A stretch of 64,000 nt of DNA from Leptolyngbyaceae cyanobacterium (lineage in GTDB: Bacteria > Cyanobacteriota > Cyanobacteriia > Cyanobacteriales > Aerosakkonemataceae), in assembly GCA_036703985.1 (NCBI GenBank), contig DATNQN010000010.1, positions 62,001 through 126,000 of the forward strand, given 5' to 3'. The notes beneath the pieces were generated by a model that saw only the letters and a program-made list of their open reading frames with translations, was not told the origin of the DNA and ran no database searches. Positions 1-64,000 of the stretch are shown in pieces. A program made the position numbers and the translations under genes. Every line of letters begins with the position of its first letter. Position 1 is the first letter of the stretch.

Positions 1-1
1 T

Positions 2-142
2 AACGTTCGAGAAACCCTCGCCATCACAGACCGGGCTTACATCATGCGAGACGGACAAATTTTAGCTTCAGGCAGTGCAGACGAACTCTACAGCAATCCG
101 CTAGTAAGGCAATACTATTTGGGAGATAACTTTCAAATTTGA
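2..142 (+). CDS. lptB: LptB, LPS-export ABC transporter ATPase (C-terminal end only)
   Basis: Only the last 46 codons are in the window; the gene begins upstream. The reading frame opens at base 2 and ends at TGA 140-142. It contains the ABC-ATPase tail pattern ITDRAYIMRDGQILASG followed by the C-terminal LVRQYYLGDNF, which is typical of LptB. LptB is the cytoplasmic ATPase that powers lipopolysaccharide extraction from the inner membrane. The next gene on the same strand is an LptF/LptG-type permease, the expected partner, which supports the call. Assignment rests on the short tail plus neighbourhood. Confidence 0.8.
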   Translation, partial: NVRETLAITDRAYIMRDGQILASGSADELYSNPLVRQYYLGDNFQI

Positions 143-289
143 AATAGAATTCAGGATTCAGAAGTTTTATATTTCCTAACTCTCTTTATCACTTATAGTA
201 TTTCTATAATGAAAAGTTCATAATTTTTTATAAATAAAGTTGAAATAGCGATCCTTCAGACTTCATCCTTCATACTTCATCCTTATATT

Positions 290-1456
290 ATGCTCAAATC
301 ATTGAAGTTTTCCTTTCCGGTCTTTTCGTTGTTCGGCATTTCGGTGATGGATCGCTACCTGATCGGGGAGTTGATCGGGCCATTTGTATTTGGCGTGGGA
401 GTTTTTTCTTCATTGGGAGTTGCGATCGGTAGTTTATTCGATTTAATGCGAAAAATCACCGAAGCAGCCCTACCAATAGAAGTAGCAGCCAAAGTATCCC
501 TGTTGCAAATGCCTTTATTCATATTTTATGCCTTGCCAATGGGGATGCTGCTAGCCGCCTTGCTTACCTACAGTCGCCTGTCTAGCGATAGCGAACTAAT
601 TGCCCTGCGTAGCTGTGGAGTCAGTATCTATCGGTTGATCCTGCCTGCATTGATTATGAGCATAATCGTCACTGCGATCGCCTTTTTATTTAACGAGTGG
701 GTAGTACCCGCATCCAAATACGAAGCTACGCTCACTCTCCAAAAAGCCCTCAATCAAGAACAAAAAAATTATCAAGAAAGCAATATTATTTATCCCGAAT
801 ACGGCACGATTAAAAAAGACAATGGCGAAGAAACAGAAATTTTAAGCCGATTGTTTTATGCCGAACAATTTGACGGCGCAGTAATGAAAAACCTGACGAT
901 TTTGGATCGATCGCAAACCGGAATGAATCAAATTGTCGTATCCGAATCGGCAGTTTGGAACCCCCAACAAAATAACTGGGATTTTTTTAACGGCACGATT
1001 TATTTAGTCTCATCTGATAGTTCGTACCGCAATATTTTACGATTTGAACATCATCAATTACAACTGCCCCGCACCCCTTTAGATTTTGCTCAAAAGCGCC
1101 GCGACTATCCAGAAATGAACATCTTACAAGCGCGAGAAGAATTAAAATTAGCTCAATTGAGCAACGATACCAAAAGAATTCGCAAACTTTTAATTCGCAT
1201 TCATCAAAAAATAGCCTTACCTTTTGCTTGTTTGGCATTTGGCTTAGTAGGGGCTATTTTAGGATGTAGACCGCAACGAACTAACAAAGCCACTGGTTTT
1301 GGCGTAAGCGTACTGGTGATTTTTGCTTACTATTTATTAATGTCAATGGGAGATGCACTTGGTTTGAGCGCGGTAATTCCTGCTTGGTTAGCCGCTTGGT
1401 TACCCAACATTTTTGGCTTGGGAGTTGGCAGTTTGCTGTTAATCAGGATGTCCTAA
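290..1456 (+). CDS. LptF/LptG (YjgP/YjgQ) family permease
   Basis: This 388-residue inner-membrane protein belongs to the YjgP/YjgQ family, the transmembrane half of the LptBFG lipopolysaccharide exporter. Three hydrophobic segments lie in the first 130 residues and three in the last 90. A polar region between them, about residues 135-290, would be the periplasmic jellyroll. The segment MDRYLIGELIGPFVFG near residue 20 is the family's usual N-terminus, so ATG 347 is an alternative start. It follows lptB by 147 bp on the same strand. Cyanobacteria commonly carry one protein of this family rather than separate F and G, so I do not choose between the two symbols. Confidence 0.87.
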   Translation: MLKSLKFSFPVFSLFGISVMDRYLIGELIGPFVFGVGVFSSLGVAIGSLFDLMRKITEAALPIEVAAKVSLLQMPLFIFYALPMGMLLAALLTYSRLSSDSELIALRSCGVSIYRLILPALIMSIIVTAIAFLFNEWVVPASKYEATLTLQKALNQEQKNYQESNIIYPEYGTIKKDNGEETEILSRLFYAEQFDGAVMKNLTILDRSQTGMNQIVVSESAVWNPQQNNWDFFNGTIYLVSSDSSYRNILRFEHHQLQLPRTPLDFAQKRRDYPEMNILQAREELKLAQLSNDTKRIRKLLIRIHQKIALPFACLAFGLVGAILGCRPQRTNKATGFGVSVLVIFAYYLLMSMGDALGLSAVIPAWLAAWLPNIFGLGVGSLLLIRMS

Positions 1457-1571
1457 TCAAGAACAATAGGTGAATTTTTCCTAAAAAAAATGGAAGTTAA
1501 TAGCAAAGCAAGTTATTCTAAACAGTAGAAGCATCTATCTTGCTGGTCAATAGTTCATCCGGACTCCTGCC

Positions 1572-2906
1572 ATGTCACCTTCTCCCGTACCCCCCGCCCG
1601 CTTCCGGTATTTAAAAGCACGGTTAAGACCTCTCACAAAGCCAATATTCTGGGGAAGCATCACAGTACTGTCTCTAGGTGGCGCATTGACTTGGGCATAC
1701 TTCAACCACCCAGAATGGCTGGCGTTGACGGACAACCAGCAAAATTCTCTTAATGCTGATAATCAGCCAGATATTTCCCAAGAAGATCAGTCAATAGGGG
1801 CTGATATCGATCGTCTATGGGTATTAGAAAAGGATATAGCTGAAGTAGATCCTATTCAAGTGATTCCTAATACTTCATCTAAGCAAAATACTTTTTTAGA
1901 TGAAGTGATGAAAAAAAGGCAAGATGGCGAGAGCAATAAATTACCGAGTTTATCGGTAGATAAATTATTGTCAGAGCAAAGCATTGCCAACCCCTTTGCC
2001 ATCAAAAACTCAAATTTATCCGGTACTAGCGGAATTTCATCTTCTGGAAGACCTTCCCCAGAAAATTATGCCAACCCGATGGGAGAAACTGCACCTAATG
2101 GTGTCGGTAACTTCAATTTACCAACCTCAGCGAATCAAAATTCCGGTGCGGCAACAGTCAGTCCATTACAATCAGCTTTAGACCGCAACACTACTGGTAA
2201 TAGCTCATCAAGAAGGATTCTAAATCGCAACAATAAACCAGTCAGTCCTTTAGAGTCAGCGATCGATCGCGATTCGGCAAACCAATCAAAAAACATTCAA
2301 AATTCCGATACTGCATCAGTTAGTCCTTTGCAGTCAGCTTTAGAAGAAAATACCACGAGCAATTTCACGGGTACATCCAAACAGACGATCGCAGAAACAT
2401 TAGGACAAGCTTCTACTCAATCGTCTCAGCAAGATCCGTCCGGTAGGCTGACTCCCACAGAACCCTATCCCGGTACTCCCGCACAAACCGCAACACCTGC
2501 TTACCCATACCAAAGCTTGCCAAGTTATTCCCCTTTACCCGGACAAGGTTACACTCCATCTCCATATCCAATTCCCGGTGCAACTAGTTATAACGTGCCT
2601 TATGGTACTAACAATCCGGTTAATTCTTATACTTACTTAAATCAACCCCAAGTACCAACCATAGTAGCGCCACCAGTCCAGGTAAATCCTTCTGTAACAA
2701 ATGTAACGCCTAACAACTTAGGGCAATCTCCTTTCCAAAGCGCGACCCCTTCTACTGGTTATAGCAATCCCGGATTTAATCCTAATGCTGTTAATTCAGG
2801 ATTGCAGCCTTACCAAATGCAAACACCATCCAATTTTTCTATTCCCCGTTCGGTTCCGGGTCGGTATATTGGTGGGGGTAGGATCAATACTTTCTCAAAT
2901 CCATAG
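1572..2906 (+). CDS. proline/serine/asparagine-rich protein with one membrane anchor, function unknown
   Basis: A 444-residue protein with no recognised enzymatic domain. One hydrophobic helix lies near residues 25-45 and is followed by a long low-complexity tail rich in Ser, Asn, Pro, Gln and Tyr. It is probably exported or periplasmic and anchored by the N-terminus. A degenerate internal repeat occurs three times: VSPLQSALDRN, VSPLESAIDRD and VSPLQSALEEN, around residues 195-260. The C-terminal third is rich in PxxY/PxP patterns. It sits between the Lpt permease and icd, 115 bp after the permease, so a cell-envelope role is possible but unproven. Codon use and HIP1 content do not differ visibly from neighbours. 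Confidence 0.7.
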   Translation: MSPSPVPPARFRYLKARLRPLTKPIFWGSITVLSLGGALTWAYFNHPEWLALTDNQQNSLNADNQPDISQEDQSIGADIDRLWVLEKDIAEVDPIQVIPNTSSKQNTFLDEVMKKRQDGESNKLPSLSVDKLLSEQSIANPFAIKNSNLSGTSGISSSGRPSPENYANPMGETAPNGVGNFNLPTSANQNSGAATVSPLQSALDRNTTGNSSSRRILNRNNKPVSPLESAIDRDSANQSKNIQNSDTASVSPLQSALEENTTSNFTGTSKQTIAETLGQASTQSSQQDPSGRLTPTEPYPGTPAQTATPAYPYQSLPSYSPLPGQGYTPSPYPIPGATSYNVPYGTNNPVNSYTYLNQPQVPTIVAPPVQVNPSVTNVTPNNLGQSPFQSATPSTGYSNPGFNPNAVNSGLQPYQMQTPSNFSIPRSVPGRYIGGGRINTFSNP

Positions 2907-2965
2907 TTTTAGGGATTTATCATCAAATAACTCGGCTTATTTTGGGCATTGGGTAGTTTTTTTAC

Positions 2966-2995
2966 CACAGATGCCCACAGATAAACACAGATGCA
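2966..2995. repeat. 10-bp-period CACAGAT repeat
   Basis: Three copies of CACAGAT spaced exactly 10 bp apart lie in the spacer between the 3' ends of the proline-rich gene and icd. A longer copy of the same family occurs at 36020-36069, so this is a dispersed intergenic repeat. Confidence 0.7.
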
Positions 2996-3074
2996 AACTT
3001 ATGATAGAAAAGTTGCTTTTGATAATAGGTAGTGAGATGATTTCTTTTTCACCTACTACCTACTACCAGAATAA

Positions 3075-4496
3075 TTAAAAGTGTTTGATTACTGCATCGG
3101 CAAATTCAGAACACTTTAAAGGTGGTTCTACGGGTGGGGTCATCAAACGGGCTAAGTCGTATGTGACTTCCCGATTGGCTATTGCATCTCCAATTCCTTT
3201 TTTAATTAAATCGGCGGCTTCTTGCCAACCCATATACTCCAGCATCATTACGGCAGATAGAATTACCGAACCCGGGTTAATTCGATCTAAACCCGCGTGT
3301 TTGGGTGCGGTACCGTGAGTAGCCTCAAAAATAGCACATTCATCGCCAATATTAGCACCTGGCCCCATACCCAAACCGCCGACGATCGCAGCTGCGGCAT
3401 CGGATAAGTAATCTCCGTTCAGGTTCATAGTAGCCAGAATAGAGTATTCATCGGGTCGGGTTTGGATTTGTTGGAAAATACTATCGGCGATGCGATCGTT
3501 TACCATCACCTTATCTTTCCACTTTCCGTTCCCGTGCGTTTCCCAAATCGAGTTCAGGACATTTTCCACTTCCTGACAAATCGCAGCTTGCTTTTGGGCG
3601 GTTAAAGCATCGTATCCAGGCTCGATTTCACGGGCATTATTTTCTAGAGAAATATCCGGGTTTTTTTCCTTATTGCTGAGAATCCAAGATTCCCGTTCCG
3701 TGATACACTCCGCCCGAAATTCGCTCTTGACTAACTCGTAACCCCAATCGCGGAATGCTCCTTCGGTGTATTTCATAATATTGCCCTTATGCACCAAAGT
3801 GACCATTTGCTTGTGCTTTGGCAGGCGGAGGGCGTGTTTGATAGCGCGACGAATCAGACGCTGGGAACCAGTTTTGCTGATTGGTTTAATTCCAATCCCG
3901 GCGTCGAGGGGAATTTGCTTTTTCCCGTGTTCGGGGGTAGCGGGGATTAGCTCTTTATTAAGCAAATCGATTAATCTTTTGCCAATTTCGCTGCCTTGCG
4001 GCCACTCGATCCCCAAGTAAATATCTTCGGTATTTTCCCGGTAGACAATCACATCCAGTTTCTCTGGATTTTTATGGGGTGATGGAGTCCCCGCATAATA
4101 TCGACAGGGACGGATACAAGCATACAAGTCGAAGATTTGGCGCAGCGCCACGTTTAAAGAGCGAATCCCACCGCCGACAGGAGTGGTGAGGGGCCCTTTG
4201 ATGGCCACACCGTATTCTCTAATAGCCGTTAAAGTATCTTCTGGTAAATATTGGTACGTGCCGTACTTTTCGCAGGCTTCATCGCCAGCGTAAATTTTAA
4301 ACCAACTGATTTGCCGTTTGCCACCATAGGCAGTTTGAACGGCGGCGTCGATTACCTTTTGAGTAGCGGGCCAAATATCGACCCCCGTGCCATCGCCCCG
4401 AATGAAGGGTACGATCGGATTATCCGGGACGATGGGTTCGCCATTGTGGAACGTGATGCGCTCCCCAGTTTCGGGGGGAGTGATTTTTTCGTACAT
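3075..4496 (-). CDS. icd: NADP-dependent isocitrate dehydrogenase
   Basis: A 473-residue isocitrate dehydrogenase, which converts isocitrate to 2-oxoglutarate, CO2 and NADPH in the cytoplasm. In cyanobacteria its product is the carbon skeleton for ammonium assimilation and the signal read by PII and NtcA. The N-terminal [16 protein letters not shown] and the substrate loop [13 protein letters not shown] are conserved; the Ser of that loop is the residue phosphorylated in E. coli. Later come [14 protein letters not shown], the nucleotide-site region [12 protein letters not shown], and [20 protein letters not shown]. Length matches the cyanobacterial type, which carries an insertion relative to E. 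coli (416 aa). The start ATG is at 4496. The gene diverges from the response regulator on its 5' side. Confidence 0.96.
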
Positions 4497-4923
4497 ACTG
4501 GTAGCAACTCCTAATCACTAGGCAGGGGCGATCGCAATGGAAATTTTTGTTTTGCCACTGAGATTTTATAAGCTACCAGATATTTGGCCTGATAGTAGCT
4601 TTGTGCAAACTTTTTCCAAACTACCAATAGCCTCATCAGCTGGGAGAGCATTGAGTTTTGATGTTGGGTCAGATGCAGCGATGGGCAGATGGGGAGAATA
4701 TTTATCTAAAATTTCCCCTTTCCTTTCCCCCTTTGTTGTGGCTAGAAACTTTTTGATAATGGTCGTAGTTTCTATCAAGGCTTTTTTTGCCGTATGCTAA
4801 TTATAGTAATCACCATTACGCTCGGTAATGAATATTTGACTGAAAGCAGTACAGTTTAATTAAATGCCGAACGTGCGCCAAGCAAATATTCGATATAAAA
4901 TTTAACTTTAGCTGTAGCTTTAT
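4497..4923. other. divergent spacer between icd and a response regulator
   Basis: This 427-bp region must hold the promoters of both icd (leftward) and the response regulator (rightward). Two short open frames overlap here on opposite strands (4537-4800 and 4566-4778), but neither resembles a known protein or has a convincing ribosome-binding site. I found no clear NtcA-type GTA-N8-TAC site by eye. Confidence 0.5.
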
Positions 4924-5592
4924 ATGAAACGTATTTTGATAGTTGATGACGATAAAATCTCTCTTACTGTCTTGAGTAGTTACCTAGAAAGACAGGGATA
5001 CATTGTCGAAAAGACCACTTCTGCCAAAGATGCTTTAATGGCATTTGCTGAAAATACTCCCGATTTGGTAATTTCTGACGTAATGATGCCAGAGATGGAC
5101 GGATTTGAATTTTGCCGTTATCTGAGATCTACTCGCGAAGGTCAATTAGTGCCTTTTATCTTTTTGTCAGCATTGGGTGAAATAGACCAACGAATTGAGG
5201 GGCACATGATGGGGGCAGATGATTATTTAATCAAACCTTTTCAACCACGAGAATTACTGGCAAAAATTGAAGCTCAACTAGAAAGATCGCGCCGCATTCA
5301 TAGCGAAATCGTGCGCTTAATGCAAAACTATTCTTCTGCTAATACAGGTAACCCTATTCAGCATTCACCACCGCCACCGCCGCTACCTTTAACCGCCGCC
5401 GAAGAAAGGGTATTTTGGGAAGTAATTCAAGGTTATACCAACAAACAAATTAGCGAACGTTTGTTTATCAGTCCCCGTACAGTACAGTCCCATCTTAGTA
5501 ATATACTTAGCAAGTTGCAATTAGAAAATCGCTCTCAATTAGTTCGCTATGCTTTTGAGAGGAATTACCAAGCTCCCACAGAGCAATCTTAA
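4924..5592 (+). CDS. NarL/LuxR-type response regulator (REC + HTH)
   Basis: A 222-residue two-component response regulator. Residues 1-120 form a receiver domain with the acidic pocket D8-D10, phospho-acceptor D52 in VISDVMMPEMD, switch S82 and K104 in the LIKPF motif. After a linker with a run of prolines (PPPPPPLP), residues about 155-215 form a LuxR-type helix-turn-helix: TNKQISERLFISPRTVQSHL. It should bind DNA when phosphorylated. No histidine kinase is adjacent, so the partner is unknown. It is divergent from icd and followed by rfaE2 after 66 bp. Receiver and HTH are both complete; the target genes cannot be read from the window. Confidence 0.92.
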   Translation: MKRILIVDDDKISLTVLSSYLERQGYIVEKTTSAKDALMAFAENTPDLVISDVMMPEMDGFEFCRYLRSTREGQLVPFIFLSALGEIDQRIEGHMMGADDYLIKPFQPRELLAKIEAQLERSRRIHSEIVRLMQNYSSANTGNPIQHSPPPPPLPLTAAEERVFWEVIQGYTNKQISERLFISPRTVQSHLSNILSKLQLENRSQLVRYAFERNYQAPTEQS

Positions 5593-5658
5593 TAGGGGTT
5601 AGGGGTATAATTACTGGGGGTCTGACGGAGAGAGCGATCGAGGTTAAATTTTGATGAT

Positions 5659-6153
5659 ATGATCGATGGTCTTTATAACCTGAGCGAACTACAACAAGCG
5701 ATCGCAAAAGCGCCGGAAAAATGGCGACCCTTGGTGTTTACCAATGGGTGCTTCGATCTCCTTCATGTCGGTCATATCCGTTACTTACAAGTAGCTAAGT
5801 CTTTGGGGCGATCGCTGATTGTCGGATTAAATAGCGATCGGTCCGTGCAAACCATTAAACCAGACCGTCCGGGTTTACCTTCACGGCCTATCATACCAGA
5901 AACCCAAAGAGCGGAAATACTGGCTGCACTCAAAGCAGTAGACGGGGTAGTAATTTTTACCGAAACAACTGCCAAAGCAGTAATCGAAGTTCTCAAACCA
6001 GAAGTTTACGTTAAAGGAGGAGATTATTCTTACGATAATCTTCCCGAAGCGCCCATCGTGCAAGCCTACGGAGGAAAAATAGAATTAGTCAAAATAGAAA
6101 TTCCCACATCCACAACTGGTATAATTAAGCGAATTTTGTCAGATACCAATTAA
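5659..6153 (+). CDS. rfaE2: D-glycero-beta-D-manno-heptose 1-phosphate adenylyltransferase (RfaE2-type)
   Basis: A 164-residue single-domain nucleotidyltransferase. It has the class signature FTNGCFDLLHVGHIRYL (HxGH around residue 37), followed by VGLNSDRSVQTIKP and the second signature EVYVKGGDYS. The C-terminal STTGIIKRI is typical of the adenylyltransferase half of HldE. The family activates heptose-1-phosphate with ATP to give ADP-heptose for LPS core or S-layer glycans. Here it is a stand-alone RfaE2 without the kinase half. Related cytidylyltransferases share the fold, but the KGGDY and TSTTG motifs favour RfaE2. It lies 66 bp after the response regulator on the same strand. Confidence 0.88.
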   Translation: MIDGLYNLSELQQAIAKAPEKWRPLVFTNGCFDLLHVGHIRYLQVAKSLGRSLIVGLNSDRSVQTIKPDRPGLPSRPIIPETQRAEILAALKAVDGVVIFTETTAKAVIEVLKPEVYVKGGDYSYDNLPEAPIVQAYGGKIELVKIEIPTSTTGIIKRILSDTN

Positions 6154-6392
6154 CCGTTGACTTGATAGGTAAGAGATGATGAGGGAATAAAATACTAAAA
6201 ATCGGACAATGCTTGTACCGTTATGATTTGGTTTTAGGGATGTTTTATTCTCATTTACCCCTAAGTGGCGCGAGTCGATCGATCTGCCTTATCCCATTGC
6301 CGAACGCGATCGAAAATCTTTTGTGCTAATGGGTAATAGGTAAGAAAAATTACCAATCACCTCCAGACCTCTCGAGCAATCATCAATTAGCA

Positions 6393-6878
6393 ATGAACAC
6401 TGGTATCGTGCAGTTGCACTCTGAGCGCAACATAGACTATTCTCCCCTAGAACAGCTGTTAATCCAGCAGGATTTTCTAGCAGCCGACCGGATGACCCTG
6501 CAATTGCTCTGCCAACTGGCGGGGGAAGCAGCAGTACAAAGAAAGTGGTTGTATTTTACGGAAGTAAACAGCTTTCCCACTACAGATCTACTTTCTATTA
6601 ATAATTTGTGGGTAAACTACTCCGAAGGCAAGTTTGGATTTTCCGTTCAGCGAGAAATTTGGTTATCTCTAGGCAAAAACTGGGACAAATTCTGGCCCAA
6701 AATAGGCTGGAAAAATGGGAATAACTGGACGCGATACCCCCATGAGTTTGTTTGGGATCTTAATGCCCCTAGAGGGCATCTTCCCCTTTCTAATCAGCTA
6801 AGAGGGGTGCAAGTAATGGCTTCGTTACTATCTCATCCTGCTTGGTCGAGTAATCCCAGCCAAGGCAATCCAAATTAG
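6393..6878 (+). CDS. GUN4-domain protein
   Basis: A 161-residue protein consisting almost entirely of a GUN4 domain. It opens with the helical pattern YSPLEQLLIQQDFLAADR, has the turn DLLSINNLWVNYSEGKFGFS, then the hydrophobic IGWKNGNNW and ending DLNAPRGHLP. GUN4 domains bind Mg-porphyrins and stimulate Mg-chelatase in chlorophyll synthesis. Cyanobacteria carry several paralogs, many of unknown role, and true Gun4 usually has an N-terminal helical extension of about 80 residues that is absent here. I therefore call it a GUN4-domain paralog rather than Gun4. It is flanked by non-photosynthetic genes, so context does not help. Confidence 0.85.
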   Translation: MNTGIVQLHSERNIDYSPLEQLLIQQDFLAADRMTLQLLCQLAGEAAVQRKWLYFTEVNSFPTTDLLSINNLWVNYSEGKFGFSVQREIWLSLGKNWDKFWPKIGWKNGNNWTRYPHEFVWDLNAPRGHLPLSNQLRGVQVMASLLSHPAWSSNPSQGNPN

Positions 6879-7208
6879 CCATTCCCAGGTAACCCACACA
6901 AAACTAGCAATCGAGCAAAATAGGGGACAAAAAGCAAAAAAACATTATCTCATCAAAGTTTTTTGCGCCTCCCCTGTTTGTCCTTAGTTTTGCGATGGCG
7001 ATCGTCCGAAGTCGCCGCGATCGGCAAAAAAAGGGCAAGCGAAAGTGACGGATATCATACATTCGCCGTGTTAAATGGAATTAATCAAAGAAATCTTTCT
7101 CTTTCTCCTGTTCGTTAGGAGTGTAGTTGGGGAATTTTAAAGATAGCTCTTGTCTGCGCTAGCAGCTAGATAAATTAAACAATCAGCAAACATAGGGGTA
7201 GCGGTTGC
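6879..7208. other. spacer with a possible terminator hairpin
   Basis: A 330-bp spacer. Just after the GUN4 gene, GCAAAAAAAC (6934-6943) pairs with GTTTTTTGC (6958-6966). This forms an A/T-rich stem that could end transcription, though no long T-run follows it. Otherwise the spacer holds several CGATCG cores and no convincing small gene. Confidence 0.35.
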
Positions 7209-8708
7209 ATGATCAGCCCTGAAAACAGTCTCTTTTCTCGTTTGAATAGCTTGACACCTCAAGCAAGAGAACAACAACGGCTCTTAGCTTTGGCAGAGTC
7301 GGGATTGCAAGAAGCAGAAACAATTACGATTTTTGAGGAAGCAACTCAGACAGCTGCCCACTTTTTGGATGTACCGATTTGCATTTTGGGCATTTTAGAA
7401 AAAGACCGGGAATTGTTTAAGTCAGCAGTCGGTTTGTCCAGATTGGGTCTGATGAATCAGCTGGCGGCATCTCGGCAGCTATCGCGACAAGATTCTTTTT
7501 CTACCTACGTGGTAGAGAATCTAAAGGTTTTAGCGCTAAGCGATACTACTAGCGATCCGGTTTTTGCCAAAAGCTTGTTAGTTCAGCATTATGGCATCCG
7601 GGCTTATTTGGGAGTGCCGTTAATAACTTCCGGAGGATATTGCTTGGGAACCATCGCCGTGATGGAACGAGTTCCCCGTTCGTTTACCGATAAGGAAGTA
7701 GAGTTCCTGGAATTGATGGCCCGCTGGGTAATGAGTGAATTCGAGCGCAGCCGCATTCAGAAGAATAATTCTAATTCTTCGGGGGTGCTGGTGAATCTCA
7801 ATACTCACATGACTTCTGTCAATTCACCTACCGAACAAATAGCTACCAATCAAATCCAGGTAAAATTATTGGGGCAATTGACCCAAGAATTGCGGACGCC
7901 GCTTACTTCCGTGATGGGAATGGCTAGCGTTTTGCTGCGAGAGATCTATGGGCCTTTGACTACCAAACAAAAAGAATATTTGGAAATTATTCAGCACAGC
8001 GGTCAGTATTTATTGTCTCTAGTCAATGAAATAATGGCTTTGGGTTCTCTAGACCCGGATAACCCAAAACTAAATCTATCTGCGATCGATATTGAAATGC
8101 TCTGCCAGCAGGCGATTAATACCCTAGAAGAGTCGGCTAACCGACGAGGGCAACAGATTCGCGTTTCCGTAGAACCGGGAAATCGGATTTGGCAGTTGGA
8201 TAAAGAAAGAGTCCGGCAAATGCTTTATCACTTGATATCAAGCGTGCTGGAAACGGCAGATGCCGGTAGTATCGTTCGCATTCATATTTCTCGGAAGTCG
8301 GAAGGTTTAAATATTTCTGTATGGCTTTCCCATCCTTGGTTAGGAGATGGGCTTCCTCATTTGGAACCTTATTTTTACAATCCACCGATGGCTACTCTCA
8401 ATAACTACTCTGACGCCTCACTCTATGAAAATAACGAGGAGCAAGAGAATAGTTCATCTCTATCGGTGCGGGTTTCCCAGCCGGATATGTTAGTGGAGAA
8501 AGATGAAAGTACTTTAATTGGTGCTGAGCAGCCAGAGGTGAGCGAGAATAAATTATTCGATCGCGCTTCGGAAAACTTGGGGCTGTTGCTCAGTTGTCAT
8601 TTGGCTCAAATGCACGGCGGACAAATCTCTATTCAAGGTTCGCAAGAGTCGGGATATCGATATGTAGTGACTTTGCCAATTCTGACGGAAGCTGATGATA
8701 GCCTCTAA
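7209..8708 (+). CDS. GAF-domain histidine-kinase-like protein lacking the phospho-acceptor His
   Basis: A 499-residue cytoplasmic protein. Residues about 35-185 form a GAF domain (VPICILGILEKDRELFKS; GVPLITSGGYCLGTIAVM). Residues about 215-285 form a HisKA helix pair (LGQLTQELRTPLTSVMG). In active kinases the H-box reads xxHELRTP; here the His position is Gln (Q226). The expected ATP-site N-box Asn is also missing (RQMLYHLISSVLETA). Only the tail GLLLSCHLAQMHGGQISIQG keeps a recognisable ATPase pattern. Function may be scaffolding, dimerising with another kinase or sensing through GAF. It is bordered by spacers and has no adjacent response regulator. Confidence 0.85.
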   Translation: MISPENSLFSRLNSLTPQAREQQRLLALAESGLQEAETITIFEEATQTAAHFLDVPICILGILEKDRELFKSAVGLSRLGLMNQLAASRQLSRQDSFSTYVVENLKVLALSDTTSDPVFAKSLLVQHYGIRAYLGVPLITSGGYCLGTIAVMERVPRSFTDKEVEFLELMARWVMSEFERSRIQKNNSNSSGVLVNLNTHMTSVNSPTEQIATNQIQVKLLGQLTQELRTPLTSVMGMASVLLREIYGPLTTKQKEYLEIIQHSGQYLLSLVNEIMALGSLDPDNPKLNLSAIDIEMLCQQAINTLEESANRRGQQIRVSVEPGNRIWQLDKERVRQMLYHLISSVLETADAGSIVRIHISRKSEGLNISVWLSHPWLGDGLPHLEPYFYNPPMATLNNYSDASLYENNEEQENSSSLSVRVSQPDMLVEKDESTLIGAEQPEVSENKLFDRASENLGLLLSCHLAQMHGGQISIQGSQESGYRYVVTLPILTEADDSL

Positions 8709-8738
8709 GATCGTTTAACTCAAAGCCCGTCACGTTGA

Positions 8739-8765
8739 CTTTCCCCGTGGAGAGCAGGGGGAAAG
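8739..8765. terminator. hairpin after the kinase-like gene
   Basis: CTTTCCCC (8739-8746) and GGGGAAAG (8758-8765) form a perfect 8-bp stem with an 11-nt loop, 31 bp after the stop codon. There is no following T-run, so it may be a weak terminator or an RNA-stabilising structure. Downstream, near 8815-8835, is a short array of the heptamer GATTTTA. Confidence 0.4.
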
Positions 8766-8883
8766 ATTACCGATACCCTGAATGTGATTTGGGATGAGAG
8801 TTGAAATTTTTAAATTTTAGATTTTAGATTGGTGAACGAGCGACGATCCGAAATCTAAGATTACTCACCTGGAAACTTGTTTC

Positions 8884-10332
8884 ATGAACACTGTTTGGCA
8901 ACAATTAACCCTGTCCGATTTGCGTCTTTCTCGATGGCGCAGTGCTAGTTATTTTTACTGGTGGGTAGGGCTGCTACAAGGTTGGCGACGCCATAGCTGG
9001 CTGATGCAGTGGGCTGAACCTCTGGGAGCGTTGTTGGTAAGCTTGGTGTTTGCTCTGGCTCCTTTTGTATCGAATACTTTAACAGGTTTGCTGTTAGCTG
9101 CCTGCGGTGCTTTTTGGTTACTGCTGACTTTATCGGATGAAGTTGGCAAAACCCCGCTTGAGGGGGAAACCAGCCAATTTTCGACGGCTAAGTTTACGCC
9201 GATTCATTTGCTGGTATTGCTTTACTGGGCGATTTCTTTAGTGGCGACGGCTTTTTCGCCAGTTAAGGCGGCGGCTTTGACTGGTTTGGTGAAGTTAACT
9301 CTCTACTTGCTATTGTTTGCTTTGATGGCAAGGGTGTTGCGATCGCCCCGGATTCGTTCTTGGGTAATTTGTCTGTATTTACACGTAGCGCTGATTGTCA
9401 GCGTTTACGGTCTGCGACAGTGGTTTTTTGGAGCAGCCCAATTAGCAACTTGGGTAGATCCGGAATCTCCTTTAGCGAAAACTACGCGAGTTTATAGTTA
9501 CCTGGGAAATCCTAATTTACTGGCGGCTTATTTGCTACCCGCGATCGCTTTATCGATCGCAGCTATTTTTGCTTGGCGCGGTTGGATTCCCAAAGCTTTG
9601 GCGCTGACGATGTTGGCTGTCAATTCAACTTGTCTGGTTCTTACTTTCAGTCGTGGCGGTTGGATCGGTTTTGTGGTCATAGCTTTTGCTTTTGCGATCT
9701 TGCTGTTTTATGGAATCATCAGTATCAAGTTGCCTGGTTTTTGGCGGGTTTGGTCGTTACCATTGTTACTGGGAAGCTTGGCTTTGATTTTGGTTTTAGC
9801 GATTTTGGTGGTGGAACCGTTGCGCGATCGCGTGTTTAGTATGTTTGTGGGTCGCCAGGATAGCAGCAATAATTTCCGGATTAACGTATGGGCGTCGGTG
9901 CTAGACATGATTCGCGATCGGCCTATCATCGGTATTGGCCCCGGTAATAATGCTTTTAATCTAAGATATCCTCTGTATATGCGTCCCCGTTTCAGCGCTT
10001 TAAGTGCTTATTCGGTAATTTTAGAAGTCGCGGTGGAAACGGGATTGATTGGACTGAGTTGTTTCCTCTGGCTGTTATTGGTAACGTTTAACCAGGGTTG
10101 GCGACAAGTGCGGCGTCTCGGCGAATTAGGCAACCGTCAGGTATTTTGGTTGATGGGCGCTTTAGCTACTTTGTGCGGTTTGTTAGCTCACGGGGCTTTT
10201 GATACGGTTTTGTATCGTCCGGAAGTCAATACTTTGTGGTGGTTTGCGATCGCGATCGTCGCTAGTTTCTATACCCCTCAAATTATCGATCGTCCACAAA
10301 CCAATACCTTCTCAAGCCCGAGTGAAAATTAA
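8884..10332 (+). CDS. ictB: IctB, O-antigen-ligase-like membrane protein linked to inorganic-carbon accumulation
   Basis: A 482-residue polytopic membrane protein with about ten hydrophobic segments. The N-terminus (MNTVWQQLTLSDLRLSRWR) and WVGLLQGWRR are characteristic of cyanobacterial IctB. The core YLGNPNLLAAYLLP and LTFSRGGWIGF, followed by the cytoplasmic-side GIGPGNNAFNLRYPLY, match the Wzy/WaaL O-antigen ligase superfamily. IctB was originally described as an inorganic-carbon transporter candidate in Synechococcus PCC 7942. Direct bicarbonate transport was not established, and the fold suggests glycan ligation instead. It is about 15 kb from the carboxysome cluster, so it is not in that operon. 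Identity is confident; biochemical role is not. Confidence 0.88.
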   Translation: MNTVWQQLTLSDLRLSRWRSASYFYWWVGLLQGWRRHSWLMQWAEPLGALLVSLVFALAPFVSNTLTGLLLAACGAFWLLLTLSDEVGKTPLEGETSQFSTAKFTPIHLLVLLYWAISLVATAFSPVKAAALTGLVKLTLYLLLFALMARVLRSPRIRSWVICLYLHVALIVSVYGLRQWFFGAAQLATWVDPESPLAKTTRVYSYLGNPNLLAAYLLPAIALSIAAIFAWRGWIPKALALTMLAVNSTCLVLTFSRGGWIGFVVIAFAFAILLFYGIISIKLPGFWRVWSLPLLLGSLALILVLAILVVEPLRDRVFSMFVGRQDSSNNFRINVWASVLDMIRDRPIIGIGPGNNAFNLRYPLYMRPRFSALSAYSVILEVAVETGLIGLSCFLWLLLVTFNQGWRQVRRLGELGNRQVFWLMGALATLCGLLAHGAFDTVLYRPEVNTLWWFAIAIVASFYTPQIIDRPQTNTFSSPSEN

Positions 10333-10357
10333 CCAAAAATTTGAGTTATGACGCTCG

Positions 10358-10403
10358 TTCCCAGGTGGAACCTGGGAATGCCGTTTTAGAGGCTCCAGCC
10401 TCT
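10358..10403. repeat. double-hairpin intergenic repeat
   Basis: Two perfect inverted repeats stand side by side between the convergent ictB and membrane-protein genes. TTCCCAGGT-GGA-ACCTGGGAA occupies 10358-10378, and AGAGGCT-CC-AGCCTCT occupies 10388-10403. The pair looks like a mobile repetitive element of the type common in cyanobacterial spacers and may also terminate transcription from both sides. Confidence 0.65.
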
Positions 10404-10442
10404 AGTCGGTAAGGTGGGTTTCTCGGTAAACTTTACTCCCAA

Positions 10443-11144
10443 CTAAAGTTGCGAACTAGTAAGAGAAGCAATTTGTGGCGTTTGCATTATTTCTAAATTG
10501 GTGTCAGGAAGAGGCGGACGGAGACAAAGATAAATCAGCGGACCAAATAAAGGTATCAACGCTACCATCCAAAAAAGTTGGGAATCTTTAATACCTCGAC
10601 GTGCCATATCATCATCAAATAATGATGTTAATGGAAAAACTACGCACATCAAGCAAAAATCAATGCTAATCAGGTGAACGAAGCCCCTAGTTTGGAATTG
10701 GTGAAAATAATCTCCCCAATCTCCAGCTATGATGGCATAAGCAAATAAGGTAATAGTGCTGACAAGCAGCGCTAATCCTGTAGAACGGCGGTCTAAAATT
10801 CTCAACAACTTATCTTTTTGACCGGAAAATTGTTGATTCCGTTCTCTCAAAAATAAATAAGGTAAAAGACAAATTACACCCGTGCCGTTTGAACCCAAAA
10901 AATAAGGCCAAGACCGAAATTTTTGCATTCTGCCATCAAAAAACATCAGACAAGCAAAAATCATCGGCCAAACACCCATAAAACTGAAGATGACAGGGAT
11001 AATAGCATTTAGCTGATGCCATTGTAAGGTTAATAATTTCTGTATCAAAGGCCAAGTATCTGGTCGATCGAGAGGAGCTAACCAAATGGTATAGATGACA
11101 AATATTAGCCAAATTAAAAATAATAAAACTCTTCTACTCATCAT
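10443..11144 (-). CDS. conserved cyanobacterial membrane protein, tandem paralog 1
   Basis: About 233 residues with six to seven hydrophobic segments, and no known function. It shares with the next two genes the N-terminal MSRRxxxxLIW, LAPxxxPDT, the polar loop DGRMQKF/WPY, the LREPNQxFSGxKDxLL-type loop (here FLRERNQQFSGQKDKLL), DDDMARR and the C-terminal LIPLFGPLIYLCLRP. Alignment with the second copy (MMSRK) suggests ATG 11144, although the frame opens at 11165. It lies last in a leftward cluster of three paralogs plus a TPR protein. The conserved charged loops suggest a specific membrane function, but I cannot assign one. Confidence 0.75.
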   Translation of the reverse strand: MMSRRVLLFLIWLIFVIYTIWLAPLDRPDTWPLIQKLLTLQWHQLNAIIPVIFSFMGVWPMIFACLMFFDGRMQKFRSWPYFLGSNGTGVICLLPYLFLRERNQQFSGQKDKLLRILDRRSTGLALLVSTITLFAYAIIAGDWGDYFHQFQTRGFVHLISIDFCLMCVVFPLTSLFDDDMARRGIKDSQLFWMVALIPLFGPLIYLCLRPPLPDTNLEIMQTPQIASLTSSQL

Positions 11145-11261
11145 CTTTATCCAATAAATCGGCAATTCTTCAAAACCAAGATCTTTTTGTCATCAATTAA
11201 TTCCAGTTAAGTTATAGACAGCAGATTTTACGTCTATCTTTAGTCGAATTATCGTTTGCTA

Positions 11262-11367
11262 CTATAGCGATCCTATTTAAGTAATTAACCCCACCCTAGC
11301 CCTCCCCTTACCAAGGGGAGGGTTGGGAGAGGTTTAGTGCTTCGCAATTCATTTAGGATCGCGATAG
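11262..11367. mobile_element. MITE-like element with terminal inverted repeats
   Basis: A 106-bp unit in the spacer between paralogs 1 and 2. Its ends are 14-bp inverted repeats with one mismatch: CTATAGCGATCCTA at 11262-11275 and TAGGATCGCGATAG at 11354-11367. Inside is a strong hairpin, CCCTCCCCTT-ACC-AAGGGGAGGG. There is no coding capacity and no clear target duplication, so mobility is inferred from structure only. Confidence 0.55.
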
Positions 11368-11430
11368 TGCCAGAAGACAAAAGTTAGCATTTAGGGAGAA
11401 AAAAAGCTAGTAAACTCAGCTTTTTAAACT

Positions 11431-12087
11431 TTAAGAAGTTAGGTTATTAGTTTCTGGTAAAGCAGGACGTAAGCAGAGATAGAAAAGTGGGCCAATCAAA
11501 GGAATCAGAGAAACTAACCAAAAAATTTGTTTATTTTGCCAATTTCTCCGCGCCATATCATCTCCCAACAAAGTAGGAAATAAAACGCAAAATAAGCAAA
11601 AAGCAATACTCATACCATTTACGAAGCGACTGGTTTGAAACTGGTCAATAAAATTTCCCCAATCTCCTAAAAGTAACCCGTAAGCAAGTATAACAACGGT
11701 GCTCAAAGCGAGGATAATTCCCGTGAAGCGAGAGTCAAAAATTTTTAGCAATCCGTCTTTTTCGCCAGAAAATCCTTGATTGGGTTCGCGCAAAGCTAAA
11801 TAAGGCGTTAAACCAATTACTCCTGTTACTACGGATGTTAACAAAAAAGGCCATGCAGGAATTTCTTGCATTCTGCCATCAATAAGTATCAGGCAAGTAT
11901 AAATTAGTAACCAAATGCCAACTAGAGAAAATAGAGAAAGAATAATGGGGTTAATATCTGCCCAGTTACCCGTGAATAAGTTTTTCAGTAATTTAACGGT
12001 ACTTGGTTGAGCAGGGGGAGCTAAGAAAAGAATATATACTAAAAATCCTACCCATAAAGACCATATGGCAGTTTTTCTGCTCATCAT
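11431..12087 (-). CDS. conserved cyanobacterial membrane protein, tandem paralog 2
   Basis: A 218-residue membrane protein, clearly paralogous to its two neighbours along its full length. Key shared elements are LFLAPPAQPSTVKL, DGRMQEIPAWPF, LALREPNQGFSGEKDGLL, FDSRFTGI, GDDMARR and the ending LIPLIGPLFYLCLRPALPE. It starts at ATG 12087 (MMSRK) with no N-terminal extension, so it is the best guide to the start of the others. It is separated from paralog 1 by the MITE-like element and from paralog 3 by 110 bp. Function is unknown; no catalytic motif is evident. Confidence 0.78.
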   Translation of the reverse strand: MMSRKTAIWSLWVGFLVYILFLAPPAQPSTVKLLKNLFTGNWADINPIILSLFSLVGIWLLIYTCLILIDGRMQEIPAWPFLLTSVVTGVIGLTPYLALREPNQGFSGEKDGLLKIFDSRFTGIILALSTVVILAYGLLLGDWGNFIDQFQTSRFVNGMSIAFCLFCVLFPTLLGDDMARRNWQNKQIFWLVSLIPLIGPLFYLCLRPALPETNNLTS

Positions 12088-12197
12088 TTTGGCTGAAGGT
12101 TTTAATTATACTGGTAGTCTTATTTAGGGTAGATGAGAGATGCGATCGCGTACTTCTGCCTTAAGTAAAGTATGAATGTGAACTACAAGCGTATTTC

Positions 12198-12878
12198 TTA
12201 GGGCGTATTAGCGGCAACAGGTTGTTTCGCGACTTTCTGATTACTTTCTAGTAAGTTGGGGCGCAAACAAAGGTAAAGAAGAGCGCCAAATAAAGGAATT
12301 AGCGATAATAACCGGAGAATTTGCGGATTTTTAACTTCTCGCCGTGCCATATCATCTCCCAGTAGGGTGGGAAACAACAAAAAAAGCATACAGAAATCCA
12401 AACTCATCACGTTAATAAACCGATTAGTTTGCCACTGTTGAATAAAATCATTCCAATCTCCCGCTAGCAAACCATAGCTCGCTATAGCAATAGTAGCTAA
12501 AGCGGTTAGAATACCAGTCCAACGAGAATCTAGTATCTTAAGAAAGATATTTTTATCGCCAGTAAATTCTTGATTTGTTTCCCGCAAAGCTAGATAAGGT
12601 AATATAGCAAATGCTCCTACACCAAAAGAGCAAACTGCAAACGGCCATGCCGGAATTTTTTGTGCTTTGCCATCGATAAATAGCAAACAACTGTAAATTA
12701 TCGGCCAAATACCCATGACGTAGAACAGGGAAACGATAATGGGATTGATTCCTTCAATATTGCCGATGGAAAGATTTTTAATTAAGGTCAACGTATCGGG
12801 TTGGTTAGGGGGTGCTAGCAGAAAAGCATAACTAGCCAGACCAATCCATATTAACCAAAATGCCAATTTTCTACCCAT
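12198..12878 (-). CDS. conserved cyanobacterial membrane protein, tandem paralog 3
   Basis: About 226 residues from ATG 12878 (MGRKLAFWLIW); the frame can be extended to ATG 12908. It aligns with paralogs 1 and 2 across all hydrophobic segments: LAPPNQPDTLTL, DGKAQKIPAWPF, LALRETNQEFTGDKN, LDSRWTGIL, GDDMARR and LIPLFGALLYLCLRP. The DGR loop of the other two reads DGK here. The extended frame's start would lie only 7 bp after the TPR gene's stop, so the two are probably co-transcribed. Function unknown. Confidence 0.76.
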   Translation of the reverse strand: MGRKLAFWLIWIGLASYAFLLAPPNQPDTLTLIKNLSIGNIEGINPIIVSLFYVMGIWPIIYSCLLFIDGKAQKIPAWPFAVCSFGVGAFAILPYLALRETNQEFTGDKNIFLKILDSRWTGILTALATIAIASYGLLAGDWNDFIQQWQTNRFINVMSLDFCMLFLLFPTLLGDDMARREVKNPQILRLLSLIPLFGALLYLCLRPNLLESNQKVAKQPVAANTP

Positions 12879-12915
12879 AATCCAGACCGTTAACAGCGAA
12901 TACTTCAACTTGTGT

Positions 12916-13650
12916 TTATTTCGGCAAAGTTTTTAACAATTTTTCTGCCTTATTCACCCAATAGCGATTGCGTTTGTAGTGAAAATAAGAAGCTCCTCTA
13001 ATTCTTGTTAGCATATTTTCAAGATATTGACGAGCTTTTTGAGCGTTACCTTCTTGGGAGTGAATTGTTGCCATCATAATAGATGCTTCTGGATGGCTCC
13101 ATCGTTTGATGTGTTGTTCTAAATGGGTTTTAGCTGTTTCCCAGTCTTGCAAAGCTACTAGGGTTTTGGCATAAGCTAAAGAACCATCACCATACTTAAA
13201 ATCCGGTTCTAATTTTAAGAGTTTTTCTAAATATTGTTTAGCAGTGTCAAATTTTTTATTCTCTATATCAACGAAAGAAGCACCCCAAAGAGCCTGGGTA
13301 TTGTTTGGTTCTTTTTCTAATGCAGTTTGATAGGCATTTTCTGCTCGTTCGAGCATTCCCATATCGCAAAGAAGATTTCCCAATACGATAAACTGATGTG
13401 CTTTCCCAATATTCCTGGCATCTGCTTCTGCAATCCACAGTTCGCGGCTGCGCGTCCAGCGAGTAAAATATTTGGGAACGGCGACATCCATACGGGGCAA
13501 CTTTCTTGTCAAAAAGTATATAACGGCACCAGGAAAATTGAGTAGGATTAAAATCCAAAGCCAGGTATTCCTTTCTCGCTCGTTTTGAACGCAATCGTAA
13601 ATCATGAATAACCAGAAGCCTGTTGTTAATAAAGCTACCACTTCTAACAT
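12916..13650 (-). CDS. membrane-anchored TPR protein with PLDc_N-like N-terminus
   Basis: About 244 residues from ATG 13650, which has a GAAAGGTG ribosome-binding site; an upstream TTG at 13680 is less likely. The first 45 residues form two hydrophobic helices (MLEVVALLTTGFWLFMIYDC; WLWILILLNFPGAVIYFLT) in the arrangement of cardiolipin-synthase N-terminal (PLDc_N) domains. The rest is a series of about four to five tetratricopeptide repeats, for example ERAENAYQTALEKEPNNTQA and AKQYLEKLLKLEPDF. Such proteins act as membrane-tethered protein-interaction platforms. It leads the cluster with the three paralogous membrane proteins, so it may organise them. Confidence 0.78.
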   Translation of the reverse strand: MLEVVALLTTGFWLFMIYDCVQNERERNTWLWILILLNFPGAVIYFLTRKLPRMDVAVPKYFTRWTRSRELWIAEADARNIGKAHQFIVLGNLLCDMGMLERAENAYQTALEKEPNNTQALWGASFVDIENKKFDTAKQYLEKLLKLEPDFKYGDGSLAYAKTLVALQDWETAKTHLEQHIKRWSHPEASIMMATIHSQEGNAQKARQYLENMLTRIRGASYFHYKRNRYWVNKAEKLLKTLPK

Positions 13651-13864
13651 TGGTAAGGCACCTTTCTGTTGTAGTTCCAACTGAAAACCACGATGTTTTT
13701 CACATAGAGAGTTTTCTGAAGTTGGGAAATATCTACATTGAAACTCAGGGTTTGCCCTACCTTCAAGAGGAACTTGACCTCGTTTCCGCTCAAGTCGGCT
13801 GATTTTGATTATTTCCTTTGTTTTTGTACTGCTTCCTTGCCGGAAGGGATTAGGTGATGGTTAG

Positions 13865-14959
13865 TTAACTCAAAGCTTCGGTAAGATAATCGGCGGCAGC
13901 TTCTACAACTGCGATCGCATTTTCATAGACCATCCGCGTTGGCCCCAAAACACCAACACTTCCCACTGGCATGGCACCTTGTCGATAAGTAGCAGAAATG
14001 AGAGTACAAGTGCGGATCGGTTCTAAAGGATTTTCCGCACCAATTCGCACTGTCACCCGTTTATTATTTTGACCGAGCGTACCCTTTGCGATGTTAAATT
14101 CCGGGCCTTCAAAGATTAACGGCCATAATTGGTCTTGTTCTTCTTCTAGCAAGTGAATTAAAGTTTTTACTTGTTGCAATTCGGTAAATTCTGGTTGACG
14201 CAGCACTTCTGCGACACCGCGAATCAGAATTTGGGTACTAGATGGTGGCTGAGAGCGAATAATGACTTCTGCAAGCAGATTTTTCAAGAATTTGGCATAT
14301 TTTTGGAATTCTCGATCCAAGTGATTCCAGTCTAGGATGGCGAGTTCGGAGAGCGATCGCCCTCGCAATTCGCTGTTCAAAAAGTTGGAAAGGATCTGCA
14401 ATTCGCGATCGATAATTTCTCGATCCAGTTGAGTCCCGTCTTCCGCCTGTGGTAATTCCATCAAAACTGACTGAGTTTCATAGGCATCTGTAACTACGAT
14501 CAGCATTACTTGTCCGGGATCGATCGATACCAGTTGCAAATGCCGCAGTTGATTTGTGCGAGTTTGGGGCATAGTGATTAGGGTGATATACCCGCTCAAA
14601 GTAGCCAGAATTTGCGCTGCCCCTTGCAGCAGCGCCTCCAAACTCCAACCTTTCTTATTCAGGTTGTCTTGCAGCAATTGTTCTACCTGGCGTGCTAAAG
14701 CCTCGTCAGGGGTGATCAGTTGGTCAACGTAAATCCGGTAACCAGAGTCAGAGGGTATCCTTCCGGCGGAAGTATGGGGTTGATATAGTAAGCCGGCTTT
14801 TTCTAAAACGTTCATCGCATTGCGAATGGTGGCTGGGCTAACGCTGAGATTGTATTCTTCGCCCAAGGCTTTCGATCCCACTGGTTCTGCCGTGGCGATG
14901 TAGTGGCGAACCGTTGCCCAAAGGATGTGTTGTTGCCGATCTGTAAGATGGATTTGCAT
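13865..14959 (-). CDS. hrcA: HrcA heat-shock transcription repressor
   Basis: A 364-residue repressor of class I heat-shock genes. The N-terminal winged helix is typical: [20 protein letters not shown], then [20 protein letters not shown] and [14 protein letters not shown]. Residues about 105-330 form the GAF-like and dimerisation regions, ending [18 protein letters not shown] place the start at ATG 14959 (MQIHLT), because the longer frame needs a GTG at 14977. In other bacteria HrcA binds the CIRCE element TTAGCACTC-N9-GAGTGCTAA. I saw no CIRCE in this window, so its targets, probably groESL and dnaK operons, lie elsewhere. Confidence 0.95.
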
Positions 14960-15336
14960 AATATGACGATTTACCACTTAGCTGAATTTAACCCGGTAAA
15001 AAAAATTGCCAGAATTGATTTACGTGGTTATAAAAAGGTTTATTTATCATAATAAATTAGACCTTCTAGGGTGCGAAGTGCAACAGCCGAGTGGACTATA
15101 GCTACCGAGATAACGTGTTATAATAAAATTTTGTTTAATAATTTTTGCGTTAAATTACAAATAATAGTAGAAAAAAGGCAATATGAAAACTAAGGCTTTA
15201 AAGAAGTAATTATTTAACTATTTTTACGCTTGTTTAGTTTAAAAAACCGATAAAAATACCCAAAATATGCTGTCCGGTCCTTAACCGGACACCAGATTGT
15301 CTGTCGGTTCAAGCCTTCCATCGAAAATCGATCGAA
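14960..15336. other. spacer with hairpin between rhodanese and hrcA
   Basis: A 377-bp A/T-rich spacer. TGTCCGGT (15271-15278) and ACCGGACA (15284-15291) form a perfect 8-bp stem with a 5-nt loop, 46 bp beyond the rhodanese stop. It is a plausible terminator for that leftward gene. Nearer hrcA is an A/T-rich inverted repeat (TTTATT/AATAAA near 15042-15058). No small gene was found. Confidence 0.45.
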
Positions 15337-15696
15337 CTAATATCGAGGAATGGTCGGATCGACTTGCAAAGAATAAGCGTCTATCCCGCCAGCAACATTT
15401 TTGACGTTAGTGAATCCTTGTGCGATCAACCACTGGCACATTTGGGCGGAGCGGATACCGTGATGGCAGATCACTAGTGTCTCTGAGTGGGGATCGAATC
15501 GGCTTTGAATATCTCCAGACCATTGGGCGAATTCGCTCAATGGCAGATTATCGAAACCTTCCACGCTGGCGATCTCAACTTCTTGCGGTTCTCGCACATC
15601 CACTAATTGTAAATCGTCTTGACCGACAGCCAGACGATTAGCTAGTTCCTCTACGCTGATTTGGGGTACGGGTTGAGTGAAAAATTTTCCAGACAT
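15337..15696 (-). CDS. rhodanese-like sulfurtransferase domain protein
   Basis: A 119-residue single rhodanese domain. It has the N-terminal ISVEELANRL, the DVREPQEVEIAS motif, and the active-site loop CHHGIRS with the catalytic Cys present, then GGIDAYSLQVDPTIPRY. The ending SLQVDPTIPRY is typical of cyanobacterial and plastid single-domain rhodaneses. Proteins of this kind carry persulfide sulfur on the Cys, but the acceptor cannot be predicted. It is cytoplasmic with no signal peptide. It follows the 87-residue protein by 54 bp on the same strand and may be co-transcribed with it. Confidence 0.92.
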   Translation of the reverse strand: MSGKFFTQPVPQISVEELANRLAVGQDDLQLVDVREPQEVEIASVEGFDNLPLSEFAQWSGDIQSRFDPHSETLVICHHGIRSAQMCQWLIAQGFTNVKNVAGGIDAYSLQVDPTIPRY

Positions 15697-15750
15697 CTAC
15701 TCACCGGAAAAATTTGGCTAAAGCTAAATATAGCTTAGCGGAGTTGACAA

Positions 15751-16014
15751 TCACGGATTACGATGGGTTTGCTTTTGTTCTAGGTAGTTCTTCATGGCAA
15801 TCTGACGATTAGCCATAAACTGATTCCAGAAGCCTGGGTAAAGGTCATCCATCGTTTTGGCGATCGACCAAACTTCCATACCGATCATTTTGTATAAAGA
15901 GCGGTCTGCTCGTTGCAAGTCTTCCAGTCTTTGCTTCACATTTCCTTCTTTAGGAGACTCTACAGCAGTTTGAGTTTCAAGTTTAGGAGGTTGATTATAC
16001 TTTAGTTCAAGCAT
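15751..16014 (-). CDS. small conserved hypothetical protein
   Basis: An 87-residue protein of unknown function. The start ATG 16014 has a GAGG ribosome-binding site, with a HIP1-like GCGATCGC lying between it and the start. The N-terminal 30 residues are polar and probably disordered. The rest is helical: VKQRLEDLQRADRSLYKMIG, then EVWSIAKTMDDLYPGFWNQF. There are no cysteines and no membrane segment. It precedes the rhodanese gene by 54 bp on the same strand. Confidence 0.65.
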   Translation of the reverse strand: MLELKYNQPPKLETQTAVESPKEGNVKQRLEDLQRADRSLYKMIGMEVWSIAKTMDDLYPGFWNQFMANRQIAMKNYLEQKQTHRNP

Positions 16015-16738
16015 TGCGATCGCCTCAGAGATATGAAAATTTATACAAGTATGGAGAGAAAGACTACTAGCGCAGCAAAATAGCGACCGTTACCCAAGCA
16101 CCTCTGAGCAAGACAGTACTTTCAGTCAAAAATGTAGCACCCTAACCCCGAGAACTTACCATCTAAAAATGACAGTCTATCAACTGGCATTTATTAGCCT
16201 GAAATCCTTTGATAGCTTGAGTTATAACCACTTTGGTTAGGTTATGGCCATCAAGGATGTGTTTTAGACCAGCCGATCGTTCTGAGTAGTGACCGCTCGG
16301 CCTAGATTTCTCCTGTGCTTGTCGGTACTAAACTAATTTGTAGCATTATTACTAGCCATAGCGCCCTAAAATAACCAGAATTTACGCTAACTTGATGAAA
16401 ACTTTAAGGGTTTTTAGTGTAGTTGGTTACAAACTTTATGGCAAATTACCAGCAGTCCCAGCAAGTTCTTCTTTTCTGTGGCCGCAATTATATTTGTATT
16501 GGTTTTGACTATATAGCTAGCTTTTACTGAAGCTTGCGCGATCGCGCTTTCCATCCATTGTACATTCAATAATTGACCCCCCGAATGAATCTAGCTAAAT
16601 TAAATATAGCTGACTTATGAAATAGAATTTTCGTTATAATTTACAAAAAATAAAATTAATTAATACAATCAATTTACCTTTAATTTAATTGCTGAAACAC
16701 TTGCCAACAAAGGCTTATTTCCAAGCTGATGGCTATAT
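16015..16738. other. long spacer, no gene recognised
   Basis: About 720 bp with HIP1 copies near 16537-16550 but no open frame with both a ribosome-binding site and protein-like composition. It is A/T-rich toward its right end, where it runs into the decayed histidine-kinase remnant. It probably contains more decayed coding sequence, but I could not identify it. Confidence 0.4.
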
Positions 16739-17197
16739 CACGAAAATAATAATCCCGTTGGTTTTATTGCTAGCAATTTAAATCACATATTTGAATATAC
16801 GCAAGATTTACTGAAAGAGGGAACCGATCGCATCAGCCACATTAGCAATATCAAGTATTTATGAATTTACTGGCTAATGCCATTGAAGCTTTAGAAGAAT
16901 CTAATCAAGGGAAAAGTTACCGACAAATTCAAAACAATCCCAATCAGATTGCCATTACCACTGAAATTGCGATCGTTCGCCATTTCATTACCATTAAGAT
17001 TGCCGATAGTGGGCATGACCGAAGAATTGCAAGAGCGGATTTTTGATTATTTATTTACTACTAAACCAGTGGGTAAGGGAACTGGAATGGGGTTATCGAT
17101 TTCCCGTCAAATTGTGGAAAAACAACACGGAGGTAAGTTAACTTGCACGTCTGTTCCCGGACGAGGAACGGAGTTTGTCATATTGATTCCCCTGTAG
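16739..17197 (+). pseudogene. remnant of a sensor histidine kinase (frameshifts and internal deletions)
   Basis: Pieces of a cyanobacterial-type kinase lie in order but in different frames. Frame one (from 16739) reads HENNNPVGFIASNLNHIFEY and TQDLLKEGTDRISHISNIKY up to a TGA at 16862-16864; the H-box His is its first codon. Frame two (from 16861) gives the N-box MNLLANAIEALEES and later DSG. Frame three (from about 17010) gives GMTEELQERIFDYLFTTKPV, GKGTGMGLSISRQIV and GTEFVILIPL. In intact relatives these blocks are separated by longer stretches, so sequence has been lost between the H-box and N-box. No sensor domain remains. Confidence 0.8.
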
Positions 17198-17216
17198 AAA
17201 TTATCTGTGGAAATCG

Positions 17217-17263
17217 TAGAAGCGTTCCCGTTGGCGTAGTCTGCGCGTAGCGCATCGGCTAGA
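17217..17263. repeat. GC-rich dispersed repeat
   Basis: A 47-bp GC-rich stretch between the kinase remnant and mrdA contains GCGTAGTCTGCGCGTAGCGC and resembles the short palindromic repeats scattered through cyanobacterial spacers. It stands out from the A/T-rich surroundings. I recognise the type, but there is no second copy in this window. Confidence 0.5.
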
Positions 17264-17335
17264 AAGATCGACCCTTCTTAAACGCCGATCGGAAAGTGAT
17301 TTTTTCGGTAGCACATGATATCACTTACATCTAAA

Positions 17336-19183
17336 TTATTTATTCGACGGTTGAGTTGGTTGATTCGATGGTTTAGCGTCTTTGTTAAAATATGTTTTGT
17401 AGATTTCATGGGCGATCGGTACCGCAGAAACCGCGCCGTATCCACCATTTTCTACTACTACTGCTATGGCAATTTGGGGATTATTTACTGGGCCATAACC
17501 AACATATAGGGCATTATCTGCACCTCCTGGCACTTCTGCCGTACCGGTTTTACCAGCAGTCAGAGGAATGGAACCGTCGTTCAAGCGTTTAGCCGTACCT
17601 TTCTGCACTACGGAAATTAATCCATTTTGAATAGTTTTAATGGTTTCTGGTGCTAAACCAGTTGGTTGTGGTTTAGTTTCGTCAGTTTTGGTTTGCGCGA
17701 CGAACAGATGGGGCTTAACTCGATATCCACCATTAGCTATAGCAGATACCATCACCGACATCTCTAATGGAGTGACCAACACCAAACCTTGACCGATCGC
17801 CATCGTTACCGTATCCCCAATATACCAAGGCTGGTTAAACAGTTTCTTTTTCTCGGTAGGAGTGGGAATCATTCCGTGACTTCCCCCAGCTAATCCCAAA
17901 TTAGTCAATTCTCCAATTCCCAACTTATGACCCCATTTGGAGATCTCTTCTGGGCCAGTTTTCATACCAACTTGATAGAAAAAGGTGTTGCTGCTATAAG
18001 CAAAGGCATCAGGGAAACCAATCGTGCCATAACCGCTACCCCCATGTTCGCGAAACCGAAAACCACCCACCGAGATAGAACCAGAAGTTGCTACCTTGGA
18101 ATTGGGGGAAAACTTACCCGACTGCATCGCCGCTGCCGCCGTGACGATTTTGAAAGTACTACCGGGTGGATAACCTTGCAAAGCGCGATTCAAAAATGGC
18201 TTATCTTTCTCTTGCAGACTTTGCCACTCGGCTTTGGTCATTTTGCGGGTAAACAGATTGGGGTCGAAACTTGGCCCGCTAGCTAGCGCCAGTACTGCCC
18301 CGGTTTTCACGTCCATCACCACTACCGCGCCTCGGCGATTATCTAAAGCTTTTTCGGCAGTTTTTTGTAAGTCCAAATCCAGCGTCAGCTGTACGGGAGA
18401 ACCTGGTACGGGAGTACGTACTCCTAATTCTCTTAGTTCTCTTCCTTTGGCATCTACTTCAATTAAACGACTGCCCCAAACTCCTCGCAATTGTTCGTCG
18501 GCAATGCGTTCTATACCCATTTTGCCCACGATCATCCCCATCGGAAACTCTGGGTTCTTTTTCATGTCTTTAGCATCTGCTTCGCTGATATATCCCAACA
18601 AATGGGCAGCCATGTTTCCATTTGGATAGTAACGGCTGGATTCCGATCGAATTTCTACGCCGGGAAACTGAGCAAATTGTTCTTCTAATGCAATAAAAGC
18701 TTCTGCTGTAAGATTTTGACTGATTTTAACGGGCATTGCCGAGCGATACCCTACTTTGCTTAATTTTTCTAATATTTCTGGTTTGGAAATATCTAATATC
18801 TTACTCAATCGAGTTGCTGTCTCTTCCCAGCGAGTTGGCGACTGTTCTCTGGGCCATAAATATACCGATCGCGTGAGACGACTGGCGGTAATCATTTTGC
18901 CTTTGCGATCGACGATATTACCTCTCTCGGACGCAACGGGAATTAAGCGCACCCGATTGCTTTCTGCTTTTTCGCGATGGTATTCTCCTTGTACGAGTTG
19001 CAGTTGTGCCATGCGACCGAGGCAAACGCTCATAAAAGAAGTGACTATTAGCATCAGAGCGATCGCCTTTTGATTTCGGTTTGTTGGTTGGGCAATATTT
19101 CGTAGCCGACTTTTGTCTACCCAACCTGATTTTTCTACTACGCGCTGAGGGGTACGAGAAGTGAAAGGAAGTCTGCCAGCCAT
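17336..19183 (-). CDS. mrdA: penicillin-binding protein 2, peptidoglycan transpeptidase
   Basis: A 615-residue class B penicillin-binding protein, the elongation-specific transpeptidase that cross-links peptidoglycan with RodA. A signal-anchor helix lies near residues 40-57 (AIALMLIVTSFMSVCLG). The dimerisation/pedestal domain follows, with RGNIVDRKGKMITAS. The catalytic domain carries all three motifs: SxxK at S342-K345 (GSTFK), SxN at S397-N399 and KTGT at 545-548. The insert before the transpeptidase domain (FTRKMTKAEWQSL) and the overall length fit PBP2 better than FtsI. The start ATG is 19183. No rodA or mreBCD is in the window, so it stands alone here. Confidence 0.92.
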   Translation of the reverse strand: MAGRLPFTSRTPQRVVEKSGWVDKSRLRNIAQPTNRNQKAIALMLIVTSFMSVCLGRMAQLQLVQGEYHREKAESNRVRLIPVASERGNIVDRKGKMITASRLTRSVYLWPREQSPTRWEETATRLSKILDISKPEILEKLSKVGYRSAMPVKISQNLTAEAFIALEEQFAQFPGVEIRSESSRYYPNGNMAAHLLGYISEADAKDMKKNPEFPMGMIVGKMGIERIADEQLRGVWGSRLIEVDAKGRELRELGVRTPVPGSPVQLTLDLDLQKTAEKALDNRRGAVVVMDVKTGAVLALASGPSFDPNLFTRKMTKAEWQSLQEKDKPFLNRALQGYPPGSTFKIVTAAAAMQSGKFSPNSKVATSGSISVGGFRFREHGGSGYGTIGFPDAFAYSSNTFFYQVGMKTGPEEISKWGHKLGIGELTNLGLAGGSHGMIPTPTEKKKLFNQPWYIGDTVTMAIGQGLVLVTPLEMSVMVSAIANGGYRVKPHLFVAQTKTDETKPQPTGLAPETIKTIQNGLISVVQKGTAKRLNDGSIPLTAGKTGTAEVPGGADNALYVGYGPVNNPQIAIAVVVENGGYGAVSAVPIAHEIYKTYFNKDAKPSNQPTQPSNK

Positions 19184-19495
19184 TATCGCACTTTAGTTTT
19201 AGAGGATTTCTCGTACCAGAGTCCACCACTACACCTAATCGATCCGGAATCTGAAAAAAAACGGCGAGGGAGAAGGAAAAAAAAGAGTAGAGGAAGGTAG
19301 GGGGAGATGGTGACAGGGTGAGGCTGGGAAAATTTTTTACTTTATGCTCGATCGTTTTTTTCCTTTCCCTCCCTTTCCCTCTCTTTGTTTTACCAACTTA
19401 CTTGTTTGAGCGTCGCTAATCTTTCCCCGCTAGAGAACCCCTCAAGTCCCCCTACCGTGAATAGTAAAACTGACAATCCTTAAGTGAAGTATTAC

Positions 19496-19663
19496 TTACT
19501 CTCCAAAGCACCAAAAAAGCAAAAGCGCGATCGCGAACAAACTCATCCAACCGGGCAGATTAAAATTCCGGATCGTCTCTAGGGGAATAGTTACTAAAAC
19601 GTCAGTAAACAACAAACCGCCAGTTACCAGCAAAATAATTAAGATAATTGGGGGCATAGTCAT
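19496..19663 (-). CDS. small single- or double-spanning membrane protein (55 aa)
   Basis: A small gene of 55 codons with a near-perfect ribosome-binding site, TAAGGAGG, 2-9 bases before ATG 19663; the second ATG two codons later (19657) may be the real start. The product has two hydrophobic stretches, PPIILIILLVTGGLLF and MSLFAIALLLFWCFG, joined by a polar loop with DVLVTIPLETIRNFNLP. A HIP1 site falls inside the second helix. No family is recognised. It lies between mrdA (same strand) and the divergent PAS/EAL gene. Confidence 0.6.
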   Translation of the reverse strand: MTMPPIILIILLVTGGLLFTDVLVTIPLETIRNFNLPGWMSLFAIALLLFWCFGE

Positions 19664-19830
19664 TTTCCTCCTTAATCATTCTAAGATTTTTTCCAAAAAG
19701 ATTATTTCTGTGTAATAGAGCATGGTTGCCCATCTCAATAAGCTTTAACCTTAAAAGAAAGTTCCTAAATTAATCAATCCTCATTAGTAGTAGGTTATTT
19801 TTTGGGCCAATAATTAATGAGCGATCGTCA

Positions 19831-22800
19831 ATGAATAATTACCGCTCGATTATGAAAAACAGAAAATTTTCGGTATATCCCCTCTCTCGTAAAGTCATAT
19901 TTCTTTATGCCTTTTTGGGCGGTTTATGGATTTTATGTTCGGATAGTTTATTAAATCTGCTCGTCAATGAAAAAAATTTATTAACTTACTTACAAGTTGT
20001 CAAAGGTTGGGCTTTTATATTTACTAGCGCTTGGCTACTCTATTTTTCTACGGCTCGGATTAGGAGTCAGTACTACGCGATCGAGCAAGAATATTATAAC
20101 ACGCTCGATAATATTATCGAAGGCATCTATCAAGTCTTACCAAATGGAAGTTATATTCATGCAAATGCTGCCTTAGCAAATATCTATGGTTACTCAAACG
20201 CCAGGGAACTCATCACCGATCTCACATGGCAAAAATTAGATGTAGAACCCCGTAAACGCAGACAACTTATTCAAAAATTGCAAGAAGTTAGCAGCGTTTC
20301 ATCTGTAGAATTTGAGGTTTATCGTCAAGATGGCAGCATCATATGGACTATAGAGAACGTGCGTGCGGTTCGCAATTCACAGGGAGTTTTGTTGTATTAT
20401 CAAGGCACCGTTCGAGATATTTCCAAATCTTTGGAAGAAGCAGAAGAAAAGGAAAAAGAAAAAGTATTACCAGAAGAAAGCAATAGAATCTTACACGCTG
20501 TCATAGAAGGAATGGCAGATGCCGTTTTTGTTAAAAATATCGAAGGACGCTATTTGAAAGTAAATAGTCCAGCGGCTAGATTCTTGGGAAAGTCGATCGC
20601 TCAAATCATTGGTAAGCATGATTGGCAATTGTTTCCGCCTGAAGCAGCACAAACGATCCGAGAAATAGACCGAAGAGTTTTAATTACTTTTGAAACAGAA
20701 ACTTACGAAAAAAATGTTGTTATCTCAGACAAATTTAAACAGCCTGTTAACCGTACTTTTATCATCAGTAAAAGCGTTTATCAAGATAGTCAAGGTACGG
20801 TTTTGGGTTTAATTTCTATTGCCAGGGATATTACTGATTATAAACAATCAGAACAAGAGCGATTTCAACTCTTAGAGCAACTGAGAAAAGATACTCAAGC
20901 TTTAGCTGCTTTGGCAGAAGTAAGCACTAACAATACCAGCCATTTAAACTTAGAGCAACTGTTGAATATGCTGCTCAAACAAATAGTAGGAGCATTAGGA
21001 GCAGATACAGCAGTAGTTTTACTATTAGAAGATGACTGTCTCAACTACGCTGCTGGTATAGGAGTTAGCGAGGAAGTTCGCTTAGAATATCAAATGAAAG
21101 TAGGGCAAGGTTTTGCAGGTAAAATCGCCGCAACGGTAGAACCATTTTATGTAGAATATCCGATTAGGAAACCTTCTATCGAAAAATTACATCCAGTTAC
21201 TTTAAATTTTATTATTCAATTAAGAATTCGCACTATTTTGGGAGTACCTATTAAACATAACGATCGCTGTATCGGTGTTATTCATTTAGGTTGGATCTCC
21301 GTTCATCCTTATAACGATCGCGAAATTCATTTATTACAAATTTTCGCCGAAAGAGTCGCGATGGCAATTACTAATGTTCGGTTATACGAACAAACTCAAC
21401 AACTAGAAAAATTACGTCAATTACAGATACAACGAATGCCGATCGGGTGTATTTTAACCGATCCAAAGTTTTGCTTTTTAGATTGGAATCCAGCCGCAGA
21501 AACCATCTTTGGTTTCACCAAACAAGAAATGTTAGGTAAACATTTATCCGTACTCGTTCCCGAATCTGGAAAATTCCAAATGAACAACATTTTGAAACGG
21601 CTCAGCCAAGGAGATATGGCCGCCAATAGTATCAACGAAAACCTCACAAAAAATGACAATGTAATTCTTTGTGAATGGCGCAATACCCCTTTAAAAGAAG
21701 AAGATGGTACGGTATTCGGACATCTTTTAATGGTTCAAGATATTACCGAACGCAGACAAGCGCAGGAAGAAAGATTGCGCTATGCTTTTTACGATTCTCT
21801 AACCGGATTACCAAATCGAGCTTGGTTCTTAGAACATCTAGAGCAATTGTTGCAAATGGAATTGCCAGAAAAGTATTATGAATTTAATTCACCATTTAAT
21901 TTTGCCGTTCTTTTCCTAAATCTAGACCGTTTCGAGATAGTTAAATCTAGCTTGGGTCATTTAATTGCCGATAAACTTTTGATCGCTACGACTCGTCAAA
22001 TAGAAGCTTGTTTGCGTCCGACAGATAAAGTTGCTTATTTGGGTAAAAACGAGTTTGCTATTTTACTAACAAATATTCCAGATGCTAACATTGCCAAAAG
22101 TATTGCCGATCGTATTTATCAGCAAATGACTTTGCCTTTTAACCTGGATGGACATGAAATATTTTGTAGTAGCAGCATCGGTATTGCCGTAGGAATGAGT
22201 TTATTTACTTTAGGTTATCAACGTCCAGAAGATTTTTTACGTGCTGCTGATACGGCAATGCACGAAGCAAAAAAGTCTGGCTACCCGATCGTTTTCGAGC
22301 CTACCATGCACGCTCAGGCTTTAGCTAGATTGCAAATAGATACGGATTTGCGAAAAGCGATCGAACGCGAAGAATTTGAATTAAAATACCAACCAATTGT
22401 TTGCATAAAAACTGGCAAAATCATTGGTTTTGAAGCTTTGGTACGCTGGATACATCCCACGCGGGGATTAGTTTCTCCCTCGGAATTTATCCCCGTCGCG
22501 GAAGAAACTAGATTAATTGTACCGATCGGACAATTGGTATTACGATCGGCTTGTCGTCAATTGCGAATTTGGCAACGAGAATTTAATCCAAATTTAACTA
22601 TGAGCGTCAATCTTTCACCGATTCAGTTAATGGAAACCAACTTATTAGCTCAAATTGATGACATTCTCCAACAAATTTGGCTGACTCCCAATACTTTAAA
22701 ATTGGAAATCACCGAAAGTACAATTATGAGCAATACCGAATCAGTGGTGGGGATTTTATCAGAACTCAAAGAAAGAAAAATTCAGTTATGTATAGATGAT

Positions 22801-23094
22801 TTTGGCACTGGTTATTCGTCACTCAGCTACCTACATCGATTTCCACTTGATACCTTGAAAATCGACCGCTCATTTGTCAGCAATATGAGGATAGATAATG
22901 AAAATTTAGAAATCGTGCGCGTGATTGTAAATCTAGCTCATAACTTAGGGATGAACGTAGTAGCAGAAGGAGTGGAAAATCCCGAACAATTAACGCTTTT
23001 AATTGGCTTAAATTGTGAATACGGTCAAGGATACTTATTTGCCAAAGCATTAGACGATCGTGCGGCTCGCGAACTGATCGAGAAAAATTTTTAA
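19831..23094 (+). CDS. membrane PAS/GAF/GGDEF/EAL cyclic-di-GMP protein, probable phosphodiesterase
   Basis: A 1087-residue signalling protein. Two membrane helices near residues 18-70 are followed by PAS (about 85-200), PAS (about 220-345), GAF (about 365-520), PAS (about 530-645), a GGDEF domain and an EAL domain. The cyclase signature is degenerate: GKNEF at 738-742 instead of GGDEF. The EAL domain keeps E868-[30 protein letters not shown] and VAEGVE, all the metal and catalytic positions. It should therefore degrade c-di-GMP, with the GGDEF part perhaps sensing GTP. A second ATG at 19852 is an alternative start. The WD40-J gene follows after 69 bp. Confidence 0.9.
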
Positions 23095-23163
23095 TTTTCT
23101 AAAATGAGGTAAAATATTAAATTATTTTATTAACAATAAAAATATTTTTCTGATTCCTCTTTT

Positions 23164-24291
23164 ATGAACGATCGGACGCCCGTAACTTGGAAATGCGTAC
23201 ATACACTGAAAGGACACTCAGCCGCAGTTAATTCGATCGCGATTAACCCTCAAAGTAGCATCATTGCCAGCGGAAGCGATGACAAAACAGTTAGCCTGTG
23301 GGACTTGAAAACAGGAAAACATATTTTTACTTTTTATGGGCTGTTAAAAGCGGTTTTTTCAGTTAACTTTAGTCCTGATGGAAAAATGTTGGTTAGTGGC
23401 GGCTTAGATCGGAAAATTACTACTTGGGATTTAGATACAAAAGCAATGCGTAGCCTGTTTAGAGACTCGACTTCTTCTGAGAGTCATTTCGGCTATATTT
23501 TTTCTATTGCTTTCACGCCTAATGGTGAAATTCTCGCTAGTGCTAGTGCTGACAAAACGATCGAAATATGGCACTTACCTAGATGGGTAGTAACCCGTAC
23601 CTTAAAAGGACATTCTGAAGCTGTTTGGGCTATTGCGATCGCTCCGGATGGCAAAATCCTCGCTAGCGGTAGTACTGATAAAACTATTAGGATTTGGCAT
23701 TTAGATAGTTGGAAAGAACCGCTTATTCTTAGCGGACATTCCGGTTGGGTAACATCAGTTGCGATCGCTCCGAATGGCAAAATCCTCGCTAGCGGTAGTG
23801 CAGACACCACCATTAAGTTGTGGCATCTCAATACAGGAAAATTACTCTATACTTTGACCGGACATTCTAGTGCAGTTTGGTCGATTTCTTTCAGTCCTGA
23901 TGGAGAAAGTATTGTCAGCGGTAGTAAGGATGAAGTAAAAATTTGGCATCTCCGTAAAGCCGAACTTTCAGATACTCTTTCCGGACGGCACCCGGTGGTT
24001 TTTAGCCCTGATGGAAATACGCTGATCAGTGGCAGTAAACTTAGTACTATCAAAATCTGGCGTCAATCTTCTCCTACTCGCAAATCTACCACTCTTCCTC
24101 TTTTATCCGGACAATGGTGGGAAGTTTTAGGTGTGAACGAATTAGCCAGTCATCAGGAAGTTAAACTAGCTTACCGTCGATTGATCAAACAATACCATCC
24201 AGACATCAATCCTGCTGCTAATGCTAAAGATATTATGCAGGTAATTAATGAAGCTTATGCTAAATTTGAAGCCGAAAAGCTTGACTCGTGA
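23164..24291 (+). CDS. WD40-repeat protein fused to a C-terminal J domain
   Basis: A 375-residue protein with seven WD40 repeats, enough for one complete beta-propeller (about residues 10-305). Examples are GHSAAVNSIAINP and ILASGSTDKTIRIWHL. Repeats 6 and 7 are degenerate. Residues about 318-375 form a J domain, WWEVLGVNELASHQEVKLAY then RRLIKQYHPDINPAA, with the HPD motif intact at 345-347, so it should stimulate an Hsp70 ATPase. The propeller probably selects the client or complex. Repeats 4 and 5 are nearly identical at DNA level (GGCAAAATCCTCGCTAGCGG in both), showing recent internal duplication. It is convergent with cmpR, 34 bp apart. Confidence 0.9.
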   Translation: MNDRTPVTWKCVHTLKGHSAAVNSIAINPQSSIIASGSDDKTVSLWDLKTGKHIFTFYGLLKAVFSVNFSPDGKMLVSGGLDRKITTWDLDTKAMRSLFRDSTSSESHFGYIFSIAFTPNGEILASASADKTIEIWHLPRWVVTRTLKGHSEAVWAIAIAPDGKILASGSTDKTIRIWHLDSWKEPLILSGHSGWVTSVAIAPNGKILASGSADTTIKLWHLNTGKLLYTLTGHSSAVWSISFSPDGESIVSGSKDEVKIWHLRKAELSDTLSGRHPVVFSPDGNTLISGSKLSTIKIWRQSSPTRKSTTLPLLSGQWWEVLGVNELASHQEVKLAYRRLIKQYHPDINPAANAKDIMQVINEAYAKFEAEKLDS

Positions 24292-24325
24292 ATGGCTAAT
24301 TATTGCTCTACAAAAACCAGAATTA

Positions 24326-25255
24326 TTATTTACCTAGATGAAGAGTAGTTGTTTGTTCTAAAACCTGTCTTCCTTCATTGAGAAGATAATCAAAAAAGGT
24401 ACGAGCAACTACAGACAGTTGTTTCCCAGAAGGATAAACTACATACCAATATCTTTCGATCGGAAAACCTTCTACATCTAAAATAGTAATCTGGCTATTT
24501 TGTCCTTCCAAAGCTAAAGTGTGACTAGATAAAACGGAAATTCCCAAGCCACCTGCGATCGCTTGCTTGATCGCCTCGTTACTACCCAACTCCAGCTTTA
24601 CTTTTACGGTAATGCCATGCTTATCGAATAATTTTTGTACGGCTTGGCGAGTACCCGAACCGGGTTCCCGCATGATAAAAGGTTCGCCTTCCAGCTTTTC
24701 TAAGGAAATATTTTTTTCTCCAGCTAGGGGATGATTTCTGGGGGCTAACACTACTAAAGGATTATCCAAAAACGGGTGCATCACCACATCTGAATTATCT
24801 GGTGATTGACTCAGAATATAAAGGTCGTCCAAATTTTGCCAAAATCTTTCTAAAATAATTTCGTGGTTGGTTACTTGCAAGGATACATCAATTCCCGGAT
24901 AGCGCTGGCAAAATGGGCCTAACAAACGGGGGACCACATATTTAGCGGTAGTAATCACTGCTAGCTTTAACTGTCCGGCCTTTACTCCTTTCAGGTCTGC
25001 TATACTCATTTCAAACTTAGCCAGCCTGTCGAAAATATCTCGACAAGTAGCTAGTAGTTCTTGACCTGCTTGTGTAAGATATAAGCGTTTGCCTACTTGC
25101 TCGAATAGAGGTAACCCAACCGCCTTGGATAATTGCTTAACTTGCATGGAAACTGTGGGTTGGGTTAAAAAAAGCTCCTCGGCGGCGCGAGTAAAGCTAC
25201 CATGACGAGCAGCAGCTTCAAATACTTTTAACTGATGAAGAGTAGTGTGCTTCAA
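24326..25255 (-). CDS. cmpR: LysR-type regulator, CmpR-like (inorganic-carbon response)
   Basis: A 309-residue LysR-family regulator. The N-terminal HTH is LHQLKVFEAAARHGSFTRAA then EELFLTQPTVSMQVKQL; the effector domain includes TTAKYVVPRLLGPFCQRYPG and MREPGSGTRQAVQKLF. This pattern matches CmpR, the activator of the bicarbonate cmp operon under low CO2. It does not match RbcR, whose N-terminus reads LDQLRILKAIA. The best start is a TTG at 25255 with GGAG upstream; no in-frame ATG is nearby. It lies downstream of ccmO on the same strand. That supports a carbon-related role, although cmpABCD itself is not in the window. Confidence 0.82.
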   Translation of the reverse strand: MKHTTLHQLKVFEAAARHGSFTRAAEELFLTQPTVSMQVKQLSKAVGLPLFEQVGKRLYLTQAGQELLATCRDIFDRLAKFEMSIADLKGVKAGQLKLAVITTAKYVVPRLLGPFCQRYPGIDVSLQVTNHEIILERFWQNLDDLYILSQSPDNSDVVMHPFLDNPLVVLAPRNHPLAGEKNISLEKLEGEPFIMREPGSGTRQAVQKLFDKHGITVKVKLELGSNEAIKQAIAGGLGISVLSSHTLALEGQNSQITILDVEGFPIERYWYVVYPSGKQLSVVARTFFDYLLNEGRQVLEQTTTLHLGK

Positions 25256-25290
25256 AAGACAATCTGCTCCGAAAAACTGACGTAAACGTA

Positions 25291-25307
25291 ACTAAACTAA
25301 GTTTAGT
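25291..25307. promoter_or_regulatory. 17-bp perfect palindrome upstream of cmpR, candidate LysR operator
   Basis: ACTAAACT-A-AGTTTAGT is a perfect 8-bp inverted repeat with a single central base, 36 bp upstream of the cmpR TTG start. LysR regulators normally bind such dyads near their own promoters, so autoregulation is plausible. It contains TAA-N7-TTA, the reverse of the TTA-N7-TAA reported for CmpR targets. The binding assignment is inference. Confidence 0.5.
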
Positions 25308-25856
25308 GTTCTCTTTCTCTTTCTACCAAGGTAGTTGGCTCTCACGCGATCCCTAGAGGTAAATCCCGGTAACCGACCGCACTAAATTAACACAAATTGC
25401 TAGTGATGAAGTTTGGCGGATTTTTCAGGCGGTAGAGGGCGTCAAATCCCCTAATTTGGAACCATCACTAATTTTATCGTTAGTAAAGCACCCTAGTTCA
25501 TCTAATTAGCAACTCGAGTTAAACGAACGAATTTATTCATAGAGTAAAATCTATTATAACTATTGATAATAATGACTTTTATTTATGTGAAGTTCGGGCT
25601 ATGATGATTTCACCGGCAAGAGCGTAAGACATCTTCCACATAGCGTTGCACTTTCTTAGCCATGAATCGCTGGATGGTCTAGCTTCCATCAGCAACCTGT
25701 AGATTGCCTGTATTCCCGATGGCGATCGCGGGAAACACCCTCCAGTAAGATCCTGTCTTTAGACGTGCAACGCTTTTTCATCATTTATTGACAATTTACA
25801 GGTGGGAAACGGAAAAAGAGGAATTGATGACTCCTCAATTCTGACTTATGACTTCT
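25308..25856. other. spacer between cmpR and ccmO with a possible gene remnant
   Basis: About 550 bp lie between ccmO and the cmpR operator region. On the minus strand, one frame from about 25780 to 25610 reads RLKTGSYWRVFPAIAIGNTG and continues to a TAG. It then runs on in frame through MAKKVQRYVEDVLRSCR to a TGA at 25612-25610. It looks protein-like but is interrupted. The inverted pair AGCGTTGCAC / GTGCAACGC (about 25642 and 25766) brackets much of it. I could not identify a parent gene. Confidence 0.3.
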
Positions 25857-26597
25857 TCACTCTTGCTCGATCGGGACTGGTAACTTCGCCAAATCGGGCA
25901 ATTTAACAATTTCTTTTTCCACTTCTTTAATAGTGACAGGCAATTGTAGAGGCTGAGGCTTTTCAACCCAACAGCTAGCGACTGGCAGAGTTTGCTCTAA
26001 GTCATCTAACGGTCTGGGAATCACCATTACGGCATTTAATTCCCCAATCCGTTCGGCTTCGTACATTCCCGCTTCTACAGCGACAGCTACGTCTGCCACA
26101 GCACCTCGAACGATCGCGGTACACAGACCGGCCCCGATCGTTTCGTAAGACGACAGATACACTTCTGCTGCCTTGAGCATAGCGTCGCAAGCTCCTACCA
26201 TTGCAGGAAATCCTCGCGTTTCCAAAAGACCGATCGCTAAATTGCTCAAGCGGCTGTGGCCCCCACTTTCAGCTAACTGAGCCAAGCGAGTGCCGATGGG
26301 AAGTACGGCTTCCAAGTTAGGTAAGGGTCTGGGAATCACTAAAGTGGACAGTAATTGGCCAAACTGTTTGGCAGTTTGAGCGCCAGCTTCCACAGCTAAA
26401 CGAACATCTGAAATATTACCTCGCACGATCGCCGTACAATGGCCGCTACCAATTTTCTCATACCCAACTAAAGCCACCCCAGCCGACTTGAGCATCATAT
26501 CAGCACATCCCACGATCGCGGGAAAACTGGAAGTAGATACCAAACCTAAAGCAGTGTCTGTAAAATCTCTTTGTCCCCTAGACGGTTGTAATTGCAT
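25857..26597 (-). CDS. ccmO: CcmO, tandem-BMC carboxysome shell protein
   Basis: A 246-residue shell protein with two bacterial-microcompartment domains. The first (about residues 12-98) contains ALGLVSTSSFPAIVGCADMM and KIGSGHCTAIVRG. The second (about 120-210) contains AIGLLETRGFPAMVGACDAM and TIGAGLCTAIVRG. Tandem-BMC proteins form pseudohexameric trimers; CcmO is required for the beta-carboxysome shell. A polar tail of about 35 residues follows. ATG 26597 has a strong GGAGG site. It is the last gene of the leftward ccm cluster, 78 bp after ccmN. A heptamer array in that spacer may affect co-expression. Confidence 0.96.
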   Translation of the reverse strand: MQLQPSRGQRDFTDTALGLVSTSSFPAIVGCADMMLKSAGVALVGYEKIGSGHCTAIVRGNISDVRLAVEAGAQTAKQFGQLLSTLVIPRPLPNLEAVLPIGTRLAQLAESGGHSRLSNLAIGLLETRGFPAMVGACDAMLKAAEVYLSSYETIGAGLCTAIVRGAVADVAVAVEAGMYEAERIGELNAVMVIPRPLDDLEQTLPVASCWVEKPQPLQLPVTIKEVEKEIVKLPDLAKLPVPIEQE

Positions 26598-26610
26598 ATA
26601 AAACCTCCAT

Positions 26611-26645
26611 TTAGTTGTTAGTAGTTAGTTGTTAATTGTTAGAAG
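26611..26645. repeat. heptamer array TTAGTTG x5 in the ccmN-ccmO spacer
   Basis: Five consecutive 7-bp units (TTAGTTG, TTAGTAG, TTAGTTG, TTAATTG, TTAGAAG) lie between ccmN and ccmO. The complementary CTAACAACTAA near 26669-26679 can pair with the array to make a hairpin. It lies just before the ccmO ribosome-binding site. Confidence 0.7.
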
Positions 26646-26675
26646 TTCTGAGAACTAACACCTAAAACCTAACAA

Positions 26676-27383
26676 CTAATCAGCATTCCCGTCTTGGTGT
26701 GGCCGCTTTAAGGTTTGATTATGGGGAAAAAGGGTCAGTAAAAGACGATTCAGATGAACTTGTCCGTAAAATTGGACGGGATTATCCTCCAAAGACTCGG
26801 GCTGATTTAAGTTAACAGGAGGTTCGCTAGCTGGTTGTGGGGGTGGGGCGGAAGTAGGAGGGTTCGGTTTGGGAGTAGAAACAGGTCGATCATTCGCTGG
26901 GATAGATTTCTCCTGGGTCTTGCTAGTGTAGGGCAGAATCCGAATCGTCGGCATCGCTGTTTGATTTTTTCCGGAAGCGGTAGCTGACTTAGACCGATCG
27001 ACTGTTTTCGGGGCAGGTGTTTCTGGAACGCGACGGCTTCGGTCTCCGATTAAAGAACCTGGGGGTACTACTTGCTTTGCCTCGATCGAACTCTGAAAAA
27101 TTGTGGTAGCTGAACCAATACAGGTATTTGCCCCAATTTTACCTTGGCCGAACACCAGCACGTTCGTACCCAAAATGACTCCAGCCTCAATTTCTAAAGT
27201 GCCTTCTCTAACTTCAAGAATTGAACCCATACCGATACAAACTCCAGCACCAATTATGATGCGGCTGTTGGTATCTGCTGTAATTACAACTCCCGATGCG
27301 ATCGTTGCACTTGGATCGATGGTGACATCGCCACTCACGAAAAACTGAAAGTCGCTACTAAGTTGCAGTGGCGGCAATTGCAT
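26676..27383 (-). CDS. ccmN: CcmN, carboxysome core-to-shell adaptor
   Basis: About 235 residues. Residues about 1-115 form a left-handed beta-helix of hexapeptide repeats (VTIDPSATIASGVVITAD; IGAGVCIGMGSILEV), the part that binds CcmM. A Pro/Ser-rich linker follows (TPKPNPPTSAPPPQPASEPP). The C-terminus holds the amphipathic encapsulation peptide VQFYGQVHLNRLLLTLFP, which in CcmN recruits shell protein CcmK2. The start is ATG 27383 (MQLPPLQ) with AGGTGA upstream; a GTG at 27395 is the longer alternative. It sits between ccmM and ccmO. The spacer upstream contains the G-rich and mirror-repeat tracts described separately. Confidence 0.94.
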   Translation of the reverse strand: MQLPPLQLSSDFQFFVSGDVTIDPSATIASGVVITADTNSRIIIGAGVCIGMGSILEVREGTLEIEAGVILGTNVLVFGQGKIGANTCIGSATTIFQSSIEAKQVVPPGSLIGDRSRRVPETPAPKTVDRSKSATASGKNQTAMPTIRILPYTSKTQEKSIPANDRPVSTPKPNPPTSAPPPQPASEPPVNLNQPESLEDNPVQFYGQVHLNRLLLTLFPHNQTLKRPHQDGNAD

Positions 27384-27419
27384 GAAATTTATCACCTCAT
27401 ACTGAGGAGTAGGGTGTAA

Positions 27420-27446
27420 GGGGTGAGTGGGAGATGGGGGATGGGG
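27420..27446 (+). repeat. four-tract G-rich motif (possible quadruplex) before ccmN
   Basis: GGGG-TGAGT-GGG-AGAT-GGGGG-AT-GGGG on the + strand, which is the template strand for ccmN. The loops are 5, 4 and 2 bases, within the usual quadruplex range. It lies 37 bp upstream of the ccmN start. Confidence 0.55.
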
Positions 27447-27484
27447 TGAAAAAAAGAATATTTGTTTACTAATATTTTTCCCTT

Positions 27485-27507
27485 CCCCTTTCTCTTTCTC
27501 TTTCCCC
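27485..27507. repeat. 23-bp polypyrimidine mirror repeat in the ccmM-ccmN spacer
   Basis: CCCCTTTCTC-TTT-CTCTTTCCCC reads the same from both ends. It is pure pyrimidine on the + strand and purine in the ccm mRNA. It is embedded in a longer pyrimidine run of about 48 bp (27478-27525) ending just before the ccmM stop. Such mirror repeats can form triplex (H-) DNA; formation here is inference. Confidence 0.6.
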
Positions 27508-27528
27508 TTCTCTTTCCCTTTCCCCTAT

Positions 27529-29175
27529 TTAACGAGCGGCTGGTTGTTGAATGATTTGCTCGAGAACCCGGCGTTTGGCTTTGGGGTCGATCCCGATCAA
27601 ACGAACGTACTCTCCGGCGTGTTCGTTGATACAGCCTTCCAAAGCAGCAAACACTTCGGAAGCATTACTAGAAGATATCGGCGCACAAGTTTGCCAAGAA
27701 CCAGTGCGGAAGCGACGGGCATCTGCGTGTTCCATACCGATGCGGTATCCTTGAGACAGCAAAGAACGCACTTGTTCTTGCACGTCTGAATTCAAGCGAG
27801 TGTTAGACGCTGCCGACTGACTGTAGCCGTTGCTTTGAGGGGTTCGAGACGTGGATGTTGCCGCCACTGCCGCAGGCTTAGACATTTGAGCCACATTTCC
27901 ATCAGGACGTTGGATCAGTTGCTCCAATACGCGCCGCTTGGCTTTCGGATCGATACCGATCATGCGAACGTATTCTCCAGTATGACTATCGATACAATCT
28001 TCCAGGGCTTTCACTACTTCAGAAACTTGGTTGCTATCGATGGGGGAACAAGTTTGCCAAGAACTAGTGCGGAAGCGACGTTGGTCTGCGTGTTCCGTAC
28101 CGATGCGATAACCTTGAGCTAACAGAGAGCGGATTTGTTCGATCGTTTCCCCACTCAACTGACCGCTACTGACAGAACTGCCACCATTCGAGCTAGATTT
28201 AATCGAAGCAACTTTCGTCGGTTGGGGAGCTTGACCGCCGGGACGTTGGATAATCATTTCCAGCACGCGCCGCTTGGCTTTCGGGTCAATACCAATTAAA
28301 CGCACGTATTCCCCAGCGAACTCATCCAAATAAGCTTCTAAAGCAGAAACTACTTGCGATTGACTAGTCGCTTGGATCGTCGGGCCGCTTTGCCAAGAGC
28401 TAGTGCGGAAGCGCCGCTCATCTGCGTGTTCCGTGCTGATCCGATAGCCTTGTGCCAGCATCTGGCGGACTTGTTCGCTGACTTCTGGACTTAAACGCAT
28501 ACCTTTCACTTCACCATTAAGATTTTTAGAGCCGTTACTATGGCTAGGTTGTAATTCATCGCGGATTGGCGTTATGCAGGCAATGTCTTCAGCGCAGCGA
28601 TAGCCACTCCGCAAGGCATCATTGATGTGGATGATGTGGTTGGCAAATTCTTTATCTGATTCGCTCACATCTGGCAAGCGGTCAGCTTGTTGCTGGTTGG
28701 TGATGATCGACCCGGAAGGAATATATTTTCCTGGGGGAATTTCCACATCCTGGATCAGGACGTGCATCATCACGATACAGCCATCACCTACGCGGGCATT
28801 GAATACTGTAGAGCGAAAGCCAATAAAGCAACTATTTCCCACGTAAGCAGGGCCGTGAATTAAAGCCATGTGGGTAATAGAGGTATTTTCTCCAATCCAG
28901 ACGGAGTAGGAATCCCCATCATCTCCCACTACCCGACCTTGCTCTAAACCATGAATGACTACCCCATCTTGGACGTTCGTACTTTCGCCGATGTAGAAGG
29001 GAGATCCTTCATCTGCCCGAATCGAAGTGCCGGGAGCAACTAAAACATTTGCTCCGACCCGAACATCACCTATGATTCGTGAAAAGGAATGCACAAATGC
29101 TGTTGGATCGATTTTCGGTACGGCCAAACTACTCGACCAAGGGGTCGGAGGGGCAGCAGCGCTGCGGACTACCAT
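27529..29175 (-). CDS. ccmM: CcmM, gamma-carbonic-anhydrase/Rubisco scaffold with three SSUL domains
   Basis: A 548-residue organiser of the beta-carboxysome core. Residues 1-210 form a gamma-class carbonic anhydrase beta-helix with H75, H102 and H107 at the Zn-ligand positions, and C194 and C200 (RCAEDIAC) where active homologs form a regulatory disulfide. Three small-subunit-like (SSUL) domains follow (about 226-310, 345-430 and 465-545), each with GYRI, EHAD, RRFRT, WQ and [14 protein letters not shown]-type motifs; they bind and condense Rubisco. SSUL2 and SSUL3 carry paired cysteines (WQTC and LEDC/LEGC) that SSUL1 lacks. M226 is a candidate internal start for the short M35 form. ATG 29175 has an AAGAGGA site. 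Confidence 0.97.
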
Positions 29176-29266
29176 AAAGCCAATTCCTCTTAACTGAACG
29201 AAACGTCAGTTTTTTTGTTAGTTGTCTGTAATTTGCTTAGTTATCATCCCTCAAAAGTCATATGTG

Positions 29267-29301
29267 AATGACTGATGATTAATGACTAATGACCAATGAC
29301 C
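29267..29301. repeat. heptamer array AATGACT x5 in the ccmL-ccmM spacer
   Basis: Units AATGACT, GATGATT, AATGACT, AATGACC, AATGACC are in exact 7-bp register between the ccmL stop and the ccmM start. Unrelated heptamers sit elsewhere in the same operon. Confidence 0.7.
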
Positions 29302-29303
29302 TA

Positions 29304-29606
29304 TTAGCGGTCTTGGTCTTTTTTGCTGTAAAGCTGGCGATTGTCAATACTTACGGTGTCAATAATTGCCACTACTAAAGCATCGAGCGGTCTTATTTCA
29401 TTGCCGGGAATTTGACGGGCGGCACTTCCACGGGTAACGAGTACCCACTCGTCTACTCCAGCACCCACGTTATCTGCTGCCACTTCATATTTGGGCAGCA
29501 GGTTTCCTTCCTCATTTATATATTGTACTAGGAGTAGTTTGGCTCCTCTGAGACTGGGTTCTTTGTGGGTACTGACGACAGTGCCGCGAACTTTGGCAAT
29601 TTGCAT
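29304..29606 (-). CDS. ccmL: CcmL, pentameric carboxysome vertex protein
   Basis: A 100-residue EutN/CcmL-family protein that caps the vertices of the icosahedral shell as pentamers. Its features are the N-terminal MQIAKVRGTVVSTHKEPSLR, LLLVQYI, the ADNVGAGVDEWVLVTRGSAA core and DALVVAIIDTVSI. Length matches the family. ATG 29606 follows the ccmK1 stop by only 2 bp, so the two are translationally linked in one leftward operon. Confidence 0.97.
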   Translation of the reverse strand: MQIAKVRGTVVSTHKEPSLRGAKLLLVQYINEEGNLLPKYEVAADNVGAGVDEWVLVTRGSAARQIPGNEIRPLDALVVAIIDTVSIDNRQLYSKKDQDR

Positions 29607-29608
29607 TA

Positions 29609-29950
29609 TTAAGGTCTGTTATATGGACGAATACCGCTTACGCTATCGCGAAATTGTTGCACTTCTTCGGTGTAGCGAATGGGCAGCACGTATTCCAAGT
29701 TTTCGTGAGGACGAGCAATGATGTGAGTGGAGAGGACTTGACCGCCGTTGACTCGCTTAACGGAATCAATTCCTGCCGCTACGGAAGCTTGTACTTCGGA
29801 AACATCTCCCCGAACGATTACGGTGACGCGACCGCTACCGATTTTTTCATATCCGACTAGGGTAACGCGAGCAGCTTTTACCATCGCATCTGCTGCTTCT
29901 ACGACTGCGGGAAAACCTAGTGTTTCGATCATGCCAACTGCAATTGCCAT
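29609..29950 (-). CDS. ccmK1: CcmK1, hexameric carboxysome shell protein
   Basis: A 113-residue BMC-domain protein that forms the flat hexameric facets of the shell. It has [20 protein letters not shown], the pore-lining [21 protein letters not shown] and the C-terminal [19 protein letters not shown]. The longer C-terminal tail and second position in the operon match CcmK1 in other beta-cyanobacteria, where K2 comes first. The start ATG 29950 has an AAGGA site. It is closely similar to the upstream ccmK2, a product of duplication. Confidence 0.93.
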
Positions 29951-30037
29951 TGTTTTAATCCTTGATTTTCGTTTCTAAATTATTGGACTGAAGTGAATAC
30001 TTTATTTACAACGCACGACGGTAATGGTCTTGCGAGG

Positions 30038-30346
30038 TTAAGTACGGAACTGTTCGACCGCTTCTGTATAGCGAATGGGCAGTACGTATTCTAGGTTCTC
30101 ATGAGGACGGGCAATGATGTGAGTTGATAAAACTTCTCCTCCATTGACCCGCTTGGCTGCTTCTATTCCTGCCGAGACAGAAGCTTGTACTTCCGAAACG
30201 TCTCCTCGTACAATCACCGTTACCCGAGCGCTTCCGATTTTTTCATATCCGACCAGGGTGACCCGGGCTGCTTTTACCATCGCATCTGCTGCTTCCACAA
30301 CAGCCGGAAACCCTTTGGTTTCAATCATTCCCACAGCAATTGGCAT
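30038..30346 (-). CDS. ccmK2: CcmK2, major hexameric carboxysome shell protein
   Basis: A 102-residue BMC protein, first gene of the leftward ccm operon. The frame is open to 30460, but the true start is ATG 30346 (MPIAVGMIE), preceded by a TAGGAG site. The upstream codons do not resemble shell protein. Its pore loop is KIGSA where CcmK1 has KIGSG. Other landmarks are [20 protein letters not shown] and [19 protein letters not shown]. Length and operon position fit CcmK2, the shell protein that recruits the CcmN peptide. Its promoter must lie in the 667-bp divergent spacer. Confidence 0.94.
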
Positions 30347-31013
30347 TGTTGATTCTCCTACCGGATGAGCGTAAGTAAACGTACTAATGAGTACTTTTAC
30401 TGTAAAAATTGACGGAAATGCCCATTTGCTTGATTTAGAAAAAGCCGTTAGCATCCCCAAATTTAAGAATAGAGAACCGTGGGTTCCTTGACAATATTAA
30501 TTACAATGATGATTTTAAATAAATACTATTAAAATAACTTAACAATAATTTAATTTTGTAAAAATATCTGGCGAATCCGAAATGTTTTATAATTTTTTTA
30601 TTACTTTGACTTTAGGCCAGCTTATAGCAAGGTGGCTTAAAGGTTGGTCACTTAAATTGAGGAATCAGAAAATATTTTACTCTCAGCAGCGAGAATAAAT
30701 GCAAATTTCATCTTTTGATTCCCAATTAACCATCTGTTGGTAAATTTCTCCTTCAAAATAATAAATCTCGGTTCTGCCAGAAAAGATACCGAGACGTAGC
30801 GCAATTTATATAAGAAAAACTTAGAGTATTCATTAGGGTTTTTACGGCTAAAAGCTTTGGTATAGACAGCTTTATAGGGTTAATATAAATAAAAATCAAT
30901 CATATACAAAAGTTATCCTGGTTTTTTTTTAAGAACTTCCTTTATTAACCGCCAACATGGTCTGGGTTAAAGGAGGTTTGTCAGATTGATGTAATTTATC
31001 AAGGAAGTTGTCG
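30347..31013. promoter_or_regulatory. divergent promoter region of the ccm and ndhF4 operons
   Basis: This 667-bp A/T-rich spacer separates the 5' ends of the leftward ccmK2-K1-L-M-N-O genes and the rightward ndhF4-ndhD4-cupB genes. It must therefore hold both promoters. Bases 30500-30600 and 30830-30930 are particularly A/T-rich. No clear LysR-type dyad or small gene was recognised by eye. The ORF-like extension of ccmK2 into it is not protein-like. Confidence 0.6.
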
Positions 31014-32885
31014 ATGACTCAGTTCCTGCTAGAAACGAGTTGGTGGGTGCCTGTATATGGCTTAATTGGGGCGATTTTGACTCTACCTTGGTCAACGGGG
31101 GCGATCCGCAGAACAGGGCCAAGGCCAGCTGCTTATTTTAATCTGTTGATGACGGTTTTGGCATTTTTACATGGAGGGTTAATTTTTCGCCTGACCTGGA
31201 ATAGAGAGCCGTTTGAGCTAATATTTCACTGGCTCAAGGTAGCTGATTTAGATTTATCCTTTGCTTTGGAAATTTCATCGGTCAGCGTGGGGTCGATGGA
31301 GTTGGTAACGGGGATGAGTTTGCTGGCGCAGTTGTTTGCCTTGGGATACCTGGAAAAGGACTGGGCTTTAGCACGCTTTTTTGCTCTGATGGGATTTTTT
31401 GAGGGAGCAATAAGCGGGTTGGCGATCAGTAATTCTTTATTCTTGAGTTATGCACTGCTGGAAATGCTCACGCTTTCTACTTATTTGCTGGTGGGGTTTT
31501 GGTACGCTCAACCATTGGTGGTGACGGCGGCGCGAGATGCCTTTTTGACTAAGCGGGTAGGGGACGTGTTGCTGCTGATGGGGGTAGTGGCGCTGGCTTA
31601 TCTAGCAGGAAGTTTGAATTTTCGAGACTTGTATGATTGGGCGGATACGGTTCATTTATCACCGACAGCCGCGAATTTGTTAGCTTTGGCGTTAATTGCT
31701 GGGCCAACGGGGAAATGCGCTCAATTTCCTTTGCATTTGTGGCTGGATGAAGCGATGGAAGGGCCAAACCCGGCTTCGATTTTGCGGAATTCGGTGGTGG
31801 TGGCGGCTGGTGCTTACGTGCTGATTAAACTTCAGCCTGTGTTGAATCTTTCGCCGCTGGCTTTAAATACTTTGGTGGTAATTGGGACGGTAACTGCGAT
31901 CGGTGCTTCTTTGGTGGCGATCGCGCAAATCGATATTAAGCGAGCTTTATCTCATTCCACCAGTGCTTATTTAGGGTTGGTATTTATTGCGGTAGGACAG
32001 CAGTGGACGGGTTTTGCTTTGTTGTTGCTGTTTGCTCACGCGATCGCCAAAGCGCTACTATTCATGAGCGCTGGTGGGATCATCATGACTACGAATAACC
32101 AAAACTTGACTGAAATGGGTGGTTTGTGGTCGAAAATGCCCGCTACTACTACTGCTTTTGTGGTTGGTAGCGCTGGTTTGGTGGGATTATTGCCTTTAGG
32201 AGGATTTTGGGCTTTCCGCCAAGGTATAAATGTATTTTGGATCAGCGATCCTTGGCTCGTTGTAGTTCTGTTGTTAGTCAACTGCTTAACGGCTTTAAAT
32301 TTAACTCGCGTATTTCGTCTGGTTTTTTGGGGAAAACCTCAGCCGAAGACTCGCCGCGCCCCAGAGGTTCCTTGGCCAATGGCCGTGCCAATGGTGAGTT
32401 TGATAATAGTTACTCTGTTGGTGCCTTTTATGATGCTGCGGTTGTCACTGCTGCCAGATTGGGAGTATTTAAATTTACCAGCAGTAATGCTGTTGATTTC
32501 ATCTGGTGCAGTTGGTTGCGGCATCGGGGCAACTGTTTACCTGCACAAAGCTTGGTCGAGGTCTAGGTTACTTCCCTGGAGATTGTTACAAGACTTGTTG
32601 GGTTACGACTTTTATATCGATCGCATTTATCGGTTAACAGTGGTTTTAGCCGTCGATCTGCTTTCGCGAATTAATGCTTGGATCGATCGCTACGTGGTGG
32701 ATGGGTTTGTCAATTTACTCGGGTTAGCAGCTATTTTCGGCGGTCAAACATTGAAGTATAGCGCTTCGGGTCAATCTCAATTTTATGTAGTGACCATTCT
32801 GGTTGGCATTAGCGTTTTAGGTTTCTTGATGAGTTGGTTTTTCGAGCCAACCTTTTTGAAAGCACTTTTAAATTGGCAGTTTTAG
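31014..32885 (+). CDS. ndhF4: NdhF4, NDH-1 proton-pumping subunit of the CO2-uptake complex
   Basis: A 623-residue membrane subunit with about 16 hydrophobic segments, in the NuoL/NdhF family. The proton-channel core reads RDAFLTKRVGDVLLLMG, AGPTGKCAQFPLHLWLDEAM and EGPNPASILRNS, followed by SLVAIAQIDIKRALSHST. NdhF3 and NdhF4 belong to specialised NDH-1MS complexes that hydrate CO2 at the thylakoid. I choose F4 because its operon ends in a cupB-like gene and sits beside the ccm cluster, as reported for other filamentous species. The start is ATG 31014 with an AAGGA site; a TTG at 31008 is less likely. Confidence 0.9.
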   Translation: MTQFLLETSWWVPVYGLIGAILTLPWSTGAIRRTGPRPAAYFNLLMTVLAFLHGGLIFRLTWNREPFELIFHWLKVADLDLSFALEISSVSVGSMELVTGMSLLAQLFALGYLEKDWALARFFALMGFFEGAISGLAISNSLFLSYALLEMLTLSTYLLVGFWYAQPLVVTAARDAFLTKRVGDVLLLMGVVALAYLAGSLNFRDLYDWADTVHLSPTAANLLALALIAGPTGKCAQFPLHLWLDEAMEGPNPASILRNSVVVAAGAYVLIKLQPVLNLSPLALNTLVVIGTVTAIGASLVAIAQIDIKRALSHSTSAYLGLVFIAVGQQWTGFALLLLFAHAIAKALLFMSAGGIIMTTNNQNLTEMGGLWSKMPATTTAFVVGSAGLVGLLPLGGFWAFRQGINVFWISDPWLVVVLLLVNCLTALNLTRVFRLVFWGKPQPKTRRAPEVPWPMAVPMVSLIIVTLLVPFMMLRLSLLPDWEYLNLPAVMLLISSGAVGCGIGATVYLHKAWSRSRLLPWRLLQDLLGYDFYIDRIYRLTVVLAVDLLSRINAWIDRYVVDGFVNLLGLAAIFGGQTLKYSASGQSQFYVVTILVGISVLGFLMSWFFEPTFLKALLNWQF

Positions 32886-33024
32886 GTAGAGGGAGGAGCA
32901 AAGGAAGAGAGAAGCCAAAAATAATTGTACTGAGCAATTATTTAGCTAATAGATCCTAGCCCTCCCTTGATTTGAGAGACTGGCATTTCCCAGTACAAAC
33001 TTTAGTAAGGAGTCAGATTTATAA

Positions 33025-34512
33025 ATGCTAAGTGTTTTGATTTGGGTGCCAATTTCGATGGCAGCGATCGTTGCTTTTTGGCCGGGAAATCTAACGCCTA
33101 AAGCAAGTCGTCAAGCGAGCGCAATCGTGGCGATCGGTTTGTTGATTTGGTCGCTAATACTGATGAGTAAATTTAATATAGCAGACCCTCATCAGCAATT
33201 TTCTGAATCTATACCTTGGATAGATGCTTTAGGTTTAACTTATCAATTGGGGGTGGATGGCTTATCTTTACCGTTACTAATTTTAAATAGTTTTTTGACT
33301 TGTATTGCCATCTACGTTACCGATGAAAATATTCAGCGTCCCCGATTTTATTATGCTTTGTTATTAATCTTGAGTGGCAGCGTGGCAGCTGCTTTCGTAT
33401 CTCAAGATATTCTGCTGTTTTTCTTGTTTTACGAACTAGAACTGATTCCCCTTTATCTGTTGATTGCTATTTGGGGAGGAAAACGGCGCGGCTACGCAGC
33501 CATGAAGTTTTTGATTTATACGGCGATTTCGGGATTGTTGATTTTAGCGGCGTTCTTTGGGTTGGTTTTCCTGTCTGGCTCTACTAGCTTTTCCTACGAA
33601 CCGTTGCTCGATCATAGTTTACCTCTGGCAACTCAATTTTGGCTGTTAGGGGCGATCGTCGTTGGCTTTGGGATCAAAATTCCGTTAGTACCTTTCCATA
33701 CTTGGTTACCAGATGCTCACGTAGAAGCTTCGACGCCGATTTCCGTACTTTTGGCTGGTGTGTTGTTGAAGCTGGGGACTTATGGTTTACTTAGGTTCGG
33801 TTTGGGTTTGTTTCCCCAAGCTTGGTCTATTTGGGCACCTTGGCTGGCGATTTGGGCGGTGGTAAGCGTACTGTACGGTTCGCTTAACGCGATCGCTCAA
33901 ATAGATATGAAAAAAATGGTGGCTTACAGTTCTGTCGGTCACATGGGCTACATCCTGTTAGCCAGCGCCGCCGCTACTCCCCTGAGCTTGGTGGCATCTA
34001 TATTTCAAATGATCAGTCACGGCTTGATTTCTGCACTGCTGTTCGTACTGGTGGGCGTTGTATATAAAAAGACTGGTACTCGCGATATAGAAGTATTGCG
34101 GGGATTGCTCAATCCAGAACGGGGTTTACCCTTAGTTGGTAGCTTAATGGTGTTAGGAGTGATGGCTAGTGCCGGATTGCCTGGTATGGTGGGCTTTATC
34201 TCCGAGTTTTTGGTATTTCGGGGTAGTTTTTCCGTTTTTCCTACTCAAACTTTACTTTGTATGGTAGGTACTGGCTTAACATCAGTGTATTTCTTACTAC
34301 TAGTTAACCGGGTATTTTTCGGACGGTTGTCGGAAGTAGTAGAGAATTTGCCACAAGTGCAGTGGAGCGATCGCGCACCGGCTGTCGTTTTAGCCGTACT
34401 AATCGTCATCTTGGGATTGCAACCAAATTGGATGGTGCGTTGGAGTGAAATCACCACTAACACCATGACAATTAATACTCCACAAGTGAGTTTTAAAATC
34501 TCCCAATTTTAG
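33025..34512 (+). CDS. ndhD4: NdhD4, NDH-1 proton-pumping subunit of the CO2-uptake complex
   Basis: A 495-residue NuoM/NdhD-type membrane subunit. Recognisable segments are FFLFYELELIPLYLLIAIWG, KIPLVPFHTWLPDAHVEAST, PISVLLAGVLLKLGTYG and the LHS-like AQIDMKKMVAYSSVGHMG. The conserved Glu in YELELIP and the Lys in the antiporter helices, needed for proton translocation, are present. Start ATG 33025 has an AGTAAGGAG site. It follows ndhF4 by 139 bp and precedes cupB by 128 bp on the same strand. Separation from NdhD3 is by operon context. Confidence 0.91.
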   Translation: MLSVLIWVPISMAAIVAFWPGNLTPKASRQASAIVAIGLLIWSLILMSKFNIADPHQQFSESIPWIDALGLTYQLGVDGLSLPLLILNSFLTCIAIYVTDENIQRPRFYYALLLILSGSVAAAFVSQDILLFFLFYELELIPLYLLIAIWGGKRRGYAAMKFLIYTAISGLLILAAFFGLVFLSGSTSFSYEPLLDHSLPLATQFWLLGAIVVGFGIKIPLVPFHTWLPDAHVEASTPISVLLAGVLLKLGTYGLLRFGLGLFPQAWSIWAPWLAIWAVVSVLYGSLNAIAQIDMKKMVAYSSVGHMGYILLASAAATPLSLVASIFQMISHGLISALLFVLVGVVYKKTGTRDIEVLRGLLNPERGLPLVGSLMVLGVMASAGLPGMVGFISEFLVFRGSFSVFPTQTLLCMVGTGLTSVYFLLLVNRVFFGRLSEVVENLPQVQWSDRAPAVVLAVLIVILGLQPNWMVRWSEITTNTMTINTPQVSFKISQF

Positions 34513-34640
34513 ATGTGGGGCAAGGAAAAGTCAAAAGAATCAAGTAAAAATTGCCAATAACTTCATACTTGACTTTTGACTTTTGATTTCTGGCTTTAAT
34601 TTATTTAAATTTGAATTTTGAAACATTGAGGTAATCGTAA

Positions 34641-35861
34641 ATGACATCAAAAACCAGTGCAGAATCAGGGCAAATGAAAAATACTACTCAAATAGCGAAA
34701 CCTAAAAAAACCAAACCCGCTCATGTCTTAACTCCTTATATCGAACGGTTGAAATCCGGCCAAGCCTTACTTGCCGATACACCAGAAAATTTAATTGAAG
34801 TGGTCGGCATTCTGAAAAGCTACGGAGTGGTTTTAGATGCTTATTATAAAAATCTTCTTTACATAGCTGACCATCAGTTTTTAGTACTTTTTCCCTTTTT
34901 TAAATACTTCAACGGTGAAATAAATCCTAGTAAATTATTTCGCCATTGGTGGCACGATCGGATTAATTACGAATACGCCGAATACTGCATGAGAACGATG
35001 ATGTGGCACGGTGGCGGTGGTATTGATGCGTACTTAGATAGTGATGAATTTAAACAAAGAGCCACCGCAGTAATTAATGCCAAAATTAAAAACAACTTTT
35101 TGATTAAAGGCATCAATAGCCTGTTTCCCGAATTTTTATTAGAGCAGGTACGCCTATTTGTTTATTACAGCGTACTCGGACAATTTTGGCGGGTAATGGC
35201 TCCTATTTTTCTGATTATGTCCGATAAATACGATGCGGGGGAAATTAAATCAATTCCTCAAGTAGTAGACCATATTTTGCAAGGTTTGGTAGAGGCAGCT
35301 AATTCACCACTAGTTTACTCGGTAAAAGTGGGAGATAAAGATTATGAAATTCTGCCAAAATCAGCAGGTTTAACTTTCCTGATGGACGCAGCAGTACCTT
35401 ATGTAGAAGCTGTATTCTTTCGAGGTACGCCTTTCCCCGGTACGGTTTCTTTTAATGCTCAAGCTCATCAAATTTCCCCAGATCAAAGTAGATTTGAATA
35501 TGGCGCTTTATATGCCGATCCGCTGCCAATTGGGGGTGCTGGAATTCCTCCTACTCAATTAATGCAGGATATGCGCCATTATGTACCGGATTATTTGCAC
35601 GATTTTTATAATCAGAATCGTCGTCGGGAAGATGATTTGCGAGTCCAAATTTGCATCAGTTTTCAAAAGTCAATGTTTTGCGTGACGACGGCGGCAATTT
35701 TAGGTTTGGCACCTTATCCTTTGAGTACAACCGAGCCTTCCGAACAGCAAGCAAATCTGGTGTATTTGGAAAAATGGATGGATCGATTTATGAGTTCTCG
35801 TTTGATGGTGGCAAATAGCGATCCAAATGCTTGTTTGTATGCTTGCGATGTGAAAAGTTGA
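34641..35861 (+). CDS. cupB: CupB (ChpX), CO2 hydration protein of NDH-1
   Basis: A 406-residue soluble CO2-hydration protein that docks on the NdhD/NdhF membrane arm and converts CO2 to bicarbonate with help of the complex. Conserved blocks include VLTPYIERLKSGQALLADTP, RHWWHDRINYEYAEYCMRTM, MWHGGGGIDAYLDSDEF and FFRGTPFPGTVSFNAQAHQI. The many His and Cys residues could bind a Zn ion, but specific ligands are not assigned here. The N-terminal 25 residues are Lys/Ser-rich and variable. CupA (ChpY) is the close alternative. Adjacency to ccm genes and the lack of a cupS gene favour CupB. Confidence 0.86.
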   Translation: MTSKTSAESGQMKNTTQIAKPKKTKPAHVLTPYIERLKSGQALLADTPENLIEVVGILKSYGVVLDAYYKNLLYIADHQFLVLFPFFKYFNGEINPSKLFRHWWHDRINYEYAEYCMRTMMWHGGGGIDAYLDSDEFKQRATAVINAKIKNNFLIKGINSLFPEFLLEQVRLFVYYSVLGQFWRVMAPIFLIMSDKYDAGEIKSIPQVVDHILQGLVEAANSPLVYSVKVGDKDYEILPKSAGLTFLMDAAVPYVEAVFFRGTPFPGTVSFNAQAHQISPDQSRFEYGALYADPLPIGGAGIPPTQLMQDMRHYVPDYLHDFYNQNRRREDDLRVQICISFQKSMFCVTTAAILGLAPYPLSTTEPSEQQANLVYLEKWMDRFMSSRLMVANSDPNACLYACDVKS

Positions 35862-35870
35862 AGTTAGGAG

Positions 35871-35905
35871 TCAGAATTCAGAATTCAGAATTCAGGAGTC
35901 AGAAG
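35871..35905. repeat. heptamer array TCAGAAT x5
   Basis: Five units in 7-bp register (TCAGAAT three times, then TCAGGAG, TCAGAAG) begin about 10 bp after the cupB stop. Related sequence in the opposite orientation occurs near 38655-38690. Confidence 0.7.
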
Positions 35906-36019
35906 CCATAATAAAATGTAGGTTGGGTTGAGTTATAACGAAACCCAACATAATTTCATCATGGTAAATGTTTGATTTTTTCTAAACTTTTTTGAAAAAT
36001 TCGGGGATGAAATTTTTAC

Positions 36020-36069
36020 CACAGATGAAACACAGATGAACACAGATGAACACAGATGAAACGCAGATG
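36020..36069. repeat. 10-bp tandem repeat CACAGATGAA
   Basis: Five to six copies of CACAGATGAA, the central three perfect, lie between the convergent cupB and pabB genes. The same unit occurs at 2966-2995. The 10-bp period is close to one helical turn. Confidence 0.75.
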
Positions 36070-36103
36070 TAGAGTTTCACCTTCTTGTTAGTGGAATAGG
36101 GTT

Positions 36104-37501
36104 TTAAGCTAAGTAAAGTGCGGTTAGTTGTGCTTGTGCTTTAGCGAGAGATTCGTACCATTCTTTTTCGGGGTCGCTATCTGCTACGATTCCGGCTCCT
36201 ACTTGACCCCAAACTGTGTTATTAGGGGATGATGATGTAAATAATAAGGTGCGGATGAAGATGTTTAAGTCTAGATGTCCGCGCCAATCTAAGTATCCGC
36301 AAGAGCCGTAAAATAAATTGCGGCGGACGGGTTCTAGTTCTTCGATGATTTCCATGCAGCGAACTTTCGGACATCCGGTGATCGTACCGCCGGGAAATAA
36401 GGCGCGAATTAAGTCGATCGCATTTCGATCGCTTCTCAGCGTTCCAGTAATATTGCTAACTAAGTGCATGACGTGGCTGTAACGTTCGATCGCGAGTAAT
36501 TCATCGACAACCACCGAACCCCATTCGCAAACTTTTCCTAAGTCGTTGCGCTCTAAGTCTACTAGCATGATATGTTCGGCGTTTTCTTTACGATTGGCTA
36601 GTAAGTCTTCTTCTTGTTGACGATCCGTGTCAGGATCGGACGATCGCGATCGCGTACCTGCGATCGGTCTAGTTTCCGCTTGATTTTGTGCTAATTTAAC
36701 TAATCTTTCCGGCGAACAACTGATCGCACTTCCCCAAGGTGTTTGCCAATAACTAGCAAAAGGAGAAGGATTAATTTGTTGCAATTTTCGATAAATTTCC
36801 CAACTATCAGCCGTTGTTTGCGCTTCAAACCTTAAAGACAAATTAGCCTGAAAAATATCACCCGCTTTAATATATTTTTTGGCTTGCCGCACAATATCTT
36901 CGTATTCTATTTGATTAGTATAAAAATGCGGTTTTGTCAGAGGACGAGACGGTGAATTTTCGGTATTTTTATCAGTTACTTGCTCGAGCTTATTTTGCAA
37001 TAAATCAAGTTGATGCCGTTTAGTAACAGCCAACCATAAAGTTTGTTCCCAATTATCTAATACAGCAAAACATTCTGGTTCGTACCAATAAGCGACTGGA
37101 AACGGTAAAGGATCTGATTTATATTGAGGTAAACGTTCGATTTCCCAAGCCAAATCGTAACCCAGCCAACCCAACCAACCACCAGTAAAAGGAAGATCGC
37201 CGGGAGAATCAGGGAGGGGGAGAGGATGAGAAAGCAAGCGATGCAAAAAAGGGAGAATTTCTCCGATTGGTGGTGTCCAAAGTTGGGGTTGTTCGTTGAT
37301 AATCCGGGGAACGCCAGCACAGATCGAATATCGAGAATTTTTAAAGGATGAATTAGTTTTATCTTCATCCTTTTGCGTAGGACTTTCTAGCAAAGTTGCA
37401 ATGGCGTTTGGTTTCAAAAACAAGGCAGCGAATACTTCCGATCCGGTTTTACCTTCTAAAGGAAGCGATCGCCAATACCAAGGTTGCAATGGTTTAATCA
37501 T
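36104..37501 (-). CDS. pabB: chorismate-binding enzyme, PabB-like (aminodeoxychorismate or anthranilate synthase component I)
   Basis: A 465-residue member of the TrpE/PabB family. The N-terminal half contains the GGWLGWLGYDLAWEIE pattern. The chorismate domain shows KYIKAGDIFQANLSLRF, ETRPIAGTRSR, ENAEHIMLVDLERNDLG, FPGGTITGCPKVRCMEII and VGAGIVADSDPEKEWYE. ITGCPKVRCM resembles PabB more than TrpE. However, E. coli PabB has Lys in PIKGT where this has PIAGT, so the branch between folate and tryptophan is uncertain. It overlaps the EcfT-like gene by one base (TAATG), a translational-coupling arrangement. No glutamine amidotransferase partner (PabA/TrpG) is adjacent. Confidence 0.8.
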   Translation of the reverse strand: MIKPLQPWYWRSLPLEGKTGSEVFAALFLKPNAIATLLESPTQKDEDKTNSSFKNSRYSICAGVPRIINEQPQLWTPPIGEILPFLHRLLSHPLPLPDSPGDLPFTGGWLGWLGYDLAWEIERLPQYKSDPLPFPVAYWYEPECFAVLDNWEQTLWLAVTKRHQLDLLQNKLEQVTDKNTENSPSRPLTKPHFYTNQIEYEDIVRQAKKYIKAGDIFQANLSLRFEAQTTADSWEIYRKLQQINPSPFASYWQTPWGSAISCSPERLVKLAQNQAETRPIAGTRSRSSDPDTDRQQEEDLLANRKENAEHIMLVDLERNDLGKVCEWGSVVVDELLAIERYSHVMHLVSNITGTLRSDRNAIDLIRALFPGGTITGCPKVRCMEIIEELEPVRRNLFYGSCGYLDWRGHLDLNIFIRTLLFTSSSPNNTVWGQVGAGIVADSDPEKEWYESLAKAQAQLTALYLA

Positions 37502-38460
37502 TAAACTTCCCCATTACCCCACAATAAGCGCACACCCCAGAATATACCCAAAATTATCATCGCCAACCAGTCACCTGTTCTCAAACGTAATTGATGCCAT
37601 TGCACCCGATGTTCGTTAGGACTTGTAAAACCTCTGACTTTCATCGCGCTAGCAATTTGATCTGCTCGTAAAAGCAAATTTTGCAATAGTTTTTCCGCTA
37701 CTGTCAACCACAAACGAAGACTTCTGCGTAAACCTAATTTTTTCCAATTGATCGCTCTTGTCCAAACCGATCGAACTAAATTTTGTACTTCTTCTAAAAC
37801 TAACGGAATAAAACGTAAAGATAAAGTTAAAGTAAGTGCAATTTCCGTAACTGGCCAGTTGAATTTTCGCAGAGGTCGCATTAAACTTTCTATACCTGCT
37901 GTAATTTCTTCTGGTGCAGTTGTTAACAGGTACAAGTTAGTGCTGTAAATTAAAGTAAACAACAAAGTACTCACCCTAACTGCTAAATCTAAAGACCTGC
38001 GGTTAACTTTAATTGGCCCTTGTTTAAATACAATATAGTTATAAGTTTGCGTTTTTAAGTTAGGCGTTGATGACTTAGAAATACTCCCCTGCTCCCCTGC
38101 TCCCCTGCTCCCCTGTTCTTTTAATTGCGGGTTGACAAAATTTTCCTCATTTGATGGTAATCGTGGCTGATTTTTGACTGCTATTCCATCAGGCGCAATG
38201 GCAGTTAAAAAGAAAACTAACACGCTAAGTATCAATAACCAACCCATTTGCTGCCGCCATACCCGCAAAGGAATTCTGGCGGTAATAGTGATAGCAATTA
38301 ATAATAAAACTAATCCAATTCTGCTCCCAGGATTTGCCAAAATGGGAGCAAATAAAAAGCTCATCAACCAGGCTAACTTGATTCGCGGATCGAGTTTGTG
38401 CAGCCAAGTGATCGGTTCTTCAAGGTAAAGTCCAAGAGGTAATGATTTTAATAAATCCAT
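37501..38460 (-). CDS. EcfT/CbiQ-family transmembrane protein
   Basis: A 319-residue membrane protein of the energy-coupling-factor (ECF) transporter type. It has the N-terminal GLYLEEPITWLHKLDPRIKL, about five hydrophobic segments, and the coupling helices with LTLSLRFIPLVLEEVQNL and AMKVRGF, the Arg-Gly motif that contacts the ATPases. An unusual polar stretch near residues 100-130 (EQGSRGAGEQGS) is encoded by a perfect 8-bp tandem repeat. EcfT normally joins with EcfA ATPases and a substrate-binding S protein, and neither is next to it. It overlaps the downstream pabB start by one base. Confidence 0.87.
   Translation of the reverse strand: MDLLKSLPLGLYLEEPITWLHKLDPRIKLAWLMSFLFAPILANPGSRIGLVLLLIAITITARIPLRVWRQQMGWLLILSVLVFFLTAIAPDGIAVKNQPRLPSNEENFVNPQLKEQGSRGAGEQGSISKSSTPNLKTQTYNYIVFKQGPIKVNRRSLDLAVRVSTLLFTLIYSTNLYLLTTAPEEITAGIESLMRPLRKFNWPVTEIALTLTLSLRFIPLVLEEVQNLVRSVWTRAINWKKLGLRRSLRLWLTVAEKLLQNLLLRADQIASAMKVRGFTSPNEHRVQWHQLRLRTGDWLAMIILGIFWGVRLLWGNGEV
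38084..38115. repeat. 8-bp tandem repeat inside the EcfT-like gene
   Basis: CTCCCCTG is repeated four times without error within the coding sequence. Eight is not a multiple of three, so gain or loss of one unit would shift the reading frame. The repeat encodes the polar insertion in the EcfT-like protein. Confidence 0.85.
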
Positions 38461-38693
38461 TTTTGTCCTTTGTCATTCGTCAACAGTCATTAGTCATTTG
38501 TCAAGAGTTTGTTATTAATCGCTAATGACTCAAAAAGAATTCGGAATTCAGGAATCAGAATGATAAATAGTGAGAAAGATAAAAGTTCCTAAATTCATTT
38601 ATGTAAAGGTTCCTTTTCAAATCCTCGGAATTTATTTAGTTTATCAGGATATATTCTGACTTCTGAATTCTGACTCCTGACTCCTTCTCCAGA

Positions 38694-40058
38694 TTATTTA
38701 ACGCGAGTTGCTTTGTTTCGGCTACCAGCTTCCATTTCTCGTGCTTTTTTACTGCGCCATAACAAGCGTAATGGCGTACCTTTAAAGCCTAATTGTTTGC
38801 GGAATTGGCTGGCAATATATCGCCGATAATTATCATTGAAACGCACGGAATCGTTGACGAACAGTACGATCGTTGGTGGCGCACTGCTAACTTGAGTGCC
38901 GTAGTAAATTTTACCTTGGCGTCCTTGACGAGTAACTGGAGGAGAGTGCCATCTGACGGCTTCTTCTAACACTTCGTTAATTACCGCAGTCGATACGCGG
39001 CGTTTGTGTTCTTCAGCAGCAGCGTTGACAAATTCGAGGATTTTTTCCACTCTTTGTCCGGTTTTAGCACTGACAAAAATGCTCTCTGCCCATTCTACAA
39101 AGTGCATTCTTTGTTGCAAATGTTCTTGGTAATCGTAAATGGTGTAAGAGTCTTTTTCGACGGTATCCCATTTGTTGACTACGATTACACAAGCACGACC
39201 TTCTTCTTCGATTCTGCCTGCTAGTTTTTGGTCTTGTTCGGTTACTCCGTCAACGGCATCTATTACTAGCAAAACTACATCAGCGCGGCGAATAGCTTTG
39301 AATGCGCGATTTATGCCGAAAAATTCAGGGCCATATTCGACGTTTTTCTTCTTACGAATTCCGGCTGTATCGATCAGGCGATATCGTTTTCCTTCTCGTT
39401 CGACGAGAGTATCGATCGCATCGCGAGTAGTCCCGGAAATCGGACTGACAATGGCGCGATTTTCTCCGACAAAGGCGTTTAATAAACTGGATTTTCCGAC
39501 ATTCGGACGACCGACGATCGCAACTTTAATTTCCGGTTCTTCCGGGATTTCTTCTACTGGTGGTAAGAGTTGAAGTAAATCATCGAGTAGTTCCCCAGTT
39601 CCGCTACCGTGAATGGCAGAAATCGGATAAGGTTCTCCTAATCCCAGTTCCCAAAATTGGGCGGCTTGAATGATACCTTGTTCGGGAGATTCGCATTTAT
39701 TAACTGCTAATAAAACTGGTACGGTTTGAGTGCGTAACCATTCAGCAATTTCTTCATCGGCTGCGGTTGGGCCTGCTTGTCCATCTACTACAAATATAGC
39801 TGCACTGGATTCTACCAGCGCTGCCATTGCTTGTTCTCGAATTAAAGGCAAAAATTCGCTTTCGTCGTCGAATACTAAACCGCCAGTATCGACGATCGTA
39901 TATTCGCGATCGCGCCAGTAGCCAGGACGGTAAGTACGATCGCGCGTTACTCCCGGTTCATCGTGTACGATCGCATCCTGTACCCCCGCTAACCGATTGA
40001 CGAGAGTTGATTTTCCCACATTGGGGCGCCCGATAATAGCAACAATAGGCAGAGGCAT
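38694..40058 (-). CDS. der: Der (EngA), double-GTPase ribosome assembly factor
   Basis: A 454-residue protein with two consecutive GTPase domains and a C-terminal KH-like domain. The first P-loop is [16 protein letters not shown] with switch DTGGLVFDD and NKCE. The second is [17 protein letters not shown], with [25 protein letters not shown] and NKWD. The KH region contains [12 protein letters not shown] and [20 protein letters not shown]. Der is essential for 50S subunit maturation. Start ATG 40058 is divergent from the FAD oxidoreductase, with the octamer C4 tract in the spacer. It is a complete, ordinary cyanobacterial Der. Confidence 0.98.
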
Positions 40059-40185
40059 AATTCAATCCAGAGTGTTACAGAGTGCAATGTCAGTAACTCA
40101 GGCTTGATTGCTTCACCTCAGTCCTGTTTTTGCTCCAACTTATTATTCTAGCTATCTTTTAAGGGAAGGATGAAGTAAAAAATTG

Positions 40186-40214
40186 CCCCCATCTCCCCAT
40201 CTCCCCATCTCCCC
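40186..40214. repeat. octamer C4 tract (CCCCATCT) abutting a ribosome-binding site
   Basis: Four runs of four to five C separated by identical ATCT loops occupy 40186-40214; the AGGAG site of the following gene starts at 40215. On the minus strand this is a four-tract G motif with 4-base loops that could fold as a quadruplex. Confidence 0.7.
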
Positions 40215-40225
40215 AGGAGTTAACC

Positions 40226-41764
40226 ATGCCAGACATTCTCATCATCGGTGCAGGACATAATGGACTAGTAGCGGCGCTATTGCTGGCGCGTCAGGGGCTT
40301 GACGTGGTGGTAGTGGAAGAAAAAAATGTGATAGGGGGTGCTTGTCGCACGGAAAAGCCGTTTGCTAGTGCGCCGAATTTGGGACTCTCCACGGGTGCGT
40401 ATTTGTTAGGATTAATGCCACCGGAACTGATCGAAATTTTAGATATCGAAATTCCTTTAATTCGTCGCGATCCGCATTACTTTTTACCAACTACGGATCG
40501 CCGATATTTACTGTTCGGTTCCGATACCGATGAAATGGAACGACAGTTTAAATCTTTTTTCTCGGAAGCTGATTGGAAAGCCGATCGAGCATTACAAAAT
40601 GAAATTGCTCAAATTCGCGAAGATATTGCACCGACTTGGTTACAAGAACCATTATCTATTGAGGACACTGCCGAACGATATGTTAGGCAAGAGTTGCGAG
40701 AAATTTTTATCAATCTTTGCCGTAAACCTGTTGGGGAATATCTAGATAGATTTGATTTTAAAAGCGATTTAGTTAAGGCAATGTATGCGGTAACCGATGG
40801 TTTTTCCGGACTTAACGGCAGTTGGGATACTCCCGGAACGGGAATGAATTTTCTGATCCATAATATGTGTCGCCTACCGGGTAGTGATGGTACTTGGATG
40901 ATCGTCAAAGGAGGAATGGGAACGGTGACGAGTTGCCTTGCTGATGCGGCGAGAAAAGCAGGGGCGAAAATTGAAACCGGGCGAGGCGTGAGTCGAATTT
41001 TAGTAGAAAACGGGATAGCGAAAGGTGTCGTTTTTCAGGATGGTTCCGAGTTATCGGCTACTAGCATTGTGGTGAATGCCGATCCGTTTCGGATGCGGGA
41101 TTTAGTGGGAATGGAAAATTTTCCATTGGAGTACGATCGGCAGTTGGATAATTATCGCAAAGATGGCACGACTTTTAAGGTTAATTTGTGTTTGAAAGGG
41201 TTGCCGAAATTTACTTGTTTGCCAGAAGATAAGGGGCAGTACGGTACGACGATTCACTTGTTGCCGGAAGAAGGGGAAGTGATGGCGGTACTGCGGCAAG
41301 CTTTTGCGGACGTGCAGGCGGGTAAGTTGCCTGATTTTCCGGCGATCGAATGGTATATTCACACGACTTTAGATCCGAGTTTGCAAGATAATTTCGGTCA
41401 TCACAATTCGGCTTTGTTCGTGCAGTGGGTTCCCTACGAGTTGCAGGGTACGAGTTGGGAAAATGAGGAAAATCGGTATATTGAGCATTTGTTGAAAATT
41501 TGCGATCGCTTTGCACCCGGTACATCGGATTTGGTGCAAGAAGTGTTTCCCTTGCATCCCCAAAAAATCGAGCAACATTTTGGTTTAACGCGAGGACATA
41601 TTCATCATATTGATAATAGTTTTGGGTTTGCCGATCGGTTGCCTTATATAACACCAATTCAAGGGCTTTATTCAGCGAGTGCTGGTTGCCATCCAGCTGG
41701 TTCCGTGATTGGTGCGGCGGGGCATAATGCGGCAATGCGGGTGATAAAAGATTTGGGATTATAG
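40226..41764 (+). CDS. FAD-dependent oxidoreductase of the phytoene-desaturase/PYROXD2 type
   Basis: A 512-residue flavoprotein. The N-terminal Rossmann fingerprint is ILIIGAGHNGLVAALLLARQ, followed by VVEEKNVIGGACRTEKPF. The C-terminal FAD loop is YSASAGCHPAGSVIGAAGHN. The middle region (SGLNGSWDTPGTGMNFLIHN; GGMGTVTSCLADAARKAGA) resembles the carotenoid desaturase/CrtO superfamily, closest in pattern to PYROXD2-like proteins. The substrate is unknown, and I would not call it CrtI or CrtO. The ribosome-binding site AGGAG lies 6 bases before ATG 40226, just after the C4 tract. It is divergent from der. Confidence 0.83.
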   Translation: MPDILIIGAGHNGLVAALLLARQGLDVVVVEEKNVIGGACRTEKPFASAPNLGLSTGAYLLGLMPPELIEILDIEIPLIRRDPHYFLPTTDRRYLLFGSDTDEMERQFKSFFSEADWKADRALQNEIAQIREDIAPTWLQEPLSIEDTAERYVRQELREIFINLCRKPVGEYLDRFDFKSDLVKAMYAVTDGFSGLNGSWDTPGTGMNFLIHNMCRLPGSDGTWMIVKGGMGTVTSCLADAARKAGAKIETGRGVSRILVENGIAKGVVFQDGSELSATSIVVNADPFRMRDLVGMENFPLEYDRQLDNYRKDGTTFKVNLCLKGLPKFTCLPEDKGQYGTTIHLLPEEGEVMAVLRQAFADVQAGKLPDFPAIEWYIHTTLDPSLQDNFGHHNSALFVQWVPYELQGTSWENEENRYIEHLLKICDRFAPGTSDLVQEVFPLHPQKIEQHFGLTRGHIHHIDNSFGFADRLPYITPIQGLYSASAGCHPAGSVIGAAGHNAAMRVIKDLGL

Positions 41765-42032
41765 CATGAATTATTATAGGGAGAGATGTAAGTTTGCCAA
41801 TATTTAAAATATTGCAGAATTTTGCGATCGACGGGAGCAGAGAAAGGCTAGTAGAAATTCAAAAATATATCTTTAAGAAGGATTGAATATTAGCTACTTA
41901 TGCTTACAAGCAAACTAACCTGAAAGTACCGTAAAATTCCAATATCTTTAAATCTCAATTTACTTTAACATTGTCACAAATCTTTCCCCTGCCCCGTGCG
42001 GTCTTAACGATCGGCCTTTTACCAAACACGAT

Positions 42033-44210
42033 ATGACCTCTGCTCCCCTGCCACCTAACGAAGTAGAACGCTTAGAGGCACTGCGTCGATATAATATCCT
42101 CGATACACCTCCGGAAGAGAGCTTCGATCGCATTACGGCTTTGGCAGCGCGTCTTTTTGACGTGCCGATCGCCTTAATTTCCTTGGTAGACGAATATCGA
42201 GCTTGGTTTAAATCTTGCTACGGCTTTGATTCTCGCGAAATTAGTCGAGAATCAACAATTTGTAGCTTTGCTATTTTGAGCGAGGAAATTTTAGTCGTTC
42301 CGGATACTCGAAACGACCCCCGCTTTGCTTGTCAGCCGTTTGCCATTAGCGAACCGGGTATTCGCTTTTATGCTGGCGCACCGCTGATTTCTGCCGATGG
42401 TTTTAATCTCGGCACCCTCTGTCTGGTGGACAACAAGCCGCGCCATGATTTGAGCGTCGAGCAGCGAGCTACTCTTGCCGACCTATCGGCTATAGTGATT
42501 GATGAGTTAGAGTTGCGGCTGTCAGCGCGGAAAGTTGCCCAATTGGATACCGCTCTGATCGAAGTTACTCAAGGAGTTTCCGCAGCGACGGGGGAAGCTT
42601 TTTTCTACTCTTTGGTGCAACATCTCAGTAAAGCATTGGGCGTTGATTACGCTGTGATTGGGGAAATAGCTGGGAAAGAACAGAAAATCAGCACTCTTGC
42701 TTTATGCGCTGGCGGAGAGATTGTAGAGAACATCGATTATTTACTGCTGAATACGCCTTGCGAACAAGTGATTAACCAGAGGAAACTGTGTTGTTATCCC
42801 CACAGCTTGCAAATGCAGTTTCCCGGAAATGCTTTACTTACCCAAATGCAAGCACAGAGTTATATCGCCACTCCTCTTTTGGATTCTACTGGTTGCGTGC
42901 TGGGGGTGCTTGGGGTACTACATCGCAAACCTTTCGATAACCTCCAGCTGGCAGAATCTTTGCTGACAATTTTTGCTACTCGCGCTACCGCAGAACTGGA
43001 ACGCAAGCGAGCGGAAGAGGAACGATCCCGACTGTTGGCTTGCGAACAGGCGGCGCGTGCGGAGGCGGAAGCGGCAAACCGTATGAAGGATGAGTTTTTG
43101 GCGGTGCTTTCCCACGAATTGCGATCGCCTCTCAATCCTATTCTGGGTTGGTCTAGAATGCTTCTATCGCGCAAGGTAGACCAAGTTACTACCGTTCGCG
43201 CACTGGAAACCATCGAGCGCAACGCCAAGTTACAGGCAGATCTGATTGAGGATCTTCTCGATGTCTCGCGAATGATTCGGGGTAAACTGTCTTTGCAAGT
43301 TTATCCGGTTAACCTCATCCCAATAATTAAAGCGGCGATCGAAACCGTGCAGTTAGCAGCTGAAGCGAAGAAAATTCGGCTTGAGGCGGTACTCGATCCT
43401 TCTGTAGGATTGCTTTTAGGGGATGCCAATCGGTTGCAGCAAATAGTCTGGAATTTAATCTCTAATGCGATTAAGTTCACTGCGGAAGGGGGAAACGTGA
43501 AAATTACCCTCGATTCCACGGATTCTCACGCCCAAATTCGAGTTAGCGATACGGGAAAAGGAATTAGCGCGGACTTTCTGCCTTACGTTTTCGAGCGCTT
43601 CCGTCAAGCTGATAGTACGAGTACGCGATCGCATGGCGGACTCGGTTTGGGTTTAGCGATCGTGCGTCACTTGGTAGAATTGCATGGGGGAAGTGTGGCC
43701 GTGGAAAGCCCTGGAGAGGGACTGGGGGCAACATTTACTGTCAAGCTACCGCTGATGGATGTTCCCACAAAGCCGATCGATCCAAATTTAGTTGCAGGGG
43801 TTGGCGAGGTAGTAATAATAGATGATGTTCCCACTCTCGATGGTTTGCAAGTGCTGATTGTGGATGACGAAGCTGATAGCCGAGATTTTGTGGCGATCGC
43901 GCTTGAAAGTTATGGAGCTAGAGTAATAGCAGTTGCATCAGCCACCGAAGCACTGGAAGCAGTGGAGAAACTGAAGCCGGATGTGTTGGTAAGCGATATT
44001 GGAATGCCGGGAGAAGATGGCTACACGCTAATTCGCAAAATTAGAGCTTTGCAGCCAGAACGAGGTGGACAACTGCCAGCAGTAGCGCTAACCGCCTATG
44101 CTAGAAGCGAGGATTGCGATCGAGCGCTTTCGGCAGGCTTTCACAAGCACGTTACTAAGCCAGTCGAGCCAGCTACTTTAGCATTTGCGATCGCCAGTTT
44201 AATTAGATAA
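42033..44210 (+). CDS. hybrid sensor histidine kinase (GAF-GAF-HisKA-HATPase-REC)
   Basis: A 725-residue cytoplasmic hybrid kinase. GAF1 (about 20-165) starts RYNILDTPPEESFDRITALA; GAF2 (about 180-320) follows. A coiled linker leads to the HisKA helix with acceptor H361 in AVLSHELRSPLNPILGW. The ATPase has N-box LQQIVWNLISNAIKFT, DTGKGIS, FERFRQ and GGLGLGLAIVRHLVELHGG. A C-terminal receiver carries D655 (VSDIGMPGEDGY) and the KPVEP Lys. All phosphotransfer residues are intact. No transmembrane segment is present and neither GAF has an obvious bilin Cys motif, so the ligand is unknown. Confidence 0.93.
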   Translation: MTSAPLPPNEVERLEALRRYNILDTPPEESFDRITALAARLFDVPIALISLVDEYRAWFKSCYGFDSREISRESTICSFAILSEEILVVPDTRNDPRFACQPFAISEPGIRFYAGAPLISADGFNLGTLCLVDNKPRHDLSVEQRATLADLSAIVIDELELRLSARKVAQLDTALIEVTQGVSAATGEAFFYSLVQHLSKALGVDYAVIGEIAGKEQKISTLALCAGGEIVENIDYLLLNTPCEQVINQRKLCCYPHSLQMQFPGNALLTQMQAQSYIATPLLDSTGCVLGVLGVLHRKPFDNLQLAESLLTIFATRATAELERKRAEEERSRLLACEQAARAEAEAANRMKDEFLAVLSHELRSPLNPILGWSRMLLSRKVDQVTTVRALETIERNAKLQADLIEDLLDVSRMIRGKLSLQVYPVNLIPIIKAAIETVQLAAEAKKIRLEAVLDPSVGLLLGDANRLQQIVWNLISNAIKFTAEGGNVKITLDSTDSHAQIRVSDTGKGISADFLPYVFERFRQADSTSTRSHGGLGLGLAIVRHLVELHGGSVAVESPGEGLGATFTVKLPLMDVPTKPIDPNLVAGVGEVVIIDDVPTLDGLQVLIVDDEADSRDFVAIALESYGARVIAVASATEALEAVEKLKPDVLVSDIGMPGEDGYTLIRKIRALQPERGGQLPAVALTAYARSEDCDRALSAGFHKHVTKPVEPATLAFAIASLIR

Positions 44211-44402
44211 ATTCGTGTAACAGTCTTTGTTTGAGCTAGCTTGGTAGCTGATGATTGGCATTTTTTGATATATTCAGCACTTGCTCTCACAATTATCTTA
44301 TTTTCATAATCTTTCAATATTATGCCCATTCTTCAACATGACAGAAATAGCACAAATTTAATGAGGTTATAATTAACAAATAATCGAAAAAGTGGCAAGG
44401 TT

Positions 44403-44459
44403 ATGGCAGATGTAATCACGGCCTTAAAATCAGTGCAATTTGTAGTTGATGCCAAATGA
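44403..44459 (+). pseudogene. possible antitoxin-gene fragment
   Basis: Eighteen codons from ATG 44403 to TGA 44459 read MADVITALKSVQFVVDAK. The SVQFVVDAK pattern resembles the start of small cyanobacterial antitoxins that continue with Gly-Lys/Arg, but the frame stops at once. Too short for firm identification. Confidence 0.25.
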
Positions 44460-44514
44460 TATTAGATGACTTTCTGCAATATTGGAGTCAAAGAGGAGTT
44501 TACTGGTTAAGAAA

Positions 44515-44820
44515 ATGAACGTAAAATTACTTTCCATCGAACCAGCTAAAGAAAAAGACATATTTAATGTAGCAATCTTACTCGGAAATCGGCAACATAG
44601 TTTCACGATGAAAGGTGAAACGAATATAATTGGCGATCGCGAAGTTCATACTATAATGGGAGAGCGAGATTTTTGGGAAATTTTTAAATTTAACCAAGAT
44701 TTGGCGCAAGAAGTCTATAAGCTGACAGCGAAAGTATATAACGGTGAAGATGTTGAATTACCAATTGCGATCGGCGAATTTTCTGCTGAAGATGCGAGTC
44801 CAACTTTTATCCAAATTTAA
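44515..44820 (+). CDS. small conserved hypothetical protein beside a HigA-like antitoxin
   Basis: About 101 residues from ATG 44515 (MNVKLLSIEPAKEKD); a TTG at 44482 would add 11 residues. GAGGAG at 44493-44498 lies rather far upstream of the ATG. The product looks like a small alpha/beta protein with no cysteines and an acidic C-terminus (IGEFSAEDASPTFIQI). It is followed after 20 bp by a HigA-type antitoxin gene on the same strand. It could be the partner of that gene, but it does not show the RelE/HigB toxin pattern. No family is recognised. Confidence 0.6.
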   Translation: MNVKLLSIEPAKEKDIFNVAILLGNRQHSFTMKGETNIIGDREVHTIMGERDFWEIFKFNQDLAQEVYKLTAKVYNGEDVELPIAIGEFSAEDASPTFIQI

Positions 44821-44840
44821 AAACTCCTAGCAGCTACTAC

Positions 44841-45212
44841 ATGGAACTAATTACCACATTTCCGCCACGTCCGATTACCTGTGAAGCTGAGTTAACCGCT
44901 ACTCAAAATCGGATTAATTCTATTTTGGATAAAAGGAATATTACTCAAGATGACCGAGACTACTTAAACGTGCTTGGTACTTTAGTTTATAATTACGAAC
45001 AGAAACATGAAATAATGCCAGTTTTGAAAGGTGTCAAGCTGCTGAAAGCTTTGATGGTGGAAGATAATATTGAAGCAAAAGACTTGGTTGGTATATGGGA
45101 AAATGAGGTACAGGTGTCTGAGGTACTGAATGGGGAACGGGAAATGACGGCAACTCAAATGCAAAAGTTAGCTGAGTTTTTCCATGTTTCTGCTGGGGCG
45201 TTTTTGGAATGA
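44841..45212 (+). CDS. HigA-like antitoxin, Xre-type HTH protein
   Basis: A 123-residue protein. The N-terminal PPRPITCEAELTATQNRI and LDKRNITQDDRDYLNVL, plus YEQKHEIMP, are typical of the HigA-like antitoxins common in cyanobacteria. The C-terminal half is an Xre helix-turn-helix: LVGIWENEVQVSEVLNGERE and MQKLAEFFHVSAGAFL. Such proteins bind DNA and a HigB-type RNase toxin. No HigB homolog is visible next to it, so it is either solitary or works with the upstream 101-residue protein. It converges with the DUF2283 gene, 29 bp apart. Confidence 0.8.
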   Translation: MELITTFPPRPITCEAELTATQNRINSILDKRNITQDDRDYLNVLGTLVYNYEQKHEIMPVLKGVKLLKALMVEDNIEAKDLVGIWENEVQVSEVLNGEREMTATQMQKLAEFFHVSAGAFLE

Positions 45213-45241
45213 ATATGTCAATGCCGATTTGCCAAACAATT

Positions 45242-45481
45242 TCATTCCTTTAATGCTTCTTGTTTTAATTCCACAAAAGCGATATTTTCTAACACAACAG
45301 AGGGTAATTCGCCTTTTCCTAATACATCTTTTGCATCCAAAATTTCAATACCGACGAGTAATTCCCCTTCGCCAATATCTAAAGCGATGTCTTCATTTAA
45401 ACGTAAAGTTCTGCATTGGCGATCGCCTTCAATTAAACTAATGTAAAGTGCATCAGCTTCAGAATCATAAGTGATTTTCAT
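45242..45481 (-). CDS. DUF2283 small protein
   Basis: About 79 residues from ATG 45481 (MKITYDSEADALYISL), preceded by GAGGATAAG; an upstream TTG at 45496 is disfavoured. The signature YDSEADALYISLIEGD, the DIALDIGEGELLVGIEILDA core and a short C-terminus define DUF2283. Members are often encoded directly after DUF4258 genes, as here. They are suspected antitoxin-like partners, but function is not established. It starts 11 bp beyond the DUF4258 stop, so the two are co-translated. Confidence 0.85.
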   Translation of the reverse strand: MKITYDSEADALYISLIEGDRQCRTLRLNEDIALDIGEGELLVGIEILDAKDVLGKGELPSVVLENIAFVELKQEALKE

Positions 45482-45492
45482 AGTTCTTATCC

Positions 45493-45747
45493 TCAAAGGT
45501 AAAAGGTATATACAGTAATAACAACAATTTCTGTATCTGTCTCTACAATAACTGGCGCTACCTGTTTAATTCGGTAAAATGTTCCCTGCCAGTCAGCATT
45601 ATATTCAAAATTCTTACGACATATCAATCTATCCTCCTTGGCAGATTCTCTGCTGCCTGTCTGAACTGCTTCTCGCACCTCCTCTTGATTCTTACCGCGC
45701 TGAGGACATCGTAGTAAAGCGTGTCTGGTAAACCGGAGATTTTTCAT
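45493..45747 (-). CDS. DUF4258 small protein, RelE-like toxin candidate
   Basis: An 84-residue DUF4258 protein. The N-terminal FTRHALLRCPQRGKNQEEV matches the family's conserved H-x2-x-R-x-x-RG pattern. The later QGTFYRIKQVAPVIVETDTE and VITVYTF give the beta-sheet core. The domain is thought to share the RelE/BECR fold of RNA-cleaving toxins. Its pairing with DUF2283 suggests a toxin-antitoxin-like unit, by inference only. Start ATG 45747. It follows the 122-residue protein gene on the same strand. Confidence 0.8.
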   Translation of the reverse strand: MKNLRFTRHALLRCPQRGKNQEEVREAVQTGSRESAKEDRLICRKNFEYNADWQGTFYRIKQVAPVIVETDTEIVVITVYTFYL

Positions 45748-45770
45748 ATTCCTATTATTTTATCTTCATA

Positions 45771-46139
45771 TTAATCGGTTTGATCGCTCCCAACAAAGGT
45801 TCTAACAGTTGCCGTGTTTTTGGAGTGAATATCGCCAGATGTTTCGCCATCACTAGATTCTTTTTCCAGTAATTCTTCTATTGTTTCCAAATGTCCTAAA
45901 ATGTGAGGAATAGAACCATATTGGAAAAAATCAAATATTTCTGTAAGAGTTGCTATTTTTGGCGCTCCTTTGGCTACATCAACTATCTGTTTGGAAATGC
46001 TTTCCAAATCCAAGCTAATTTCTTCGATATTAAATAGCAATTGATCGAGCTTCTTTTTACCAAGTTCAATTTCTAGTTTATCTCGATGTTCTTTTAGGAT
46101 TTTGATTGCATCTCTTAGTGAGTAAGTTGTGGAAATCAT
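45771..46139 (-). CDS. helical hypothetical protein
   Basis: A 122-residue protein of unknown function. It is mostly helical with heptad-like patterns (LRDAIKILKEHRDKLEIELG; KLDQLLFNIEEISLDLESIS) and has a polar, Ser/Thr-rich C-terminus. There is no membrane segment and no cysteine. It lies in the leftward part of the accessory island between the DUF4258 gene and the frameshifted gene, 25 bp from the latter. The start ATG 46139 has only a weak upstream site. A coiled-coil partner role is possible, but nothing specific can be assigned. Confidence 0.6.
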   Translation of the reverse strand: MISTTYSLRDAIKILKEHRDKLEIELGKKKLDQLLFNIEEISLDLESISKQIVDVAKGAPKIATLTEIFDFFQYGSIPHILGHLETIEELLEKESSDGETSGDIHSKNTATVRTFVGSDQTD

Positions 46140-46164
46140 AATGTTAATTTCTCGCTGGATTTTA

Positions 46165-46585
46165 CTAAAATAAATTCTGTGTAGAATCTTCCATCATTTC
46201 AGATGCTTGCCTTAAAGCTTTTATAACAGCATCAACCTCTTCTTTAGTGTAGGTATCTTCAAGAATTTTCCGTAATTGAGCTTCCGAAAGTCCTTCATCT
46301 TCGATCTGGTTGATGAAATTTTTAATTTCTTTCCACCAGTGGGGACGATCCTGTTCTGGATCTGTCCTGATGATCGGGCGGTCTACCTGCAACAGTCTCT
46401 CCTAGTATTCTAGCCAAATGAATAATGATTTGTTTAAACAGCGTTTTAACTTTTTTCTTTACCCTCTGGGCAAGAGTAACAAAAGTGGATTCGATATTTA
46501 GCACCTGATAAATATCATGACAGTAATTTATTAGATGGTCGATCGCTACTGGTAAATTCAAAGGATATAATAAAGTATGTGTCAT
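46165..46585 (-). pseudogene. probable frameshifted small gene in two overlapping frames
   Basis: The first frame starts at ATG 46585 (MTHTLLYPLNLPVAIDHLIN) and ends at 46322. The second continues to 46165, but its only start is a TTG at 46392, deep inside the first frame. The first frame's tail (RPPDHQDRSRTGSSPLVERN) looks like the other frame misread. The second frame reads RPIIRTDPEQDRPHWWKEIK naturally. A one-base shift near 46390 would join them into about 135 residues, consistent with a single broken helical protein. Programmed frameshifting or sequencing error are alternatives. No family recognised. Confidence 0.5.
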
Positions 46586-46682
46586 TTAAAAAGTACCTGT
46601 AATTATCGACAAACTGATTAAAGAGTGAGTGAATTTATAAGATGATAACTCTATTTTTAAAGTGCTATTGTCGCTCATTTGA

Positions 46683-47708
46683 TTATAAATTAGGCAAATT
46701 ACGGACAGCTTGCTCGATTTTATCCGGTTCTGAACAGTAAGCGATCGTAACATCTCGAACTCGCCGTGGATAGGGGCTGTTTTTCTTATCTAAAAGCAAA
46801 TCAGAGCCACGATCGATAGATATGGCTACTTGATTCGTAATCAAATATCTATGATGAGGCATTTGATTAGCTTGGGTTTCCTTCTTGATAATTAGTTTAA
46901 AGTTAGGAAAACTATGGGTGTGTCTCATATCAGATTCAAATTGGCGGAGTGAGGCCACAAAAGTGGGTATTCCAGCTTTGGATATACCACGAGTGTCCAA
47001 ACCACAGCATACTTCAAAGGTGCCACTTACTCCTAAGCGCGATTTTTGAAGGAAGACATCTATAATCCACTCCAGCGTAAGTTTATAATTATCTCCTATT
47101 TGGCCTATACTAGAATGTTGTAAAGCTGACCGACCGATCCAGCGATCGTAAATTTTTATATGCTTTGCATCTCTGAACAGGGGAATCAGAATTTCATGCT
47201 CGAATTTATCCTGCTTCCATTCGCCATTCAGGATAATGCGATCTCGCTGTTCGAGGTGTGCTTTAAAGAAATTAGATATGGAATACTCAGCAACATCAAC
47301 AACCTCAACTTTTGCAACTGATGCTAACTGTTTACTGGCACATTCGTTACAACTTTGATTGGCAATCACAGCAGGCGGTAAGTAGACTTTTGCCATCCTA
47401 ATGCAGCTATGACAAGGGGGTTCTCCGCAGGTTGACTCTGTTGCGCCTGCGCCATTAAGGGACAATTCAACCAAGCGATTTTTCTTCTCCAGTTGCACCA
47501 GAAGTTCCTGAGCATTTTTTCTAAACTTTTGTGGCCATTTGTGGACTCCCTGAGACAGTGCTGCTTTGATGCAGTTATTATCATCCATCAGAACTACACC
47601 ATTTTTTTCAAGATCCTGAAGTAGTCTAATAACTAGGCTGTAAAGACTAGCTTGCTCTTTAGGGATTGAAGTAAATACAGATGGTAGAAGTATTGTTCGC
47701 ACCAGCAT
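46683..47708 (-). CDS. zinc-ribbon protein with PLD-like C-terminal domain, partner of the upstream ATPase
   Basis: About 341 residues from ATG 47708, one base after the ATPase stop (TAATATG); an ATG at 47750 would overlap the ATPase by 41 bp. After a helical N-terminus comes a zinc-ribbon-like block with two CxxC knuckles, CHSC and CNEC, about 20 residues apart. The C-terminal half contains FRDAKHIKIYDRWIGRS and then HHRYLITNQVAISIDRGSDL. The latter resembles the HxR...GxD pattern of the phospholipase-D-like domain in MITD1 and bacterial conflict proteins. Nuclease or phosphodiesterase activity is an inference. The gene is tightly coupled to the ATPase gene. Confidence 0.72.
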   Translation of the reverse strand: MLVRTILLPSVFTSIPKEQASLYSLVIRLLQDLEKNGVVLMDDNNCIKAALSQGVHKWPQKFRKNAQELLVQLEKKNRLVELSLNGAGATESTCGEPPCHSCIRMAKVYLPPAVIANQSCNECASKQLASVAKVEVVDVAEYSISNFFKAHLEQRDRIILNGEWKQDKFEHEILIPLFRDAKHIKIYDRWIGRSALQHSSIGQIGDNYKLTLEWIIDVFLQKSRLGVSGTFEVCCGLDTRGISKAGIPTFVASLRQFESDMRHTHSFPNFKLIIKKETQANQMPHHRYLITNQVAISIDRGSDLLLDKKNSPYPRRVRDVTIAYCSEPDKIEQAVRNLPNL

Positions 47709-47709
47709 A

Positions 47710-49440
47710 TTATTGAAAAATCTCGTTAAAATCTTCTTCAAAAAATCCACCTGGCCACTCGTCTATAAAGTCTCCTTCTTCGTCCAGCCTTAAGTGCAAG
47801 CACTTCGATCCTTCAGCAGCACGATCGACATAAATAACCGATACATCTTCGGGTTTTAACTCTCCCTTACGGATTAACTTCTGAAGCCGCAGCATTAGAT
47901 GTTCGCTGTGAGTTTCAATGATAAACTGATTATTTAAAGGCGGCTTGATGCACTCTGCCAATAGAGAGCCGAGTTCTGCTTGTAGACGTGGGTGGATATG
48001 TATCTCTGGCTGCTCAATCAAGAGCGTTGTATTTCGTGAAAGCATACTCTGCACAATAATTGGCAGCACTTGACTGATGCCAAATCCTACATCCAAAAGG
48101 CTAACATTTACACCAGTGAATTTGTCAACTAAGCGCAATGCGAAAACATCACTTAATTCGGATGTCTCCTTGTTAGTGTATGATGCAACTTTGAGTTCGT
48201 ATTCCAATCCAAAGCGCTCCAGTTGTTCGTTTACCTGTTTCAAAAGCTCTGGATTCCTGAACAGGATGTCTGATAGCATCTTTCCAGACTTTCCTACTTG
48301 TTGGCTTGAGTTGCCACTTAAGATGTATAGTCGTTCCGGGTATTCTCGCAAAGGGCCGATGTATATTGTAGTGTCTAAGAAACCTTGAAAAGTAGAGGCC
48401 GCCAACAGGGTTAACTCGGAAAGATCGAGTGTGGAATTCAGACGTTTATATACTCGTGACAAACGCACTATTTCTTCTTCACAAAAGTCTGGTTTACCTG
48501 GTTCATTAGATGCGATTGGTAAAAAAAATCGATAGGCGATTGTAGAATAAGTAGTTAATTTAAATAAATCTTCTATAGCTTTATCTAAAGTGTATTTATC
48601 GAAATGTTGCCACAATTTTATTAAGTAATTTATTTGCCGAACCTGCTCTTGTAAAGCAGATTTTTGCCAGTTATGCCGGGAATCGATTTTATTAAGATCT
48701 TCCTGGAAAATTTCATGGAGATTATGTAATTCTCTAGGTAGTCTCTTTGGCCATCCTTTACGTAGATATTCTTTTAATTCAGAACGTTGTAAAGTATCTT
48801 TAACCTCTGCAATTACTAAATTGTGAGAATTAAAATTATATTCATTTTTTTTCCACCAAGCCTTCCACAGTTCATGGTCGTTATTAATTTTCTCTAATTT
48901 GAGAATCTTATCGGATAAAGGTCTTTTACCCAATCCCAATTCCGAGCGAAATCTATCCCCGGCAAGGTTTTTATTTGCGAGTTCTTCAGGTTTATATATA
49001 ACCACAGGAGATGAATCGTTGCCAATGAATAGCTCGACGGATGCTAACACGGCATTTGCCATCTGTCGATCGTAGTTGAAGGCAACTTTTAATCCTAAAA
49101 GCGGAGTCTCAATTAGGTTGTCAGGAACAAGGTTTCTAAATAGATTAGGTGTTCCCTCCTTATGAGAACCAAAAACAACCTTGAACGAAAATGATTTGCT
49201 GACATCATGGCGATGGATAAATTCACGATAACCGCCTAAATTAACGAGATTGCCTTTGGGGAGTAAAAGGGTTTCTGGGTTTTCTGCTTCCTGAAGAGTT
49301 TGTTTCAGCAGCAGCAGGGATTGCAATATCGAACTCTTTCCGGAGGAGTTTGGCCCATAAATGAGGGTGATGGGTCGAATCGGGATGGTTTCTGGCCCAG
49401 CAAATGCTTTAAAATTGGTGAGTTGATATTCACGCAGCAC
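47710..49440 (-). CDS. OLD/SMC-like AAA ATPase with DUF3696-type C-terminus, candidate defence ATPase
   Basis: A 576-residue ATPase. Walker A is YGPNSSGKSSILQSLLLLKQ near residue 30. A long insertion of about 250 residues (KNEYNFNSHNLVIAEVKDTL) follows. The ABC-type signature is LLDVGFGISQVLPIIVQ, Walker B is TTLLIEQPEIHIHPRLQAEL and the switch is IIETHSEHLMLR. The C-terminal DEEGDFIDEWPGGFFEEDF is the DUF3696 pattern. There is no TOPRIM domain, so it is not a true OLD nuclease. Such ATPases usually act with a separate effector, here the zinc-ribbon/PLD-like protein one base downstream. Phage defence is an inference from architecture and island context. Confidence 0.82.
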   Translation of the reverse strand: MLREYQLTNFKAFAGPETIPIRPITLIYGPNSSGKSSILQSLLLLKQTLQEAENPETLLLPKGNLVNLGGYREFIHRHDVSKSFSFKVVFGSHKEGTPNLFRNLVPDNLIETPLLGLKVAFNYDRQMANAVLASVELFIGNDSSPVVIYKPEELANKNLAGDRFRSELGLGKRPLSDKILKLEKINNDHELWKAWWKKNEYNFNSHNLVIAEVKDTLQRSELKEYLRKGWPKRLPRELHNLHEIFQEDLNKIDSRHNWQKSALQEQVRQINYLIKLWQHFDKYTLDKAIEDLFKLTTYSTIAYRFFLPIASNEPGKPDFCEEEIVRLSRVYKRLNSTLDLSELTLLAASTFQGFLDTTIYIGPLREYPERLYILSGNSSQQVGKSGKMLSDILFRNPELLKQVNEQLERFGLEYELKVASYTNKETSELSDVFALRLVDKFTGVNVSLLDVGFGISQVLPIIVQSMLSRNTTLLIEQPEIHIHPRLQAELGSLLAECIKPPLNNQFIIETHSEHLMLRLQKLIRKGELKPEDVSVIYVDRAAEGSKCLHLRLDEEGDFIDEWPGGFFEEDFNEIFQ

Positions 49441-49535
49441 GATCTAGTTTCCTCCTGAGCTTTGAGTCAGTATTCTCTGCCGCTCTTTTCCAATTATCTC
49501 AGAAGGAAATAGATACTCTGCATTCGTATTGGAAG

Positions 49536-49985
49536 TTAACCCACCTTCACCAAAACCGAATCCCCTTCAATTTTCGCTTCATAAACAGGCAAAGCTTCCT
49601 TAGCTGGGCCTTTTACAACTTTACCATCAGCAGTATATTCAGCATCGTGACAGGGACAAACAAAAAGCTTTTTATCTGTTTTCCAAGCAACCGTACAACC
49701 TTTATGGGTACAGGTAGGATTAACAGCAGCTAAAGTATTAGCATTATTCGGATTGCGAATCACCAATACGGGGCTACCAGCTAATTGTTTGTTGAGGATT
49801 TCGCCTTTTCCATCTAATTCTGCTACTGTTCCGATTGTCTTAAATTCACTAGGTTTAGTAGGAGAATTGGTAGTAGAGACATTATCATCTTTTGTAGAGG
49901 TGGAAGCACAGGCGGCAAGGGCTACTGGTAGAGAACTTGCTAACCAACCTGCACCAACCCAAGTCAAAAAAGTACGACGATCCAT
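49536..49985 (-). CDS. Tat-exported Rieske [2Fe-2S] protein
   Basis: A 149-residue protein with a twin-arginine signal (MDRRTFLTWVGAGWLASSLP) ending in a possible lipobox (ALAAC). A Ser/Thr linker and a Rieske domain follow. Both cluster ligand boxes are present: CTHKGC and CPCHDA. The GPAKEALPVYEAKIEGD tail completes the fold. It is a small periplasmic or thylakoid-lumen electron carrier and lacks the transmembrane helix of PetC, so it is not the cytochrome b6f subunit. It diverges from the DoxX gene 229 bp away, and the spacer contains one copy of a GAAACCCGGTTT-type repeat. The redox partner is unknown. Confidence 0.9.
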   Translation of the reverse strand: MDRRTFLTWVGAGWLASSLPVALAACASTSTKDDNVSTTNSPTKPSEFKTIGTVAELDGKGEILNKQLAGSPVLVIRNPNNANTLAAVNPTCTHKGCTVAWKTDKKLFVCPCHDAEYTADGKVVKGPAKEALPVYEAKIEGDSVLVKVG

Positions 49986-50214
49986 TCAAACCTCTGGTTA
50001 ATTTTACTAACTAAATTGGTAGTTAAGAGAAAACCGATTAGAACACAGGTTTAGTATTCGGGATAGGGGAGGAGAAACCCGGTTTTTTAGATTCCTGAAT
50101 TCTCACTGACTACACCCTTTGTTATTGTAATATCATCCTTATTGCAGATGTAAACTTATCCTTTGCTGCTTATACAATAAAAAGTTTAAATTGAACCTAA
50201 TTAAAATCACGAAA

Positions 50215-50610
50215 ATGCAAAAGTTTATTCCACTGGTAGCACGGGCTTTTTTAACTGCTATTTTTTTCAAGTCTGCTTTTGATAAAATTAGCGATCCGGC
50301 AGGTACGCAACAATATATGGCTGCTAATGGAATGCCGCTGACGGGATTATTTTTAGTAGCGGCGATTATTGTGGAGTTAGTTGGTGCTGTGTCGGTGTTG
50401 CTGGGATACAAAGCGAAATGGGGCGCGATCGCACTGATCATTTTCTTAATTCCCGCTACCCTAATTTTCCATACCAATTTTGCCGAACGAATGCAGGTGA
50501 TTCAATTTTTCAAGAATTTAGCTATTTTGGGCGGATTGCTGATGGTGTACTATTATGGAGCGGGGCCAATCAGTTTGGATGAGCGCAATTCATTAAAAAA
50601 TGATGTCTAA
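50215..50610 (+). CDS. DoxX-family membrane protein
   Basis: About 131 residues from ATG 50215 (MQKFIPLVARAFL); a TTG at 50191 would add eight residues. Four hydrophobic helices match the DoxX family: FLTAIFFKSAFDKISDP, GLFLVAAIIVELVGAVSVLL, WGAIALIIFLIPATLIFH and LAILGGLLMVYYYGAGP. DoxX proteins are small integral membrane proteins linked to respiratory or redox functions, though the name-giving oxidase subunit applies only to archaea. Its proximity to a divergent Rieske protein is suggestive of a redox link but not proof. It is convergent with glsA, 22 bp apart. Confidence 0.88.
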   Translation: MQKFIPLVARAFLTAIFFKSAFDKISDPAGTQQYMAANGMPLTGLFLVAAIIVELVGAVSVLLGYKAKWGAIALIIFLIPATLIFHTNFAERMQVIQFFKNLAILGGLLMVYYYGAGPISLDERNSLKNDV

Positions 50611-50632
50611 ATAGAACTGCGATCGCATTGAT

Positions 50633-51643
50633 TCATTTTTGAGACAACATTTCCAAAAAGCGACAACTCCTCATTGATGAATCAAACATATGTAAACCAA
50701 AATGCCGCGAGATTTCTTCACAAACTTTCACTCCCCGGACGCTATTACCCCGTTCATCAAGCAGTGGTGAAAATATCGCAATGCCAACTTGATTGGGAAC
50801 TACCACGATAATTCCGCCACTCACCCCACTTTTAGCTGGTAATCCAACTTTATACGCCCATTCACCTGCAAAATTATACATACCGCAGGTATACATCACG
50901 CTCAAAATATCTTTAATATAAGCGCTATCTACCGCCTGTTCTCTAGTAATTGGATTAATTCCATTATTAGCTAAAGTAGCTGCCATCACTGCCAAATCCT
51001 GACAGTTAACCATTAACGAACATTGCTGAAAATATAGATCGAGCGCTTCATCAATTTTCTCACCAATCATGCCAAAATTGAGCATCAAATGTGCCATTGC
51101 CCGGTTACGATGACCTGTAGTTCTCTCTGACATGAACACTGATATATCAATAAAGATATCGCGACCGATGTAGCGCCGAAACATATCCAACATACGATTA
51201 AGTCGTTCCGTTGGGCCAGCACCTTTGATTAAACTTGTAGTTGCGATCGCGCCTGCATTTACCATCGGGTTATAAGGTCGTTTCGATGTTTCATCAAGAA
51301 TAATCGAATTAAAAGAATCTCCCGTCGGTTCTACACCAACTTTGCTCAAAACATAATCTCTGCCGTGTTCCTCAAGCGCCATTCCATATACAAACAATTT
51401 TGAAATTGACTGAATCGTAAATAAATGATTATAATCCCCAACCTGGAAAATTCGACCATCCACACTCATCACGCAAATACTAAATAACTCCGGGTTTACC
51501 TTTGCCAATTCGGGGATATAAGTTGCTAACTTACCATCCTGGAGTGACTTGAACTTAAGATGTAAATCCTCTAAATAAGTCTGAAATGATGATGGGGCAA
51601 CTCGTGAGTTATTCTCTACTTCCAGATGCTCTTGGTTTAGCAT
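50633..51643 (-). CDS. glsA: glutaminase A
   Basis: A 336-residue glutaminase, which hydrolyses glutamine to glutamate and ammonia. It belongs to the serine-dependent beta-lactamase-like fold. The catalytic SxxK is in [28 protein letters not shown] and [16 protein letters not shown] are family-specific. The [20 protein letters not shown] block completes the active site. Start is ATG 51643 ([11 protein letters not shown]); a TTG at 51664 would add seven residues. It lies between the DoxX gene (convergent) and the cation exchanger (divergent) and has no operon partner. Confidence 0.95.
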
Positions 51644-51735
51644 ATTATTTTTAATAACCCTCAAAAATAACTATTCTTTAAGAATATATCCAAAGAGCGG
51701 CACAGAGAAACAACAATCGCATTTATGCTAAAAGA

Positions 51736-52773
51736 ATGCTAGAATTTGCTAACGATTCACTTTACTTTAACTTAAGTATATTTTTGCTTTCCGTTTTGGC
51801 AATTGCCATTAGTGGCACTTGGATAACTGCCATTGCCGATCGATTAGCAAAACAAACCGGACTCGGACAAGCGTTGATGGGTGCATTATTTTTAGGATTT
51901 AGCACCTCATTACCGGGAATAGTTACTTCTGTTTCTGCTGCCTTGGGGAACTATCCAAAACTCGCCGTCAATAACGCATTAGGCGATATAGCAGTTCAAA
52001 CAGCTTTCTTAGGAATAGCTGATATTACATATCTAGAAGGGAATTTAGAATATGCAGCGGCTTCTGCTGCTACTTTAACCCAAGGAGTATTACTAATAGT
52101 TTTATTAGTGGTACCTTTACTCACCATTCCTTATCCATTAATCAAAATTTGGATAATTCATCCCGCTTCGATCGCATTGATAGCTATTTATATTTTTGGG
52201 TTGCGTTTGGTAGCAGCAGCCCAAAATACGCCGATGTGGAAACCAGAAGACAGAAAAGAAACCACTGATGAAAAACATCAAACAGAAGAGTCAAATAGCC
52301 CTGGCTTAGTTAGCTCATGGTTGCGTTTCTTTTTTTTGGCAGCCATTCTTGGTATAGCAGGATATGGTGTAGAACAAGCTGGAGTCGCCATCACTCAATC
52401 TTCCGGTTTTTCAGAAAGTGTCGTCGGCAGTTTGTTTACTTCTATTTCTACTTCCCTACCAGAACTAGTAACCACTATTGCAGCAGTAAGACGTGGCGCA
52501 TTGACATTAGCTGTCAGTGGGGTTTTGGGTGGCAATAGCTTCGACGTATTAGTGTTAGCTTTTTGCGATTTAGCTTATCAAAAAGGTTCGATTTATCAAG
52601 CTTTAACAGAAAACGAACTTTTCGTACTGGCTTTAACTATTTTGATGACTGGTATTCTAGTGTTGGGTTTGCTGCGGCGCGAAAAGTACGGCATTGGCAA
52701 TATTGGTTTTGAAAGTTTTTTGTTGCTTCTGGTATATTTAACCGGGTTTTTGTTAGTGTTTTTTACTGCATGA
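51736..52773 (+). CDS. sodium/calcium-exchanger-like membrane protein with altered first repeat
   Basis: A 345-residue member of the CaCA/NCX superfamily, with about ten hydrophobic segments in two inverted halves joined by a polar loop (KPEDRKETTDEKHQTEESN). The second alpha-repeat has the canonical STSLPELVTTI and GGNSFDVLVLAF. The first repeat reads STSLPGIVTSV, so the key acidic residue of STxPE is Gly, and its partner region is NALGDIAVQTAF. Loss of that Glu suggests altered ion selectivity or coupling. Start ATG 51736. It is divergent from glsA. Confidence 0.86.
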   Translation: MLEFANDSLYFNLSIFLLSVLAIAISGTWITAIADRLAKQTGLGQALMGALFLGFSTSLPGIVTSVSAALGNYPKLAVNNALGDIAVQTAFLGIADITYLEGNLEYAAASAATLTQGVLLIVLLVVPLLTIPYPLIKIWIIHPASIALIAIYIFGLRLVAAAQNTPMWKPEDRKETTDEKHQTEESNSPGLVSSWLRFFFLAAILGIAGYGVEQAGVAITQSSGFSESVVGSLFTSISTSLPELVTTIAAVRRGALTLAVSGVLGGNSFDVLVLAFCDLAYQKGSIYQALTENELFVLALTILMTGILVLGLLRREKYGIGNIGFESFLLLLVYLTGFLLVFFTA

Positions 52774-52776
52774 ATT

Positions 52777-52804
52777 ATCAGTTATCAGTCATCAGTTATC
52801 AGTT
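52777..52804. repeat. heptamer array ATCAGTT x4
   Basis: Units ATCAGTT, ATCAGTC, ATCAGTT, ATCAGTT lie immediately after the exchanger stop. The complementary TACTGATAACTGAT occurs near 52922-52937, so the two could pair across the spacer. Confidence 0.7.
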
Positions 52805-52963
52805 ATATCGCCATTACCATTAACTGACTACTAAAAACCGATCGCGTTTTGTCGATCGCATGGTAGTGTTCGTTCGGCAGGTAACAATTACCTACCAGAC
52901 GCCTTGACAACTAATAACTGTTTACTGATAACTGATTTAACTAAAATATTCCATCAACTAAAG

Positions 52964-53182
52964 TTAGTAACTATCTTGACCGGGAACTTTGTCACTATCA
53001 TAAGTAGTGACTTTTTCGCTATCATTTTCGGCGAAATTCTGATTGAGGGAGGCATCTCGAATCGCCTGCCACTGACTTAGCAGTTCAGCGCCGCTGAGAT
53101 CGCTGGTTTTATAGCGTTGAATCGCTTTTTCCACTTCTTCTGCACTGCTAAGAGTAGGAACCGTATAAGTAAGCTCTGACAT
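52964..53182 (-). CDS. small acidic hypothetical protein
   Basis: A 72-residue acidic protein with no cysteines. Two helical stretches (SSAEEVEKAIQRYKTSDLSG; GAELLSQWQAIRDASL) precede a polar tail with DSEKVTTYDSDKVPG. No domain is recognised. The start ATG 53182 is preceded by GTTGCCTT without a strong site. It is alone on its strand between the exchanger and the Mo-nitrogenase-like gene. A small regulatory or stress protein is possible; nothing more specific can be supported. Confidence 0.5.
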   Translation of the reverse strand: MSELTYTVPTLSSAEEVEKAIQRYKTSDLSGAELLSQWQAIRDASLNQNFAENDSEKVTTYDSDKVPGQDSY

Positions 53183-53773
53183 AAGGCAACTTTAGATGAC
53201 AGGACTAAGCTAGGTGAAACTATTTATTGCTTCTCATTTTAATGAAATTAATAAATTAGCTGTGTCGAGTATTACAATTTGTATTTTTCCTCAACAATTC
53301 TAGACCTGACTTTAGCAATCTCAACTTATTGTTGGTTACATTAATGCAGGATGGGGAGACACTCCTGAGACGGTGAAGAGATGGGAGAAAACAACTTTTT
53401 TTCAATTCCGACTAAATAAGTAGGATGGCAGGAGTAAACGCATATGGGCAAGGCAGGTTTTGAAAACGAGCAAAACTGTTGTATATCAAGCACTCTCACT
53501 AAACCCGCCCCTACAAATCTACCTTCATTTTTTCACACCTACCTACTTACTTCATCCTTCCGACTCGATCCTTTAAACTTCATCGTTCATGCTTTCCTGT
53601 TTAGTGATACCAATCACACTCGATCGCGAAATCAATCACCGATCGAGAAGAATTGCATCACCAAAAATATGCAAATTTATCACTAATAGCGACGAATTTC
53701 TATCACTGGAAAAACTAGTAATTAAGGAGAACATAAAGATAGTTAAGGAAGTTTCTCAAGGTGAAGGTGAGTT
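53183..53773. other. long 5' region of the Mo-nitrogenase C-terminal-like gene
   Basis: A 591-bp spacer, A/T-rich, with no convincing gene. Two short open frames (53444-53686 and 53589-53777) lack ribosome-binding sites and protein-like composition. The last 50 bp contain AAGGAGAACATAAAG and AAGGTGAAGGTGAG before ATG 53774. The first could serve another unseen small start. Confidence 0.4.
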
Positions 53774-54091
53774 ATGACTATTGCCACTAGCACTGCTCCA
53801 CAAAAAACTTTCCAATTGCCAATCTCGATCGACATCATTTTGTACCCAATCCGTCAATGGCTAGATTCAATTGAATTACGAGATGCGAAAGTAGCTAAAA
53901 TGGTTTGTCAACTCATCCCTTCTCAATGTCCTTTTGAAAGAGACGTGCAGCTATTTGGCCGTACCTTGTTCCACATTCCACCGATGTGTAAAATTAACCC
54001 GGTTTACGACCAGCTAATGGGTTTACGCTTCCGGGCTTTAAGTTTTCTAGCAGATGTTTGTGGAGAAGATATTACTCCTTACTGCTGCTAA
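53774..54091 (+). CDS. Mo-dependent nitrogenase C-terminal-domain protein (orphan)
   Basis: A 105-residue protein matching the small Mo-nitrogenase C-terminal family (Mo-nitro_C). The blocks are LDSIELRDAKVAKMVCQLIP, CPFERDVQLFGRTLFHIPPM, CKINPVYDQLMGLRFRALSF and LADVCGEDITPYC. The family is widespread in cyanobacteria and often occurs without nif genes. Despite the name, nothing shows it is part of nitrogenase. The conserved cysteines (five here) suggest metal or redox binding. AAGGTGAAGGTGAG precedes ATG 53774. There are no nif genes in this window. Confidence 0.82.
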   Translation: MTIATSTAPQKTFQLPISIDIILYPIRQWLDSIELRDAKVAKMVCQLIPSQCPFERDVQLFGRTLFHIPPMCKINPVYDQLMGLRFRALSFLADVCGEDITPYCC

Positions 54092-54177
54092 ATTTTACTC
54101 GGTACTGAGTATTGAGTTGGTTTTAAATTAATAATAAATAAATCTTTTCAGCCATTACTTTGAACTTGGGATATACT

Positions 54178-54672
54178 TTACCAAGCCTTCCGCAACTTAT
54201 TGAAAAAGTTATTAACTGATTGCCGCAACTGGTGCTGGCGATACCATTGCTGAAAAGCTCTTTCGTACTCTTCTCCATCAGATTGAAAGGTATTCCAGGC
54301 TTTCAGAGCAAGTACTAGTCCCCAGAATAGTAAAACATATAAAGACCAAGAAAGTTGGCCAGCAGTGAGTACGTTCAACAGCAATAGAAACGAGTTGACG
54401 ATCGCGTATTTGGCGAAACTTCTTTTTAATTTTCCCCATCGGTAGGCGTTGAACGCCTGCCGATTCATCATTTCTCCCTGCTTGTCGAGCCAATCTTGTT
54501 CGGCTGCGAACAGAGTTTCCGGGGAGATTTCTAACTCAGCAGCAATTTCCATTAACTGGTCGCGGGTAAATTCCCCTTCGTAACTTTGACGGGAAATAGC
54601 CAAATGGAGAATTTCCTGAATCTCTTCTTGATTGTAAGAGCGGGTGGATTTGGTATCGGATACGGGCATCAT
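54178..54672 (-). CDS. 2TM-domain protein with DUF1707/SHOCT-like N-terminus
   Basis: A 164-residue protein. The N-terminal 55 residues (YNQEEIQEILHLAISRQ; EFTRDQLMEIAAELEISPET) form a helical domain like those found before cyanobacterial 2TM regions. Two hydrophobic helices follow (YAIVNSFLLLLNVLTAG; LYVLLFWGLVLALKAW) and a basic, Gln-rich C-terminal tail. It is an inner-membrane protein of unknown role. Start ATG 54672; the second codon is also ATG. It lies between the Mo-nitrogenase-like gene (convergent) and the dead TnpB element. Confidence 0.72.
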   Translation of the reverse strand: MMPVSDTKSTRSYNQEEIQEILHLAISRQSYEGEFTRDQLMEIAAELEISPETLFAAEQDWLDKQGEMMNRQAFNAYRWGKLKRSFAKYAIVNSFLLLLNVLTAGQLSWSLYVLLFWGLVLALKAWNTFQSDGEEYERAFQQWYRQHQLRQSVNNFFNKLRKAW

Positions 54673-54848
54673 AATTATTTAAGATTGGCGATCGAATCAG
54701 AGTCGAGGCAAGGCAATACTTCTTTTTCCTAGTCTAACTATTCGATGCCCTCCCCCGCCAAAATCCCTAGCTGCTATCCCGTCGTAAAATTTTTTTTGAC
54801 ACTCCCCAACCTCTCAGGTATGAGGATTCTACATTCACAGACTCGCCG

Positions 54849-55575
54849 TTAGACAGCAGGCAAGGCACCAACTGCCCAAGAGGGTAAATCTCCTGTAGCG
54901 TAAGTTCCCGTGTGCCCCACGGTACTGAGTCCTAACTTCAAAATATTGATTGCTGCATTGATATCTCGATCTTCGGTATATCCGCAATGAGGGCAAACAT
55001 GAGTCCTAGTATATAGAGACTTTTGCACCTTTTCACCACAGTCAGAGCAATTTTGACTTCAATCGCAAACTGGGCATAGTAACCGTCAGCACGACGAACT
55101 AAACGAACCCGTTTAATTTGCTTGATGTCATAGTAATTAAGGTCGTAAGTTCCCTTTAACTTGAGAGTTCCAATTCCTTTCTTATCTAAGAAAGTGATGG
55201 CTTTTCTTGTTTCTGAAAGCTTCCAACCAGTTGATTTATATTCAACCGAACGGCAGTTTTTTTTGAACTTGGGAAATCCTTTCTTGCCCTTAACCTTTTT
55301 CTTACAGTTGTCGTAAAACCGAGCTATTGCAGTGCAGACCAACAACGTTCCGCAGCAGATTGTCTAGCCATTGAGTTGAGTTCCGAGGCAAAGGGAAATT
55401 GGGCAGCTAATACAGCGCAATATTTATTCAATGCGTACTTATCTACTTTTAAATCTTTGCTATCCATCCAGTAGCGCAAGCACTTGTTCTGAATGAATTG
55501 GCTAGTAAGTATTGCTTCATCTATGGCCTGATATTGCTTTTGTTTACCTTTGACCTTAAACTCGTAAACAATCAT
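54849..55575 (-). pseudogene. tnpB: decayed IS200/IS605-type TnpB gene
   Basis: Remnant of a TnpB (RNA-guided nuclease ancestor of Cas12) in three frames. The N-terminus MIVYEFKVKGKQKQYQAIDE runs to FPFASELNSMARQSAAER. A frameshift near 55335 leads to AIARFYDNCKKKVKGKKGFP and RSVEYKSTGWKLSE. After [11 protein letters not shown] the RuvC-bearing middle is deleted. The frame that follows (about 55050-54849) keeps the C-terminal zinc finger [20 protein letters not shown]. The total is about 240 codons versus about 400 in intact copies, so it cannot cut DNA. The right-end sequence TGACACTCCCC with a hairpin lies near 54800-54825. Confidence 0.88.
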
Positions 55576-55599
55576 GGCATCGACCAATTAACCACATTC

Positions 55600-55639
55600 T
55601 TATGCTAACACAAAGAGCATAAAGTCGTGCTGGAAGCAC
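55600..55639. mobile_element. left-end hairpins of the IS605-type element
   Basis: Two hairpins lie upstream of the tnpB start: TTATGCT-N9-AGCATAA (55600-55622) and GTGCT-GGA-AGCAC (55627-55639). Subterminal imperfect hairpins of this kind are the recognition structures of IS200/IS605 ends. No tnpA is present, so this was a tnpB-only element mobilised in trans. Confidence 0.6.
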
Positions 55640-55896
55640 AGGATTTTAAACCCAAATTTCTGATAAAGTAATGGGATGCCCTATTGAGGGTAATCCTCTT
55701 ACATACTTATTTAATATGGATCTTGTCTTCATACCCCCCTTCCGCTAGTTTGTCGATCGCTGTTGTAACCAATTGCAACAGTAAGTGCAATCTGGTTGTA
55801 TTAACTTTGGGAAACACCTCGTTGCTACTGCGATCGACACTTTCTGCTAAATTCATCACAGTAACCCGAATCCCCCAAAGTCAGGGTTAATCTTTA

Positions 55897-55914
55897 ATAC
55901 CTGCCACCAGGTAT
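55897..55914. promoter_or_regulatory. inverted repeat upstream of pipX
   Basis: ATACCTG-CCAC-CAGGTAT is a perfect 7-bp dyad 26 bp before the pipX start. It could be an operator or a 5'-UTR hairpin. It does not match the NtcA consensus GTA-N8-TAC. Confidence 0.35.
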
Positions 55915-55939
55915 CAATATGGCCCAAAATAAAGAATGA

Positions 55940-56209
55940 ATGAGTACAGAAACTTACCTAAATCATCCGACCTTTGGTTTACTTTATCGAGTGTGCGTAC
56001 TTGAAGAAAACAAGGAATTATTCACCACACTCTACGCCCAGCGTTTGTTTTTTCTAGTCACTACCACATCTGCTGGCATCACTTGCGAACCGATCACTCG
56101 TGCGGATTCTCGCCTTTTGGTAGAAAATCGGCTGAGAACCCTTCGACGCAGCGGCCAAATCCAAGACTACGATAAGCTGATGGAGATTCACCAGCGCACA
56201 TTCCAATGA
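55940..56209 (+). CDS. pipX: PipX, NtcA coactivator and PII-interacting protein
   Basis: An 89-residue nitrogen-control protein specific to cyanobacteria. The Tudor-like N-terminal domain YLNHPTFGLLYRVCVLEENK and ELFTTLYAQRLFFLV leads into two C-terminal helices (RADSRLLVENRLRTLRRSGQ). PipX binds NtcA with 2-oxoglutarate to activate nitrogen genes and is sequestered by PII when 2-oxoglutarate is low. Its stop overlaps the pipY start by four bases (ATGA), the classic co-translated pipXY pair. ATG 55940 follows GAATGA, with no strong ribosome-binding site. Confidence 0.97.
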   Translation: MSTETYLNHPTFGLLYRVCVLEENKELFTTLYAQRLFFLVTTTSAGITCEPITRADSRLLVENRLRTLRRSGQIQDYDKLMEIHQRTFQ

Positions 56210-56898
56210 GCCGTTCCCACTTAGAAAATGCTCTAGCATCTCGGATTGTTGAAATTCGCCAACAGCTACCGACATCCGTTCGCTTAATTGCCGTTACCAA
56301 ACAAGTATCGGTAGATTTGATACGTTCTGCTTATGATGCTGGTATTCGGGACTTCGGGGAAAGCCGCTTGCAAGAAGTAGAAGCCAAACAATCCCAGCTA
56401 GTAGATTTACCCGATATTACTTGGCATCTGATCGGACATCTCCAAAGCAATAAAACGAAAAAAGCTTTGGAGCATTTTCAGTGGATTCACTCTCTAGATA
56501 GTCTCAAATTAGCCCAACAGTTAGATCGTTTGGCGGGATCGCTTGACAAGAAACCCCACGTTTGCTTACAAGTGAAACTTTTACCCGATCCCAATAAATA
56601 CGGTTGGGCTGTCGATGAACTTTTTGCCGATCTTCCCAAACTCAATGAGTGCCAAAATATTCAAATTCAGGGCTTAATGACGATACCTCCCTTAGGTTTG
56701 ACAGATGTAGAAATCTTGACATTATTTCAGCAGACGCGGGAATTAGCACAAAACATTCAGCAACAAAATTGGTCGAATATCCGAATGCAGGACTTATCGA
56801 TGGGGATGTCGGATGATTACCAGTTAGCAGTCCAAGCTGGTGCAACGATGGTACGTTTGGGAACGATTCTGTTTGGTGCGAGAAATTATCCAGAATAA
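56206..56898 (+). CDS. pipY: PipY, YggS/PLPBP-family pyridoxal-phosphate homeostasis protein
   Basis: A 230-residue single-domain PLP-binding protein of the YggS family, with an alanine-racemase-like barrel. RLIAVTKQVSVDLIRSAYDA contains the PLP-binding Lys. Later come FGESRLQEVEAKQ, WHLIGHLQSNKTKKALEHF, GLMTIPPLG and LSMGMSDDYQLAVQAGATMV, which binds the phosphate. It has no known enzyme activity but buffers vitamin B6 and amino-acid pools. It overlaps pipX by four bases. Confidence 0.96.
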   Translation: MSRSHLENALASRIVEIRQQLPTSVRLIAVTKQVSVDLIRSAYDAGIRDFGESRLQEVEAKQSQLVDLPDITWHLIGHLQSNKTKKALEHFQWIHSLDSLKLAQQLDRLAGSLDKKPHVCLQVKLLPDPNKYGWAVDELFADLPKLNECQNIQIQGLMTIPPLGLTDVEILTLFQQTRELAQNIQQQNWSNIRMQDLSMGMSDDYQLAVQAGATMVRLGTILFGARNYPE

Positions 56899-57804
56899 CT
56901 AGAAATAGCCGTGTTTTGACGATCCCCGAGTTTCTCGATCGCTAAATAAAACCTGAAAATCGGTATAAAAATTTAAAGCTCGCTCCCGTACTTAGATTGA
57001 AAAAGCGAGTTTTTTTGTCGATCGCACATAAGCGATCGGTTCGGTAAAAAGCTAGTATTCCTAAGGATTTTCGCCAATCAATCCGAACGGGCGATCGGTC
57101 TCGAAACAGCACAGAGAAAAAACATAGATTAATTTTTGTGGTATCCACTGATAATCGAGAAATTCCGTAGAAATAATTTCTAAAATTAAACAGTGCATCG
57201 GCTAATATATTGCCAGCGTAACGACAATATAAATAAAATAAGGTGCTTCCAGGCGTCCAATACGGTGTAGCGATCGGTAGTTAGTCTCAAGCCAGCAAGA
57301 TAGATGAGGAGGGTAACAGAAATGAGAGAGTATTTTTACCCCGGCGTTTCATCTTCCCTGACCGTTCTACTAACTATTGAGTGGCCGCACCCCGTCGCCC
57401 CGTCAAGTACCCTTAATTTATAGAGGAGGGGTTATAGGGCCGATCGAAACTTGACAGCCTCAGTCAATCAAAAAAATATTCCTACACTCCGGTAGGTAAT
57501 TTAACTACCAACCTACCGCAGATTTCCAGATTGACTCGTACTTACCGGGTGTTAAGGTATCTGGTGAGTAGCAGCCAACAGGAGCGCAGACATCAACTAA
57601 AGCAGAAAAACTGCCCCAGTTGTGTAAGTTCTACGAAATGGAAATAAAATTAATGGCTTGATGGCCAGAGCTAGCATACCTGAAGCTTTACCCAAAGAAT
57701 TAGTAAAGCCAAGGTAAACCGAAAGCTTGAACTTTCAAAAGCCCCTTCTCTGCTCAAACGATCGAAAGCCCTGTAAACTCTAGTTTTAATGGAGTGTCAA
57801 CACC
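56899..57804. other. 906-bp spacer between pipY and sepF
   Basis: An unusually long untranslated stretch within an otherwise close pipX-pipY-sepF-proC group. It contains a small open frame of 33 codons at 57322-57423 (MREYFYPGVSSSLTVLLTIE) with a GGAGGG site seven bases upstream, which might be expressed. It also holds the hairpin at 57490-57518 and many CGATCG cores. No tRNA or known RNA family was recognised by eye. Confidence 0.45.
57490..57518. promoter_or_regulatory. hairpin upstream of sepF
   Basis: CGGTAGGT (57490-57497) and ACCTACCG (57511-57518) form a perfect 8-bp stem with a 13-nt loop about 290 bp before sepF. It may be a terminator or 5'-leader structure; no T-run follows. Confidence 0.4.
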
Positions 57805-58401
57805 ATGAGCGGTATCTTTAACAAGCTGAAAGAGATTGTTGGTATTAACGAACAAGTGGAATACGAGTACGATGATTATGATGATGTAGACGAGCGCAAT
57901 AACTACCAAAACCTCTATCAAGAGGAAGCCGCTCCACCTGCCACCGAAGAAGATCGTCGCCAACGTCGTCGGATGCGCTCTAGCGTAGGTATCGCACCAG
58001 AAGCTCCCATGCCAACACCAATGAGTAACGTGATCGGAATGCCGGGAGTTGCCAATGCCTTCTCGGAAGTAGTCGTCATGGAACCCCGTACCTTTGAAGA
58101 AATGCCCCAGGCAATTCAAGCTTTGCGGGAACGGAAATCCGTGGTACTCAACCTCACCATGATGGACCCCGACCAAGCACAACGGGCTGTAGACTTCATC
58201 GCAGGTGGTACTTACGCGATCGACGGTCACCAAGAACGGATCGGCGAAAGCATCTTCCTGTTCACTCCTAGCTGCGTACAAGTAAGTAATCAGTCTGGTG
58301 TAGTACACGAAGTGCCTCAACCCCAAGTACGCATTCCTCGCGCTGCTACCCCCACGCCTAGCTGGGTATCCTCGGATCAGCGGATCGTTCAAACCAGTTA
58401 A
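57805..58401 (+). CDS. sepF: SepF, FtsZ-anchoring division protein
   Basis: A 198-residue cell-division protein. The N-terminal [13 protein letters not shown] is the amphipathic membrane-binding helix. An acidic disordered stretch follows ([15 protein letters not shown]). The C-terminal SepF domain (about 90-175) is well conserved: [40 protein letters not shown] and [16 protein letters not shown]. SepF anchors FtsZ to the membrane and replaces FtsA in cyanobacteria and Gram-positives. GGAG lies eleven bases before ATG 57805. A 212-codon open frame on the opposite strand is an artefact. Confidence 0.96.
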
Positions 58402-58576
58402 TAATTAACTCAAGTTGCTAGTTGTATCTTCAAGGCTGGTAGTAGTTAATGGGTAGCAAGTAGTGGGAAAGCCCTGTCCACGCTCACTCAATACCCATCA
58501 CAAAACCTTACTCAAACTAAAAAGTATAAAAGCCTTCTTACACTAGCAACTTGAACGGATTTATCCTAAAACAATC

Positions 58577-58618
58577 TAAAATTTAAAATCTAAAATCCAA
58601 AATCTAAAATCTAAAATC
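58577..58618. repeat. heptamer array TAAAATC x6 directly before proC
   Basis: Six 7-bp units (TAAAATT, TAAAATC, TAAAATC, CAAAATC, TAAAATC, TAAAATC) end two bases before the proC ATG at 58621. They replace any Shine-Dalgarno sequence. A related heptamer, GATTTTA, lies upstream of ictB near 8815-8835. Confidence 0.85.
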
Positions 58619-58620
58619 GA

Positions 58621-59430
58621 ATGTCCATCAAGTTTGGTGTTATCGGTGGCGGGGTAATGGGAGAAGCTCTCTTATCCCGCTTAATTAATCAGCAGATTTA
58701 TCTACCATCAGAAGTACTGGTGAGCGAACCTCAAGCACAACGCCGCAGTTATTTAACAGAAAAATACGGCGTTGGGGTAACTGCAAATAATTCAGAAGTA
58801 GCAGGCGGTTCAGAAGTTCTGTTTTTAGCCGTGAAGCCCCAAGTTTTTGATATGGTAGCCGCAGAATTAGTCGAAAATCAGATTACCGTACCGGAACAAT
58901 TGGTAATTTCTATTTTGGCGGGCGTACCTTTGAGCAAGTTGGAATGGGCTTTTCCCGGACAACCAGTAATTCGATCGATGCCAAATACCCCCGCTACCGT
59001 AGGTGCTGGAATTACCGCGATCGCTCCCGGTAACCAGGTACAACAGCATCACTTAGAACGAGCAAAGCGCATTTTTCAAGCCGTCGGAGAAGTGGTAGAA
59101 GTACCGGAAACCATGCTGGACGCGGTAACTGGGTTATCGGGATCGGGCCCTGGTTACGTAGCAGTGATGATCGAAGCGCTGACTGATGGGGGAGTAGCGT
59201 CGGGTTTGCCAAGAGCGATCGCATCTAAACTAGCACTAGAAACCGTATTCGGCACCGCTCAACTGCTCAAAGAATCCGCTATGCACCCCGCCGAACTAAA
59301 AGACAAAGTGACCAGTCCCGGCGGTACGACAATTACAGGCATTGCCGAATTAGAACGCGCTGGTTTTCGTTCTGCCTTAATTGAAGCAGTAAAAGCAGCT
59401 TATCGTCGCTCTAAAGAGTTAGGAAATTAG
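58621..59430 (+). CDS. proC: pyrroline-5-carboxylate reductase
   Basis: A 269-residue enzyme of the last step of proline synthesis, reducing pyrroline-5-carboxylate with NADPH. The Rossmann start is FGVIGGGVMGEALLSRL, followed by FLAVKPQVFDMVAAEL and IRSMPNTPATVGAGITAIA. The C-terminal signature is LSGSGPGYVAVMIEALTDGG and VTSPGGTTITGIAELERAG. Length is typical. The start ATG 58621 immediately follows the TAAAATC array and has no ribosome-binding site. It follows sepF by 219 bp on the same strand; this order is recurrent in cyanobacteria. Confidence 0.97.
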   Translation: MSIKFGVIGGGVMGEALLSRLINQQIYLPSEVLVSEPQAQRRSYLTEKYGVGVTANNSEVAGGSEVLFLAVKPQVFDMVAAELVENQITVPEQLVISILAGVPLSKLEWAFPGQPVIRSMPNTPATVGAGITAIAPGNQVQQHHLERAKRIFQAVGEVVEVPETMLDAVTGLSGSGPGYVAVMIEALTDGGVASGLPRAIASKLALETVFGTAQLLKESAMHPAELKDKVTSPGGTTITGIAELERAGFRSALIEAVKAAYRRSKELGN

Positions 59431-59591
59431 GCAATTTTCATCGCTCGTTTGCCGATCGAACTAGTTCGTAGTGAGGACTTCAATCCTCGCTTTCCCAATA
59501 AAAATTACACCTTTATACAGCGGCTCTAAAATGGTTATAGGTAAAATACCTTTTTTAATACAGCAGATTTCAGTTATGTGAAGTGCGGGAC

Positions 59592-59624
59592 AGAAACCCG
59601 GTTTCTTAAAGAAACCGGGTTTCT
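59592..59624. repeat. palindromic GAAACCCGGTTTC-type hairpin repeat after proC
   Basis: AGAAACCCGGTTTCTT and its reverse complement AAGAAACCGGGTTTCT flank a single A, giving a 16-bp perfect stem. Each arm is itself nearly palindromic (AGAAACC-C-GGTTTCT). A second partial copy lies at 50073-50087. It may double as the proC terminator. Confidence 0.7.
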
Positions 59625-59686
59625 ACGTACATCATTATATTTATATTTGGAAAGAGCCGTCACAAATAACCAATGACAAACGATCG

Positions 59687-61054
59687 ATGACAAATCAAAA
59701 AAGAATCTTCGATTACTACAGCATAATTCCCCATCCAACCGAGCCAAAATTGCTAATGCAGGAAGTAAACATCGGTTGGTCTTTGCCTCATTTTATCCCT
59801 AGCAAAACTCATTTCGCTCATGCCTATTTGATTAACGAGGCCATGCAGCAGCAGTTAGGTATCGACGTAACGGTACTTTCGTGCATTTATAATGATTTAG
59901 ACCCCGTTCTAAATCGAGTCAATCGAGTATTTGCCCTCGCCAATCATAATCCAGATTGGCAACCAACTGCACGGTATCGCTGGATCGATCGATCCGAACT
60001 AAATAAATTAGCATTAGCCGTGCCAGAACATTATCCGATTCTGTTAAATTGGTTTCAAGAAATCCAAGACCCGACAATAAGCTCTCAACGAGTACCTTGG
60101 GCAAGAATTGGTTGGTATAAAAAAGCAAATGACTGGATTTACGAACAATTTAAAAATTTGGGATTAACTTCTATTTCTCGGAGCGAGCAATTAAGGTCTT
60201 GGAGTACTTCTTGTATTTTAAAATTCAATACAACTGCTGGCAATATTTATTTTAAAGCTATGCCAAGCGCCTTAAAAAATGAATCGTTATTCACTAAAGC
60301 TTTAGGAGAATATTACCCTGAAAATACTCCCCATATTTTAAGCGCGAATCACGAACAGCACTGGATGTTAATGCGTGATTTCGGTGGTACGCCCCTATCG
60401 GAAATGGCAGAAATATCATATTGGGAAGAAGCTTTGCGTTTATTTGCCAAAATACAAATAGATTCAGTTGATCGGGTTGATGATTTATTGAGTTTGGGAT
60501 GGTGCGATCGCAAAATCGAGCGGTTACCATTTGATATAGATTTACTGTTAGCTGATACCGCAGCATTATTAGCCGGAGATTTCATCATTATTGAAGAAAG
60601 CGATGTGGAAGAATTACGCGCTTTGATTCCTCAATTCAAGGTAAAGTGTGAGAAATTAGCAAGTTACAATTTACCTCAAACCCTGGTACATGGTGACTTT
60701 TGGGCAAAAAATGTAGTGGTAAATCACAACAATTATATTTATATTGATTGGCCTAATAGTGCTATATCGCATCCTTTTTTCGATATAGTCAATTTCTTGT
60801 ATATAGAAAAATACGTTCCCGATCTTCCCGGCGTGCGCGATCGTCTTCGCAACGTTTATTTGGAACAGTGGACGAGTTACGAGCCGATGGAGCGTTTATT
60901 AGAAGCTTTTGAGTTATCTCAAACTTTAGGAATGTTGTATCAAGCTATCACGTATTATCGAATCGTTTCTCAGTTAGAACCATTGGCTAAATGGGAAATT
61001 GAAGTGGCAGTACCTTTGTGTTTGGAGAAACTGTTAATTTTTCACCGCCGATGA
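59687..61054 (+). CDS. Nudix-like N-terminus fused to an aminoglycoside-phosphotransferase-like kinase
   Basis: A 455-residue protein. Residues about 1-140 look like the Nudix-derived N-terminal part of cyanobacterial APH proteins (SIIPHPTEPKLLMQEVNIGW; VFALANHNPDWQPTARYRW) but lack the Nudix box GX5EX7REUXEEXGU, so no hydrolase activity is expected. Residues about 175-440 are an APH/choline-kinase-type domain with LVHGDFWAKNVVV (catalytic Asp) and YIDWPNSAISHPFFDIVNF (Mg-binding Asp). The substrate is unknown; antibiotic resistance should not be assumed. The start ATG lies in an AATGACA-type heptamer context. Confidence 0.75.
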   Translation: MTNQKRIFDYYSIIPHPTEPKLLMQEVNIGWSLPHFIPSKTHFAHAYLINEAMQQQLGIDVTVLSCIYNDLDPVLNRVNRVFALANHNPDWQPTARYRWIDRSELNKLALAVPEHYPILLNWFQEIQDPTISSQRVPWARIGWYKKANDWIYEQFKNLGLTSISRSEQLRSWSTSCILKFNTTAGNIYFKAMPSALKNESLFTKALGEYYPENTPHILSANHEQHWMLMRDFGGTPLSEMAEISYWEEALRLFAKIQIDSVDRVDDLLSLGWCDRKIERLPFDIDLLLADTAALLAGDFIIIEESDVEELRALIPQFKVKCEKLASYNLPQTLVHGDFWAKNVVVNHNNYIYIDWPNSAISHPFFDIVNFLYIEKYVPDLPGVRDRLRNVYLEQWTSYEPMERLLEAFELSQTLGMLYQAITYYRIVSQLEPLAKWEIEVAVPLCLEKLLIFHRR

Positions 61055-61212
61055 AGAAAGTTGAATCAGTTTTGCTAGTCGAGCGAAATTCGAGAAAGAT
61101 ATTTTAAGTGATGAATGTGACATAAAAATGATAATTAAGGGCTTAAATAATCAAGTTAAATTTGGATATTTTTTTTAGAATAGGGATGTTAAATAATGAA
61201 GCTTTTCCTCCG

Positions 61213-62481
61213 ATGAAAACCCAGGTAACGCTTTTCCGGAAAAAATCGGGAAAAACCTCCTTATTCCCTTTTATTAAAGCTATTCTATTGTTGGCGATCG
61301 CCGGATGTACTCTCGATGGAACTACGACCTCATCTACTGAGGTTTCCCCATCGCCGCAAGCAGTAACTAACCCAACAACGGAACAAGCTCAATCTTCTCC
61401 CAGCCAATCAAACTATCGCCAAACCACTGTGGTAAGAGGGTTAGAACACCCTTGGGGTATGGCATGGCTACCTGATGGATCGATGTTAATTACCGAACGT
61501 CCCGGAAGATTGCGGATTGTTCGTAATGGCGTGTTAGAACCAACACCAATTACCGGCGTTCCCGAAGTGCTTGCCGTTAATCAAGGTGGCTTGCTGGATA
61601 TTTCAATTCACCCAAATTTTGCTCAAAATCAGTTAATTTATTTTACTTACGCTCACGGTAACCAGCAAGCTAGCCGTACTAGGGTAGCAAGAGCCAGATT
61701 TGATGGTAAAGCGTTGCAAGATGTACGGGTAATTTTTGAGGTTAACCGAACTAAACCAGGGGGACAGCATTTTGGTTCGCGGATGCTCTGGCTTCCCGAT
61801 CGCACGATGTTAGTATCGATCGGTGATGGTGGCAATCCCCCCGTGCAACTTGATGGTCAACTAATTCGCCAACAAGCACAAAACCTTCAGACCCATCTTG
61901 GTAAAATTGTCCGTTTAAATGACGATGGCACTATCCCAAAAGATAATCCTTTTGTAGGAAAGAATAACGCTAATCCGGCTATTTGGAGTTACGGACACCG
62001 TAACGTTCAAGGTCTGGCTTTCGACCCCATCAATAATCGAGTTTGGTCAAACGAACATGGTGCCCGTGGGGGTGACGAACTTAATTTAGTGCAAGCCGGT
62101 CAAAATTATGGTTGGCCTATAGTTTCTCATAGTCGGGATTATGCTACGGGCGAGCCAATTTCTCAACAAAAATCTCAACCTGGGATGGTCGATCCCAAAT
62201 TAGTTTGGACGCCTGCCACTGCTCCTTCGGGAATAACATTTTACAATGGCGATCGCTTTCCACAATGGCAGGGCAATTTATTTTCCGGTGGATTGGTTTC
62301 TCAAGATGTGCGTCGGATCGCGCTAGACAGTGCAGGCAATGTTTTATCGCAAGAAACTATTGCGATCGGTCAGCGAGTGCGCGACGTGCGGCAAGGGCCT
62401 GACGGACTATTGTATATTCTTACCGATCGACCGGACGGGCAACTGATTCGCCTCGAACCTGCGGCAATTTCATCCCGATAA
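61213..62481 (+). CDS. PQQ-dependent sugar dehydrogenase-like lipoprotein
   Basis: A 422-residue exported protein. An N-terminal signal ends in the lipobox LLLAIAGC, predicting a lipoprotein, followed by a Thr/Ser/Pro linker. The rest is a six-bladed beta-propeller of the soluble glucose/sorbosone dehydrogenase (Asd/YliI) family: GLEHPWGMAWLPDGSMLITE, GGLLDISIHPNF, SYGHRNVQGLAFDP, EHGARGGDELNLVQAGQNYG and FPQWQGNLFSGGL. These enzymes oxidise aldoses using PQQ; whether the host makes PQQ is not shown here. ATG 61213 is chosen; ATG 61186 and TTG 61162 are longer alternatives. Confidence 0.86.
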   Translation: MKTQVTLFRKKSGKTSLFPFIKAILLLAIAGCTLDGTTTSSTEVSPSPQAVTNPTTEQAQSSPSQSNYRQTTVVRGLEHPWGMAWLPDGSMLITERPGRLRIVRNGVLEPTPITGVPEVLAVNQGGLLDISIHPNFAQNQLIYFTYAHGNQQASRTRVARARFDGKALQDVRVIFEVNRTKPGGQHFGSRMLWLPDRTMLVSIGDGGNPPVQLDGQLIRQQAQNLQTHLGKIVRLNDDGTIPKDNPFVGKNNANPAIWSYGHRNVQGLAFDPINNRVWSNEHGARGGDELNLVQAGQNYGWPIVSHSRDYATGEPISQQKSQPGMVDPKLVWTPATAPSGITFYNGDRFPQWQGNLFSGGLVSQDVRRIALDSAGNVLSQETIAIGQRVRDVRQGPDGLLYILTDRPDGQLIRLEPAAISSR

Positions 62482-62486
62482 GCGAT

Positions 62487-62517
62487 CTCCCACTAACCGC
62501 TAGCGGTATAGTGGGAG
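62487..62517. terminator. strong hairpin between convergent genes
   Basis: CTCCCACTA and TAGTGGGAG (9-bp arms) enclose the self-palindrome ACCGCTAGCGGT. It begins 6 bp after the sugar-dehydrogenase stop and lies between two convergent genes, so it probably acts as a bidirectional terminator despite lacking a T-run. Confidence 0.6.
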
Positions 62518-62546
62518 CATCTCAAAGCTACCCCTCTCTATACTCG

Positions 62547-62560
62547 GCGGTTGAAACCGC
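62547..62560. repeat. GCGGTT-GA-AACCGC hairpin repeat
   Basis: A perfect 6-bp dyad with a 2-nt loop in GGCGGTTGAAACCGCGACTA, a sequence type frequently repeated in cyanobacterial spacers. It lies between the convergent sugar-dehydrogenase and aroA genes. Confidence 0.6.
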
Positions 62561-62630
62561 GACTATACAAACAAAGTTCGCCTACGCTGACTAAAGAATA
62601 AAAGGGGTATTTCAGTGGGATTTGGTATGA

Positions 62631-63986
62631 TTAATCGTTTTGTCCGCAAATTTGTTTTAGAGTAGCAAAGAAATCGGGGTAGGAAATGCTGGCAGCTTCC
62701 GCACGATTAACGATCGTAGTACCCTTAGCATTTAAGGCGGCGATCGCAAAACTCATGGCGATTCGATGATCGGTATGGCTATCTACATCCGTACCGACTA
62801 AAGCCGTACCGCCCGTAATTTCCATCCCATCGGGTAATTCGGTTACTTTCGCACCCATCCGGTTTAATTGAGAAGCCATTACGGAAATGCGATCGCTTTC
62901 TTTCACGCGCAACTCCGCTGCATCTTTAATTACCGTCGTACCTTCGGCAAATACCGCCGCCACTGCCAAAATCGGAATTTCATCAATTAAACGAGGTATT
63001 AAATCGCCACCGATTTGACAAGCTTTCAGGCGTCCGTACCGTACCCGTAAATCCGCGACCGGTTCGCCGGCGACTTCCCGTTGGTTTTCTAACTGAATAT
63101 CAGCGCCCATCATCCCCAGCGCTTCTAAAATACCAGTACGAGTTGGATTAACCCCTACATTTTCAATTACTAACTCCGATCCCGGTACGATCGCACCAGC
63201 CACCAGCCAAAAAGCTGCCGAACTAATATCCCCAGGTACGATTACCGACTGTCCGATCAGTTTAGCAGGGCCAACCACCGTCGCGCTATTGGTTTGGGGA
63301 TCGACAATCACTTGGGCCCCAAACCCTTTCAACATCCGTTCGCTATGATCGCGAGAAAGGGCTGGTTCTGTCACGGTAGTTTTTCCTTCCACCATCAGTC
63401 CCGCCAATAAAATGCAGGATTTCACTTGGGCAGAAGCAATGGGAGAATGATAAGTAATCGCTTTTAGCGATCGTCCTCGCACAGCCAGCGGTGCTAAAGA
63501 ATTTCCCTTCCGTCCCCAAATGCTAGCACCCATTTGTTCCAATGGTTGGATGACGCGGGACATCGGACGCGATCGCAAAGAACTATCCCCCGTTACCGTA
63601 AAAAACCGATCCGGGTGAGAAGCCAAAATACCCAACATCAGCCGCATGGTAGTCCCGGAATTACCCGCATTTAAAATATCATTCGGTTCTCGGATTTCAC
63701 CCAAACCAATACCTTTCACCTTTACCAATTCCGTATTCAACTCGGAAATTTCTGCCCCCAACGCCCGGAAACACTCCGCCGTACTGCGAGGGTCTTCCCC
63801 TAAAAGTAGCCCTTTAATCTGCGTTTCCCCTTCGGCGAGCGCACCCAACATCAACGCCCGGTGAGAAATCGACTTATCTCCCGGTACTTTTATCCGTCCT
63901 TGGAGAGAAAAATCGGAACTCGGTCTTTGAATTTGCAAAGATTGCTGATTTTCGATCGTTTTAACGGTGACAGTTGGCACAAGCAT
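62631..63986 (-). CDS. aroA: EPSP synthase (3-phosphoshikimate 1-carboxyvinyltransferase)
   Basis: A 451-residue shikimate-pathway enzyme that joins phosphoenolpyruvate to shikimate-3-phosphate. [19 protein letters not shown] is the substrate-binding N-terminus. [52 protein letters not shown] and [17 protein letters not shown] are conserved. The R-P-M-S-R pattern and the first loop place it with the Bacillus-like class II enzymes. The gene is complete: ATG 63986 lies 14 bp before the window end. It is convergent with the sugar-dehydrogenase gene. Confidence 0.97.
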
Positions 63987-64000
63987 TACGATAGACTGGT

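Follow-up and report, generated by a model that had tools for sequence, protein, structure and literature searches.

The question raised by this locus was whether its CcmM protein is only a carboxysomal scaffold or is itself the carbonic anhydrase (CA) of the carboxysome, as the preliminary description of the DNA had proposed. In the accessible portions of the published reports, CcmM of T. elongatus is described as active as a CA (PMC13249358, PMC9120777; a further source for the findings on this protein is PMC9865033), and active CcmM gamma-CAs are given for both T. elongatus and Nostoc 7120, CcmM being the possible carboxysomal CA where CcaA is missing (PMC13249358, PMC9120777, PMC5472144). 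Here, ccmM was analyzed in the window, which is the whole stretch of 64,000 nt, and in the host genome, which comprises 7.68 Mb in 151 contigs and is listed as 100% complete.

In the window, ccmM was found among two ccmK-type genes, ccmL, ccmN, and ccmO, which together make up one ccm gene cluster (Table 1). The ccmM product scored 827 bits with the NCBIfam model NF053794 (beta_CO2some_M), whose cut-off is 550, and its likeness to CcmM therefore reflects homology and not chance. Profile and PDB matches showed an N-terminal gamma-CA domain followed by three RbcS-like (SSUL) domains. The Cys pairs of SSUL2 and SSUL3 were kept (within positions 27538-28158), and none was present in SSUL1.

Table 1. 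Features of ccmM and of the neighboring ccm genes (positions in the window)
Feature	Position	Strand	Basis or remark
ccmM, 548 aa	27529..29175	-	ORF; NCBIfam NF053794; Pfam RuBisCO_small (three stretches) and Hexapep
gamma-CA domain, residues 1-210	28546..29175	-	residues 1-209 align with 3KWC without gaps
Codon of His75, predicted Zn ligand	28951..28953	-	residue count and 3KWC alignment
Codon of His102, predicted Zn ligand	28870..28872	-	residue count and 3KWC alignment
Codon of His107, predicted Zn ligand	28855..28857	-	residue count and 3KWC alignment
Codon of Cys194, half of predicted redox disulfide	28594..28596	-	TGC; same number in 3KWC
Codon of Cys200, half of predicted redox disulfide	28576..28578	-	TGC; same number in 3KWC
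SSUL1, about residues 229-314	28234..28491	-	matches to 6MR1 and 6HAS; without Cys pair
SSUL2, residues 340-428, Cys376/Cys394	27892..28158	-	match to 6HBA
SSUL3, residues 462-546, Cys497/Cys515	27538..27792	-	match to RbcS chain 6LRR
ATG of Met226, between CA domain and SSUL1	28498..28500	-	candidate internal start of a putative short, M35-like form
ccmL	29304..29606	-	NF053795, 174.9 bits, above cut-off
ccmK-type BMC shell protein gene	29609..29950	-	Pfam BMC
Second ccmK-type BMC shell protein gene	30038..30346	-	ORF, start set at an internal ATG; by-eye likeness to the neighboring ccmK
ccmN	26676..27395	-	NF053793, 174.3 bits, above cut-off
ccmO	25857..26597	-	NF053792, 377.2 bits, above cut-off

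The preliminary description had placed His residues at positions 75, 102, and 107 and Cys residues at 194 and 200. This numbering was correct, and the same numbers apply in 3KWC, the CcmM of T. elongatus. Residues 1-210 contain His at 29, 75, 102, 107, 138, 180, and 183 and Cys at 116, 133, 194, and 200. Residues 1-209 aligned with 3KWC without a gap (E 4.7e-108, 158 of 209 residues identical), and R53, D55, E56, N67, Q69, H75, W93, H102, H107, H138, C194, and C200 were identical in both residue and number. Substitution of another catalytic residue had been named as a finding that would speak against an active enzyme; R53, D55, E56, N67, and Q69, the non-His and non-Cys positions scored, which were chosen partly on the basis of the Cam and CcmM literature, all matched 3KWC. 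Thus, the CcmM of T. elongatus BP-1 (3KWC, 3KWD, and 3KWE) has the same domain, the same Zn-binding His residues, and the same Cys194/Cys200 pair, and the CA residues compared showed no difference. The protein also resembles, by description only, the CcmM of Nostoc sp. PCC 7120 and Anabaena variabilis, for which all residues thought to be needed are reported and a role as carboxysomal CA is proposed in the available text of PMC4046671. According to the same text, the CcaA-like gene of A. variabilis, Ava_2165, is barely transcribed, and the intact CcmM of that species has already been read as the carboxysomal CA.

The comparison with the CcmM domain of S. elongatus PCC 7942 (7O4Z and 7D6C) gave a different picture. 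The two domains share 114 of 188 aligned residues, including the three Zn-binding His residues, but in the S. elongatus domain Asn67 is replaced and Cys194 is missing. The stretch compared ends before position 200, and two almost identical sequences of the survey (G011 and G031) have no Cys at that position. This domain is reported to be inactive (PMC9120777), and its partner is a C2-tailed CcaA (PMC8580825), as far as the accessible text of these papers goes. The three Zn-binding His residues were therefore rejected as evidence of activity, since they are kept in this domain and also in 43 of the 54 main CcmM copies of the genomes with a C2-tailed CcaA that are described below. In the same 54 copies, N67 was kept in 22, the Cys pair in 11, and all ten scored residues in 9. 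The emphasis of the preliminary description on the Zn ligands was thus misplaced: as sequence markers of a putatively active enzyme, the Cys pair and N67 are more informative than the Zn ligands, which alone are weak evidence.

A genome-wide search detected two beta-CAs, P0003 (230 aa) and a second protein (L002) of 237 aa. P0003 belongs to the CcaA clade. Its best PDB match was Synechocystis CcaA (5SWC, E 1.5e-87, aligned over residues 1-195), it matched Pfam Pro_CA, and the beta-CA motifs CSDSR and HSDC are retained, so that P0003 is probably an active CcaA-like enzyme. By its core it is of the same type as the CcaA proteins of Synechocystis (5SWC) and S. elongatus, but it lacks the C2 peptide. 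T. elongatus, in contrast, is reported to have no CcaA at all (PMC13249358, in the part available). The P0003 gene and the ccm cluster lie on different contigs. The P0003 gene adjoins a gene that by eye resembles an O-GlcNAc transferase gene, and such a neighbor recurs next to the tail-less CcaA-like gene in Argonema and Phormidium LEGE 05292, with 76-79% identity (L001, 6-2094; L275; L277).

The L002 beta-CA, which was considered as a possible EcaB-type enzyme with an N-terminal export signal, carries the leader SRRNLIKFG, which by eye is twin-arginine-like, and its best PDB match was 2A5V. Its gene adjoins, on the same strand, a gene that by eye is NdhF-like (L002, 1486-3413), a neighbor that would fit a role of this CA beside a CO2-uptake NDH-1 complex. 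No alpha-CA was found in the genome, while S. elongatus was matched as the positive control. A genome search with CaMKII_AD, for iota-type CAs, gave no match with a model that may miss cyanobacterial iota-CAs, and no cyanobacterium was among the matching controls. The CsoSCA search was uninformative, since its controls gave no match either. A second, weak gamma-CA-like match, with 29% identity and E 4.9e-6, was located on a different contig. A second SSUL-bearing gene (L004, G000:C57:439773-440087), with an open frame of 450 aa and 61% identity to residues 319-425 of CcmM, was also observed; it may encode an SSUL-containing Rubisco activase.

The C2 peptide of S. elongatus CcaA is the 17-residue C-terminal segment with W257 and PEQQQRIY that binds the CcmM domain, and removal of the last 15 residues of the protein abolished condensation with CcmM, according to the portion of PMC8580825 available. 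We examined the C-terminus of P0003 and found no C2 peptide (..EQxxRIYRG) there, nor in any of the three frames downstream of the stop codon. No other convincing C2-tagged protein was found genome-wide: the pattern EQxxRIY gave two matches, one of which codes S for R, and the reversed control pattern also gave two. The remaining match was not accepted as a C2-tagged protein, because it falls within the ORF of an unrelated protein that by eye looks nucleotidyltransferase-like, and because the reversed pattern was equally frequent. The preliminary description had proposed a search for ccaA, and its outcome was mixed: a CcaA-clade gene is present, which at face value counts against CcmM as the carboxysomal CA, but the product has no C2 peptide, which counts in favor. 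At the eight positions of the C2-binding pocket, CcmM is identical to the S. elongatus protein at seven. The pocket is thus still present and gives no sign of lost docking. The pocket residues were also discarded as a predictor of CcaA docking, because seven of the eight positions were largely conserved in all three classes of genomes surveyed and the eighth (position 83) was variable in all of them.

The integrity of CcmM was then compared with the type of CcaA in 116 genomes sampled evenly across the class. CcmM was matched in 103 of them at E 1e-30, and a CcaA-clade protein in 66 at E 1e-25. When the main CcmM copy was scored (101 genomes), all ten residues were intact in 9 of the 54 genomes that carry a tailed CcaA, in 8 of the 8 whose CcaA-like proteins are all tail-less, and in 37 of the 39 without CcaA. 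For this table the long copy was scored where a genome has two CcmMs, and two genomes with CcmM fragments (G009 and G111) were dropped. When the best CcmM copy was scored (103 genomes), the numbers were 14 of 55, 8 of 8, and 37 of 40; here G009 counts as degenerate only through its CcmM fragment, and G111 was placed under no CcaA despite a broken CcaA-clade gene. The eight tail-less genomes include the genome of the window itself, leaving seven others, and among the eight the beta-CA ORF of G061 is truncated and that of G015 ends in ..SRLTPQEH, inside an apparent C2 start. The exceptions without CcaA and without an intact CcmM were G028 (H107Y) and G070 (a genome that is 68% complete). Fisher tests, in which ancestry is ignored, gave 3e-13 for the best-copy table, and 7e-17 and, within CcaA-bearing genomes, 7e-6. 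The nine tailed genomes with an intact main CcmM show that intact residues are no proof of sole use and that both enzymes can coexist.

Several genomes of the survey carried additional genes. In G022 (L103/L130), G082 (L106/L117), and G086 (L107/L140), a long CcmM with catalytic losses was accompanied by a short second CcmM with all ten residues; short satellite CcmMs are described in the accessible part of PMC5853843. G037, whose main CcmM is degenerate, has a second gamma-CA-like protein (L146, open frame of 247 aa, 41% identical). In G111 the CcaA-clade gene (G111:C40:10537-11126) is in two pieces with an internal stop, and the CcmM fragment of this genome retains the Cys pair.

We also inspected the best 80 named relatives, whose CA domains were 75-82% identical to that of the present CcmM and among the closest of which were Elainella saxicola, Cyanosarcina radialis, and Phormidium sp. 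LEGE 05292. In the 50 of the 80 loci that were checked for CcaA, a tailed CcaA was found in 14, only a tail-less one in 15, and none in 21, and CcmM was intact in all; second matches in G134, G139, G148, and G151 were left out of these counts, and G151 is tail-less on its first match alone. This set was rejected as a test of the association: all 80 are intact, but the query alignment had an intact CcmM at its head and only its 80 best matches were kept, so the sample is biased.

A recognizable C2 motif was present in 57 of the 77 CcaA-clade proteins from the survey and absent from 20. In a tree of 76 of them (G061_L192 was omitted), the 19 tail-less proteins fell into two groups, requiring 2 changes in comparison with a shuffled mean of 17.2. 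The larger clade, of 15 proteins including P0003, stands next to one tailed protein (from G037), and the smaller contains four. Tail-less and tailed CcaA occurred together in 11 surveyed genomes, nine of which involve the larger tail-less clade, and this coexistence suggests that the tail-less protein is a paralogue with a different role and not a replacement. A tail like that of P0003, roughly S.E(R/Q)C.I.A.H, was also found in Argonema, Scytonematopsis, Phormidium LEGE 05292, and Cyanosarcina (with T for S). Three CcaA-clade proteins of Xenococcaceae/Pleurocapsales (L296, L298, and L302) have a long alternative C-terminal region and were scored as C2-less, while L304, which ends in RIYRGG, was scored as tailed. 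L298 and L302 end near WARK(I/V)Y and not in the usual C2, L296 runs off its contig, and the tail of L302 matched only Pfam DUF948, below threshold.

Since many of the surveyed genomes are closely related, the association between CcmM integrity and tailed CcaA could be a matter of shared ancestry only, and then would say nothing about the present genome. Both traits are indeed clustered on the tree, with 16 and 18 changes, and RbcL is a single marker. Of 111 matched genomes, 90 were placed in the RbcL tree; the others lacked a CcmM match (12), were near-duplicates (8), or had only a partial RbcL (1). Both traits were available in 89. However, the RbcL DNA tree offered 10 independent pairs with a difference in tailed CcaA; of these, a mean of 6.4 went in the same direction, 0.0 in the opposite direction, and 3.6 showed no difference, and the sign test over 200 random pairings gave a median P of 0.0156 (range 0.0156-0.125). 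The reverse test on this tree gave 9 pairs, with 6.2 in the same direction, 0.0 in the opposite direction, and a median P of 0.0312; the RbcL protein tree yielded just 5 pairs, with 4.6 in the same direction (P = 0.0625). With no opposite pair on average, ancestry alone is a very unlikely explanation. When tailed and tail-less genomes were compared within those bearing any CcaA-clade protein, only 3 pairs were available, with 2.6 in the same and 0.0 in the opposite direction (P = 0.25). The tail itself as the cause of CcmM decay is therefore suggested but not established.

Two other explanations concern the enzymes themselves. In the first, P0003 is the true CA of the carboxysome and is brought there independently of C2, by way of its core, its 'SPEQCSICAQHEED' tail, or some other adaptor, while CcmM is intact only because its decay has not yet begun. 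The close match of P0003 to CcaA, its conserved catalytic motifs, the docking pocket kept by CcmM, and the recurrence of a similar tail in the four genera mentioned above are in line with this. We consider it unlikely, however, because the truncated S. elongatus CcaA did not condense with CcmM in the accessible text of PMC8580825, because most of the 19 tail-less proteins (15) form a clade that coexists with C2-tailed CcaA in nine genomes and so appears to have a separate job, and because the P0003 gene is found away from the ccm cluster, on a different contig, beside the O-GlcNAc-transferase-like gene, as in two relatives. It is also conceivable that CcmM is a catalytically silent scaffold in spite of its intact residues. 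Residue integrity does not equal activity, and the intactness of all 80 best named relatives may partly reflect structural constraint, though these are best matches to an intact query. But in 45 of 54 main copies from tailed-CcaA genomes at least one of the ten residues was lost while the domain persisted, which argues that these residues are not needed for scaffolding, and CcmM of T. elongatus, the nearest protein of solved structure, is reported to be active in the available parts of PMC13249358 and PMC9120777. A silent scaffold is therefore highly improbable.

Taken together, the present CcmM is likely both a scaffold and an oxidation-gated gamma-CA, and probably the main carboxysomal CA, because no CcaA able to dock on CcmM through a C2 tail was found in the genome. 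The proposal of the preliminary description is favored by the intact residues, by the lack of a detected C2-tailed CcaA, and by the association in the survey, while the existence of the CcaA-clade protein P0003 weighs against it. We infer Zn binding, CA activity, the redox switch, and the cellular role from the sequence. Related gamma-CAs are trimers with Zn at the subunit interface. The N-terminal domain of CcmM would accordingly form a trimer in which Zn is bound at the subunit interface through His75, His102, and His107, and the Zn-loaded domain would dehydrate bicarbonate. In the oxidized interior of the carboxysome, a Cys194-Cys200 disulfide would hold the C-terminal helix in place, whereas in the reducing cytosol the enzyme would be kept off; the three SSUL domains would bind Rubisco.

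A probable role of CcmM as the carboxysomal CA has already been reported for a few other species, and the present case is a further probable example. What appears modestly new is that the docking tail, rather than CcaA homology, goes with the decay of CcmM. In the titles and opening lines of abstracts of the literature searched, from which subscription journals are largely missing, no statement linking tail-less CcaA with intact CcmM was found. A broader rule, which we judge about equally likely to hold or to fail, is that a C2-tailed CcaA, and not any CcaA homologue, relaxes selection on the CcmM enzyme, that tail-less proteins are mostly separate paralogues with another job, and that genomes with only the tail-less type rely on CcmM.

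Free CA activity in the cytosol would be expected to short-circuit the concentration of CO2 by the cell, and as P0003 looks catalytically competent, its location in the cell is a real puzzle. For the carboxysome of this cyanobacterium, the sequence evidence indicates which enzyme, CcmM, probably feeds CO2 to Rubisco. If the broader rule is true, surveys based on homology alone would mis-assign the carboxysomal CA in tail-less species, and a testable guideline would be to look for the C2 tail and not merely for ccaA. Surveys in which ccaA is scored by its identity and coverage, such as that in PMC9120777 as far as its text is available, would in that case have to be split by tail, and a function would have to be sought for the tail-less CcaA-like enzymes.
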